From NCBI GenBank assembly GCA_949317995.1, contig OX439036.1, positions 85,008,420 to 85,072,419 of the forward strand: a stretch of 64,000 bases of DNA, read 5' to 3'. The translations under genes and the position numbers were made by a program. The notes beneath the pieces were generated by a model that was given only the letters and a program-made list of their open reading frames with translations, was not told the origin of the DNA and did no database searches. Positions 1-64,000 of this stretch are shown here, piece after piece. This DNA comes from Acholoe squamosa. Lineage: Eukaryota; Annelida; Polychaeta; Phyllodocida; Polynoidae. The stretch's first letter is position 1. Each line of letters opens with the position of its first letter.

Positions 1-2837
1 ACAGAGCCTGACTTCTTTTGAAAAGAGGGTACCTACTCACAGCTCTTTTTACCATAGGAGCAACACGCTCCAGAGTATGTCCCCTGTGTGCTCTCTTTTG
101 GGTGAGAGAGAACTAATGTCACACCATGCACCATATTAACGTCACGCCACCATCTTGATGCCACTTTGCTGTAACCCCCACTGGAGGCAATCGTTCGACA
201 GGACCTCACTCTCCACACAAACCGTCTACTTTATACATATATTGAAGACATTATCTCAAAATATGTTGCTAGGTGTCAAAAAGTCACATGACGTGTTGGT
301 TGGTGCTACTTGAACCTAGGTGACCTCATAATGCTTTTAGACACCCTGGCAACCTCATAAAGATCGACACATGTGGGCTTTACTCCTAAGATCCTCAAAT
401 ATGAATGATTCATCGGAAGAAGGATATCAGATTTCTATAGTTTACACATTTACAAAGGTTTGAGGTGAACTCTTAGTCATCGCTCTAGTGAAATACATAT
501 TCAATTTCAATCCTAGACTCAAACATCCCCAATCATCTGTTGCTCTTTTCATTGATTTTTTTATATAACCTTTTCTAGAGACACCTGCCTCTCTCCCGAC
601 CTTTACACGCACCAAGAAATCCCTGTAGAAAACGTCGGAATGCTCTATATCCTTTATCAAATAAGGGGCGGTATCTTTGCCCTCCCCCTGAGTTCTGGCA
701 TACTGTAATGCTTAGGTCCTGATAGTGTGATCCTCCATGGTACGTAGATGATTATCTCCGTGTTGTTTCTGGGAACTCGTTACCCAATGGGACATTTCAC
801 ACATAATCCAATTAGAGATAAGTACACATACTCTCTCATTTGGATCCTACTTACCCTAAATATAATTTCTTCAGATCTTAAGTCATAACATCAATCAAAG
901 CCGGGGGTCAACACAATTCCTGTAATACTAATTCAATATCATTATATCCACTATGACTGTTTGCAAAATGATATGATAAAAATGATGAACAATACATCGC
1001 CAGTATCTATTGTAATTCTCTTTTTTTAGGTTCAGGTTTTAGGTTTGCAGAACTCAAATGTTATGCTCACACATTTTACTTTATAGTCATATTGGGTTAA
1101 CCGACGTTTTTCCACGCTATTGTTTCGTCCACCACCTTTTGAGGCGAGAACAGATCGAACTCAAAACGTCATAACCTAACCACGATCAGCGTGAAAAGTG
1201 TATACAGTGCAATGACTCACCATGGTACAGCAATTACAGTATTCGCATCCAAAGTAACACAAGTAAAAGAAAAAAAGAAAAAAAAAGAAGAAATTATCCT
1301 ATAAAGAAGACAGGATTTGTACAAAAGAAAATAAAGACAGATAAATGGATGCAGTCCACTGTAGATATACTCTAATTCTCAGGAAGACGGAAGTGGCTGA
1401 CGGTCCCTTTAAACATAATGTCGCAACCTCCCCCGTCACCTACTCCTGCTTGTGGCAGGATTCAGAGATCTGCTCAACCCCTTGGTGGCCGAGCAGCTCA
1501 GAGAAAAGATAGGAATCAGAACCCTCCAGTGACAAGCACCACTTGATGTGTCCTCTACCAGTACTGTCCCAAAGCAAGGACCGAGCACTGTGCCAGGGTT
1601 CCCCAGTGAAGATGCTCGTGGAAAAAAGGCACTGCTCTGCCGTGGTAGTGGTTTATGTTGGGAATAAATATACAATCTGACAGTGGGGACTGGTCATGGG
1701 TAGGCTGAAGGTGACTGACAGTTGACACTCAGTCCGGAAACAGGGGACTAGTGAGATATCAGGATCCCTTAACACTGACCTAAAGGTCCATTGTGGAAAC
1801 AAAGCTAACATGAGAGCCACTTGATACAGTGGAGCGAATTGCAAAAGAAAAACAGATGGATAAAAGATTAAAAACTGAAATTTTCAAACATCTTACCGAA
1901 TTCCATTCAAATATGATCAAGGTAGATCTGGTGTAAGTCATAAGCATATCATTTTCTTATTATTTATATATCTCTTTTGAAGAGTAACAATGTAGACAAT
2001 ACTATGATTCTCAATAGCGACATAGGTATCCAATTATTTAGAAGAAGATTTTACAGTGTATTTACAGACATACTAAGACATGTTAGGCCCTCTATGCATA
2101 CACTCTGATGATACCCCAGCAGCCAGTGTAGTTACACCCCCCCCCCAACTTACCTTCTATAGTACCATTGACCAAACCGGCCCAAGTGTCTACACGTGGC
2201 CACGTTGCCTGCTTGGGTTTAGGACCAATGTCTTGCTATTTTCTTTTTCCATCCACTTTGCCCAACCACTGTACCCTTTACATGTAGCCTGTATCATGGA
2301 CGGGATACACCCTGAACCGTCTAGAGGTGTGCCAACGTGTGTAGACAGACACTGAAGGTTTCCAACTATGTTATCGTAGAGTCTGAGTTGCTGTCTGAGT
2401 AGGTGAGCAACTCAGCAGAATTACAGAAAGAGCAGATCTCATTTTACCTGCTCTCTCACACACTGAGCTGCTCCCTCTGGTTGGAGTCTAGGCAGGTGAT
2501 TTGTCGGTACCCAGCAGGTTGTATGCAGAAGGATACTGGTACCAGACTTACAGATGGGAGTGGAGCGTATTGTGCTTAACATTATAGTCTACATCATAGA
2601 TGGTGTTTTCTCTTTTCCCCCCCTCTTTTATCATTTTTTTTTATCTTTCCATTTTTGGTCCAAACAACCCAGACAAAGCAGTTCTTACCAACATCTGCGA
2701 ACACGGGTCTGTTGTATACCTTGTCCCAAAAGCAGGGAGCTTATGTCGGTGTCTGGGTTCTGTTTGAGTGTCTTGCAAGACAAGGGGTCACTGGGATTAA
2801 GATTATGGACTCCAAAACAATTCCCGATCCTTTTCAC
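1..2837. other. No supportable gene; low-complexity intergenic DNA
   Basis: Open frames here are all short (under about 110 codons), have no recognisable motif, and are not joined by convincing splice sites. A purine-rich run lies near 1,261-1,300 and a C-homopolymer near 2,137. I see no gene, RNA or intact mobile element. Confidence 0.5.
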
Positions 2838-3060
2838 CAGGAGGGTCTTGCCAAAGGATAACAAGGAAGAACCTTTGTAATTTTTTTCAGAGAGTGCTGA
2901 AAAAAATGTGTATGGCCTATCTCGTTTTCATAATATTGACAACATGATTACAGCAAGGTGCATGGAAAACTCTTTCTAAACAATCATCTAAACAATCATT
3001 TACAAAAACTTGCACGTTTTCTTTTTTGGTTCACGTTTTTCTTTTGACAAGACCCTCCTG
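2838..3060. mobile_element. MITE with GGAGGGTCTTG-type terminal inverted repeats
   Basis: The left end reads CAGGAGGGTCTTGCCAAAGG and the right end is its near inverse complement (CTTTTGACAAGACCCTCCTG), enclosing about 220 bp with no coding capacity. A diverged copy of the same body lies at 10,514-10,769. This is a non-autonomous DNA transposon. The superfamily is not clear because no unambiguous target-site duplication is visible. Confidence 0.75.
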
Positions 3061-3489
3061 AGGCCTTAATTTTCTACACAGGTAAGTAGTGTGCCAATGC
3101 CTTGTATTTACACAATCAAGGGAAAATACAAGATTGCGAAACATTTCACCCATACGTTTTGTATCATAATAATGAGCAAGAATTGGTATTAGAGAATTGA
3201 GCATAACCTCTAATTACTTAATAAGCTGCAACATATGGAAGGACAAGGTAGGAAATTCATAAATATACGTGGAGCTCATGCAATCTCGGATGTGTAGTCT
3301 CCATGGCTACTACCAACGATAATACAGTGTTTCTACCATTACATTTTTGTTTAGGATGCGATATCAACCAGATATTGCGGAAGGAAACTTGTGTAAGGCA
3401 CTGGGACCTGTCAACTACATGAGTGTGTGTATAATCTGAAGACTATCCAGATGGCAAATGTACTTAAGGTGGGGGCTCATTCAGTACCG
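3061..3489. other. Intergenic, nothing recognised
   Basis: AT-rich sequence between two transposon remnants, with no supportable ORF or repeat. Confidence 0.4.
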
Positions 3490-4654
3490 TCCTGGAGGTT
3501 AATTCAAAAGATCCTGGGATCGCAACCTCAGCGATCTTAGGAATTATTCTGCCTTATCCTATTAAGCGATCTTAAGATTAGACTGCGTTCACTTTTCCTA
3601 GCCAGCACTAAGATTGCATCGATCTTAGCCTCAGCCCTCCTACACTATTCCAAGAAGTACTGACTGGGCACAGGGGTAAGAGTCCCAAAATAAAGGAATA
3701 GCTGTGGAGTCACTCTTCTTCACAACAGTGTTTATACCATCATTCCCCGTCCCCATATATGGGCTAACAAAAGAGCACAGGGTGCAGTTGACCCCGTACA
3801 ATATTCAAGAGTTTTTCCCATGAATGTATGATTTATGCTTGCCTATTAGAAGCATTGTGCCCCCCCCCCCCAGGACAAAGAGAGAGAAGGGAAGAATTAC
3901 CTTTCAGTGCACTTAACGCATGAGTAGCCCTAAGAGCCCTCAAGGCCCGGGGGGGCACTGACCCTCGGCTAGGGTACCAACTGTGGTACTGACCCCGCGG
4001 AGCGGTGGCTGTCGATGCGTCAAAGGGGGGAAAAAAGGGGGGCTGTTGACTCAATTATATCTTGAGATTAGGGGGCTGTTAATGTCTATTATAACTTGCA
4101 TAGAAGGAAAGTGACTTGAATATTCCATGCTATCACTTCAGGGTGGTTAAATCCTTGAGTAGGACTGTCAAAGGACCCTAATTTTCATGGAAGAGGGCCC
4201 CAAAAAGGGGGGGTTGTTAGCAGACTTCTTCAAGGGGGGTGTAAAAAGTGAGCTCTTTTTTAAGGGGCTGTAAAATGGCAAAAAAAGGGGGCTGTAGTTT
4301 CGCAGTTGGTACTACTAATCAAAGAGTCAGTGCCCCCCCCCAAGCCTCAAGGACACTCATCAAACATCCTCCCTCCCCTCTATATGTATGCAGCAGGCTA
4401 TTCACTCTTTCGATCAGGAGTGTTCCCTATAAGTGCTCTTGTACTCAGGTTAAACCATTTTGCAATTCTTTCACTATGATCGCAGTGATCTTAGTGCTGG
4501 AAACAGAATAGTGAAGTGATCTCAGGACTTGCTATTCCTGACCAGCCTGCAACCACTGCATTAGATAGGGTAGACTGGCCAGGTCTTATGATATGTGCCT
4601 ACACTAAGATCGCAGGGGTAGAAATCCCAGGATCTTTTGAATTAACCTCCTGGA
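3490..4654. mobile_element. Non-autonomous DNA transposon, about 1.17 kb, with about 50-bp terminal inverted repeats
   Basis: The left terminus TCCTGGAGGTTAATTCAAAA continues through GATCCTGGGATCGC to AGCGATCTTAG at 3,540. The inverse complement of the right terminus (about 4,603-4,654) gives the same order with a few mismatches. The interior contains G- and C-homopolymer tracts and several GATCTTAG-like sub-repeats but no transposase frame. No clear target-site duplication was found, so the superfamily is open. Confidence 0.75.
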
Positions 4655-5337
4655 CCAAGAACCATATGGGTATCTATAACTGATGCCTATTAGGCCAATA
4701 TACGCATGTGCTTCAGGAGACACGACCAAAACCATTGACTCTCCGTATATAAACAGGTAGATCAGGGGTCTGTTGCTGAAACCCTCCCAATGTTTGCAAA
4801 ATGAATTTAGGAACCGTGTGTCTGCCTTGCTTGGTGTCCCAGCTACAATGTGATCCTACAGCCTGAATGCAAAACAAGATGGGATTAAAATAATATCAAG
4901 AACTGGATGGGACCAAGAATAATATTGCTAAGTACTCTTGTTCTCATCAGCCCTGTAAGATCACTTTAAAGTACTATTCTTGCTCTCATCACCTAGGTGT
5001 AGACCAGATCCCCTAAGATCACAGAACAGATAGTGCAGGTACCTAAATATTTTGGGTTCTCCTGAGTAACAGACCCCAGACTCCTTTCAATGCACAATAA
5101 AAATACCAGGGTTCGTATTAAATATAATCAAAGGGGGGGGGAGGATCCATTTCTCCCCTATTCCCCTTCCTCGAGTGGGCTTGTTACACTTGAGATTTGA
5201 AACTGCTTCGGCTCAACACACACAAAAGCAAAACACTATAAACATAAGAAAGGACAGTCTGTCGGCCCTGTTCAGCCTTATTCCTGCGTAAAGGAAGAGT
5301 ACTGCTTCATATCTACTTTTTTGGATTTCTGGGATTG
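4655..5337. other. Intergenic region downstream of the GCKR-like gene
   Basis: No coding signal. A homopolymer G run lies at about 5,132-5,141. This is the 3' flank of the minus-strand gene that ends at 5,765. Confidence 0.4.
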
Positions 5338-5343
5338 TTTATT
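5338..5343 (-). terminator. Candidate polyadenylation signal for the GCKR-like gene
   Basis: AATAAA on the minus strand (plus-strand tttatt), about 420 bases past the stop codon at 5,765-5,767. It is the nearest canonical signal I see downstream. It is assigned by position only. Confidence 0.4.
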
Positions 5344-5764
5344 ATATTTTCCGTTTTACGGTTCCGGGTCCCTGGAATATGTATAGGTCTACTCGAATAC
5401 GATAACTTCCATAAGGCACTGGTTGTCTGTGTACCCTGCATTTAGTTTTAAGGTTTATACACATTGCTGAAAATGAGTTAGTTTCCTAGAGTATAATTTT
5501 GACCCTCAGTCCCTAAAATTGTCGTCCGGCACAATCATAAATGTCCACCCTACATGATAGAAAAAGGGCATAACACTGATATTCCCATTGCGTGTACATT
5601 TTCATTGAATAACAGGAAGCCCTCCTTTGCAATGCTCTTGAGTGTAGTGTAACAGTAGGGAATAAAAGAAGACAACCCATATAATTAGTCTCATAATGGA
5701 ACAGCTTCACATTGCAGCCCTTGTAAGTGGCCCTGAGCGCTCAGTCTATATGATAGTATCAAAA

Positions 5765-5881
5765 TTAACGTCTGGAGATTTCAGCAATAGCCCGTCGAAC
5801 CAGCGGGAACTTCTGCAGGTAATCAGCTGCCTCGGCTACTGTGCAGGAGGCCAGTCCAAGAACCAGTGCAAGGGGTACCAC
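5765..5881 (-). CDS. GCKR: GCKR-like exon 19, stop codon
   Basis: Acceptor TTTCCTTCCTCCAG leads into VVPLALVLGLASCTVAEAA, continuing DYLQKFPLVRRAIAEISRR and TAA. It joins exon 18 (ends SANRSK, donor GTCAGT) in phase 0. Confidence 0.92.
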   Translation of the reverse strand: MVPLALVLGLASCTVAEAADYLQKFPLVRRAIAEISRR

Positions 5882-8800
5882 CTGGAGGAAGGAAACAATG
5901 GGCACATTAAGTTAATTTATTATGTGTGTTTTTTTCTGATAACCGTGTAAACCTACACGGGTGAGTATTCAAGAGATACGCATAGAGACGATGCATATGA
6001 CAGTGCACACAGGTGATTGTTATTTTATTGCTACTACCAGATAATGTAGATTATAATGATAGGACTTGCAGCACCGACTGACCTTTGACCTGTTGGCTGA
6101 GACTTCCAGGTGCTTGCTGATTGATCTCTCAGGACCAGGATCATCAGACTGGTAGATGGATTTTAGCAGAAGCTCCTGTGCCAAATCCCTCTCACACCCA
6201 ACCAACATCTACACAATTAAAAGGTGTAGTGGGAAATGAGAGAGTATAATCCTAACACAGAGATGTAATATCCTAGTGGCGGATCGAGGATTTGGAAAAG
6301 GACAGGGCACACCTCCTATTTTTGAGCAAATTTTGGGGTCCAAAATATCTATAATTAAACTCTTATGTACTGGGAAAAAGGGGGTGCGCGCTCCCCGGAC
6401 CCCCTCTAAACCCACCACTGAATAGCTTTAACAACAAAGAGAGTTCTCTCTGTTGAAAAAGAAAATGAATTGAAATCATAGCTTTCAGAAAATTGTCTAA
6501 CATCCTATTGGGATTTACCTGGATTATTCGCACAGCCCTGTGGAACAATTTGTTATTGCTGAAATAAAAAATAATGTTTTTATTATCTAAAGGTATCTAT
6601 ATCATGAAATATATCTCAACTATTCAGAAAATACGAGTACATGGAGCTCACACTGAGGTAACTCTCCTTGCACTCAGGGAGCAGCCAAAAGGATATAAAC
6701 GCGCTATAAAAGGCACGGCTGTTTTCATTCTAGTCTTGTTTATTCTCAGTGTCACCGTGGGTGGTAAATATCCATTTGATATGCTTAAATCGACCAACAA
6801 GTCCACTATAATGGGATCAGCTCCCCATGGTTCGCTTATTCCGTTTACATTAAATCCCTCATAAATCCCTAAGCAGACAAACCATGATGGGTCAGGGAAA
6901 AGACTATTCACCACAATCTCCACTAGAGCTAAAAGAGCTGACGACAGGAAGGTTTACCTCACGTTAACATCAACCATCAGGTTCTGATAGACCTTCCCAA
7001 TCCTGACATGAGCTCCTGTGCTGAGGGTATTACAGAACCATTTAGCTGTTACTTCCACCAAAGATGTCCTAATGCTGTCAATGTATTGGGATGGCAGACC
7101 AGTGAAGCATGGGCCTATGTCTACTTGGAGACTGGCATCAAATGACGATGTCACATTTTCACTTAGTGCCTGAAAAGTAGTAATTTGTTGTGAATTGTGT
7201 TCTCCGTGCTCACTTCTGATAACAGAGTAAATCGGTGCCACAATGACAATCATCTCACCTTGGTACGAGTATGTATGTTTAGAAGAATAGTCGAACAGCC
7301 GAATCTCTCCAGGGCTGGGACAAAGCTGAGGTCTCCATCTAGAGAAGAGATTCAGGAGACGATGACCCTTTAATCAAATAGACTTAAATCATAATGAATC
7401 TAAATCCAATAATTAACCCGCTTCAACACACCTTAGTCAGAGAGCAGGACAGAGTTCTAATCATAACCATCCACCGCAAATGATAAGACATTATGCATTA
7501 TAACCAAAACCAAATATGTGACCCATCAAGGGAGAACACTCCTCCGTGGGGGATTTTTAATTCCCCATTTGGCCACCAGGGGGCATTGGAGGTGTAAAAT
7601 CATTATAAAAATACACTAGGCTAATTTTTTATGCAGAATTCATTGGCCTCATTTAAAATGTACCATTTTTGGTAGAAATGGCACATATTTGGATGGTAAA
7701 ATGAACATTTTTCATGAGAAATCAACCTATATGCATGTTTCTGGTTGCCATTGCAACCATTCCATTAATCAAAATTTGCTGATTTCTATGCCAATTTTTG
7801 GGGATACTCACCAAAAACCTAAAACCAAAATGTAAAATTCCTTCTAGATCAAAATCTATGATAAAAATCACCATATAATTTATTGTTATGTATTTTTATG
7901 AAAAAGGCTGATTTATTGTGTTGTGGTCACATATTTAGTCCTACATTCATGCCCCGACTCATGCATGCATCAGCACGCATAACTACCAGGCAGTCTAATC
8001 TATATTGATGCTCAAAGCCGAAATAAAATAAAAGTTCCCTCCATTTTTGTCATGAAGTACACATTACCCCTTGATACAACAATCACGTGATCAGAGAACG
8101 TGGTCTGTGGTAGAACCGATGATGTGAAGTATTCAACATCAATAGGGAACTGTAAGAGAATGATATACAGTGTCAAATGGTAATGTTTCTGTACATGAGG
8201 TCAATATCTATCGTTTTCTCATGCCAGGCATACAAGGTCCATGATTGTTAAATGGAAAGAAGCTCCTTGTGATAAAAGGTGTCATCTTACCTTGTCACTC
8301 ATATCTCCATCTATGTTCTTTAGACTAGTGAACCCTCCTTTTATAAAGCCCCGAACATCTTCAAGAGCTGTAAGGGGAAATGGTAAATACGGTTATATAA
8401 GGTCCTTTTGACAGCAGCACTGTCAGATTAGCTTACTGTTATAGACAAAGTCATTTATGGTTGCCATTAATCAGCTTTAAAAAGTATGTATACATGCAGA
8501 ACTGCATAGGAATTTCTGAACCTGATTGATGTGATTATACCCACATGAGCCATAGGTAGGTGCACATTCAGACGCGTCTACCATTCCCACAATGCCAAGA
8601 GTTTCATCTCCAAGGTAATATACATGCCCATCATTTTTAAGACTGCAAATTCGATAAAAGTAAGCGTCGATCAGTGTTACTATAATTATGAATTATAGCC
8701 ATTGCTTATCTAGGAGATGCGCCTATGATGGGAGTCGTAAAGATGCTTCAATCGATGGTTACATGGCTCATCCATTTCTTTGCATTTATCTAAGTCTGCT

Positions 8801-11800
8801 TCCCTTGAATTTTATAGATTACGTCCTCCACTCGCAGGATTAACATGCAGCCCAAGCGGACTACTTCCCGATGAGCTCCCTGATTATAATGTCGCAGGGT
8901 CTATTTCAATATAGCTGACGGCAACATAGCTCTCAAAATATCAACAAGTCAATTTTGTGTCATTAAGTACAGGAAACTGATATGACCAAAGCATATTTTT
9001 ATTACTACACACGTATCAATGTACAACGACATGACAGCTCCCAACTGAGATGGCGAAAATTATTCATCAGTGAATTTTCAGATCGCCAGCTTTATTCAAA
9101 TAAGCCCCAGGGTACATACATTGACCAAGCGCTATAGCTAACCCAGAGAAACCCTATGTTTCCTATCACTACAGGTTTTTTCCCCCAATGATTAGCCCCA
9201 ATTCCAATCTTACTTACCTAGAGGCTGCCATGTCTACCATTTGCCCCATAATCTCGTCATTTCTATTTCCATGAAGTGCATGAAGGGCACAGCGATAGGC
9301 ATTTATGACCCTCCGATTTGATTCTCTGCAAACCAAACATAGGGGTGGTACCTATATATCATGCACATCACACAGAAAATAACTGTTCTGGTATGGGAAC
9401 GTTTGACCATCATATCACTGTTTTTTAGACATTTTTCAGGATCCACCAATCCCCTTGTCACTGTTTTTTATGGAACATATAATATAGCCTTGTAGGCCAG
9501 CAGCACAGGGTACCTCAGAGGTGATTTGATTCATGAAAGTACTGAAAGCTACATGTTCCTTTCATGTACAGGGGACCCTCACATTCATGAAAGGTGGTGT
9601 AGTAAAGGTGAACTCATGCGGGCTCTATGAAATCAGCGAATGAGTATGACCATGTCTTTAAATTTTAATCCTGTTTTTAAGAGCCTAAATATGCATGGAT
9701 CTGTCTGTTTTGACACTAATGTTGGTCATACAAAGATTTTGATGATGCCTAGCCCGCATCATTTGTTGCTAGGATCCCTGGTTACCTAGCAACAGCCACT
9801 TCTGCCTAGAAACAGACCCCTTCCGAGACAGGTAGGGTTTCTGACACCAGAGACATAAAGATAACACCTTTATATCTCTGCTGACACTAATATTCGTCAA
9901 ACAAAGATTTTGATTATACCTACCCCCTCCCACCTAAATTGGGTCCAAGGAACACAATAAATGTAGATATTTCTTGCTAGTTCCATGTGATTGCTTAGCA
10001 ACAGCCACATTTAGAGAGCTGCTTTGGAAAACATCTTAAAATGGTGATGATGGAAATCATTTTTAATTTTCTGATGAATATTTTTTTGGGCAGGTGATTG
10101 CTTAGCAACAATGAACTTGCTTAGCGACTTATCCCCAGGAACCCAAAAGACCCCCCCACCATCACCCCCTGAGCAGTGATGTGATTTTTGAATGTTCCCT
10201 ATTTATTACTTAATCAATAGCCCACGAGCCCCTACATTATCTAAAGCAGTATACGTTGCTGGTTAATCTATATACTATGTCATTCACAGTGGCAGATTTA
10301 GAGGGGGGCACGAGGGCGCACGCACCCCCCTTTTTCCCAGTACTTAAGAGTTTAACTACATATTTTGGACCTCAAAATTTGTCCAAAAGCAGGGGGTGCG
10401 CCCCCTCCTTTTGGGCCGTGCCCCCTCCTTTTCCAAATCCTGGATCCGCCACTGATTCATATGTATACAGGTGAATAAGGTGCAATACGAACCACATGTG
10501 TGTTAGAAAACTTAAGGTTCTTGCCAAAAGATAACGAGCATGAACCTCTGTAAATCTTTCAGAGAGTGCTGAGGAAAACGTGTATGGCCTAACTCGCTTT
10601 CCTAGTATTGACAAAAAAAATTACAGCAGAATCCTTGGTAAACTCTTTTTCATATGTTGAAAGAGGTGCACGTTTTCTCTAGAGGATTATCCAAACAATT
10701 CTTTAACAAGACAAAAACGTGCATGTTTTCATTCTTGGTTCACGTTTCTCTTTTGGCAAGACCCTCCTGTGGTGACAGAATCATTGCCAAACGAGACTGA
10801 AGATTTACACTAACAGTCTATCGGCATGTGGAGCCATCTGGTGTGAGATCCTGAAAATGGTGTCCAACAGCACCTTGGTGGCAGTGCCAGCCTTCATACG
10901 ACTGGAGCCAGTTATTAACTCCGGCTGGAAATTTATATTATTCTTTGTTTTATATATACAAAATGTATAACACATCATTATCAATTTGTAAATAAGAGAT
11001 AGACTACTTCACATGTGGAGGCCTATGGGGATACCACTTAATACCCACTGAGAGGGTCTGTTTAGTCTCACTGTATTTATGCAACACTTATGGTCATGTT
11101 AAATGCTAGAGAGAACTGCTTGGGAGTGCAACCCGTCAGTTTAGACATTTATATCTTAGAAACGGCTGAAGCCAAGCAAATGAAAATACCCCAGTATATA
11201 CTTAGGTAGCAAACCAGTTATCTAAGCATTATGTTTGTGGATAATGGCACACCCATTTCAGTGGTATCAGGAGAAGTATCATGATCAATTAAGATAAAGA
11301 TTCACATCACTTACCCCAACCATAGGGTTAAGGATAAATGCACAACCTTTTTCGACTTCATGTTCCACAGATTTGGCAACTGTAATAAAATGAACATAAC
11401 CCAGTCTCAGTGCCGTCATTGACTGAGCATTTTACATCAGTATTATTTTTTCTGAGAACAGTAAAACACCATGGTTTGCAAACAGGGAGAGAGCAAGTTA
11501 GGTCTTGTTCTTGGTCTTGCAAGGGGATATTGGTCTATGTATGCGTGCTTTTGGTTTAAAAAAGTGATAGATATTTCACATTACCTTCAAGGAATGTCTT
11601 ATCCCATCCCTCAATCCGTAAATTCCTGTTGTAATAAAAAAATGATAATGTTTTCGTCTCATATTACTATTGTTCATTCCCGCGTAATAAGTTGGTAGTT
11701 TCAACAGAACAGTTCACGAGTAATAATTCTGGTAGTAATTTAAGTAAAAAGACTAAATTCTAACCTATACATACTACTTATCAGACTTTTCTCTGAGAGC

Positions 11801-14800
11801 CAACTGGTGATATCATTAAAGTCGGAGAAAGATTCAGGCAATTTTAGGTTCATGGGAGATATGAGAGATGTCAAGCCAGTCAAAAATTGACCCCTTGACC
11901 ATACTCAACAGAGCATTGCCTAGGTTCCATTTCAAATGCCTGAGAGTTGATGCATAGGATAATGCCAGATTCTTTCTTGAGAGCCTAACCAACTGTCTCT
12001 CTAAAGAACAAGACCTGGCTGGGCGCCTGACTGACATTTTTATTTGTTTCCCTACCTGGCCATATTGACAGGGTTGAATCCAATGAGAACGGGTGTATAT
12101 TTCTCCGGTTCCCTCATACATAGGTCCAACTGGCCAGCTACATAGGGCGCTGACAGCCCACATGTGATACCCACATAAAGAACGTGATTCACACCTCTAG
12201 ATACCTATAACATCAAAACAGGGTATTATGAAAGGGAAATGGGAAAAGGTGCAAAAATGTGATATGAATGTCACGTAAGCCTTAAAAAGCTGGCAAGAGA
12301 ACGTCAAATTTGTTCATTCATAATTTGACAATTTTAAATTGAATTCATGTGCATCTTCCATGCAAAGTACCTGGATGATGCATGATCTTATGGTTTGCAT
12401 TAGCATCTATGATAAAAGAGTTAGAAAAGGACACATATGAAGAAGGCAGGCCATCCATGGTGTGTAAACCAGTAGAGCACATTGGATCCTTTTTGAGTCG
12501 AGGTCGATTATGTCCTCTGGAATGATCTATATCGTTTTGTACCACGGGTGGAAAACTAGTCTCAACCACATGCTCAGTGTAGTCCTCTCTAGTAGTATAG
12601 ACAGGGTCTGACAGTCAACAAAGTCCCTGGTCTCCCCTGTGTTTACACAACCCACCCAATCCACATGGCTACTTTAAATATGCACTACTGAGGGCATATA
12701 TAACATATTGAGGTGCACTAGGTGATTCTATGGGCAGATAAGAAGCACGAGGCCGTAGGTCGAGTGCCTTCTTATCTAGCCCATAGAACCACTGTGTGGA
12801 CCTCTATTTGTTATCTATGGCATTTATACCATGGTTTTAACCATTAAGATAATTATTTTACCTTATAAAGCCATGAAATGCACTGATTTTTGTTGCGAGT
12901 TGATGACAGAGCTCCGATTCAAATCAAAACACGGTCTTCCTCAGCGAGTGGACCGGACGCAAAATATTACGTCAACGTGTGTCGGAGGGGCATTTTGATA
13001 GTAGAACCGCTGGTAATCAGTGCGCGCAACGGCCAGAATACCCTTAGAGCATATGCCAGCGTGACAACTTGTGTCTTGCCACGGTAAACAATCCGTCCGC
13101 TACGCAGTCAACATAACGGCAAAAATTTCGCTCGATTCGATTTTTATATCATCAATCATGTTACATATACATGTCAAATCATGGCGAATTAAAGGTAGGT
13201 GATAGAATATAATGTCAAGATTCATCATGTGTAGCCATTAAGCTTCTAATACTATGTTTTTTTTTAATATCGAATTAAATTCTTTGCTGTCAATTTGCTG
13301 TCACATCATCTCGTCTCAAGTGTCAACATGGGTTCATTTAGCACATACTATTCGAACTTCAATATCCTCTCCAGGCACCATAAAATCGTTCAAGAACGTG
13401 ATAACCATGGTATAACCCTAGGTATCCAACATCTCACCATGGCACTCGTACTAGGTGATAGGGCACACTTAATGATTGGTTCTGTATAGGCCACTTCAGG
13501 GAAACAATCCAATTAACTACATTGCCCTCTGGGTATGTGTTGGGTAAGGTGACAATATCTCACCCTCTTGCATTTCATATACACATGATAAATAGGATCA
13601 TAAGGCCTGTTTGTTTAGGCTCAATCATATAACTTCCTCATTTTCAGAATAAAGTTAGAAAATGTATTAATATCAGCTTTGTATAGCTCTTACAGTGTCT
13701 TATTTCAGATATGTTAAATTCTCATGGAATTTCTACTCATGGTGTAGCTACCTGGCCATACATATTTATAGGAAATGACTGCCTACAGCTTACCAGCCAC
13801 TGCCATACTAACTACAATTTACACTCAGTTATAGGACAATTAATGATTCAGCCCTCTGTACAGTGCATGTGTTTGGATACCTTTGGGATAATACATATTC
13901 AAAGTAGCCATGTGGATTGGGTGGGTTGTGTAAACACAGGAGAGACCGGGGACTTTGCTGACTGTCAGACCCTGTCTATACTACTACTGAGGACTACACT
14001 GAGCATGTGGTTGAGACTAGTTTTCCATCCGTGTTTGGTACCTTTTCCAATTCTTCCTGGCCCAAAGTAGGTTTGTCCTCGTATCCCTCCTGGGACGTAA
14101 ATAGTGCACTGCATAGCAGACAAATCCAAAATGGATAAAACAATTGGACAGGAGTTTGAAGATTAGGAAGATTACCAATCAGCCCTTATATTGCAATAAC
14201 ATGAAGTACATGTAGATAGGAGACCAAGGACAACCCCTCATGTGTATACATAACTATATCTACCTGGTATGAAACCCACTTTGACATTTGAAGGATAGTT
14301 AAAATAATGTAGAATTATGTGGAGAGCCGTGTGCATATACTAACCTAAATATTCGATGCAAATTGAAACAAAAACATTATAATCATCAAATACCAGTGTG
14401 GACATGAACATAATAGAGTACTCACATGTCATTTCCAGCCATCAGATATTTAAAGCATGGTGACTTATTCTCCTTCTCCAGACATGAATTCATAGCTTTC
14501 TGTAGAGATAAAGGCGGATTAACCTGACATTGCGTAGATCCACTTTACTAAATTGCATGGCATTAACTTTATACACATGAAACATGCAGGACACTTAGTC
14601 ATTATCATATTGATGTGGAATGTAATCAAACAACTTAAAGATATGTAGAGGTTGGCGAAAATGTCTCTGGAGACACCGGGATTCGAACCCGGGTCTCTCG
14701 CTTGCAAGTCGAGCGCTCTACCGCTGAGCTACATCTCCTGGCCTGACATACCCTGTCACCAACATGGCCTCACTGATATTTCCACCTTCCAACTACCTCT

Positions 14801-15799
14801 GGATCGGTATGGTATACATTGGGGGAATGGCCACCAAGTGAGCTGGCCTCTGGAGTCTTAACACACCCGGGGAGGGAATGAACCCCTACAGATACATTAC
14901 CAGCTGATTTTGGGAGATTTTTTAATTTCATAAGTTCATTATTTGATTTTGGGTCGACTGAGGTGGGAATGTATCTGGTGATTTCTTACTGCAGTCATGA
15001 AGGCAAATCGACCTGAAGTCCCACAGCCTGCTAGCACAACGGCGTTGTTCTCACAATCCTGAAGCGGAGAGAGTTTTTTGTGCAGATTATAATTATATCT
15101 TCAGATGACCAACGAAACCGATCTAACAAGCATTGAAACCATGTTCTGTTCATTTAAAAAGAATAAGCTGGGATAATATACCTGCAATACCGCTGAAACT
15201 TTGCCCTGGATTTTCGCAATAGTTTGCAGCACATCCTCATTGAGAAGTCCCTGTGGATGGAGATGTAAGTTTTGAGAGAACGATTTGAGACAGGCCCAAA
15301 AGTAGAATAATTCTGCAATAGTGCTACCCTAGTCTTGTATCATGTTAGGAGCCCCACAAATGCTTTACATTCACATGTGAATTTAATTGGAAGGATTTCA
15401 TTAGGCTACAGTGTCCTTACTCTGTGGACACGTGTCTCTACTCTCTTAGTACTATACATCCCTTCATCTATCAAGCAGATGCGTGTGAGTTGCCTGACAA
15501 CATTTTCAGGACCTTACCAACGATTCGTCCCAACCAGTGAATACCTCATCTTCCCGAAGCATTAACGCGGCAATTTCTACAAATATACGTATATTGATCA
15601 TAAACCGGTGAGACTGATGAATTAACCAACGCATTTATAAAGAAGATTTTTTTCACTATATCTATTTGAAAGATATAATTAAAACAAGGTAGACAAACTG
15701 ACGCTTGATTAGATCGTATAACTTTAACATGCCTTGTGGGGATGCGACGTCTATTTGTTCAGATGCTGGGTGCCTCTGTTCTGTGTATGGCACTGCCAT
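5765..15799 (-). CDS. GCKR: Glucokinase regulatory protein-like / MurQ-family two-SIS-domain protein, 19 exons
   Basis: Sugar-phosphate-binding protein of the GCKR/MurQ family. In vertebrates GCKR inhibits glucokinase, while bacterial MurQ cleaves N-acetylmuramate 6-phosphate. Exons as inferred: 15733-15799, 15518-15576, 15182-15250, 14990-15058, 14426-14499, 14042-14108, 12056-12204, about 11778-11893 (uncertain), 11315-11379, 10815-10924, 9218-9325, 8545-8642, 8291-8367, 8068-8149, 7259-7338, 6958-7169, 6519-6558, 6083-6208, 5765-5881. All phases agree, giving about 594 residues (human GCKR about 625). Signatures in order: AGCGTSGRFAF (first SIS), QEGYEDK, GITCGLSAPYVAGQ, NPMVG then PELITGSSRMKAGTATK (family signature), DASECAPTYG (second SIS), STGAHVRIGKVYQNLMVDV, and an EISRR C-terminus. 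The start ATG has context AAAATGG with an in-frame TAA 18 bases upstream. Function in this animal (inhibitor, etherase or sensor) is not shown by sequence. Confidence 0.93.
6276..6420. mobile_element. GTGGCGGATC-type MITE copy in GCKR intron 17
   Basis: Starts GTGGCGGATCGAGGATTTGG and ends CCACCACT with a G-rich interior. A second copy in the opposite orientation is at 10,287-10,454. No clear target duplication on this copy. Confidence 0.7.
6958..7169 (-). CDS. GCKR: GCKR-like exon 16, C-terminal cap motif
   Basis: The longest coding exon of the gene. Contains STGAHVRIGKVYQNLMVDV, the conserved C-terminal motif of the family. Acceptor TTTTCAG, donor GTGAG/GTAAAC. It splices in phase to the 40-base exon 17 (NNKLFHRAVRIIQ). 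Confidence 0.93.
7370..8067 (-). other. Long GCKR intron 14 sequence
   Basis: About 730 bp AT-rich intron between exons at 8,068 and 7,338. Nothing else recognised. Confidence 0.6.
8545..8642 (-). CDS. GCKR: GCKR-like exon 12, second SIS domain with MurQ Glu83-type motif
   Basis: Contains NDGHVYYLGDETLGIVGM followed by VDASECAPTYGS. DASECxPTYG is the segment holding catalytic Glu83 in E. coli MurQ; human GCKR has a diverged form here. The following exon (8,291-8,367) continues LEDVRGFIKGG. Donor CAT/GTGGGT is weak. Confidence 0.88.
10287..10454. mobile_element. GTGGCGGATC-type MITE with 5-bp target duplication in GCKR intron 10
   Basis: Ends CAGTGGCAGATTTAGAGG and GGATCCGCCACTG, flanked on both sides by ATTCA (10,282-10,286 and 10,455-10,459). 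The interior has long G and C tracts. It is the inverted sibling of the copy at 6,276. Confidence 0.8.
10514..10769. mobile_element. Second copy of the GGAGGGTCTTG MITE
   Basis: Shares with 2,838-3,060 the blocks CAGAGAGTGCTGA, GTGTATGGCCTA and the end GGCAAGACCCTCCTG. The left terminus is eroded. Lies in GCKR intron 10, about 45 bp from the donor of exon 10. Confidence 0.7.
10815..10924 (-). CDS. GCKR: GCKR-like exon 10, family signature
   Basis: Encodes PELITGSSRMKAGTATK near its start, following NPMVG from exon 9. This is the GCKR/MurQ signature block and nearly matches the E. coli MurQ text in the same position. Acceptor TTTCCAG, donor CT/GTTAGT (weak but the only one in phase). Confidence 0.9.
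11778..11893 (-). CDS. GCKR: GCKR-like exon 8, boundaries uncertain
   Basis: An exon is needed here to join exon 7 (ends NPVNMA plus AG) to exon 9 (starts with TT then AKSVEHEVEKGCAF). The open frame contains SDFNDITSWLSEK. Two phase-compatible acceptors exist. CAAG at 11,894 gives the longer exon listed, with a weak pyrimidine tract. ATCACCAG near 11,804 gives a micro-exon with a better tract. Two donors (exon end 11,778 or 11,787) also fit. The coding status of the SWLSEK part is better supported than the ends. Confidence 0.5.
12543..14033. mobile_element. Fold-back element with about 140-bp inverted arms in GCKR intron 6
   Basis: Arm 1 (12,543 to about 12,685) is the inverse complement of arm 2 (about 13,895-14,033) at high identity. 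Termini read CACGGGTGGAAAACTAG and its inverse. Flanking TTTTGTAC (left) and TTTGGTAC (right) look like an 8-bp target duplication with one mismatch, which would fit hAT-type insertion. The interior lacks a transposase and contains a nested hairpin element. Confidence 0.78.
12710..12804. mobile_element. Near-perfect hairpin MITE
   Basis: A palindrome of about 95 bp: GAGGTGCACTAGG and TTCTATGGGC on the left mirror CCCATAGAA and GTGGACCTC on the right, and the core AGATAAGAAG-CACGAGG mirrors TCGAGTGCCTTCTTATCT. Pairing continues weakly outside. Confidence 0.75.
14042..14108 (-). CDS. GCKR: GCKR-like exon 6, carries the MurQ Glu114-equivalent
   Basis: Encodes ALFTSQEGYEDKPTLGQEEL then EK. The EGYED segment aligns with EGAED of E. 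coli MurQ, whose last Glu (114) is catalytic. The donor is AAAAG/GTACCAAA, immediately next to a fold-back transposon in the intron. Confidence 0.88.
14669..14738 (-). tRNA. tRNA-Ala (UGC)-like gene in GCKR intron 4
   Basis: A 70-base cloverleaf. Acceptor GGAGATG pairs with TGTCTCC, the D arm is GCTC/GAGC, the anticodon loop is CTTGCAA (anticodon TGC) and the T arm is CCGGG-TTCGAAT-CCCGG. A/B boxes TAGCTCAGCGG and GGTTCGAATCC are intact, and a TTTT run lies 8 bases downstream. Oddities: A3:U70 instead of the alanine identity pair G3:U70, and an A31:G39 mismatch in the anticodon stem. It may be a real gene, a variant, or the source of a retroposed copy. Confidence 0.75.
14990..15058 (-). CDS. 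GCKR: GCKR-like exon 4, first SIS-domain glycine loop
   Basis: An acceptor CGCTTCAG and a donor GCA/GTAAGA bound 23 codons that include VVLAGCGTSGRFAFMTA. The GTSGR loop binds sugar phosphate in SIS domains of this family. Phase 0 at both ends. Confidence 0.92.
15733..15799 (-). CDS. GCKR: GCKR-like exon 1, start codon and probable GC-AG donor
   Basis: Encodes MAVPYTEQRHPASEQIDVAS then PQ plus one base. No GT donor gives the phase needed by exon 2, but AAG followed by GCATGT does, and it restores an E-I-A-A-L reading that aligns with the family. I therefore infer a GC-AG intron. A cDNA is needed to prove it. Confidence 0.7.
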
Positions 15800-16234
15800 T
15801 TTGATGACGATCCTTTAAGTGCCTTCCTGTGTGGTCACGGCCAAAAGCATGTATAACTCCAGGGTTGGTATTAATTGGGGAATCCACTGTGAAGACACAA
15901 CCGGCGACCTGAGTATGTTCCACCGTTATATCCCCTGAATCACTTTGCCCTGGAAGAATCCTATGAACTGTACATCGATAATTATTACGTGATCAAGTAG
16001 CCGTAACAGGGTAGCTTTACAATGAATCGGACAGACAAATTGAACACCTGCATTTATAACTTTTCATGCATTGCATTGACACATGTATGGTTCTTTATCA
16101 GAATAAATAGATCTGATTAAGAACACTTAAATGGCTCTGTAATTCATGAATAGAAGGTGTAGGATTTATGGATAAGTAACGGTCTAAAGCGTTAACTCCA
16201 CTATGATGCACGGCTCATGCGTCAGTGATGCGTT
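15800..16234 (-). promoter_or_regulatory. Intergenic/5' region of the GCKR-like gene
   Basis: 435 bp between the stop of the AT-hook ORF and the GCKR start, same strand. It must hold the GCKR 5' UTR and promoter if the two are separate genes. No TATA box or CpG cluster that I would defend. Confidence 0.4.
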
Positions 16235-16826
16235 TTAGGGGTAATCGCATACGTCGTCGCTGTCGACATCAAGCTCATCCTCCTTAGACTTAGCTGCCCT
16301 TGTGCGGGAACATTGTGATTTAGGCATCTTAGGCAGAAGGGATTGTGACTGTGATTCTAACTCCTCATCTCCTGAGTCATCTGACAGTTGTTCAATCGTC
16401 AGCGATTTACTAGACTTATGACGTTTAGTTTCTTGTCCGTGAATAAGAATGATTTTTATCTGGGCCTTCAGGTTGCTTACGCTGCTTACCTCGACCAGTC
16501 CCAGTCTTACGACCCTGGGGGGTACCAGGAATGTTTTCTTCATCACTGTCGCTGTTGACTTGTGTAGAAGTAGAAGCCGGAGTCGACCTCTTTGGCCTCC
16601 CCCTCTTCTTGGGAGGGAGACCTGCCCCAGCTTTGGAGTTGACGGCCTTCTTAAACCACGTGGAAGATCGAGTTAGCACTGCAGCAGCCTTCCTTGCCTT
16701 TGAGGGAGTGCTAGAAGTACTGTCCTTCTTCTTTCCTGCCTTCTTTGTGTCTTGGACAGCCTGCTTGTCTGGGATTTCATCGTTTTCTTCCTCTTTGGAG
16801 GCGAGTTTGGTCCAACGGGAAGCCAT
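16235..16826 (-). CDS. Small basic AT-hook protein, frame interrupted once
   Basis: Starts at an ATG in strong context (AAAATGG): MASRWTKLASKEEENDEIPD. It is Lys/Ser-rich, with an AT-hook core PPKKRGRPKRS near residues 77-87 and acidic NSDSDEEN after it. The first frame stops near 16,425. A second frame, one base off, continues as ETKRHKSSKSLTIEQLSDD to an acidic tail DELDVDSDDVCDYP and TAA. The join needs either a one-base shift or an unusually short (58-base) intron from CGAG/GTAAGC to GGACAAG. Likely a nuclear DNA-binding protein. I do not recognise the family. Confidence 0.6.
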
Positions 16827-16860
16827 TTTGGTTTTCTGTTTGTACAGACAGACTGGACAT

Positions 16861-16921
16861 CCCTGACACTAGATGGAGTGAGCATCGGCAGATGCACAGC
16901 CAGACACATGGAAATATCTAT
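16861..16921. repeat. 61-bp direct repeat, copy 1
   Basis: Nearly identical to 17,383-17,442 (CCCTGACACTAGATGGAGTG and onward), differing at a few bases. Lies just 5' of the AT-hook start codon. A second direct repeat, GGGCCAAGTAATATTCAGTG, occurs at about 17,046 and 17,256. Confidence 0.8.
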
Positions 16922-17382
16922 TAATGGGCTGTGTGCATGTCTTGTCTATAATTGAGATTTTTATAATCCAATAGATGTTTTTACACAGGCCCCTAGGTTT
17001 TATGCTCCTTGGACCGCTCTATCTCATGATATAGGGTGCCTTTCGGGCCAAGTAATATTCAGTGCAGATTTAGGCAGAATCAGGGTGTTTTTACGCGATA
17101 GTCCAGTGCTCAAAATTTTCGTGGTCAATTCATATTTTAAGTCAGCCTATAATTTGAAGGAAGGATGTATCTATTACTTCTGGGGTGATTTTTAGAAAAT
17201 GAACATGTTCCAATGGGTGCTATCATGTTTCGCGCTACATTAAATTATAGTGTGGGCCAAGTAATATTCAGTGCATTCTTGCATTCACTTCTGACCATAA
17301 TCGTATATGACTTCCGGTTTTCTGCGGGATTTCCTTCACTGAGACCTTTAACTGCTAAGGAAAGGAACTTGAAGTTGTGTCT

Positions 17383-17442
17383 CCCTGACACTAGATGGAG
17401 TGAGCATCGGCAGATGCACAGCCAGATGCATGGAAATATCTA
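17383..17442. repeat. 61-bp direct repeat, copy 2
   Basis: See 16,861-16,921. About 520 bp separate the two copies. Confidence 0.8.
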
Positions 17443-20097
17443 ACTGCTTTTGATATTGCGTCTGACTTTCATAAGTATGTTGACGCACGCATGAGAAAAA
17501 TCTGCTTCCACTCATGCGGCTCCTGTGCATCTGTAGATGCATGGAAGATGCACAGGAGATGCATGGGCAGTGGATCCAGACTCAACCCCATGTGTCTGTC
17601 CTTTTCTCCAAGAATCTGACCCATGAGACTGCCTTTACTGGCTCTGCGTCGACCTCATGCTTTCATTTTCAGACGCACGCACGGCCTATGCATCGTAGTG
17701 GATTTACCGCTTAAGTGTCCGACTAATGCTATTGAGTCGTACTCAGGAGCAGTCTACCCTGATACAAAATCATCTCACATGTTACAATGCAGCAGCCACA
17801 TTCATATTATCTGCGTGCATCTATAGTATGCACATGTGATACAATATTTAGCTGCACCCTCAGTAAAGTAGGTCCTAGAGATAATAAAACATCCTCTTAT
17901 CCGCTTATCAGGTCAAACATCCTCCAGTATCAATGTGAGAGACGCGTAGACCTATCAAAATAACCATTGCTGTTCGGGTCCACTAAGTTAAACATAATTC
18001 AGTACATATTAGACACATATAAATAATAAATTATAGACGTTTTAAATAGCATACCCCAGTGTGGCAATATTTCCATTATGTTAAATATAAGACTCTGTTC
18101 ATGGGACTTTCTTTTCCTAATAAATCCAATAATAGCTGTTCTTTTCTGGCTATACTCTATGTCTACCAAGTTACCAAAGAGGATATTTGCAACAAGTACA
18201 ACAACAACAAAAAGTAATGAAAATCAGTTTGTCTCCTACAATGTAACCCTTACGGGCAAACCTAATGCTGTGTTTCTTTGCTAAAATCATGAATCCATTT
18301 CAGTTCAAAGGCAGAAACTAGTGAACGTTATATCAACTGAACCAATCATGGTGGACTTCATCAGTGGACTGTATCACACTGAGCTAATCATGTGGCTATT
18401 TCCAGAACGTTGGAAGTTACTTCTGTTCGAAGTGCACTTCCAAAAAAGCAAGTCACCCACTTTGGGAGTCACTTCTGTGTTGTGCCCCCAAAAACTACTG
18501 CCTAAGGAACGTGGTCCAGAAGTGGTCAGCACTTTCCAAGTCACAACCCACTTACCAGGAAGTTGCTCCTCCACTTTTGTGGTCTAAGTAGGTACCCAGG
18601 TATATTAGAATTAAAAGGGAACAGGAGGGTGTTGCTCGTATGCTAAATAGAGCTGGGAGCAGGTGCCCTCTTTTCCAAAGAAATTATGCCCTGCTTCACA
18701 AGCCACAAATGTCCCTAGCAAGGGTCTACTTTTCAGCAAAATGTCCCTAGCAAGGGTCAACTTTCAGCAAAATACCCCGATTTATGCAGGAAATTTCGAA
18801 ATTTTCTTGGACATAGCATTTTTCATGAAAATAGCATGAACCAAATTCAATTTTCTCCCCAGTCAGTGTAAATTTAAGACATTTTGAAAAAAATCTAGGA
18901 TTATTGAGTCAAAAGTGCCCAGCAAGGGTAGGCTTTCGTAGAAAAACCCCGCGAATGAGTGCCCTAGCAAGGGTAAGGGTTGTCGTTAGACACGGCAGGG
19001 TCACCACTTGTAGCGCCACCACCACCGCCCATCGCATGGCCCGGTTTTGTCAGTCAAAACACCTAAATTTGGCTGGCTTGTAACTCTCTCACATTTAGAT
19101 ATCTTTTGATGATTCCAAAAGGACATTACCTTCCAACACCTCAAGTCATTGTATCCTCCAAGTTTTCCCCACTCCTGGGACCAAAATCGTGTGTAATCAG
19201 CCTCTATATTCTGTAAACAGCCACCAAAAACTCCCAGGAAGAGATACCTAAATCTAACTTAGCCTCATCTAGTCATACAACATTTGGGTCATGTTCAAAC
19301 CAGAAATGATTCTGATTGGTCCATGGCCAGCCAAAATACAGCCAAAAACATTGGAGGGGGTGTGGCACTTCTTGGTACAGCCACTCTCCACCAGCCCCTC
19401 CATATTGACACAGCACTACACCACTCTCTGCAGGGAGAGTGTGCTGGCTGTTCCAGACAGTGGATACACCCCTTCAGACCTATAACCAGGACATCTAAAC
19501 ACATGGAGGCCCTCCCCCCCCCAGCCAAAAAGAAATGACCCCCCCCCTCCCCTAATATGTACATGTACATTCACATACACATTAGGCTAGCCCCTCCCAC
19601 CTGACTATCAAAGTGACAGTCCTGACTGGGGAGTGACAGTGGGGCTGGCCCCAGAACCAGCCAAACAAATGCAAGTTTCTGATCTTTTTCAGCTTACAAA
19701 GTACCAAAACACAGCATAACTTACACTGTTATATCAATATTCCATTACCACATTACATCTAGGGCCATGGGTGGGGTTAAATACATCATTTTTGCATGTA
19801 AACCAACACAGGAAAACAGTCCTTTCTATGTTCGTTGGTTGTCATGATGCATCAATGCAGTCCTAGCAAGTCTACTTGCCAACTGTGCAATGGTGCACCG
19901 TTCCAACATTTGAGCAAATGAGATTTGAGGCCATTGGGTAAGGGTGCATTTCTATTCCGACCTGGCGTGTTGTAGGTGGCGCCGGCCTGTCTAGCTGTAG
20001 CTGGTTATCAGCATGTACTTTACACTGGTTGTAGGGTACAGTTATGTAATAGTTGGTGGGAATCCACTCTATCCCACCCTTCATACAAAACTATTAT
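17443..20097. other. Intergenic; short CCTAGCAAGGGT repeats, no gene
   Basis: A hairpin CCTGTGCATCT / AGATGCACAGG lies at about 17,523-17,556. Between 18,710 and 18,980 the phrase CCTAGCAAGGGT recurs at least four times within AT-rich sequence, probably a decayed element. No supportable ORF. Confidence 0.5.
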
Positions 20098-20391
20098 TAC
20101 CGTAATCTCCCGCGTATAAGGCGCATCTTATACGGGGGGTTTTAGTTCTAATTGGATCCACAAGGGGGACACCAAGACCTTTCTTTTGATATGTTACAGT
20201 ACCATATAAGCTCATCTGCTGTATTTGGAGTCCAGGAGGGTCACGGGGTCCAAACAGCACATAGCTTTTTGAATTTTGAAAATCCATTCATAAGAACAAA
20301 AGTTATGAATTTTATATTTTTTTGACCATATTCTGAAACTCTGGGTGCGCCTTATACGCGGGATGCGCCTTATACGCGGGAGATTACGGTA
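20098..20391. mobile_element. MITE with 30-bp TIRs (TACCGTAATCTCCCGCG)
   Basis: Left end TACCGTAATCTCCCGCGTAT and right end its exact inverse complement, continuing through AAGGCGCATC. 294 bp, no coding content. Related GCGGCTTAT-type fragments ending in ACGGTA occur near 37,105-37,342 and 39,027-39,110. Confidence 0.85.
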
Positions 20392-21491
20392 TGACTCATT
20401 AAGTAGCACACAGTGGCTTAGGAGTATAATTATAAGGGATTATTTACTCATGATATTATTGTTGAACATTATTGTAAAGCAACATGTTGATGGTACTATG
20501 AATCTCTCAAACAATCATCATGAATTCGACCCTTGATCCCTGGGTTTGATCCCTCATGACAAAGTAGATTGCGGGTCAGGTTCATAGTGTGCGTCAAGCA
20601 TTGATTTATTGTTTCATGTGGATATCGTGGAGGTGCTATATTTGTCAACCAGGATTGCTTTAAACAAGTTTTGTTAAGACAGCTGTGCTGGTCTGCTGGA
20701 ATACAAAGTATCTGTGAACCTGTAAGGAGATAAGCAGAGTTGTTTAAAGATTTTTTTGAAATATGAAAAAAACGAAGTTTTTTTTTCATTGGATAATAAC
20801 TCCATTGTAGATCTGCAAGAAGAATACACTATACAGCTCTGTAAAACCTGTTCCTATAGCTTCGGGGTGATGTTAGCTTCAATCTAAAAAAAAATTGGGT
20901 GCCTACAACAATTATTTCAGGAGTTATTCACCTGGGGCCATCTAGCATCGAAAACCGCCAACGCTTAAATTTGCATGTATCATTTTCATAGCAACACCCC
21001 CCCCCCCTAAATTATTTTTTTTCTAAAATCTGATGCTGTATATTGCTTCTTGGGACCAAAACCTACACTTTGGTGTATTACAATAGTGTATTGGCCGATT
21101 TTAAAAATTAAGCTGCCATGCCTATTGTCATGGGTTCAGCCACACACCTGTATCAAAAAAAATTGAAGTGCCCCCCCCCGGGCTGAAAAGGCACCTGCCT
21201 TACTTAAAAATAGTGTGTGCTGCACTATGAGATAACTACTTTTGTCACACACTCTTTCAAGTGTTCTTGTGTTGACCACTTGTGTGCAATGCAAGAAAGG
21301 TTAGGATTACAGTCTCACATCCCAAATCCAACTCCCTATATGCACTGCGCCACAGGGACTGACTAGAAACGCTTGGTTCGAACCACGTCTTCACAAACAT
21401 AACAGCGAGACGCATCTTTTTTCGCCGTGTGCGCAAGAATAGTATAGGTTCCCTAGGATGTGTTACTCCATAGAGTCCTATAGTGCAAGCC
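20392..21491. other. Intergenic, nothing recognised
   Basis: AT-rich with C-homopolymer runs at about 20,998 and 21,173. No convincing ORF or splice pair. Confidence 0.4.
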
Positions 21492-24400
21492 ACCCCCCTC
21501 TACCCCCCCCCTTAAAAGTAGGCTACCTTTTGTGTTCAGTACTGAGTCCTATGTAAGATAAGGGGGTTTATGGAGATGTCAGGAATCTTTATCAGAGTGA
21601 TATCAAATGGAAACAAGGGGCCACCTATACCAGAAACTCCTGCTGAATCCGAAATTTGTGGTATTGATTCTCAAAATTTGGCCAAAGGTACCTAAAAATG
21701 AGGTGTGATGATGAGAATATTTGAAAAATGTACAAAAGTTATATTGAAAATGATTTGAACTTTTTATAGATGCAACATGCTAATCAAAGTCAGTACCTCA
21801 ATCTACATATCCCAATGTTTGCCTATCCCAACCTGACAAGTACTCTGCCTGCATATGGCTCTGCCTCTCCAACATACTGCCTATCCCTTAGTCTGCCTAT
21901 CACTCATACTACCTATCCCTTGAAACATCTAGAGTTTAATTAGGTTTTCCCTCAAATGGCTTAAAGGATTAAAGTTTACCCCTCACCTTTGTACCTAATT
22001 TTCTCTGTACATTCTTACCATTAGTCTACCTATCCTCAATCTGCCTATCATTCACTTTACCTATCCCTCATGGTGACTATCCCCCAACTCTGCACATCCC
22101 TCATATTTGACTGGCACATATATGATATTACCTAGCACCAATGTATCTTTTGAATATGCTCACCTTACAAGGTACCCTCTGTGCCTATCTCTTAAACTGT
22201 TTATTATCTATCCTCCTTGTTTCCATTTGATATCATTCTGATAAAGATTCCTTACATCTCTACAGGGCTGGGCAGCTGTCACCATGTAGCCAAAAAGTGG
22301 CGACAATAGCCTTGAAAATGGCGACAAATACCTTTAGAATCTTGGCTTTCCAACAGTGAAGGAATTTTTTAAATATTCCTAACAGAACTAAAGTTATGAA
22401 ATGATTTTCAGAAGTCACCATAATGCATATTTTGGCAGGGAAAATTTAAGATGCGGGGAAGGGGGGGGGGGTCATGTTGAAAAAGAGTTCCTTGATGGGG
22501 GTGCCAGACAGGGGCGGGGGTGCAATTCATGTACTCATTAGAACATGATTTAACATAGTTTATATAGAAAAAAAAAAAAAATTTAAACCCCCATCCCCCA
22601 CACTTCTTGGGCTGCTCAGCCACCACTGCCCCCTTGGCATTTTGTAATGTTTAGCCTCTATATTATCAGGTTCTCGAAATGGACCACAATGCACCAAATG
22701 CCCTCTAAAACCAAAATTTTCTTGGGGGGGGGCGCATGTCCACAGACACACTACCATTGTCACTTTCAAATTCAGTGTCCTCTTCTTGTATTGAGCCTAT
22801 CAACCCATTAAGCCACATCCTATGACCAAAATATACTACCCCCTTTATCAAAATCGATCTAAAACTCGGAAATCTGATTTCTTCATCTTCACTAGGACAG
22901 TTCCTGAGATTCGTCCAGATCCAATGAGATCTCATCTTAGCATTTATATGGGGTAGGGGTCTTAGTCAAGATTTTCTCAAAAACCATTAGAATGCCTATT
23001 TGGTCTCTGGATTTGTAAAATTTTCACATTCTCCTACGGGTTTACAGCCGTGCGACATCGTCAGAGGAAATCATTGGTGTCATTTCACACTCCTGACCCC
23101 TGTATCCTCTGTGCCATAAAGATTAAGGCCAAAATTGCAACAAGGTTACTTCATGGCTTATAATCAGTGGCAGCGGAACCAGGGGGCATATATGCCCCCT
23201 CAACTTTTATGTCGGGGGAGGGGGGGTTGAGATGTCCCCCCCCCAATAGTTTTTCATAACATTTTGACTTTGTAGGACAGTATCACTGCACCATTATAGG
23301 GATCCAATAGAGCAGGCAAATCATGCTATAAGTACTTATCAATTTTTCTTTTATATGTACTCATCAAATTGCACCATTTAGTTCTAAAATTTCAAAAATG
23401 TTTCCGGGGGTGGTAAAGAATGATGTTGGGGAATAGCATTGGTGTGGGGAGTGACATGGGTGATAACATAAAGAATGGCCCTAGGAAAATACAGGGGACC
23501 TGGTAGATCTGGGTTTCTGGGATAAGAGAGAAGGAAATAGTTTCCCAAGTTCAGGGGTGTGAAATCCCGAAACCCATTACCTCTGAAGCGTAATATACGG
23601 CTTGCTAGTTTATGTTTTAATGTAGTATAAAAGTGATCTAAATGTTCTTTGGGCAGAATATAACACACTCTGTTATACAGGTATGTTTGGAACTACCAGT
23701 GGGATGCTAACATTTTTCAATCTGGAATGGTATTGACAAAAATTTTAAGTCAGACCCCCCCCCCCCAAATGGTAAATTCTTTTCTCAATGGATTTGCATA
23801 GATCTCAAAAATGGTCTTTCTGAGCATCAAAAACGCGGATTTCCGCGTTTCCGCGGAAATTTCACACCCCTGCAAGTTGCATCAGAATGCACCATTTAGA
23901 GTCCAGATTTTCAAAACTTTCCCACCCCTCTCACCCCTAAGTACTATGCTTTCTCAATGTGGGTGCCCTCAGCCTAGACAGAACCATCCTCAAAAAACAG
24001 TTGCATGCACCATTTTTGCTCTAGATTTAAAAAAAGTTTCCCCAGGGAGACCCTAGCCCCCCTATGACAATAAGTCATGCTTGCTAGTTAATGTTTTTTT
24101 ATGTAGGATAAAGCTTAACAAAAGTTGTTCTAATGTTATTTGAGCAGAATATAACACACACTGTTGTACAGGGATGTTTGAAATTACCTATTGGAGGCCA
24201 AAAATTCTCAATCTGGAATGACATTGGCAGAAATTTTTAAGTCAGACCCCCCCCCCCCTCCCTACAAATGGTAATTTCTTTTCTCAGTGGATTTGCATGG
24301 ATCTCAAGAATGGTCTTTCTGAGCATCAAAAACGCGGATTTCCGCGTTTCCGCGGAGATTTCACACCCCTGACAGTAGTAACTCTATAGTACTGCATTGT

Positions 24401-24719
24401 ATGCACCATTTTTGCTCTAGATCTTAGGGAGACCCAAGACCCCCCCCCCCCCATGACAATAAGCCTATAATTTAGTATCTTTTGCAGTATGAGCAGAAAT
24501 TACCTACCCATCCCGCTTTGCCCCCACCCCCAAACTTACAAATGGTTCCCCTGTCCTTATATGCAAGGTTTTCTGTCCTCGGCTACAGCCCCACTAGCAT
24601 TGGCTCCATGATTTTCAGATATGCCCAGCCCTGCTCTATAAACCCCCTTATCCTACATAGGACTCAATACTGAACACAAAAGGAAGCCTACTTTGAAGGG
24701 GGGATAGAGGGGGGGGGGT
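21492..24719. mobile_element. About 3.2-kb element with about 80-bp terminal inverted repeats and internal duplications
   Basis: Left arm 21,492-21,575 (C-rich run, then AAAGTAGGCTACCTTTTGTG, then GATAAGGGGGTTTATGGAG) mirrors the right arm at about 24,632-24,719. A further inverted piece (CCATTTGATATCA near 22,228, against TGATATCAAATGG at 21,600) makes a nested fold-back. No transposase frame was recognised inside. Confidence 0.65.
23601..24370. repeat. Tandem duplication, period about 479 bp
   Basis: CTTGCTAGTT at 23,601 and 24,080 begins two diverged copies, each ending with CGCGGATTTCCGCGTTTCCG followed by TTTCACACCCCTG. Each copy has a poly-C tract in the same place. Confidence 0.75.
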
Positions 24720-24739
24720 CTGTTACACTGTGTCCATAG

Positions 24740-25004
24740 GTAAAGAAGCTTCTTGGTGTGCGCTGTCGCTGTCCGCTGCCGGGAGAGGGGGGGTGTTGTA
24801 CACATAGCCAAACCGCGGAGGGAGGAGACACCGCGGGAGAGTAAACACGGATCAATCCCCGACCACGGAAATGACCCGTATGACCCCACGGAGAGAGGCA
24901 CGCTGGGAATGGTTGTACCGTACCTTATTCTTGCCTTCCAGCTCTATTCTAGGCTCATTCTCAGCTGCCCTGTCATCCAATCTTCTTCGAAAATGGCAAG
25001 TCTG
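24740..25004 (+). promoter_or_regulatory. CpG-rich segment and possible first exon (ATG at 24,993)
   Basis: A locally CpG-rich stretch ends in GAAAATGGCAAGTCTG followed at once by the donor GTGAGT. This would give a first coding exon of only four codons (M-A-S-L, 24,993-25,004) with a strong start context. The expected downstream exons were not found with confidence. The exon-like piece at 29,127 is the only plus-strand candidate. Confidence 0.3.
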
Positions 25005-25169
25005 GTGAGTTAATTGTGTTTCAATCAATGAGCCATTGAATCATTAGTTGGATCGGCGCCCAACTCACAGACTTGTTGTGAAACGTAGTGGCATTAGGCT
25101 AATGATTAGGGTACCGGTGTCAAACTGTCACTGTCACTATGGGGATACTATGAATCATGCATGTACTAA

Positions 25170-25433
25170 GGGAGTGATCATTTTTTAACAACAGGGGGGG
25201 GGGGTGGTGGGTTTGCGCACGGACGCGCAAAAAAAATTTCGACCCCCCCCCCCATAAGGGTCAAAAACCGCGCGCGAATGTCCCCTTTTAGCCTATAGTA
25301 ACGCGCGGGGTTTTCCACTGAAAACAGGTGAAATTATTTTGACCCCCCCCATCAGAGGTATAGAAAAAAATTCTGACCCCCCCTCAAACCCACCAGCCCC
25401 CCCCCCCCTGTTGTTAAAAAATCATCACTCCCT
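25170..25433. mobile_element. MITE with AGGGAGTGATCATTTTTTAA-type TIRs
   Basis: The left end AGGGAGTGATCATTTTTTAA then CAACAGGGGG is mirrored by CCCCTGTTGTTAAAAAAT then CATCACTCCCT. The interior has G/C homopolymers and CGCGCG-rich patches. Relatives: 25,861-26,515, 27,225-27,345, 32,174-32,210, 41,560-41,650 and 52,683-52,850. Confidence 0.8.
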
Positions 25434-25554
25434 AAGAGAGTGGTCATTTTTAGCAAAAAAGCCCTCGCTCTACTATAGATCAAAGAGGGGGCGCTAAAAC
25501 TCTCAGCGCGGGGGGAGCGCAAAATTTTTTTGCTACCGATGATCAAAATCCGGT

Positions 25555-25733
25555 ACTGTAATTCCTCGTACAAGCGCCGGTCCGCCATTTTGAATGTTTA
25601 CATGCGCCCAGATTGAGGCTGCAGTACTGGATCGGCGGCTGTGGTGGATCGGTACACGTCACGCCACTGGGGGTGTGCGGATCGGCCCTGCAATGCTATC
25701 TCTATGGGAAGAAGTTATTCACATAAAATAAAA
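25555..25733. repeat. Dispersed repeat, copy 1 (GCGCCGGTCCGCCATTTTGA)
   Basis: About 175 bp shared at high identity with 37,778-37,952, including CACGCCACTGGGGGTGTGCG in this copy and TTATTCACATAAAATAAA at the end. Origin unknown. Confidence 0.75.
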
Positions 25734-25860
25734 AATCCACCCCCCCTGTTGATAAATAATGACCACTCCCTAACCTACAGCTATTCAAAATTATTCGTCC
25801 ATTCCAGTACATAGTGTAAACGGCACGCGTAAAGGGCCCACATAATGTCACTGTACAGTG

Positions 25861-26515
25861 TTAGGAAGTGGTCTTTATTTATCAACAGGGGGGGGTGGTG
25901 GGTTTGAGGGGGGGTGTAAAATTTTCAGACCCCTCCCGAGGGGGGGCTAAAAAGATTTTGACCCCTCTTGAGGGGGGGGGGCTGTTGTGAGATCCGCGTC
26001 AGTCGCATCTACCGCGCAGTGCTGCCGTATGGTGTTGAAGTTATGTACTACTGCTGTAGTGTTGTAATGGGTTGCCCGATCTACGCGTAACTGTACTTCT
26101 GTATTTCCGTCAATAAAACTACTGTTGTTCCGGCCATGTTGTCGTCCACATGAGTTTCTCACTGAGCAGATAAACCCATCTTAAAACACCTGCTTATGTT
26201 CACCCTCTTTTTAGCAAAAAACCCCGCGCACTACTATAGATCAAAGAGAGGCGCAAAAACTCTCCGCGCCTCCGGTGGAGGGGGCGCAAAAAATTTTGAC
26301 TGCCATCGGGGGGCGTAAAAAAATTACCCTCTTTTGAGCAAAAAAGCCCACGCGCTACTACAGCTCAAAGAAGGGCTCGAAAATTCTCCGCGCCTCCAGT
26401 TTGGGGGGGGCACAAAAAATTTTGACTGTCTTTGAGAGGGGGCGTAAAAGGTTTTTGCGCATCCGCGCGCAAACCCACCACGCACCCCATGTTGATAAAT
26501 AATGACCACTCCCTT
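25861..26515. mobile_element. Larger relative of the GGGAGTGGTCATT MITE
   Basis: Left GGAAGTGGTCTTTATTTATC then AACAGGGGG; right GTTGATAAATAATGACCACT then CCCT. About 655 bp, built from repeated modules such as TAGCAAAAAACCCCGCGC and CTACTATAGATCAAAGAG. Inverted remnants also lie at 25,735-25,775. Confidence 0.7.
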
Positions 26516-27224
26516 AGGGAGTGACTAGTGGCTTCGCCACTAGAGTTTGAAGCAATAGAACCTATCATGGGAAACATGTGCCTATTCACAGAAATCTATG
26601 GCCTATTCCCGGATCTGTAGGGCTATTCATACACTCCTTCAGTGCAGCCCCCTGGTGTCTTACACAAGAAACGCTTATCTTAGCGACCCTTATCTTAGCA
26701 ACGCTTATCATAGCAACAGCAAACAATTCTACACTCTCCCAGCAGATACTCTCAGAGGGTTGAGTTTTGATTTTCTCTGGATCTAATGATCAGATCTTAA
26801 CATATGACCTATCAAATTAAAGCCCTCAACGAGTACAATCTAGATCTAGATCGAGAGATTTCCATCCTAAATATCTTCAGGATGGGTGCCAATCTATCTG
26901 GATTGAGATCCAAAATGGCGGCCATTTCAGCATGTCTGACAATTTTTGAGGCTATAAAACATTTCTCTAAAATATAGATAACCAAATCTTTAAGAGTTAA
27001 ACATTAGGAATAATCAAGTTGGTAAAACACTACAATGTTTTGAAAATATTTTTGTTTAATTGTCTATACTTCAGATCGAGTTAGCTGGCACTTTCCTCAC
27101 TGCTTCACAGCCTAAATATTTTGCTTCATCTGGTACCCCAAGGGTACTGTAGGCTGAAGCAGTGACAATTTCGAATTTTGTAACCAGCGATCTAGGAACC
27201 CATTTTTATATATAGTGTAATCAT
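26516..27224. other. Intergenic, nothing recognised
   Basis: Contains a short repeat of CTTATCTTAGCRACGC near 26,670-26,715. No supportable gene. Confidence 0.4.
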
Positions 27225-27475
27225 TCTTTAACAACAGGATGGGGGGGGGGGCTTCAATTGACATAGGGCGTCAGAATTTATTCAACCCCCTTGATGGGGG
27301 GTCAAAATAATTTCACCTGTTTTCAGTAGAAAACCCCACGTGTTAGGCCTACTACCCAGGTAGCACACAAAAATTTGCCGACATTGGCCCGATGCATCGG
27401 GCCAACATTGGGCCAACGTCTAAAAGGGCAATTTTCATTTCTTACAGGGGGATCAAAAAAAATTCAACCCCTGGC

Positions 27476-28325
27476 ACACACCCACCCCGATGCACCCTGC
27501 GTATCATGTATACACCCTCCCCCCACCCTGCGTATCATGCACACACCCGCCCGCCACCCTGTGTATCATGCGTACACCCTCCCCCACCCCGCGTATCTTG
27601 CGCACACCCTCCCCCGCCCTATGTATCATGTGCATGCCCTCCCCCTGCGTACATGAATACACCCTCCCCCAACCCTGCGTATCATGTGCACACCCTCCCC
27701 GACCCTGCGTATCATGCACACACCCTCCCCCACCCTGTATATCATGTGCATACCCTCCCCACCCTGCGTATCATGCGCACACCCGTCCCCCATCCTGCGT
27801 ATCATGTGCACACCCTCCCCTACCGTGCGTATCATGTGCACACCCTCCCCCACCATGTGTATCATGCGCACACCCTCCCCCACCCTTCGTATCATGCGGA
27901 TACCCTTCCCCACCCTGCGTATCATGTGCACACCCTTCCTACCCTGCGTATGATGCGCATACCCTCCCCCCACCCTGCGTATCATGCGCACACCCTCCCT
28001 CACCCTGTGTATCTTACGCACACCCTCCCCCACCCTGAGTATCGTGTGCACACCCTCCCCCCCACCCTGCGTATCATGCGCACACCTTCCCCCCACCCTG
28101 TGTATCATTAATACACCCTCCCCCACCCTTCGTATCATGCGTACACCCTCCCCCACCCCGCGTATCTTGCGCACACCTTCCCCCACCCTGCATATCATGC
28201 GCACACCCTCCCTCACCCTGCATATCTTGCGCACACCCTTCCCCCACCCTGCGTATTATGTACACCCTCCCCCCACCCTGCGTATCATGAGCACACCCTC
28301 CCCCACCCTGTGTATCATGCGCATG
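27476..28325. repeat. 30-bp minisatellite, about 28 copies
   Basis: Unit approximately CACACCCTCCCCCACCCTGC then GTATCATGCG. It stays open in several frames on both strands because the unit is a multiple of three, so long ORFs here are artefacts. It continues at 28,512-28,695 after a SINE-containing segment. Confidence 0.95.
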
Positions 28326-28511
28326 GTTTGAAGCAGTCGCGCATGCGCGGTGGACCTATGACGTCATCGTGCGGATTTGGCGCCGGATGTGTGTGGTGCA
28401 CATATGCGCGGGCACTGACACATTCCTCTGTTAAATTATCAACCTGTGAAGCACGGGATAGCCACTTAGTGCCGCTAAAGTGCTGTAAAACACAAATCAA
28501 TCAATCAATCA
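28326..28511 (+). mobile_element. SINE copy with tail A, preceded by a duplicated 65-bp segment
   Basis: The segment TTTGAAGCAGTCGCGCATGC to about 28,385 recurs at 28,702-28,760. From about 28,387 comes the SINE core TGTGTGTGGTGCACATATGC, CACTGACACATTCCTCTG, then tail A (CAACCTGTGAAGCACGGGAT to GCTGTAAAACAC) ending in (AATC)n. The 5' head is missing. Confidence 0.75.
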
Positions 28512-28701
28512 ACCCACCCTGCGTATCGTGTGCACACCCTCCCCCCACCCTGCGTATCATGCGCACACCTTCCCCCCCACCCTGTGTATCATTAATACAC
28601 CCTCCCCCACCCTGCGTATCATGCGTACACCCTCCCCCACCCCGCGTATCTTGCGCACACCTTCCCCCACCCTCCCCCACCCTGTGTATCATGCACATGG
28701 T
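28512..28701. repeat. Minisatellite continuation
   Basis: Six or so 30-bp units of the 27,476 array, resuming directly after the SINE tail. Confidence 0.9.
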
Positions 28702-28868
28702 TTGAAGCAGTCGCGCATGTGCGGTGGACCTATGACGTCATCGTGCGGATTTTGCGCCGGTTATTTAACGCAGGGGTACAATACGCGGCCTCAGTGCATT
28801 GTCGATGGGGCATCGATATTCACCTTGACAAAACAAATATTATCAGTTGACAGGTTACTTCACATGAC

Positions 28869-29046
28869 CGGGCCTCCCTAGCCCACTTAAAAGGGTCTAT
28901 TTCTCCTCTTTCCTATCTCCTCAGGATGTGTGTGGTGCACATATGCACGGGCACTGACACATTCCTCTGTGAAATTGTGTAATTTAGTTCTCGCCATGAA
29001 TATGACCTTTGCTGTCGAAATGGAGTTAAACATCTATTACGCACTC
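28869..29046 (+). mobile_element. Full-length SINE (178 bp) with tail B and 12-bp target duplication
   Basis: Flanked by ACTTCACATGAC at 28,857-28,868 and 29,047-29,058. Head GGGCCTCCCTAGCCCACTTA then AAAGGGTCT, core GTGTGTGGTGCACATATGC and CACTGACACATTCCTCTG, then tail B (GTGTAATTTAGTTCTCGCCA to GTTAAACATCTATTAC). No tRNA A/B boxes seen in the head. Confidence 0.88.
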
Positions 29047-29126
29047 ACTTCACATGACTGATTTTAATGCCTTTAGAACAATCAAGCATTTGTCTTACAT
29101 TAACATACCCAAATTTCTTTGTACAG

Positions 29127-29317
29127 GCACAGAGGACAAAGGATACCTTCTGATTTCGCTTACAGACGACATCTTTCTGAGAAGCAAGGATGTGTGAAGA
29201 ACGTCATCACTCAACTCATAGATGCCATGAAGGGGACTTATGATGACTGTGGATTTCTAGGAATGGTCGTCCACACAAAGGCTTCCAACAGGTCCTAGAC
29301 CAAGTCAGTGACAAGTG
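29127..29317 (+). pseudogene. Exon-like fragment, probably frameshifted
   Basis: Acceptor TTTCTTTGTACAG and strong donor GTG/GTAAGT bound 191 bases. One frame is open for 57 codons (HRGQRIPSDFAYRRHLSEKQ, later YDDCGFLGMVVHTK) and then hits TAG. A neighbouring frame carries a protein-like end (FQQVLDQVSDKW) up to the donor, suggesting a lost base near 29,280. I do not recognise the family, and no partner exons were identified. Confidence 0.35.
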
Positions 29318-29814
29318 GTAAGTTTTTTTTGTTATATACAGGCCATGTCAGTAAAAGGTTTCTGGCAACACTGCTGCTGACCCTGTAGGGTTGATCCACT
29401 ATCAAAGAGTTGGTATTACGAGATGGATATATGGTTAGAGAGACATAATTGCCTTCATAATGCCCTACACTATAAAGCCTTGAACGCCTCAAGAGCAATA
29501 TTGCAAAGATGAGTTTTGTGAGTTCAATATGATATTTCTTATACCATCCGAGAAATTATTCAAACCTTACCGCCATATTTCTTTGATATCATATACAGGC
29601 ATGGGATTCATTTGGAAATTTCTTGAAATTGGAAATTTTTGTCACTTTTGTGACTTTCACAGATCCATTAACAAAAGCTCTACTAATCTAACATTAATAG
29701 GGGGGGGTCTAAGATGTTCGAGGGGCCTCATCCCTTAAAATTGCTCTGAAGAAGAATTTAATCACCCTCTTGGAAATTTCCTCTAAACCCATTCCCATGC
29801 CTGCATATAGGTGC

Positions 29815-31590
29815 ACATGTAAGTAATTCACAGGTGTGTAGATGTACCTCACATAGTGTACAGGTGTCTAGGTGCACCTCTAAGTAGAGTATAGGTGTGT
29901 AGGTAAACGTCAGGTATAGAACAGGTGTGTAGGTGTGTGTACTTTTTGTGTATCTCAGCTAGTTTACAGATGTGATTGTGCACCTCAGGTACAGTACAGG
30001 TGTGTATGTATACCTTTGGTGTACATCAGGTATATTCAAGGTGTGTACATCAGGTATATTCAAGGTGTGTAGGTGTACCTCAGATACAGTACAGGTGATC
30101 AGGTGTACCCTTTTCCACCTCATGTAAGTAGAGGTGTAGGTGCACATCAGGTGCAATACAGGTCGGTAGGTGCACCTCAGGTACAGTACAGGTGTATAGG
30201 TGTACCTCAGGTATGGTACAGGTGTGTATGTGTACCTCAGGTATAGTACAGATGTGTAGGTGTACCTCAGGTGCAATACAGGTCGGTAGGTGCACCTCAG
30301 GTACAGTACAGGTGTGTAGGTGTACCGCAGGTATAGTACAGGTGTGCTGGTGTACCTCAGGTGCAATACAGCTGTGAAGGTGCATCTCAGGTATAGTACA
30401 TGTGTGTAGGTGTATCTCAGGTATAGGACTCAGTATGGAGGCCTAGTGGAGCAGCCACATTGAATTTTGCTGGTTGAGGTAAAACCCACTGATAAGACAA
30501 ACCATGATGGGTACCTTGTCCCTGGTTTACACCCACTTCCAGGGACATGCTGGTCCCATCTTACCAGTTCTTATCAGGGTGTGTTGCCAGAACCCGCTCC
30601 GGACCAGCTTGTGGCCAATAGTACAGGTTTCTAGGTGCACCTCATGTACAGTACAGGTGTATAGGTGTACCTCAGGTATAGTACAGGTGTGTAGGTGTAC
30701 CTCAGGTGCAATACAGGTTGGTACAGAGATGGCAGAGTTTCAGATTTTCTCTGATTTCAGAGTTTCAAAGGTGATATTTTACTACAGAAATAATAGGGAA
30801 AAAAAATTAAAAATGAATATTTTATAATTCTGATAATCCTTAAAGATACACCAAACACTAAGTGATTAATTTTGAAGGTATTTGTCACTCTGATTCGGGT
30901 ATAACCCCACTTTTGAAGTGCCCAAAAATAATTTTCAGAGTTTCGCCAAATATTGTACTGACATCTCTGTTGGTAGGTCCAACTCAGGTACAGCACAGGT
31001 GTGTAGGTGTACCTCAGGTATAGTACATGTTGCGGGTGTACCTCAGGTGAAATACAGGTGTGTAGGTGTACCTCAGGTATAGTACAGGTGTCTAGGCGAT
31101 GTACCAGTTCTTATCAGGGTGTTTTGCCAGAACCAGCTCCGGACCAGCTTGTGGCCAATAGTACAGACGTGTGTCTAGGTGTACCTCAGGTACAGTACAG
31201 GTGTATAGGTGTACCTCAGGTATGGTACAGGTGTGTATGTGTACCTTTGGTGTACATCAGGTATATTCAAGGTGTGTAGGTGTACCTCAGATACAGTACA
31301 GGTGATCAGGTGTACCCTTTTCCACCTCATGTAAGTAGAGGTGTAGGTGTACATCAGGTGCAATACAGGTCGGTAGGTGCACCTCAGGTACAGTACAGGT
31401 GTGTAGGTGTACCTCAGGTGCAATACAGGTTGGTAGGTGTACCTCAGGTACAGCACAGGTGTGTAGGTGTACCTCAGGTATAGTACAGGTGTGCTGGTGT
31501 ACCTCAGGTGCAATACAGGTGTGTAGGTGTACCTCAGGTATAGTACAGGTATGTAGGTGTACCTCAGATATAGTACAGGTGTCTAGGAGA
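29815..31590. repeat. 30-bp minisatellite (GTGTAGGTGTACCTCAGGTA family), block 1
   Basis: Units about 30 bp (AGTACAGGTGTGTAGGTGTA then CCTCAGGTAC). Interrupted by a non-repeat segment at 30,431-30,620, part of which (the stretch ending CCAGCTTGTGGCCAATAGTA) recurs at 31,100-31,165, and by a MITE at 30,724. Decapeptide-like ORFs across the array are artefacts of the 30-bp period. Confidence 0.93.
30724..30969. mobile_element. 246-bp MITE inserted in the minisatellite, 6-bp target duplication
   Basis: Termini CAGAGATGGCAGA and ACTGACATCTCTG (inverse complements with minor mismatch), flanked by TTGGTA on both sides (30,718-30,723 and 30,970-30,975). The undisturbed array unit contains GGTTGGTAGG, so the pre-insertion site is recoverable. 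Confidence 0.85.
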
Positions 31591-32219
31591 TAGATATCTG
31601 TTGGAAATTCACTAGATTCCTCATTTAGGGTTTTATTTCAATGTCACACTTCAACCTCTCTCAAAAGAAGCCACTCTCATTCCCCAAGTGTTGTGATCTT
31701 TTTTTGTAGGCCTAAATTGTTATATTTCATCTCAGAGTGATCAAATCGCATGGATCAGGATTTATAAGATTCACACATTTTGATGTAGGAGGATTATATG
31801 TACTATTTGATGTAGGGAGGCAGGCCTATGTAACAGGCCTACATCTGGTCTACCCAAAGACTGTACTTCAGCAGGCCTAGGCCTTAATAGCCAGTAGCCA
31901 ATGCTCAGCCCCTCTCCTAACGGGCCCTGGCTACGATCATTTCGGGTGTGGTCATATTTTTAGCTATTTTTATCACTGGGGAGGATATACTATGTTAGGG
32001 GCAGTTCGAGTTCGGGGGGGGGGGGCTTGATGCCACAGTGCTAACATCGGCGGACGTAGGTCCTCGATTCAGAGCGCCTTTTATTCCTCCTCAGAGGGGG
32101 CATAAAAACTTGTGATCCTTCTGACGAGGGGCTAAAAGATTACTGCTGGAGGGGGGGGCGGGGCTAAACAAAATTAGGAGTGGTCACTATTTATCAACAG
32201 AGGGGGGCTGGCTCAGACC
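31591..32219. other. Non-repetitive spacer between minisatellite blocks
   Basis: Includes a poly-G run at about 32,017 and a fragment GGAGTGGTCACTATTTATCA of the GGGAGTGGTCATT MITE family near 32,174. No gene. Confidence 0.5.
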
Positions 32220-32510
32220 TGGTAGATGTACCTCGAGCTAGTATACAGGAGTGTATTTGTAACTGAGGTACAATATAGGTGTGTAGGTGTACCTCCAGCT
32301 AGCATACAGGCGTATCAGTGTCACCCAGGTACACCACAGGTTTCTAGGTGTACCTTAGGTGCAGTACAGGCGTGCTGGTGTACCTCAGGTGGACTACAGG
32401 TGTTTAGGTGTACCTCAGGTATTACAGGTGTATACCTCATCTATAGTACAGGTGTCTAGGTGTACCTCGAGCTAGCATACAGGTATGTAGGTGTACCTCA
32501 GGTATAGATT
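32220..32510. repeat. 30-bp minisatellite, short block 2
   Basis: About nine diverged units of the same family, with GAGCTAGCATACAGG variants. Confidence 0.85.
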
Positions 32511-32859
32511 CCTGACATCACTAGCTTTGATTTGGTGCCAAATATTCTGTTTTCTTAATTGGAGGTGTCCTGAGGCCCCCTACATACAGGTCCAATAAAC
32601 AGAAGAAAGCAAAGAAATGTAATGTGTGGCCTTAACAAGGGCTATGCTTAAATAACGATGCACTGTTAAAATTTTCTATTACAAGTTTGTAGAGCTGCAT
32701 TTCTGATTAACTTCCGGATAATTATTGCATTTTAAGTGATAAGAAGCACTAAAGATAATCTATGGAAAATGGCAGCCTGGAAAAACAGACTGCCTGTTCC
32801 TGTTGGGTGGCTGCAGGAAGGGACCTGGGTATAGGGCAGCCTCTTTTACCAGGCTGGGC

Positions 32860-32968
32860 TTGCGCGGGCACTGACACATTCCTCTGTGAAATTGTGTAAT
32901 GTAGTTCTCGCCATGACTATGACTTTAGCTGTCAAAATGGCGTTAAACATCTATTACTCACTCACTCA
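32860..32968 (+). mobile_element. 5'-truncated SINE, tail B, 11-bp target duplication
   Basis: Flanked by CCAGGCTGGGC and CCAGCCTGGGC (one mismatch). Starts within the core (GCGCGGGCACTGACACATTC) and ends GTTAAACATCTATTAC(TCAC)n. Confidence 0.82.
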
Positions 32969-33061
32969 CCAGCCTGGGCAGCCTGAATAAACAGGCTGTC
33001 TGCGTATGTATGCTAGCCTGTTCTACTGCACCCTTCCTCCACCTGTTAAGTTCACTTCATA

Positions 33062-36000
33062 TGTTTAGGTGTACCCCAGGTACACTTCAGGTGTCTAGGT
33101 GTACCCCCAGCTAGCATACAGGTGTGTCAGTGTAAACCAAGTACACCATACGTGTCTAGGTGTACCTCAGGTATAGAACAGGTGTGTAGGTGTCCTTTTG
33201 ATGTACCTCAGCTACTTCACAGATGTGCAGGTGCACCTTTGATACAGGACAGGTGTGTAGGTGTACCTTCTACCCTCATGTAGTTTAAAGGTTTGTAGGT
33301 GTACCTCAGATACAGTATAGGTGATCAGGTGTACATTCTTTTGTACCTCATGTACAGTACAGGTGTGTATGTATATCTCACTTATAGTGTTGGTGTGTCT
33401 GTGCACTATATGTACAGTACAAGTGTTTTGATGTACCTCAAGTACAGTACAGGTGTGTAGGTGAACCATATTTACAAATCAGGTGTTCAGGTGTATCTCA
33501 AGTACAGTGCAGGTGTCTAGGTATTCCTTAGGTACAGTACAGGTGTGTAGGTGTACCTTTAGCTGTAGCACAGATTTACCTCATGTATAGTACAGTTGTG
33601 TAGGTGTACTTGAAGTACAGTACAGGTATGTAGGTGTTCCTCAGGTACAGTACAGGTGTGTAGGTGTACCTCAAAACAGTACAGGTGGATAGGTGTTCCT
33701 CAGGTACAGTACAGGTTTGTAGGTGCACCATAGGTACAAGTCAGGTGTTCAGGTTTACCTCAAGGTCAGTACAGGCAGTAGGTGATCAGGTGTACATTTT
33801 TTGTACCTCATGTACAGTACATGTGTGTATGTATATCTCACTTATAGTGTAGGTGTGTATGTGCACTATATGTACAGTACAAGTGTTTTTATGTACCTCA
33901 AGTACAGTACACCTACACAACTGTACTATACATGAGGTACATCTACATACCTGTACTATACCTCAGGTACACCTACATACCTACAAATCAGGTTTTCAGG
34001 TGTACCTCAAGTACAGTGCAGGTGTCTAGGTATTCCTTAGGTACAGTACAGGTGTGTAGGTGTACCTTTAGCTGTAGCACAGGTGCACAGTTGTACCTCA
34101 AACTCAGTACAGGTGTGTAGGTGTACTTCAGGTATAGTACAGGTATGTAGATTTACCTCATGTACAGTACAGTTGTGTAGGTGTACTTGAAGTACAGTAC
34201 AGGTATATAGGTGTTCTTCAGGTAGAGTACAGGTGTGTAGGTGTACCTCAAAACAGTGCAGGTGGGTAGGTGTTCCTCAGGTACAGAACAGGTGTATAGG
34301 TGCACTATATGTACAGTACAAGTGTTTAGATGTACCTCAAGTACAGTACAGGTGTGTAGGTGAACCATATTTACAATTCAGGTGTTCAGGTGTACCTCAA
34401 GTACAGTACAGGTGTCTAGGCATTACTTAGGTACAGTGTAGGTGTACCTTTAGCTGTAGCACAGGTGCACAGTTGTACCTCAAGCTCAGTACAGGTGGGT
34501 AGGTGTACCTCCGGTATAGTACAGGTATGTAGATTTACCTCATGTATAGTACAGTTGTGTAGGTGTACTTGAAGTACAGTACAGGTATGTGGGTGTTCTT
34601 CAGGTAGAGTACAGGTGTGTAGGTGTACCTCAAAACAGTACAGGTGGGTAGGTGTTCCTCAGGTACAGTACAGGTTTGTAGGTGCACCATAGGTACAAGT
34701 CAGGTGTTCAGGTTTACCTCAAGGTCAGTACAGGCAGTAGGTGATCAGGTGTACATTTTTTGTACCTCATGTACAGTACATGTGTGTATGTATATCTCAC
34801 TTATAGTGTAGGTGTGTATGTGCACTATATGTACAGTACAAGTGTTTTGATGTACCTCAAGTACAGTACAGGTGTGTAGGTGAACCATATTTACAATCAG
34901 GTGTTCAGGTGTACCTCAAGTACAGTACAGGTGTCTAGGCATTACTTAGGTACAGTGTAGGTGTACCTTTAGCTGTAGCACAGGTGCACAGTTGTACCTC
35001 AAACTCAGTACAGGTGTGTAGGTGTACCTCAGGTATAGTACAGGTATGTAGATTTACCTCATGTATAGTACAGTTGTGTAGGTGTACTTGAAGTACAGTA
35101 CAGGTATGTAGGTGTTCTTCAGGTAGAGTACAGGTGTGTAGATGTACCTCAAAACAGTACAGGTGGGTAGGTGTTCCTCAGGTACAGAACAGGTGTGTAG
35201 GTGCACTATATGTACAGTACAAGTGTTTAGATGTACCTCAAGTACAGTACAGGTGTGTAGGTGAACCATATTTACAATTCAGGTGTTCAGGTGTACCTCA
35301 AGTACAGTACAGGTGTCTAGGCATTACTTAGGTACAGTGTAGGTGTACCTTTAGCTGTAGCACAGGTGCACAGTTGTACCTCAAGCTCAGTACAGGTGGG
35401 TAGGTGTACCTCCGGTATAGTACAGGTATGTAGATTTACCTCATGTATAGTACAGTTGTGTAGGTGTACTTGAAGTACAGTACAGGTATGTAGGTGTTCT
35501 TCAGGTAGAGTACAGGTGTGTAGGTGTACCTCAAAACAGTACAGGTGGGTAGGTGTTCCTCAGGTACAGTACAGGTGTCTAGGTATTACTTAGGTACAGT
35601 GTAGGTGTACCTTTAGCTGTAGCACAGGTACACTATAGGTACAGTACAGGTATGTAGGTGTACCTCAGGTATAGTTCAGGTATGTAGATGTACCTCAGGT
35701 ATAGTACAATTGTGTAGGTGTACCTGAAGTACAGTACAGGTGTGTAGGTGTTCCTCAGGTTGAGTACAGGTGTGTAGGTGCACCATAGGTATAATTGAGG
35801 TGTTTAGGTGTACCTCAAGTACAGTACAGGTGTCTAGGTATTCCTCAGGTACAGTACAGGTGTGTAGATGTACCTCATATATAGTACAGTTGTGTGGGTG
35901 TACTTGAAGTACAGTACAGGTATGTAGCTGTTCCTCAGGTACAGTACAGGTGTGTAGATGTACCTCAAAACAGTACAGGTGGGTAGGTGTTCCTGAGGTA

Positions 36001-37150
36001 CAGAACAGGTGTGTAGGTGCACTATATGTACAGTACAAGTGTTTAGATGTACCTCAAGTACAGTACAGGTGTGTAGGTGAACCATATTTACAATTCAGGT
36101 GTTCAGGTGTACCTCAAGTACAGTACAGGTGTCTAGGCATTACTTAGGTACAGTGTAGGTGTACCTTTAGCTGTAGCACAGGTGCACAGTTGTACCTCAA
36201 GCTCAGTACAGGTGGGTAGGTGTACCTCCGGTATAGTACAGGTATGTAGATTTACCTCATGTATAGTACAGTTGTGTAGGTGTACTTGAAGTACAGTACA
36301 GGTATGTAGGTGTTCTTCAGGTAGAGTACAGGTGTGTAGGTGTACCTCAAAACAGTACAGGTGGGTAGGTGTTCCTCAGGTACAGTACAGGTGTCTAGGT
36401 ATTACTTAGGTACAGTGTAGGTGTACCTTTAGCTGTAGCACAGGTACACTATAGGTACAGTACAGGTATGTAGGTGTACCTCAGGTATAGTACAGGTATG
36501 TAGATGTACCTCAGGTATAGTACAATTGTGTAGGTGTACCTGAAGTACAGTACAGGTGTGTAGGTGTTCCTCAGGTACAGTACAGGTGTGTAGGTGCACC
36601 TCATATATAGTACAGTTGTGTGGGTGTACTTGAAGTACAGTACAGGTATGTAGCTGTTCCTCAGGTACAGTACAGGTGTGTAGATGTACCTCAAAACAGT
36701 ACAGGTGTGTAGGTGTACCTCAGCTATCGTACAGTTGTACATCGGATGCACTCAAGGTGTGTATGTGTACCTTTGGTGCACCTCTAGTACAGGTGAGTAG
36801 GTGTACCTTTGGTGTACCTCAGGTACTCTACTGCTGTGTAGGTACAAATCGGGTATAGTACAGGTGTGTAACTGTCCTTCAGGTATAGTACAGGTGTGTA
36901 GGTATACCTCAGGTACCAAAGGTGTACCTTTGGTGTACCTCAGGTACTCTACTGCTGTGTAGGTACACATCAGGTATAGTACAGGTGTGTAACTGTCCCT
37001 CAGGTATAGTACAGGTGTGTAGGTATACCTCAGGTACAGTGCAGGTGTACCTCCAGCTAGCATACAGGTGTGTCGGTGTAACCCAGGTACAATACAGGTG
37101 TGTAGGTCTACCGTAAATTCTCTCGTATAGTACAGGTGTGTAGGTATACC
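33062..37150. repeat. 30-bp minisatellite, block 3, with nested higher-order copies
   Basis: Same family as 29.8 kb. Long near-identical blocks recur: about 33,600-33,900 with 34,560-34,860 (959 bp apart), and about 34,150-34,430 with 35,054-35,331 (901 bp) and 35,870-36,147 (816 bp). A stretch at about 33,910-33,990 reads in the opposite orientation. Confidence 0.92.
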
Positions 37151-37640
37151 TGCGAGAATCCAAATCCAAATTAGGCTTATAGAATTGGCCCAATGTCTGG
37201 GTGCGGCTTATGTGAGGGTTTTTTCGCACTATGAAAGAGTACTAAACCTTCATTTTCAAGCCTTGGAGATGCCCTATGGCTTATCTCAAAGTTGGGGGTC
37301 CTGCTTATATGAGGGATGCGGCTGATATGACAACTTACGGTACCTCCCCAGGGATGTGTGTAGCTGTAGCTCAGGTACAGCATAGGTGTGTAGCCTTACC
37401 TCAGGTGTACCCCAGGTGCAGTGGAGGTCCTGCTTATTTGAGGGATGCGGCTGATACGACAGATTTTACGGTACCTCCCCAGGGATGTGTGTAGCTGTAG
37501 CTCAGGTACAGCATAGGTGTGTAGCCTTACCTCAGGTGTACCCCAGGTGCAGTGGAGGTCCTGCTTATTTGAGGGATGCGGCTGATACGACAGATTTTAC
37601 GGTACCTCCCCAGGGATGTGTGTAGCTGTAGCTCAGGTAC
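37151..37640. repeat. Mixed block: minisatellite, MITE-like fragment and a 124-bp tandem unit
   Basis: A fragment ending TTACGGTACC resembles the TACCGTAA MITE. The segment GGTCCTGCTTATTTGAGGGA to GTAGCTGTAGCTCAGGTACA repeats about every 124 bp between 37,300 and 37,640. Confidence 0.7.
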
Positions 37641-37777
37641 ATAGATAGAACTGAACGACCGTGGTGTACGAGGTGGTCGATCCACCATGAGGGAGTTGTC
37701 TCCAGGGGAGGTTAGTTCTATATTTATTTTATGTTTTTAGAGTGTTTAATTAACTGAAAATTAGCAAAATCCGTTAC

Positions 37778-37952
37778 CGTAGTTCACCGCACGAGCGCCG
37801 GTCCGCCATTTTGAATGTTTACACGCAGCCAGAACGAGGCTACCATACTGGATCGGCCGCTGTGGTGGATCGGCACACGTTACGCCACTGGGGGTGTGCG
37901 GATCGACCCTGCAATGCAATCGCTATGGAAAGAAGTTATTCACATAAAATAA
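37778..37952. repeat. Dispersed repeat, copy 2 (GCGCCGGTCCGCCATTTTGA)
   Basis: Second copy of the repeat at 25,555-25,733, same orientation. Confidence 0.75.
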
Positions 37953-38440
37953 AGTACAGGTGTGTAGGTACAATACAGGTATCTAGGGTAAAGGCGTACC
38001 TCCAGCTAGCGTACAGGTGTGTCAGGTGTAACCTCAGGTACACTACAGGTGTGTAGCTGTAACCCAGGTACAATACAGGTGTTTAGGTGTACCTCAGGTA
38101 CAGTACAGGTGTCTAGAAAGGACTTAATGTCCGAGAAACCTTGAATGTCTGAGTTCCTTTATGGCCCCCGGACGTAAAACTAAACAAACAAACAAACAGG
38201 TACAGTATAGGTGTATAGCCTTACCTCAGGAGGTGTACCTCAGGTACAGTACAGGTGTGTAGGTGTACCTTGAGAAGCATACAATTGTGTAGGTGTGTCT
38301 CAGGTACAGGACCTGTGTGTTATGGTGTTACACATACAGGTGTGTAGGTTTATAGTTGTGTAGGCATACCTTCAGGTAGTGTACAGGTGTTTAGGTATCC
38401 CTCAGGTACATTGCTTAGGTGTACTTCCAGGTAGTGTAAA
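37953..38440. repeat. 30-bp minisatellite, block 4 (degenerate)
   Basis: Degenerate units of the same family, interrupted near 38,115-38,200 by unrelated sequence with an (AAAC)n run. Confidence 0.8.
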
Positions 38441-38754
38441 TGTTCTAGCCAATAGTGTTACTATTATGGCCTCTTTAAGCCCTAGGTTCTTAAATAAGAG
38501 TCCGTCTCAAATGAGTGTAGGGGTAGGCGTGTGTTGAAATAAGCTTTAAGCAATAAAAACATTTCCATGGCAAATTGTTCATGATCAACTGTGGTCTCTT
38601 TCACAATTCTCCTGATGTTTATATTTTCAGATACACCACAATGCAGGCGAACTTCGATGGTACGACACAGTACAGACACAGACTCTGATAAGATGGCTCC
38701 TGGGAATTCTTGCCTCGCTCAATATTCATTGTTCTACAAGACTGACAACAGAAA

Positions 38755-39140
38755 ACAGCCAATGGTGATTTTTATTACAGCAAACATTCCTGAACACAAC
38801 ATTTTTGCACTGTACTATATATAGTATTTCCCCATGTAAAAGCCAGGCCCTGTTTTAGACCTTTTATAGGTTCCTCTCAAATTTAGGGTGCAGCTTTAAG
38901 TCAGGTGTGGTTTATGCGCATTCAAGACTCTGGTAGTGCTCATCTGAAAACAGATAGAATACAGCCAATGGTGACTTATATTACAGAGGATATGCATTGA
39001 TACAGCAAGCATTCCTTTGCACTGTACTTTATACCGTAAAGGCTGGGCCCCGTTTTAGAACTTTTATAACTTGCTCAGAAATTTAGGGTGCGGCTTTAAG
39101 TCAGGTGTGGTTTCTGTGCAATTAATAGTCTAGTAGTGCT
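38755..39140. repeat. About 206-bp diverged tandem duplication upstream of the SGNH gene
   Basis: ACAGCCAATGGTGA at 38,755 and 38,961 starts two copies, each continuing through TTTGCACTGTACT, CCGTTTTAGA-like text, and GCTTTAAGTCAGGTGTGGTT. It ends about 50 bp before the ORF and may carry its 5' flank. Confidence 0.8.
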
Positions 39141-39190
39141 AATCATTTTGACTGTACATTAATTGTTAACTCTGACATTACTTGAGCATC

Positions 39191-39844
39191 ATGGCATATA
39201 ATGTAATACTTCTTTCCAATTCTAGAGGTAAAGATATTAAGCCACAGATGGAAACTGCGCTTCAAGAAGACAGTCTTCGTGACACCATATCTTTTGATGT
39301 ACAGCCTTTTAGTGGTGCCACGATTGACTCTCTTGTTTTTCATGGTTTGAGATATCTTAGGCAGTCCTCGCATTGCCACTTGTTATATGTAATGGCAGGA
39401 GTGAATGACTTGAGTTTCCTTCAGCCTGATTATTCTGTGATTCCTGCATTTTCCGATGAGGAAACATTGTTGAAAACTATTTTCCCTAGACTTACTGCTG
39501 CCGCTGATATTTTTCAACGGTATGCAGATAAAGTTGTACTGTGTGAGTTGGTGGGTCTTTCTTTTAGAAATGTCAACACAGGCAAGAGCAACCTTCCTTT
39601 TCCAGATGAACAGGAAGTTGTCAACAATGCTGTGCCTGTGTTGAATGACTGGATAACAGAATGGAACCAACAGCACAGTGTTACAAGTCCATTTTTTATG
39701 CAGCTGGTCCACAAACCCAGACCAAATGGATCATACCAACCAAGGTACAACCCCACTTTGAGAGATGGTCTACACTTTAACGACTCAACATCCAAGAAAT
39801 TTGCAAGAAACATTGTGCGGACTATTATGGGTAACCTTTCATAA
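39191..39844 (+). CDS. SGNH/GDSL-like hydrolase, 217 aa, intact
   Basis: Starts at ATG 39,191 (the frame is open a little further, but with no earlier ATG nearby). All four SGNH blocks are recognisable. The nucleophile block is ILLSNSRGKD (Ser11 the likely nucleophile). Then come FSGATIDS (Gly42), AGVNDLS (Asn72) and DGLHFND (Asp192, His195). The family contains esterases and acyl-hydrolases, and also non-catalytic domains linked to invertebrate mobile elements. No signal peptide or membrane segment, so probably intracellular. It may be a single-exon gene or a terminal exon. The substrate cannot be told from sequence. Confidence 0.78.
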   Translation: MAYNVILLSNSRGKDIKPQMETALQEDSLRDTISFDVQPFSGATIDSLVFHGLRYLRQSSHCHLLYVMAGVNDLSFLQPDYSVIPAFSDEETLLKTIFPRLTAAADIFQRYADKVVLCELVGLSFRNVNTGKSNLPFPDEQEVVNNAVPVLNDWITEWNQQHSVTSPFFMQLVHKPRPNGSYQPRYNPTLRDGLHFNDSTSKKFARNIVRTIMGNLS

Positions 39845-40069
39845 TGTGGATAGTCTAGATAAGACTAGTGTTCCTTTTTAACAGGAAAGAAATGTTTTAT
39901 GTAAGATGCGGTAAAAGCCTTTTCTTCGTCAAGGGCTAAACTTTATCACTCTATCTTCTAACTTTAACTGTGGTCTGGGTTTGTGAGCCAGCTGTAACAT
40001 AAAGTTCTGCAATACTAGTTACAGATTAGTTGCATTGTTTTACCTATACGCTATATCAGGCACCTCTAT

Positions 40070-40295
40070 TGTTACGTCAGGTAGATAATGAATGCTTTTT
40101 TTTAACCTCAGGTAGACAACAAACCCCTTCTCTATCTCAGGTAGACACCTGCCCTTTCTCTACCTCAGGTAGACAACTAGCCCCTCACTACCTTAGGTAG
40201 GCAACTAGCCCCTTCTCTACCTCAGGCAACTAGCCCCTTCCCTACCTCAGATAGGCAACTAGGCCCTTCTCTACCTCGGGTAGACAAGGTACTTG
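40070..40295. repeat. About 29-bp minisatellite in the 3' region of the SGNH gene
   Basis: Seven or eight units of CCCCTTCTCTACCTCAGGTA then GACAACTAG, degenerate. Confidence 0.8.
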
Positions 40296-41302
40296 AAGTA
40301 TATTTAACTGCAGCAGGGGCAAGGGCCATCCAAGGGAACCATGGGAGGTGCTAGAACAGCCCTTCTCGCTCTCCCAGTCCTTTAGTACCTTTAGTCGAGC
40401 AGTAGTTTGAGGATACATGTAAGGGAATCCCTGGGTTGGGTTAGAACGGCCCTTGTCCCTCCCCTGGTTTGGGAATAGGAGGTAGAAGTAGGGACTAAGG
40501 TGGAATTGTTATGGATTGTTAAGGGATAGTGTATCATGCACATTCAAGTATTTCAGGTTTAATAATTGTAGATATTTCAATTGTTGATAGGTCAGACTGT
40601 CCTGTGATAAGTATTCCGGTGAATGCTTTTTACAGACAATACCCTGGAAATACTTTTTGGCAATAATTTCAACATATCATGAGATGTATGAAAATCCACT
40701 GAGACAATCAATTATTGTGGGTGGATGGAAGTCATACTATGAATTGCTCACTGAGCCTGATAAACCCTACTAAGAGATAACGGTATCCCTGTGATAATTC
40801 TAGGTATCCTTTTACATTGATTAAATGTTTGTAGAATATGGATTAACTATTTTGATCATGGTAAAAAACCGAATGAAACTCCTTGGGGGCAGTGATATGA
40901 GTGCACTACAAATTAAAGAGTGTTGGGATGTGCCTCATGTCTAATTCAACACCTGAACAATATACATTTCCATGAATGTTAGATAATAACATTGAATGAC
41001 ACAGCTCTGTACAATTAAGTCAATAAATATGATGTAATAGTAAAATGTGCAGATAATAAACCATGTATTACTAGACAAGGTAGTATAAATGTTTCTAAGG
41101 AAGTACAGTGCGACATTATGCATAATTGATATTTGATAACAACCTGTCTCAAATGAAACTAGGACAGCAGTTAAATTGAATGAAATTTAGGGATTAAGAA
41201 TCGTTATTGTTGATGTACAATGCATGCTGACTAACATGAAATGTGTCATTTGTGTAATGAATTATAAAGACATATTGACACCAAGATTGAATCTGTATTT
41301 TG

Positions 41303-41331
41303 AATAAACTATTGTTCAGATCAAGAATAAA
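41303..41331 (+). terminator. Two polyadenylation signals
   Basis: AATAAA at 41,303-41,308 and 41,326-41,331, about 1.46 kb after the SGNH stop codon and in the right orientation. If used, the 3' UTR would be unusually long and contain the 29-bp minisatellite. Confidence 0.5.
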
Positions 41332-41559
41332 GCTGTATTTAATTTCATTCATTTATATTACTGTTTTCCAATAAGGGCTGAAATTGAGAATACTCAACAT
41401 CCATGTAAGGATGGATGTATGATTGACATAGATGAGCTATGACAGCCCTGTTAGGAAATTTGAAATAGATTTAGGGTGGCTGTTGGGAATAGAGTATCTT
41501 CACAATATTCTCACCAGAGTCCCAAAATGATATGTCCTTTTCACATGTGCAAAGAGAAG

Positions 41560-41650
41560 GGGGGTGATCATTTCTAACAACAGGGGGGACTTGTGGGTTT
41601 GAGGGGGGTCGGAATTTTTTCGACCCCTTGACTGGGGGGGGTCAGAGATC
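41560..41650. mobile_element. Fragment of the GGGAGTGGTCATT MITE family
   Basis: GGGTGATCATTTCTAACAAC followed by G runs and TTTTTTCGACCCC. The right terminus is missing. Confidence 0.6.
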
Positions 41651-41918
41651 ATGCATCGGACAGGAGCAGAAACGTGAAACGATGCATTTTTCGCAGGGAA
41701 GACTTACTTTAATCTTTTTAATTTTGTTCAATCCGTAATCAGTGATGTCTTGCCATCATTTTAACTCCTTGCTGAAGCAAATCGGAGTATTTTGAGTGTA
41801 TGAGGTGAAAAAAATATGATCATATGATCCCATTACAGGTGTGAGGGGAAGGAAGGTTAGTCTACATAAAGAAAAAAAACGAGACAAAGCACTGTGGTGT
41901 ACAGCCTCATATAGGAAC

Positions 41919-42150
41919 TCATTTATCTCCACTAGCTTTGCGTCGACTCCGCTGTAACGGCCTAGCCATATCCGAAACGGGTGACCAAGATTTCTCTAGC
42001 TCAGCCTGCTCAATACGAGCTAACCTGGCCTTCAACCTACCACCTCGGTGCGATTGATACAACAGCTGGGGGTTTGTTGATTCTAGCCTTCCTACCACAT
42101 TTACAACTTTTCTTACTTTGATGTTTGGTAGTGGCAGTCGGCGCCTTGAT
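41919..42150 (-). CDS. Candidate terminal coding exon of an unidentified basic protein
   Basis: Acceptor GTCAGTCTCCTGCAG leads into a 77-codon open frame: SRRRLPLPNIKVRKVVNVVG, then SHRGGRLKARLARIEQAEL, ending MARPLQRSRRKASGDK and TGA. Composition (Arg/Lys/Leu-rich, no repeats) is more protein-like than the surrounding sequence. It lies tail-to-tail with the SGNH gene. The upstream sequence is minisatellite and satellite, so any other exons would lie beyond. Not recognised. Confidence 0.35.
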
Positions 42151-42199
42151 CTGCAGGAGACTGACCTACACTCATTCACCTCAACTGTATCACACCTGA

Positions 42200-42676
42200 G
42201 ACTGACCTACACCAGGTATGGTGAGTGGGTGAAGGTCAAAGTCAAGGGTCATATACAGGTATGGTGTGTGGGTGAAGGTCAGAGTCAGTAGTTGTACAGG
42301 TACGGTGAGTGGGTGAAGTTCAGAGTCAGGGGTTGTACAGGTATGGTGAGTGGGTGAAGGTCACAGCCAGGGGTCATACAGGTATGGTGAGTGTGTGAAG
42401 GTCAGTGGTCAGACAAGCTACAACTGGCCCACCCTCAGCCAAGCCACAGGCTGCAACCACACTCCAGCCACTAAGCAACATGCCTGCACTGATTGCCATA
42501 TTGCAGGTGTGTAGGCGAGTGGTAGGTACCCTACAGGTGGTGCAGGTGAGTGGTAGGTACACTCAGGTGGTGCAAGGGAGTGGTTAATGCCCTACAGGTG
42601 GTGAAGGTGAGTGGTAGGTATGCTACAGGTATGTAGGTGAGCGGCATAGGTACCCTACAGGTGGTGCAGGTGAGTG
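42200..42676. repeat. Minisatellites, about 41-bp then about 30-bp units
   Basis: From 42,215 to about 42,410, units of ACAGGTATGGTGAGTGGGTG then AAGGTCAGAGTCAGGGGTCAT. From 42,500, degenerate GTGCAGGTGAGTGGTAGGTA units. Confidence 0.85.
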
Positions 42677-42799
42677 AGTGAGTGAGTAATAGATGTTTAA
42701 CGCCATTTCGACAGCTAAGGTCATATTCATGGCGAGAACTACATTACACAATTTCACAGAGGAATGTGTCAGTGCCCACGCATATGTGCACCACACACA
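42677..42799 (-). mobile_element. SINE, tail B, 14-bp target duplication
   Basis: Minus orientation. Flanked by GGTGCAGGTGAGTG at 42,663-42,676 and 42,800-42,813. The (TCAC)n tail lies on the left. The head is truncated to the TGTGTGTGGTGCAC core. Confidence 0.88.
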
Positions 42800-42813
42800 G
42801 GTGCAGGTGAGTG

Positions 42814-43230
42814 GTTGATACCCTATAGGTTTGTAGGGGAGTGTTAGGTACCTGACAGCTGCCATAGGTGATTGGTAGGTACCAATACAGGTTTGTTCTG
42901 GTTGTCTAGGTGATTGGTAGGTAGTATACAGGTAAGTGGGTGTAGGTGAGAGGTGTAGGTGAGAGGTAGGTGTCACACATGTATACAACTGGCATGGGTG
43001 AGTGCACCGGTGGTAATTGTCATAAAGATAAGGAAAGGTGCAGTGGGTAAGCAGGTGGTGTCCTATAGGTATATATGTGAATGGTATGTATCCCACAGGT
43101 AAGTAGATAAGTGGAAGGTGATGCACAGGTAAATTCATGTGATGAAGGTGATTGTTAGATGGTGCACAGATATGTGGTTTTGGTGAGTGGTACCTGTCAT
43201 ACATGTAATTTGAGATGGTGTAGGCTTCCC
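42814..43230. repeat. Degenerate GGTGAGTGGTAGGTA minisatellite continuation
   Basis: Weakly periodic units of about 30 bp fading out before the satellite. Confidence 0.7.
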
Positions 43231-43284
43231 AGTCCCACCAATAAGTACAGATTGTTTTGATAAGGGGTTTGTGTCCAACATGTT

Positions 43285-46200
43285 CATGGGTGACAAATTA
43301 TTCTTTTATTCACTCAAAATTGCTAGTTTATGGTGCCTGGACAACATTTAGACCAATATTCAAAACATTTGATAAGCCTGGACAACACTTGGTGTGGTAT
43401 AGTATGTGTCGGGATTCATATAGGATTACTACAGGGATGAGCATGTGTACTATCTCAATATCAGATGGGTGACAAATTATTCTTTTATTCACTCCAAATT
43501 GCTAGTTTAAGGTGCCTGGACAACATTTAGACCAATATTTCATACATTTGATGAGCCTGGACAACACTTGGTGTGGTATAGTATGTGTCGGGATTCATAT
43601 AGGATTACTACAGGGATGAGCATGTGTACTATCTCAATATCGGATGGGTGACAAATTATTCTTTTATTCACTCCAAATTGCTAGTTTAAGGTGCCTGGAC
43701 AACATCTAGACCAATATTTCATACATTTGATGAGCCTGGACAACAGTTGGTATGGTATAGTAAGTGTCGGGGTTGACATAGGATTACTACAGGGATGAGC
43801 ATGTGTGCTATCTCAATACCGGATGGGTGACAAATTATTCTTTTATTCACTCCAAATTGCTAGTTTAAGGTGCCTGGACAACATTTAGACCAATATTCAA
43901 AACATTTGATGAGCCTGGACAACACTTGGTCTTGTATAGTAAGTGTCAGGGTTGACATAGGATTACTACAGGGATGAGCATGTGTACTATCTCAATATCG
44001 GATGGGTGACAAATTATTCTTTTATTCACTCCAAATTGCTAGTTTATGGTGCCTGGACAACATTTAGACCAATATTCAAAACATTTGATAAGCCTGGACA
44101 ACAGTTGGTCTGGTATAGTATGTGTCGGGATTCATATAGGATTACTACAGGGATGAACATGTGTGCTATCTCAATATCGGATGAGTGACAAATTATTTCT
44201 TTATTCACTACAAATTGCTAGTTTAAGGTGCCTGGACAACATTTAGACCAATATTTCATACATTTGATGAGCCTGGACAACACTTGGTGTGGTATAGTAT
44301 GTGTCGGGATTCATATAGGATTACTACAGGGATGAGCATGTGTACTATCTCAATATCGGATGGGTGACAAATTATTCTTTTATTCACTCCAAATTGCTAG
44401 TTTATGGTGCCTGGACAACATTTAGACCAATATTCAAAACATTTGATAAGCCTGGACAACACTTGGTGTGGTATAGTATGTGTCGGGATTCATATAGGAT
44501 TACTACAGGGATGAGCATGTGTACTATCTCAATATCAGATGGGTGACAAATTATTCTTTTATTCACTCCAAATTGCTAGTTTAAGGTGCCTGGACAACAT
44601 TTAGACCAATATTTCATACATTTGATGAGCCTGGACAACAGTTGGTCTGGTATAGTAAGTGTCGGGGTTGACATAGGATTACTACAGGGATGAGCATGTG
44701 TGCTATCTCAATACCGGATGGGTGACAAATTATTCTTTTATTCACTCCAAATTGCTAGTTTAAGGTGCCTGGACAACATTTAGACCAATATTTCATACAT
44801 TTGATGAGCCTGGACAACAGTTGGTCTGGTATAGTAAGTGTCGGGGTTGACATAGGATTACTACAGGGATGAGCATGTGTACTATCTCAATATCGGATAG
44901 GTGACAAATTATTCTTTTATTCACTCCAAATTGCTAGTTTAAGGTGCCTGGACAACATTTACACCAATATTTCATACATTTGATGAGCCTGGACAACAGT
45001 TGGTGTGGTATAGTATGTGTCGGGATTCATATAGGATTACTAGAGGGATGAGCATGTGTACTATCTCAATATCGGATGGGTGACAAATTATTCTTTTATT
45101 CACTCCAAATTGCTAGTTTAAGGTGCCTGGACAACATTTAGACCAATATTTCATACATTTGATAAGCCTGGACAACAGTTGGTCTGGTATAGTATGTGTC
45201 GGGATTCATATAGGATTACTACAGGGATGAACATGTGTGCTATCTCAATATCGGATGAGTGACAAATTATTTCTTTATTCACTACAAATTGCTAGTTTAA
45301 GGTGCCTGGACAACATTTAGACCAATATTTCATACATTAGATGAGCCTGGACAACACTTGGTGTGGTATAGTATGTGTCGGGATTCATATAGGATTACTA
45401 CAGGGATGAGCATGTGTACTATCTCAATATCGGATTGGTGACAAATTATTCTTTTATTCACTCCAAATTGCTAGTTTATGGTGCCTGGACAACATTTAGA
45501 CCAATATTCAAAACATTTGATAAGCCTGGACAACACTTGGTGTGGTATAGTAAGTGTCGGGATTCATATAGGATTACTACAGGGATGAGCATGTGTACTA
45601 TCTCAATATCGGATGGGTGACAAATTATTCTTTTATTCACTCCAAATTGCTAGTTTAAGGTGCCTGGACAACATTTAGACCAATATTTCATACATTTGAT
45701 GAGCCTGGACAACAGTTGGTCTGGTATAGTATGTGTCGGGATTCATATAGGATTACTACAGGGATGAACATGTGTGCTATCTCAATATCGGATGAGTGAC
45801 AAATTATTTCTTTATTCACTACAAATTGCTAGTTTAAGGTGCCTGGACAACATTTAGACCAATATTTCATACATTAGATGAGCCTGGACAACACTTGGTG
45901 TGGTATAGTATGTGTCGGGATTCATATAGGATTACTACAGGGATGAGCATGTGTACTATCTCAATATCGGATGGGTGACAAATTATTCTTTTATTCACTC
46001 CAAATTGCTAGTTTATGGTGCCTGGACAACATTTAGACCAATATTCAAAACATTTGATAAGCCTGGACAACACTTGGTGTGGTATAGTAAGTGTCGGGAT
46101 TCATATAGGATTACTACAGGGATGAGCATGTGTACTATCTCAATATCAGATGGGTGACAAATTATTCTTTTATTCACTCCAAATTGCTAGTTTAAGGTGC

Positions 46201-49200
46201 CTGGACAACATTTAGACCAATATTCAAAACATTTGATGAGCCTGGACAACACTTGGTGTGGTATAGTAAGTGTCGGGATTCATATAGGATTACTACAGGG
46301 ATGAGCATGTGTACTATCTCAATATCAGATGGGTGACAAATTATTCTTTTATTCACTCCAAATTGCTAGTTTAAGGTGCCTGGACAACATTTAGACCAAT
46401 ATTTCATACATTTGATGAGCCTGGACAACACTTGGTGTGGTATAGTATGTGTCGGGATTCATATAGGATTACTACAGGGATGAGCATGTGTACTATCTCA
46501 ATATCGGATGGGTGACAAATTATTCTTTTATTCACTCCAAATTGCTAGTTTATGGTGCCTGGACAACATTTAGACCAATATTCAAAACATTTGATAAGCC
46601 TGGACAACACTTGGTGTGGTATAGTATGTGTCGGGATTCATATAGGATTACTACAGGGATGAGCATGTGTACTATCTCAATATCAGATGGGTGACAAATT
46701 ATTCTTTTATTCACTCCAAATTGCTAGTTTAAGGTGCCTGGACAACATTTAGACCAATATTTCATACATTTGATGAGCCTGGACAACAGTTGGTCTGGTA
46801 TAGTAAGTGTCGGGGTTGACATAGGATTACTACAGGGATGAGCATGTGTGCTATCTCAATACCGGATGGGTGACAAATTATTCTTTTATTCACTCCAAAT
46901 TGCTAGTTTAAGGTGCCTGGACAACATTTAGACCAATATTTCATACATTTGATGAGCCTGGACAACAGTTGGTCTGGTATAGTAAGTGTCGGGGTTGACA
47001 TAGGATTACTACAGGGATGAGCATGTGTACTATCTCAATATCGGATAGGTGACAAATTATTCTTTTATTCACTCCAAATTGCTAGTTTAAGGTGCCTGGA
47101 CAACATTTACACCAATATTTCATACATTTGATGAGCCTGGACAACAGTTGGTGTGGTATAGTATGTGTCGGGATTCATATAGGATTACTAGAGGGATGAG
47201 CATGTGTACTATCTCAATATCGGATGGGTGACAAATTATTCTTTTATTCACTCCAAATTGCTAGTTTAAGGTGCCTGGACAACATTTAGACCAATATTTC
47301 ATACATTTGATAAGCCTGGACAACAGTTGGTCTGGTATAGTATGTGTCGGGATTCATATAGGATTACTACAGGGATGAACATGTGTGCTATCTCAATATC
47401 GGATGAGTGACAAATTATTTCTTTATTCACTACAAATTGCTAGTTTAAGGTGCCTGGACAACATTTAGACCAATATTTCATACATTAGATGAGCCTGGAC
47501 AACACTTGGTGTGGTATAGTATGTGTCGGGATTCATATAGGATTACTACAGGGATGAGCATGTGTACTATCTCAATATCGGATTGGTGACAAATTATTCT
47601 TTTATTCACTCCAAATTGCTAGTTTATGGTGCCTGGACAACATTTAGACCAATATTCAAAACATTTGATAAGCCTGGACAACACTTGGTGTGGTATAGTA
47701 AGTGTCGGGATTCATATAGGATTACTACAGGGATGAGCATGTGTACTATCTCAATATCGGATGGGTGACAAATTATTCTTTTATTCACTCCAAATTGCTA
47801 GTTTAAGGTGCCTGGACAACATTTAGACCAATATTTCATACATTTGATAAGCCTGGACAACAGTTGGTCTGGTATAGTATGTGTCGGGATTCATATAGGA
47901 TTACTACAGGGATGAACATGTGTGCTATCTCAATATCGGATGAGTGACAAATTATTTCTTTATTCACTACAAATTGCTAGTTTAAGGTGCCTGGAAAACA
48001 TTTAGACCAATATTTCATACATTAGATGAGCCTGGACAACACTTGGTGTGGTATAGTATGTGTCGGGATTCATATAGGATTACTACAGGGATGAGCATGT
48101 GTACTATCTCAATATCGGATGGGTGACAAATTATTCTTTTATTCACTCCAAATTGCTAGTTTATGGTGCCTGGACAACATTTAGACCAATATTCAAAACA
48201 TTTGATAAGCATGGACAACACTTGGTGTGGTATAGTAAGTGTCGGGATTCATATAGGATTACTACAGGGATGAGCATGTGTACTATCTCAATATCAGATG
48301 GGTGACAAATTATTCTTTTATTCACTCCAAATTGCTAGTTTAAGGTGCCTGGACAACATTTAGACCAATATTCAAAACATTTGATGAGCCTGGACAACAG
48401 TTGGTCTGGTATAGTAAGTGTCGGGGTTGACATAGGATTACTACAGGGATGAGCATGTGTGCTATCTCAATACCGGATGGGTGACAAATTATTCTTTTAT
48501 TCACTCCAAATTGCTAGTTTAAGGTGCCTGGACAACATTTAGACCAATATTCAAAACATTTGATGAGCCTGGACAACACTTGGTCTGGTATAGTAAGTGT
48601 CAGGGTTGACATAGGATTACTACAGGGATGAACATGTGTGCTATCTCAATATCGGATGAGTGACAAATTATTTCTTTATTCACTACAAATTGCTAGTTTA
48701 AGGTGCCTGGACAACATTTAGACCAATATTTCATACATTTGATGAGCCTGGACAACACTTGGTGTGGTATAGTATGTGTCGGGATTCATATAGGATTACT
48801 ACAGGGATGAGCATGTGTACTATCTCAATATCGGATGGGTGACAAATTATTCTTTTATTCACTCCAAATTGCTAGTTTAAGGTGCCTGGACAACATTTAG
48901 ACCAATATTTCATACATTTGATGAGCCTGGACAACAGTTGGTCTGGTATAGTAAGTGTCGGGGTTGACATAGGATTACTACAGGGATGAGCATGTGTACT
49001 ATCTCAATATCGGATGGGTGACAAATTATTCTTTTATTCACTCCAAATTGCTAGTTTAAGGTGCCTGGACAACATTTAGACCAATATTTCATACATTTGA
49101 TGAGCCTGGACAACAGTTGGTATGGTATAGTAAGTGTCGGGATTCATATAGGATTACTACAGGGATGAGTATATGTACTATCTCAATATCAGATGGGTGA

Positions 49201-49220
49201 CAAATTATTCTTTTATTCAC
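43285..49220. repeat. 179-bp satellite, about 33 monomers with 12-monomer higher-order repeat
   Basis: TGACAAATTATTC recurs every 179 bp (43,291; 43,470; 43,649 and on). Variant monomers (TCATACATTTGATGAG against TCAAAACATTTGATAAG; GTCTGG against GTGTGG) recur in a fixed order. Diagnostic variants such as ATTTACACCAATAT at 44,957 and 47,105 are 2,148 bp apart, exactly 12 x 179. A 68-codon frame per some monomers is not a gene. Confidence 0.97.
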
Positions 49221-49395
49221 TTAGCCCCCCCCCCTACGTTTTCCTCATTTTCTGACCCCAGAGCTGTAAGTTTTAGCCCCCCCTACGTTTGCCTCATTTT
49301 CTGACTCCAGAGGTGTAAATTTTAGCCCCCCCTACGTTTTCCTCATTTTCTGACCCCAGAGCTGTAAGTTTTAGCCCCCCCCCCCTCCGTTATAT
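49219..49395. repeat. Short tandem repeat, about 57 bp, three copies
   Basis: Units TTAGCCCCCCCTACGTTTTC then CTCATTTTCTGACCCCAGAG. It replaces the last satellite monomer, whose sequence stops after TTCACT. Confidence 0.9.
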
Positions 49396-49489
49396 TGTTC
49401 TTGTTTTTCAACTTACTGTGGAAAAAAGGGTAGATCTACACAAGTTTCAAGTTTCAAGGTTGAAATTGCCGCCACGAAGAGGCACGAAG

Positions 49490-50630
49490 ATCTGGCAGAT
49501 AGGAAATAGTCAGAATTTCTCAATAGGGCAGATGTACAATCATAGTTATGGTGTTATCCATCGTTAATCACTGTATACATACATTTCCCATTGATTATCC
49601 ATTATCTGCATATGGTTGACTATGGATGTTCACATTATATGGGAAATAGTTAAAATTTCCAGATAGGGTAAATGTACAATCATATTTATGGTGTTATCCA
49701 TAGTTAGTCACTGTATACATACATTTCCCATTGAGTATCCATTATCTGCATTTGGTTGACTATGGATGTTTACATTATATGGGAAATACTCAGAATTTCT
49801 CGATAGGGCAGATGTACAATCAAATTCATGGTGTTATCCATAGTTAGGCATTGTATACATAGCTTTCCCATTGATTATCCATTATCTGCATATTGTTGAC
49901 TATAGTTAACCACATTATATGGGAAATAGTCAGAATTTCTAGATAGGGCAAAGGTACAATCAAATTCATGGTGTTATCCATAGTTAGGCATTGTATACAT
50001 AGCTTTCCCATTGATTATCCATTATCTGCATACTGTTGACTATAGTTAACCACATTATATGGGAAATAGTCAGAATTTCTAGATAGGGCAAAGGTACAAT
50101 CAAATTCATGGTGTTATCCATAGTTAGGCATTGTATACATAGCTTTCCCATTGATTATCCATTATCTGCATACTGTTGACTATAGTTAACCACATTATAT
50201 GGGAAATAGTCAGAATTTCTAGATAGGGCAAAGGTACAATCAAATTCATGGTGTTATCCATAGATAGGCATTGTATACATAGCTTTCCCATATGGTTGAC
50301 CAGGGTTAGCCACATAATATGGGAAAAAGACAGAATTTCTCTTTAGGGCAGATTTACAATAATATCCATGGTGTTATCCATAGTTAGGCACTGTAAGCAT
50401 AGATTTGCCATTGAGTATCCATTATCTGCATGCAGTTGCCCATGGCAAACCACAGTATGCATAGATCTGCCTTTGAGTATCAATTATCTTTGTATGGTTG
50501 ACCATGGTTAGCCACATTATATGGGAAAAAGTTGGAATTTCTCTATAGCGTAGATGTACAGTCAAATTCATGGTGTTATCCATAGTTAGCCATTGTATAT
50601 ATAGGTTTCCCATTGAGTATCCATTCTGTG
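49490..50630. repeat. 140-bp tandem repeat, array C
   Basis: GTGTTATCCA at 49,551; 49,691; 49,831; 49,971; 50,111; 50,251 (exact 140-bp steps), then shorter and longer units. Each contains ATTATATGGGAAATAGTCAG and CATTGATTATCCATTATCTG. Confidence 0.95.
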
Positions 50631-50689
50631 TAGAGGTCGGCGGAAAATGTTTGTTGATGTATTAGTACGCGTTCCACGTGTGGCGGCTG

Positions 50690-51365
50690 GCCGAAAGCCC
50701 TCTCGGGGCACTGCTCGGGATCTACATAGAGTTTTTATAGGAGAGACTGGGTACATGATCCAAACTTGAAATTGATGCAGGATTTCTCAATAAACCTCCA
50801 CTACTTTTGAGATAAGTGTGCCCGGCTAATGTTTTGAGCAAATTCATATTAATATATGCAGTCCGGCTCTCATATGATGGGCGAGGGCACTGCTCGGGAT
50901 CTACATAGAGTTTGTATAGGAGCGACTGGGTAAATGATTCAAACTTAAAATTGATGCAGGATTTCTCAATAAACCTCCACTACTTTTGAGATAAGTGTGC
51001 CTGGCTAATGTTTTGAGCAAATTCACATTAATATATGCAGTCCGGCTCTCATATGATGGGCGAGGGCACTGCTCGGGATCTACATAGAGTTTGTATAGGA
51101 GCGACTGGGTAAATGATTCAAACTTGAAATTGATGTAGGATTTCTCAATAAACCTCCACTACTTTTGAGATAAGTGTGCCCGGCTAATGTTTTGAGCAAA
51201 TTCATATTAATATAGGCGAGGGCACTGCTCGGGATCTACATAGAGTTTGTATAGGAGCGACTGGGTAAATGATTCAAACTTGAAATTGATGCAAGATTTC
51301 TCAATAAACCTCCACTACTTTTGAGATAATTGTGCCCGGCTAATGTTTTGAGCAAATTCACATTC
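50690..51365. repeat. Second 179-bp tandem repeat, array B, unrelated to the main satellite
   Basis: CTCGGGATCTACATAGAGTT recurs with 179-bp spacing (50,717; 50,896; 51,075 for its GGGA) and then 156 bp after a deletion. By eye it shares no sequence with the 43-49 kb monomer. Confidence 0.93.
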
Positions 51366-51958
51366 ATGTGCTCAGTGCCTAACTATGGATAACACCATGA
51401 ATATGATTGTTCATCTGGCCTATAGAGAAATTCCAACTATTTCCCATATAATGTGGCTATCAATAGTCAACCAAACGCAGGCTGTGGATAATCCATGGAA
51501 CATCTATGTTATCAGTGCCTATCAGTGGATAACACCATGAATATAATTGTTTGTCTGGCCTATAGAGAAATTCCAAATATTTCCCATATAATGTGGCTAT
51601 CTATAGTCAACCAAATGTAGACAATGGATAATCCATGGAACATCTATGTGATCAGTGCCTAACTATGGATAACACCATGAATATGATTGTTCATCTGGCC
51701 TATAGAGAAATTCCAACTGTTTCCCATATAATGTGGCTATCCATAGTCAGATAAGGGATACTCGATGGACCATCCATGTATACAGTGCCTAACTATGGAT
51801 AACACCATGAATATAATTGTTTGTCTGGCCTATAGAGAAATTCCAAGTATTCCCCATATAATGTGGCTATCCATAGTCAACCAAATGCAGACAATGGATA
51901 ATCCATAGAACATCTATGTGCCTATAGAGAAATTCCAACTGTTTCCCATATAATGTGG
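51366..51958. repeat. Array C in inverted orientation
   Basis: AACACCATGA at 51,391; 51,531; 51,671; 51,801. Text such as GGATAACACCATGAAT and CCCATATAATGTGGCTAT is the inverse complement of the 49.5-50.6 kb units. Confidence 0.93.
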
Positions 51959-52395
51959 CAAATTCAGATCAATAAATGCAGTGCGGCTCTCTTGTGATGG
52001 GCGAGGGCATGGGTTAGGTTGGATATAGGGTTTATATAGGAACGACTGGGTACATGAACCCACCTTGAAATTGGTATATGATTTCTTCATGAACCGCTAC
52101 CAATTTTGAGATAAGTGTGCCCGTCTAACTTTTTCAGCAAATTCAGATCAATAAATGCAGTGCGGCTCTCATATGATGGGCGAGGGCATGGGTCAGGATG
52201 GACATAGGGTTTATATAGGAATGACTGGGTACAACATTTTCAGCAAATTCACATCAATATATGCAGTGCGGCTCTCATGTGATGGGCGAGGGCATGGGTT
52301 AGGGTGGATATAGGGTTTATATAGGAACGACTGGGTACATGATCCCAACTTGAAATTGATGCAGGATTTCTTCATGAACCTCTACTAATTTTGAG
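51959..52395. repeat. Diverged array B units
   Basis: GATGGGCGAGGGCATGGGTT units of roughly 170-180 bp plus a short one, same orientation as 50.7-51.4 kb. Confidence 0.88.
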
Positions 52396-52429
52396 ATCTA
52401 TAGAGAAATATAGGTGCGGCTGGGCCTCT

Positions 52430-52680
52430 GACAACCCTTACCCTTGGTGAGAGGGATTTTTGGCCAAAAAGTGACCCTTGGTTTTTTATTTTGAAATTTA
52501 CCTTTGATGTGCAGAATTTTTATCAAAACTGACCATATTTGGCAGAATTATTGATGGAAATCCCGAAAACTGGCACTTATTTTGATGTGCAGGGTCAAAA
52601 TATGAGAAAAGTGACCCTTGGTGAGAGGGATTTTGGCTAAAAGTGACCCTTGGTGAGAGGGATTTGAACAAAACCAGACC
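52430..52680. repeat. Short GTGACCCTTGGTGAGAGGGA repeats
   Basis: Three to four partial copies within about 250 bp, followed directly by a MITE fragment. Confidence 0.7.
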
Positions 52681-52682
52681 CT

Positions 52683-52850
52683 TAGGGAGTGGTCATTTAT
52701 TATCAACAGGGGGGGTGGTGGGTTTGAGGGGGGGCGTAAAAAATTCTGACCCCTCTTGAGGGGGGGCTAAAAAAATTTTGACCCCTCTTGAGGGGGGGCT
52801 AAAAAAATTTACCCTCTTTTTAGTAAAAAAGCCCGCGCGCTACTATAGAT
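52683..52850. mobile_element. Fragment of the GGGAGTGGTCATT MITE family
   Basis: Begins TTAGGGAGTGGTCATTTATT with G runs, TTGACCCCTCTTGAG doubled, then TAGTAAAAAAGCCCGCGCGC. It abuts a piece of array B (TTGAGCAAATTCACATTAAT). Confidence 0.75.
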
Positions 52851-53307
52851 TTGAGCAAATTCACATTAATATATGTAGTCTGGCTCTCATACGATGGACA
52901 AGGGCATGGATCAGGATGAACGATTTCTCAGTCCCGCTACATTATTTATTTCATATTTTACAGAGGGCCTATCTGAGCAAACAAGTTATAACTGCTGTAT
53001 CTTATCATCTTTTTGGGTCCATCCCAACACTGGGAAAACATTATCAGATCACAGGAAAATGCTTCATATTTTTTTTTTCTTGCCAAAACCTGAAAAGTTT
53101 TGGCCGTGTTAAACTAAGAGCTGCCATTTGTGGTCAAATAATATTCTTTTGTTTATGGTATTATATATTGGTCAAGTTTATGTTGAATTGTGTACATTTA
53201 TAAAATAAATCTAATATACTATGGTAAGGCTACACATGATAGGTGTAGGGCTGGACCAATGGCCACTCTGTCCACTTTCGCACCAGCTCAAATTTTAATA
53301 GGCCACG

Positions 53308-53324
53308 CCAGGAATCGAACCTGG
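53308..53324 (-). repeat. tRNA-like T arm / pol III box B fragment
   Basis: Minus strand CCAGG-TTCGATT-CCTGG forms a perfect T arm, and GGTTCGATTCC is a consensus box B. I find no matching acceptor stem or anticodon arm, so this is probably the remnant of a tRNA-derived SINE, not a tRNA gene. Confidence 0.45.
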
Positions 53325-53439
53325 GTACCCTACACCAAACATGTCTGGAGCTGCCCATAAATTTATAGTTACATGTATTCATTATACAGGAAATTACATT
53401 CTTACCTCCTGTAGGAGAGATACTATAAATTATCATTCA

Positions 53440-54218
53440 TTAATTATCTCTCATTGATTTATTCAATTTTATGATCACCTTGAAAGTAATGTAAATGTGA
53501 TTCAAAGTCAATAGGGAAATACATTTGTAATAGAGTACTGTGCTCTGTCCTCTCTACTAACATATTTATAACATATTATAATATTTTACTTTTCCCTTAC
53601 CGTCCACCTGTATATCAAAGCATGTCTTCCCCTTTTATTGGAAGATTCAATTATCTATTCAGATAATCGGGCCCTAGCGGAATGTACTCTGGGTTGCTGG
53701 TGTATGTGTTTTCATTGATTGGTGGATTTAATGTTAACCTTGAGTTTTGTTTTCATTTAACATCTATTAACAAAGAGACCTAAAGAGATGTTTGCACATT
53801 CAACCCAGAATACATTCCTTGAGCAGTATTCATGCTATACTTATGGTCTTGTACATGTGTATACAAATAGTGCTCATGGCTCTTCTCTGTTATAACCAGG
53901 ACATTTCTGAAACCAATTAAAACGTCACTGGTTAAGCTGTTCATGAAAGAGCCATCCAACATGAATGCTATATATGTCGTTCCAAAATCTATTGTTTAGG
54001 ATGCACATTCTATAAGCAAAATTGCCTCCTAGTTGACCTGCCCTTGTGTTCTATTTAGACCTATTTCTAAAATGACATCAGAAAATGCAGTCTGTAATCT
54101 GTACAAAGATAAAATATACTGAGACACATTTACAATGAATTACATGGAATTGAATATCAGTACGAACCCACAACCCATGGTATGGAAGGCAATGCAGGTT
54201 TCCAATGAATGAAGTGCT
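53440..54218. other. Intergenic, AT-rich
   Basis: No supportable gene, RNA or repeat. Confidence 0.4.
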
Positions 54219-55990
54219 TCTTGAGGATTACCTTGTAATGTCTTCTTAGCCATACCCAGAACATTCACCCATGTGGTTCCACTTTGGGGAATGAATAAGT
54301 CTAGGCCAAGTCAACACACAAGATTCCCTTGAACGAGTAGAAGAAACAGACCTTTCATTTATACTATACAACAATGGACAAAGGAAATGATGAAAATGCA
54401 GTACCTTTATGGTGAGATATAGAAATGACACACAGGAGAGAGAACAGGATACAAATACTTTGAAATGCTTACTGTATATATGCCTGATATATATTGAGTA
54501 CATTCACTGAATTATGCCCTGATCATCACAAACCAAGAACATGTGGTGATGTGCAGCTGTTTATCTGCTATTGATAGTTTTCCTTTCTACTATAGTGACC
54601 CTATTCATGGTTTTCAACATTGAAATGTGGAATTGGATATAACTAAGCACCCACAACATACAACTGAACATGGCAAGAAAGGCACTGCAGATTTCCAATG
54701 AAAAAATAGAGAATGGCATTACAGTGTAGGTTGATGACTATCTTGTAATGTCTTCTTAGCCGACCCAGAACATTCAACCATGTGGTTCCACTTTGGGCAA
54801 TGGATAAGTCTAGGCCAAGTAAACACACAAGATTTCCGCGAATGAGTAGGAGAACAAACAGACCTTTTATTTATAATATACAACAATGGACAAAGGAAAT
54901 CATGAAAATGCAGTACTATTATGGACAGATATAGTAATGCCACACAGGAGAGAGAACAGGATACAAATACTTTGAAATGCTTACTGCATGTATGCCTAAT
55001 ATCTTTCAAGACTGCCTGTGTACAGTGCTTGACCCTGTTCAATCCTCTTGAGGATTACCTTGTAATGTCTTTTTAGCCATACCCAGAACATTCACCCATG
55101 TGGTTCCACTTTGGGGAATGAATAAGTCTAGGCCAAGTCAACACACAAGATTCCCTTGAACGAGTAGAAGAAACAGACCTTTCATTTATACTATACAACA
55201 ATGAACAAAGGAAATGATGAAAATGCAGTACCTTTATGGTGAGATATAGAAATGACACACAAGAGAGAGAACAGGATACAAATACTTTGAAATGCTAACT
55301 GTATATATGCCTGATATATATTGAGTACATTCACTGAATTATGCCCTGATCATCACAAACCAAGAACATGTGGTGATGTGCAGCTGTTTATCTGCTATTG
55401 ATAGTTTTCCTTTCTACTATAGTGACCCTATTCATGGTTTTCAACATTGAAATGTGGAATTGGATATAACTAAGCACCCACAACATACAACTGAACATGG
55501 CAAGAAAGGCACTGCAGATTTCCAATGAAAAAATAGAGAATGGCATTACAGTGTAAGTTGATGACTATCTTGTAATGTCTTCTTAGCCGACCCAGAACAT
55601 TCACCCATGTGGTTCCACTTTGGGCAATGGATAAGTCTAGGCCAAGTAAACACACAAGATTTCCGCGAATGAGTAGGAGAACAAACAGACCTTTTATTTA
55701 TAATATACAACAATGGACAAAGGAAATCATGAAAATGCAGTACTTTTATGGACAGATATAGTGATGCCACACAGGAGAGAGAACAGGATACAAATACTTT
55801 GAAATGCTTACTGCATGTATGCCTAATATCTTTCAAGACTGCCTGTGTACAGTGTTTGACCCTGTTCAATCCTCTCGAGGATTACCTTGTAATGTCTTCT
55901 TAGCCATACCCAGAACATTCACCCATGTGGTTCCACTTTGGGGAATGGATAAGTCTAGGCCAAGTCAAAACACAAGACTCCTTGGAATGA
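54219..55990. repeat. 827-bp tandem duplication with five embedded sub-repeats
   Basis: Two nearly identical 827-bp units (starting near 54,219 and 55,046) plus part of a third. The phrase CATGTGGTTCCACTTTGGG recurs five times with alternating spacing of 514 and 313 bp, so each 827-bp unit already contains two diverged sub-units. The sub-repeat has a splice-donor-like CAAG/GTAATC on the minus strand, but frames are closed. Confidence 0.9.
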
Positions 55991-56384
55991 GTTGAAGAAA
56001 GAACAGAGCTTTGATTTACACTTTAAAACTATGGTTAAAGGAAATTAATGAAAATGAAAATGTTTCAATCGAAAGGTAGATTGATAGAGGCAAAAAAAGA
56101 TTCAGGGATACAACTACTTTGAAATGGTTCCCTGCTAGCACAACTAATCAAAATGATGTCTTTTTTATGTAAATCACATGAGTTTTCATGTAAGAATGAT
56201 GTAAATTGAACGAGTTGTGCTAGCTGGGTTACTGCATGCATGCATACCATCCATAGCGTACATTCAGTGAACTGGCTCTGTGGACAATAAGCCCTAAGTA
56301 ATATTAGTGAATTCTTCATTACAAATTTTCCATTTTCTCAAGTTCCACTCTCTTTGCTTACTCTGTCAAAGGCAGATTTTTCTT

Positions 56385-59300
56385 TCACTGATGGCACAGA
56401 AGCGCAATCTTCAATTTCTGCCTGTGTTTCTCTGCTTTCTTGGTATTCCATATATTGATGAAAAACTGAACAAAAAAGACAAAGTGGTCCTGTGTCATCT
56501 GGCGGGCAGGGTACTTTATGCACTGTATGAAACTGTTAAATTGCTCTGCAATTTCAGAGTTAATCTTATCAGAACCAAGAAGTCTTGAGCCGTCATACAC
56601 TTTGCTGCATTTGTGTGAATAACCATGGAAGATATCATGGGAAAATTGAACATCATTGTAGTACCCAGATTCACGGTTTAAACAATACTCTTGAAGTCCA
56701 CATGCGAAATCATAGCATATCTTCTCAGGAGGTGATTGAAGATGTGTGTAGAGAGAGACTGCTGGATCTTTTCTCCCTTCAGATCCAGGAATCATGTGGA
56801 ACCCATAGCAATGCCCGTGCAAGGGGCAAAACCAAAGGAAAAGGTAGGATGATCCCTTCTTCCCCACCTGGGGATATATTTTACTACAGTATTCATTAGT
56901 TCTAGGAGGATCATCATGGTTCTTTTGCTGTTGCTGTTGGTCGTCAACGGAGAATGTTCTAACTGATCTGAGTTTTTCTCCAGATGGGGAGAAGTAGTAG
57001 GCCCTTCCATATTTGGGAGGGTTATATGTTCCTGGTTGTGGGAGTGCTTGTTCCTGAGGGATGCATGTTCCATGCAGGTTCACTACTCGCTGGATGAGGA
57101 ACATCAGGAGCCTAGATACATCGCGATGTGGTGCTCCTAACCCATTATCAGCCGCATAAGCTGATGCGGCGAATAACTCACGCATTTCTGGTGAATATTT
57201 CCTCATGTTCTGAAGAACAGTGTTGAACAACAGATTGCCATTCTCCACTACATTGGTCTGTGTGACATGTTGAATTAGTGTCTTAAGCTCCTGTGTGTAT
57301 TTGAAGGGCAGGATGGCAGACACAGGAGAATCAGATGCCAGAATCCTGAAGAAATGGCAGAGTGCAAGCCTTTCATTTAAGGAGATATCGTTGTTGATCC
57401 TACGGAAAGACGGACGGGCAGCTGGAGGTAAACCTTTCTCTGCAAGCCTTGTCAATTCTTGAATTTCTTGCTCACTAGTTTGCTTTCCTTGGAGATAGTT
57501 GTTTGCTATCTGACATACTGCATCTCTTGCCATACGAACATCAGCGTCTCCTATGCCATCATGGTAGTACATAAAGCATCGATCATACCTACGATGTGGT
57601 GTTTCAATGATAGCATTGGTGTCAGATTGCTCTATTGGAGTTACTTGCTGGTGGCGGAATGAAATACCAATTTTGGTGCCATCGCAGGCAAGTACTTTGG
57701 GCTGGGTTAGACATATGCTGCAAGGCTTCCGGAAATCAACCTTTTGGTTAGCAGCCCAACTAAACCACCAACTTATGAAGACACTAGGTGACATAAATGC
57801 TCTGCTCTCTGCTACCGATGAGTACATCATGGTCATTGCTGAACAAAATCCTGTGAAGGATTGGCGACCATGTGTTACCATGTGAATGAAATACCACCCT
57901 ATCTCATCACCAGCACATGTCTCAGTTGTGGAGACATGTATGCATTCGCTCTTTCCTTCATCCCAGAGCTGTTCACATCTTCGAGATAAGCATAAGCGCT
58001 TGTACACAGTAATTTCTACTGGGGCATGCATTGTGTACAGTTTCATCGAGCGCATATATTCAATGATACCTTCTGGAGAGTTTTCATCTGTCCAGCCAGC
58101 TGTACACTGACATGTCTGTTCAGGTATTGGAGGAATCTTCTTTGGTCCCTTTAAACAGCCATTCACACGTGGAATGCAGTCTTCATTCCTGTCATTAAGT
58201 GCCTGTCTATCAGCTATTGCTGATCTTAGTTGTGCACAACCATGTTGAACTGAAGAATGTGTACTGCGGCACTTGTATGTATACAGTCCACTTTGTGTGT
58301 TAAAACATATGTCTGCATCAGTGACCTGTACATCAGGAATTGGGTCTGCTTCTGGTTGATCAATGCTGTCATCGACTTGATGAATGGCGTCATCGACTTG
58401 ATCATCTTCCTTGTCGTTAGGCAATGGTTCTTCTGGCTGGGCAAACTGTTTCCACTCATCAATATTTTCCCTCATAATCATTAAGTGAGGACACACCTCA
58501 CCCTTTTGAAGCCAGGTCACCTTTCTTTTGGCGCCTTTGTCAGATTTGCATCGATTTAATTGGCAAGTTATAATGTTCTTTTTTGTGCGCTCCATGTAAG
58601 TTAGATGTACAAAAGAACACATGTCACCTACAAGCACACTGAATTTTGCCGTTTTGCCAGACGGACATGGTACAAAAGGTTTACCAAGATATTCCTTTGC
58701 TGAGGAGAAGAGTTGTTGCATTGGAGTTAGAGGATCAGTCACATTGTCACATTCCTGTTTGAGGAGTCTGCAGTGGACACAAGTAATCTCACCGTCTTCT
58801 AAGCTGAGGCCTCTCATTTCAGATTCTTCCACCAGCTCCCTGTAAATGCCACACTCACATATATAGTGGGCACCAGTTTCAACAGCCATCCTCTGACAGT
58901 GGATGAACTCCATAGGCTTGAAAAGCCCTGTTGTATCGTCAATGTCATTCATCATTAGTATATCCTGAGCTGGAGTTGAATAGCGCCAGCATAGTTTGCC
59001 ATTTTGAATGAGCTGGCAGCAATAGTTGTCATACAAGGATGATCTACCTGTGCTCATGTTTGCTGCTGGGAGTTGATCTTCTTGCAGTGCTCGACGCACT
59101 GCATCAGCAGTCATTTTCCTATTTTTCTGGCGCTGTGCCCGTTCATTAACATTTACAGGATGACGAGGTTCATGGGGTTCAATTGGATCTTGAGCGTCGT
59201 CCATGGGTTGGTCTTCTTTGGGTGCTGGTTTGCAGAGTTCGCGGCAAGCATCCTGTAGAGTTGCTACCCGCTTACGAAAAGACCTTGCCCATGTGATCTT

Positions 59301-59562
59301 CCCTCTGATGGACCAGGGGCACTTGTCTAGCACAGGTAATTTGTGTGCAAACTTGAATGACTTTGGCTTGGACTTTGGGTAATTAGGGATGAGAGATATT
59401 GCATCACATTGTTCCTGCAGAGAAGCATACCCAGGAAGACGATTCTTAAGAAGATGAGCGACATCCTGTTTCTTGTATGGTGCACCATGAACTGGGTGAC
59501 TCTGGAACATTTCCTCTAATGCTGTTTTACATGGTTGCAGTGAGCCAGAAGAGTGAATATAC
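56385..59562 (-). CDS. KDZ/HMGXB3-like transposase-derived protein, one giant exon
   Basis: An open frame of about 1,058 codons. It has no usable ATG at its start, but a good acceptor (TTGTTTCTCCATTTATCCAG) sits at 59,563, so I infer the exon begins there in mid-codon and earlier exons lie upstream. Landmarks: Cys-rich YICECGIY and ITCVHCRLLKQEC, CQCTAGW, then a putative RNase H-fold core: VLACDGTKIGIS (Asp at 57,681-57,683), KICYDFACGLQEYCLNRE (Asp at 56,709-56,711) and NSEIAEQFNSF (Glu at 56,553-56,555). The YDxACG and N-E-E-x-x-N-S patterns recall KDZ transposases and the related part of vertebrate HMGXB3. A QQQQQ run is present. No inactivating stop, so either a recent element or a domesticated host gene. 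The HMG box, if any, would be upstream. Confidence 0.65.
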
Positions 59563-59739
59563 CTGGATAAATGGAGAAACAATGTTGTGTCACTTTATTA
59601 TAGAAAAGATCTGAAATTTATTTCTAGAAAAACAAGTCTTTCTTTAGAGAGGTGGACAAAGGCCCATTGAGCACAATGGAATGCAGAATATGAATACCAT
59701 TCTTACAGTTAAAGAAATTGCCTCAAATTCATCACTTAC
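59563..59739 (-). other. Intron upstream of the giant exon
   Basis: Pyrimidine-rich intron end on the minus strand. The sequence then enters minisatellite, so the preceding exon is not visible nearby. Confidence 0.4.
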
Positions 59740-62700
59740 ACTACTGTACTGTGCAAGAGGGACACCTACACACCTGTACTGTACAAGAGGGACACCTACA
59801 CACCTGTACTGTACCTGGGTTCCACCCACACACCTCTATGCTAGCTGGAGGTACACCTACTCACCTGTACCATACCTGAGGTACAACTGGACACCTGTAT
59901 TGTACCTGGGTTATACCCTTATACCTCTATGCTAGCAGGAAGTACACCTACACACCTGTACTGTACCTGAGGTACACCTACACATCTGTACCGTACCTGA
60001 GGTACACCTAGACACCTGTACCGTACCTGGGTTTAATACACTGACACACCTGTATGCTAGCTAAAGATACACCTATACACCTGTACTGTACCTGATTTAC
60101 ATCTACACACCTATACTTTACCTGAGGTACACCTACATTCCTATATGCAAGTTGGAGGTATGCCTAGACACCTGTACTGTACCTGAGGTACACCTAGACA
60201 ACTGTATTATACCCGGGTTACCCTGGCACACCTGTAAGCTATGGTGGAGGTATCCCTACATACCTGTACTGTGCCTCAGGTACACCTACACACCTGTACT
60301 GTACCTGCTTTACATCTACACAACTGTACTATAGCTAAGGTATACCTACACACCCTTACTGTACCTGAGTTACACCTGCACACCTCTATTGTACCTGGGT
60401 TACACCCACACACCTCTATGATAGCTGGAGGTCACCTACTCACCTGTACTTTAGCAGAGGGACACCTACACTCCTATACTGTACCTGCCTGAGGTACACC
60501 TATATTCCCATATGGAAGCTAGGGGTACACCTAGACACCTGTAGTGTACCTGAAGTATACCTAGACACCTGTACTGTCCCTGAGATACACCTAGACACCT
60601 GTATTGTACCTGGGTTACACTGACACACCTGTATGCTAGCTAGAGATACACCTACACACCTGTACCATAACTGATTTACATCTACACACCTGTACTGTAC
60701 CTGGGTTACACTAACAAATGTGTATGGTAGCTGGAGGTACACCTAGACAACCGTACTATAATTAAGTTATACCTACACACCTGTATTGTACCTGGGTTAC
60801 ACTAAGACATGTGTATGATAGCTGGAGGTACACCTAGACAACTGTACTATAGCTAAGGTATACCTACACACCTGTATTGTACCTGGGTTATACCAACACA
60901 CCTCTATGCTAACTGGAGGTACACCTACACACCTGTACTTTAAGAGAGGGACACCTAACCTCCTGTACTGTACCTGAGGTACACCTAGACACCTGTACTG
61001 TACCTGCGGTACACCTACACATCTGTACCGTACCTGAGGTACACCTACATTCTTATATGCAAGCTGGAGGTACCCCTAGACACCTGTAGTGTACCTGAAA
61101 TAGACCTAGACACCTGTACTGTAGCTGAGGTACACCTAGACACCTGTACCGTACCTGAGGTATACCTACACCCCTGTATTGTACCTGGATTTAAAACACT
61201 GACACACCTGTATGCTAGCTAAAGATACACCTATACACCTGTACTGTACCTGATTTACATCTACACACCTATACTTTACCTGAGGTACACCTACATTCCT
61301 ATATGCAAGTTGGAGGTATGCCTAGACACCTGTAGTGTAACTGAAAAACACCTAGACACCTGTACTGTACCTGAGGTACACCTAGACAACTGTATTATAC
61401 CCGGGTTACCCTGACACACCTGTAAGCTATGGTGGAGGTATCCCTACATACCTGTACTGTGCCTCAGGTACACCTACACACCTGTACTGTACCTGCTTTA
61501 CATCTACACAACTGTACTATAGCTAAGGTATACCTACACACCCTTACTGTACCTGAGTTACACCTGCACACCTCTATTGTACCTGGGTTACACCCACACA
61601 CCTCTATGATAGCTGGAGGTCACCTACTCACCTGTACTTTGGCAGAGGGACACCTACACTCCTATACTGTACCTGCCTGAGGTACACCTATATTCCCATA
61701 TGGAAGCTAGGGGTACACCTAGACACCTGTAGTGTACCTGAAGTATACCTAGACACCTGTACTGTCCCTGAGATACACCTAGACACCTGTATTGTACCTG
61801 GGTTACACTGACACACCTGTATGCTAGCTAGAGATACACCTTCACACCTGTACCATAACTGATTTACATCTACACACCTGTACTGTACCTGGGTTACACT
61901 AACAAATGTGTATGGTAGCTGGAGGTACACCTAGACAACCGTACTATAATTAAGTTATACCTACACACCTGTATTGTACCTGGGTTACACTAAGACATGT
62001 GTATGATAGCTGGAGGTACACCTAGACAACTGTACTATAGCTAAGGTATACCTACACACCTGTATTGTACCTGGGTTATACCAACACACCTCTATGCTAG
62101 CTGGAGGTACACCTACACACCTGTACTTTAAGAGAGGGACACCTAACCTCCTGTACTGTACCTGAGGTACACCTAGACACCTGTACTGTACCTGCGGTAC
62201 ACCTACACATCTGTACCGTACCTGAGGTACACCTACATTCTTATATGCAAGCTGGAGGTACCCCTAGACACCTGTAGTGTACCTGAAATAGACCTAGACA
62301 CCTGTACTGTAGCTGAGGTACACCTAGACACCTGTACCGTACCTGAGGTATACCTACACCCCTGTATTGTACCTGGATTTAAAACACTGACACACCTGTA
62401 TGCTAGCTAAAGATACACCTATACACCTGTACTGTACCTGATTTACATCTACACACCTATACTTTACCTGAGGTACACCTACATTCCTATATGCAAGTTG
62501 GAGGTATGCCTAGACACCTGTAGTGTAACTGAAAAACACCTAGACACCTGTACTGTACCTGAGGTACACCTAGACAAATGTATTATACCCGGGTTACCCT
62601 GACACACCTGTAAGCTATGGTGGAGGTATCCCTACATACCTGTACTGTGCCTCAGGTACACCTACACACCTGTACTGTACCTGCTTTACATCTACACAAA

Positions 62701-63722
62701 TGTACTATAGCTAAGGTATACCTACACACCCTTACTGTACCTGAGTTACACCTGCACACCTCTATTGTACCTGGGTTACACCCACACACCTCTATGATAG
62801 CTGGAGGTCACCTACTCACCTGTACTTTAGCAGAGGGACACCTACACTCCTATACTGTACCTGCCTGAGGTACACCTATATTCCTATATGGAAGCTAGGG
62901 GTACACCTAGACACCTGTAGTGTACCTGAAGTATACCTAGACACCTGTACTGTCCCTGAGATACACCTAGACACCTGTATTGTACCTGGGTTACACTGAC
63001 ACACCTGTATGCTAGCTAGAGATACACCTACACACCTGTACCATAACTGATTTACATCTACACACCTGCACTGTACCTGGGCTACACTAACAAATGTGTA
63101 TGGTACTGGAGGTACACCTAGACAACCGTACTATAATTAAGTTATACCTACACACCTGTATTGTACCTGGGTTACACTAAGACATGTGTATGATAGCTGG
63201 AGGTACACCTAGACAACTGTACTATAGCTAAGGTATACCTACACACCTGTATTGTACCTGGGTTATACCAACACACCTCTATGCTAGCTGGAGGTACACC
63301 TACACACCTGTACTTTAAGAGAGGGACACCTAACCTCCTGTACTGTACCTGAGGTACACCTAGACACCTGTACTGTACCTGCGGTACACCTACACATCTG
63401 TACCGTACCTGAGGTACACCTACATTCTTATATGCAAGCTGGAGGTACCCCTAGACACCTGCAGTGTACCTGAAATAGACCTAGACACCTGTACTGTACC
63501 TGAGGTACACCTAGACACCTGTACCGTACCTGAGGTATACCTACACCCCTGTATTGTACCTGGGTTTAATACACTGACACACCTGTATGCTAGCTAAAGA
63601 TACACCTACACACCTGTACTGTACCTGATTTACATCTACACACCTATACTTTACCTGAGGTACACCTACATTCCTATATGCAAGTTGGAGGTATGCCTGG
63701 ACACCTGTAGTGTACCTGAAAT
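59740..63722. repeat. 30-bp minisatellite in inverted orientation, 1,188-bp higher-order unit
   Basis: Units TGTACCTGAGGTACACCTAC then ACACCTGTAC are the inverse complement of the 29.8-38.4 kb family. GGTGGAGGTATCCCTACATA occurs at about 60,243; 61,431; 62,619, exactly 1,188 bp apart, with very few differences between copies. Confidence 0.95.
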
Positions 63723-63899
63723 GATTGATTGATTTGTGTTTTACAGCACTTTAGCGGCACTAAGTGGCTATCCCGTGCTTCACAGGTTGATAATTTAACA
63801 GAGGAATGTGTCAGTGCCTGCGCATATGTGCACCACACACATCCTGCGGGGATAGGAAAGAGGAGATATAGACCCTTTTAAGTGGGCTAGGGAAGCCCG
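63723..63899 (-). mobile_element. Full-length SINE (177 bp), tail A, 14-bp target duplication
   Basis: Minus orientation, flanked by AGTGTACCTGAAAT at 63,709-63,722 and 63,900-63,913. Head GGGCTTCCCTAGCCCACTTA then AAAGGGTCT, core GTGTGTGGTGCACATATGC, then tail A ending GTAAAACACAAATCAATCA. Confidence 0.88.
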
Positions 63900-64000
63900 A
63901 GTGTACCTGAAATACACCTAGACACCTGTACTGTACCTGAGGTACACCTACACACCTGTACTGTACCTGAGGTACTCCTAGAAAGTACTCAATGTCCACG
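63900..64000. repeat. Minisatellite continues to the window edge
   Basis: Three more 30-bp units. The array probably continues beyond the window. Confidence 0.8.

Follow-up and report, generated by a model that had tools for sequence, protein, structure and literature searches.

The closest described relatives of the protein studied here are GKRP of vertebrates, the product of GCKR, and MurQ of bacteria. GKRP complexes of Xenopus and rat are described in the excerpted text of PMC4109836. The same excerpt assigns 19 residues of human GKRP (4BB9) to its F1P/F6P site: 13 from the first SIS half (SIS1), Glu153 among them, Glu348 and His351 from the second (SIS2), and four from the C-terminal lid. 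Descent of GCKR from a MurNAc-6-P etherase and the existence of GCKR-like genes outside the vertebrates are in print, second-hand in the excerpt of PMC3613411, and a genuine MurQ gene of bacterial origin has been reported in ants (PMC13320244, in excerpt). The top-ranked matches in the literature included none on invertebrate GCKR, on which papers may exist. We analysed a GKRP (GCKR) locus in a stretch of 64,000 nucleotides from Acholoe squamosa, referred to here as the window.

Exon-by-exon reconstruction gave a GCKR gene on the minus strand, running from a start codon at 15799 to a stop codon finishing at 5765, with 19 coding exons that encode 569 residues without an internal stop. Its exon count equals that of human GCKR, for which the excerpt of PMC3613411 likewise gives 19 exons. 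Introns are of the GT-AG type in 17 of 18 cases, while intron 1 is GC-AG; its donor, which reads AAG/GCATGT (exon/intron), is common to a second copy of the gene on contig C15. Coding exons 1 (15733-15799, residues 1-22, with the ATG at 15799 and the GC-AG intron behind it), 2 (15518-15576, residues 23-42) and 3 (15182-15250, residues 43-65) are followed by exon 4 (14990-15058, residues 66-88), which carries the SIS1 phosphate loop GCGTSGR. Exon 5 (14426-14499, residues 89-112) forms, with the end of exon 4, the stretch that aligns to MurQ Glu83, in a column without Glu. The motif EGYED lies in exon 6 (14042-14108, residues 113-135), the loop TCGLSAP in exon 7 (12056-12204, residues 136-184) and the GSSRMK loop in exon 10 (10815-10924, residues 221-256), with exons 8 (11585-11625, residues 185-198) and 9 (11315-11379, residues 199-220) in between. 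The second half begins in exon 11 (9218-9325, residues 257-292); exon 12 (8545-8642, residues 293-325) holds DASECAPTYG, and exon 13 (8291-8367, residues 326-351) holds IDGDMSD at 8294-8314. Exons 14 (8068-8149, residues 352-378), 15 (7259-7338, residues 379-405) and 16 (6958-7169, residues 406-475) lead to the exons with lid residues, namely 17 (6519-6558, residues 476-489), 18 (6083-6208, residues 490-531) and 19 (5765-5881, residues 532-569 and the stop codon). The model shows a normal GKRP-family gene that is intact.

All three GKRP Pfam domains are present above their cut-offs in the single chain: GKRP_SIS_N at residues 56-165 (137.5 bits), GKRP_SIS_2 at 285-460 (83.3 bits) and GKRP-like_C at 467-563 (102.1 bits). 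A PDB search placed GKRP 3w0l nearest among solved structures (E=2.6e-124, over residues 3-563), human GKRP entries followed at E=1.1e-103, and MurQ entries came next at 4e-26 to 4e-25. The original prediction of a complete GCKR related to MurQ is borne out by this match together with the 19 exons, the 569 residues and the three domains. Its description of the protein as invertebrate is plausible at identities of 36% to human and 40% to Xenopus GKRP, as compared with 59% between those two. The protein stays below the cut-offs of the NCBIfam MurQ equivalog TIGR00274 (185 vs 302 bits) and of the subfamily model PRK12570 (183.1 vs 255 bits); the broader subfamily PRK05441 accepts it (204.3 bits, cut-off 168). 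By these sequence measures it is an intact animal GKRP-family member, ordinary and ancestral-looking, of a known family.

Positions Glu83 and Glu114, which we take to be the catalytic residues of MurQ, are both Glu in 81 of 81 MurQ proteins (80 scanned loci and E. coli). In the window protein, DASECAPTYG of the second half (8549-8578, residues 315-324) aligns to DASECPPTYG of E. coli MurQ, with E318 (8567-8569) at the Glu83 position, and EGYED of the first half (14075-14089, residues 120-124) aligns to EGAED, with E123 (14078-14080) at that of Glu114. Given a Glu at both positions in every MurQ compared and so strong a match to GKRP in the PDB, these equivalences reflect homology and not chance. 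Each half lacks the glutamate of the other, as had been claimed: in two alignments no Glu stands in the Glu83 column of the first half or, within IDGDMSD, in the Glu114 column of the second. The Glu83 column of the first half falls in a gapped stretch, where the aligned residue is S or A according to the alignment and Glu in neither.

The same division is seen in vertebrates. In human GKRP the first half has SREGTED and the second DGVEC (DGVECIHTF); the 3w0l protein, presumably Xenopus GKRP, reads SQESSED and DAVEC (DAVECVPTY); and the 4lc9 protein, presumably rat GKRP, reads SREQTED and DGVEC. Both glutamates occupy the same halves as in the window protein in all three distinct vertebrate proteins compared, and all three also keep the Cys of the DASEC site. 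Divergence of vertebrates at this site, which the original prediction asserted, holds for the neighbouring residues and fails for the Glu and the Cys. The split is common to frog, rat and human GKRP, and therefore the Glu pattern does not set the window animal apart; a shared vertebrate pattern had been named in the original prediction as a result that would overturn it, and a split unique to this animal is ruled out by the same three proteins. As the alignments have it, the divided glutamates are an ordinary, ancestral arrangement.

Residues were mapped from human to window with a numbering that recovers the tryptophans mentioned in the excerpt of PMC4109836. Human Glu153 corresponds to E123 and Glu348 to E318, and the window protein is identical to human GKRP at 15 of the 19 residues listed there for the fructose-phosphate site. 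The four differences are C77 for G107, T149 for S179, C150 for V180 and P321 for H351, and Xenopus GKRP also has Cys at the C77 and C150 positions and Pro at the P321 position. Residue 178 is given as Leu in the legend in PMC4109836; the aligned human residue is Ile. Since human E153 and E348 belong to one F1P/F6P site in that source, E123 and E318 would, by homology, lie in one composite pocket, as the original prediction proposed to check; the pocket itself is already known from human GKRP. Placement of the two glutamates in separate pockets is set aside, given the single site that holds their human equivalents (PMC4109836).

We propose that the window protein is a pseudo-dimer, in which two MurQ-like SIS halves and a C-terminal lid form one chain. 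The likely geometry of the MurQ dimer suggests that, in an ancestor resembling MurQ, two subunits would have contributed to each active site; with the halves joined in one chain, one composite site would have been retained. This site would consist of the SIS1 phosphate loops and E123, of E318 from SIS2, and of the lid residues N477, K479, L480 and R483 (human N512, K514, L515 and R518). The mirror site would have decayed, with the phosphate loop and the Glu114 equivalent gone from SIS2 and the Glu83 equivalent gone from SIS1. Such a one-site state would already have been present in the common ancestor of the window animal and vertebrates, and a sugar phosphate is the most likely ligand of the retained site. 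We hold with high confidence to this combined reading, that is, an intact GKRP-family gene encoding a putative pseudo-dimer with one composite site, a state that predates the vertebrate split, and a likely sugar-phosphate binder predicted to be insensitive to F6P and F1P.

The age of the two-half state was approached with a tree of the SIS regions, comprising the halves of the window, human and Xenopus proteins and 25 MurQ sequences (24 of the 80 loci and E. coli). One branch had the three N halves together on one side, another the three C halves, with 100% bootstrap in both cases. The bootstrap had yet to settle, branches are long (1.85 for the window C half) and the human and Xenopus C halves are of odd composition; midpoint rooting served for drawing only. 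This grouping of N halves with N halves and C halves with C halves is as expected if the two-half protein predates the split of the window animal and vertebrates. One clade for all six halves is neither established nor rejected (AU p 0.409), and the tree, which appears compatible with duplication inside the gene or with fusion of two enzymes, does not settle between them.

A first scan of bacterial contigs for two-half relatives yielded 27 pattern matches, none of which was confirmed as a relative. A second scan confirmed 584 matches, of which the 80 best were taken; 75 of their frames measure 272-334 aa and the five longer ones 345, 346, 378, 412 and 600 aa. Among three of these five that were inspected, two seem to be over-extended, with additional residues ahead of the start usual for MurQ; the frame of 600 aa (L072) reads as a regulator, presumably MurR-like, fused to one MurQ. 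Plasmids gave 94 tblastn records, and the 20 listed span 750-870 bases each and therefore represent a single MurQ matching both halves. The GKRP_SIS_2 profile was found in all 10 genomes reached through the loci, at profile positions 4-81 at most. In the phylum of the genome that carries locus L019, 46 of 301 genomes match this profile, 20 of them over the cut-off, and the matches listed all fall within positions 2-70 of 191, in open frames of up to 723 aa. No bacterial two-half protein was seen among the matches listed and the frames inspected, a weak negative from which Bacteroidota were left out.

The residue at P321 (MurQ P86) bears on the response to the ligand. It is Pro in Xenopus GKRP and in 81 of 81 MurQ, as it is in the window protein, whereas mammals have His351, which therefore seems to have arisen later, in the mammalian lineage. 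According to the excerpt of PMC4109836, fructose phosphates elicit no response from Xenopus GKRP, apparently because of H350P. As the window protein carries at residue 321 the ancestral Pro of that insensitive protein, a mammalian-like response to F6P or F1P is not predicted for it; it is probably a sugar-phosphate binder of the GKRP family that is insensitive to fructose phosphates.

One alternative is that the window protein is a working glucokinase inhibitor of the vertebrate GKRP kind, which we consider possible though doubtful. It belongs to the same family and has the full set of domains; against this, L463 and L464 of GKRP, which we take to be glucokinase contacts, correspond to G429 and L430. 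Of the two partners proposed for glucokinase R186 in the excerpt of PMC4109836, D413 is kept as D379, but Q443 of vertebrate GKRP is replaced by E409, and so is the nearby P446 by T412. As far as the alignment can tell, the glucokinase-contact residues neither establish nor exclude inhibition by the window protein.

It has also been considered that the window protein might still use E123 and E318, in the one composite site, to cleave MurNAc-6-phosphate that NAGK supplies from bacterial MurNAc. Judged by conserved residues, the window protein resembles MurQ more closely than do the two vertebrate proteins that were counted. A set of 81 MurQ, 80 of them loci ranked by how closely they resemble the window protein, has 68 positions conserved to 95% or more; at 58 of these the consensus residue occurs in at least one half of the window protein, and at 47 in human and in Xenopus GKRP alike. 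The second half alone accounts for 38, 25 and 29 of the 68 positions in the window, human and Xenopus proteins and the first half alone for 30, 30 and 29. To allow for this ranking of the 80 loci, the count was repeated with three MurQ chosen otherwise, and the excess stays, though smaller: 84 of 133 positions in the window protein vs 70 in human and 69 in Xenopus (exact McNemar p 0.016 and 0.017, which are rough as the positions are non-independent). Retained residues include both glutamates, the T72-S73-G74-R75 loop (first half), and C84, P86, T87 and the lid residues K233, L234 and R237 (second half). According to the excerpt of PMC9477735, NAGK phosphorylates MurNAc in vitro at levels like those of GlcNAc and is said to be evolutionarily retained; an animal GKRP with much of the MurQ site could therefore have a substrate.

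Set against this are the losses. The loop that reads AASGRTP in MurQ reads TCGLSAP in the window protein, as compared with SVGLSAP in human and SCGLSAP in Xenopus GKRP. It is GKRP-like and not MurQ-like, with GLSAP in the first half where MurQ has SGRTP (141-145), so that G142 (81/81 MurQ) and T144 (78/81) are replaced there. Neither half of the window protein has the consensus residue at ten of the 68 positions, namely N12, R64, A70, L79, P85, A113, T144, A154, M213 and K265. GCKR is moreover reported, second-hand in the excerpt of PMC3613411, to have lost this activity during evolution, and since vertebrates keep both glutamates all the same, these two residues alone are no proof of activity. 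We regard retained etherase activity as unlikely. If it were true, peptidoglycan sugar from ingested or symbiotic bacteria, once phosphorylated by NAGK, would be channelled to GlcNAc-6-P and glycolysis, and vertebrates would later have turned a salvage enzyme to the control of glucokinase.

A second GCKR locus lies on contig C15 (58462237-58485546), 92-98% identical to the window over long blocks that include introns. This copy has one extra base in exon 3, has lost the 5' part of exon 4 and has no exon 9 that could be found; the remaining 16 exons align to those of the window without gaps, at 97.5-100% identity, with 8 synonymous and 8 non-synonymous differences in 502 codons, and its motif reads DASECPPTYG. 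A further piece, inverted and comprising exons 2-4, is found at C15:58395121-58395718. All 34 matches of a whole-genome search, in which the best candidates only were scored, fall within the window and the C15 loci, and the window copy is the sole complete one seen. The C15 loci look like decayed duplicates, or possibly an assembly error. The converse, that the window gene is the decaying duplicate of a working copy elsewhere in the genome, could draw on the near-identity of the second locus but is hardly credible, given that the damage sits in the C15 copy, the window copy is intact and all matches lie in these loci. A window pseudogene is ruled out, the C15 copy being the damaged one.

The preferred reading remains that of a GKRP-family pseudo-dimer with one composite site that probably binds a sugar phosphate. 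The window protein is useful because it combines the ancestral Pro with a larger number of MurQ-type residues than is found in the vertebrate proteins compared. It would be a good subject for asking if the first role of animal GKRP was that of an etherase or of a sugar-phosphate sensor, and at what point control by fructose phosphates was acquired.

In comparison with vertebrate GKRP (4BB9 human, 4LC9 rat, 3W0L Xenopus), the window protein is alike in its two SIS halves and lid, aligned over nearly the full length, and in having both glutamates in the same halves. It differs in the neighbours of the DASEC-site Glu, which are changed in vertebrates, in its P321 where mammals have H351, and in its second half, which is more MurQ-like (38 of 68 positions) than theirs (25 and 29). 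Each half is homologous to bacterial MurQ (E. coli; PDB 4LZJ, 1NRI and 4S12); the Glu83 segment is kept in the second half, the Glu114 segment and the phosphate loop in the first, and the lid motif NxKLxxR is kept as well. Unlike MurQ, the window protein has its two halves in one chain, with only one composite site apparently kept.

Contig C15 of the source genome holds a second GCKR locus, almost identical to the first but damaged (G000:C15:58462237-58485546), and an inverted fragment comprising exons 2-4 (C15:58395121-58395718); L004-L007 denote the two together. The second locus carries a frameshift in exon 3 and a cut exon 4, exon 9 was looked for in it and not found, and its intron 6 extends over ~14 kb as compared to ~1.8 kb in the GCKR gene of the window. 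The GC donor of intron 1 (15731-15732, minus strand) is common to the window gene and the C15 copy. Intron 4 of the window gene contains a tRNA-Ala (TGC) gene (14668-14738, minus strand), which lies on the same strand as GCKR and is the only tRNA reported across the 64-kb window.

Long open frames of short peptide repeats (of the YHAHTLPHP and YLRYTYTPVL types) are located at 27347-28705, 29959-30429, 31175-31582 and 36752-37207, with both strands open in places. Judged from the reading frames, these look like tandem-repeat DNA rather than genes. Two further open frames have sub-threshold family matches, namely a minus-strand frame of 1069 codons at 56385-59594, which scores 23.8 bits against the KDZ transposase family where 26.6 is the cut-off, and a plus-strand frame at 39176-39844, which scores 22.5 bits against GDSL-like lipase where the cut-off is 32.9.

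Among the bacterial MurQ relatives, a 600 aa reading frame of Nocardia panacis (L072) contains one MurQ, and the segment ahead of it looks like a transcription regulator.
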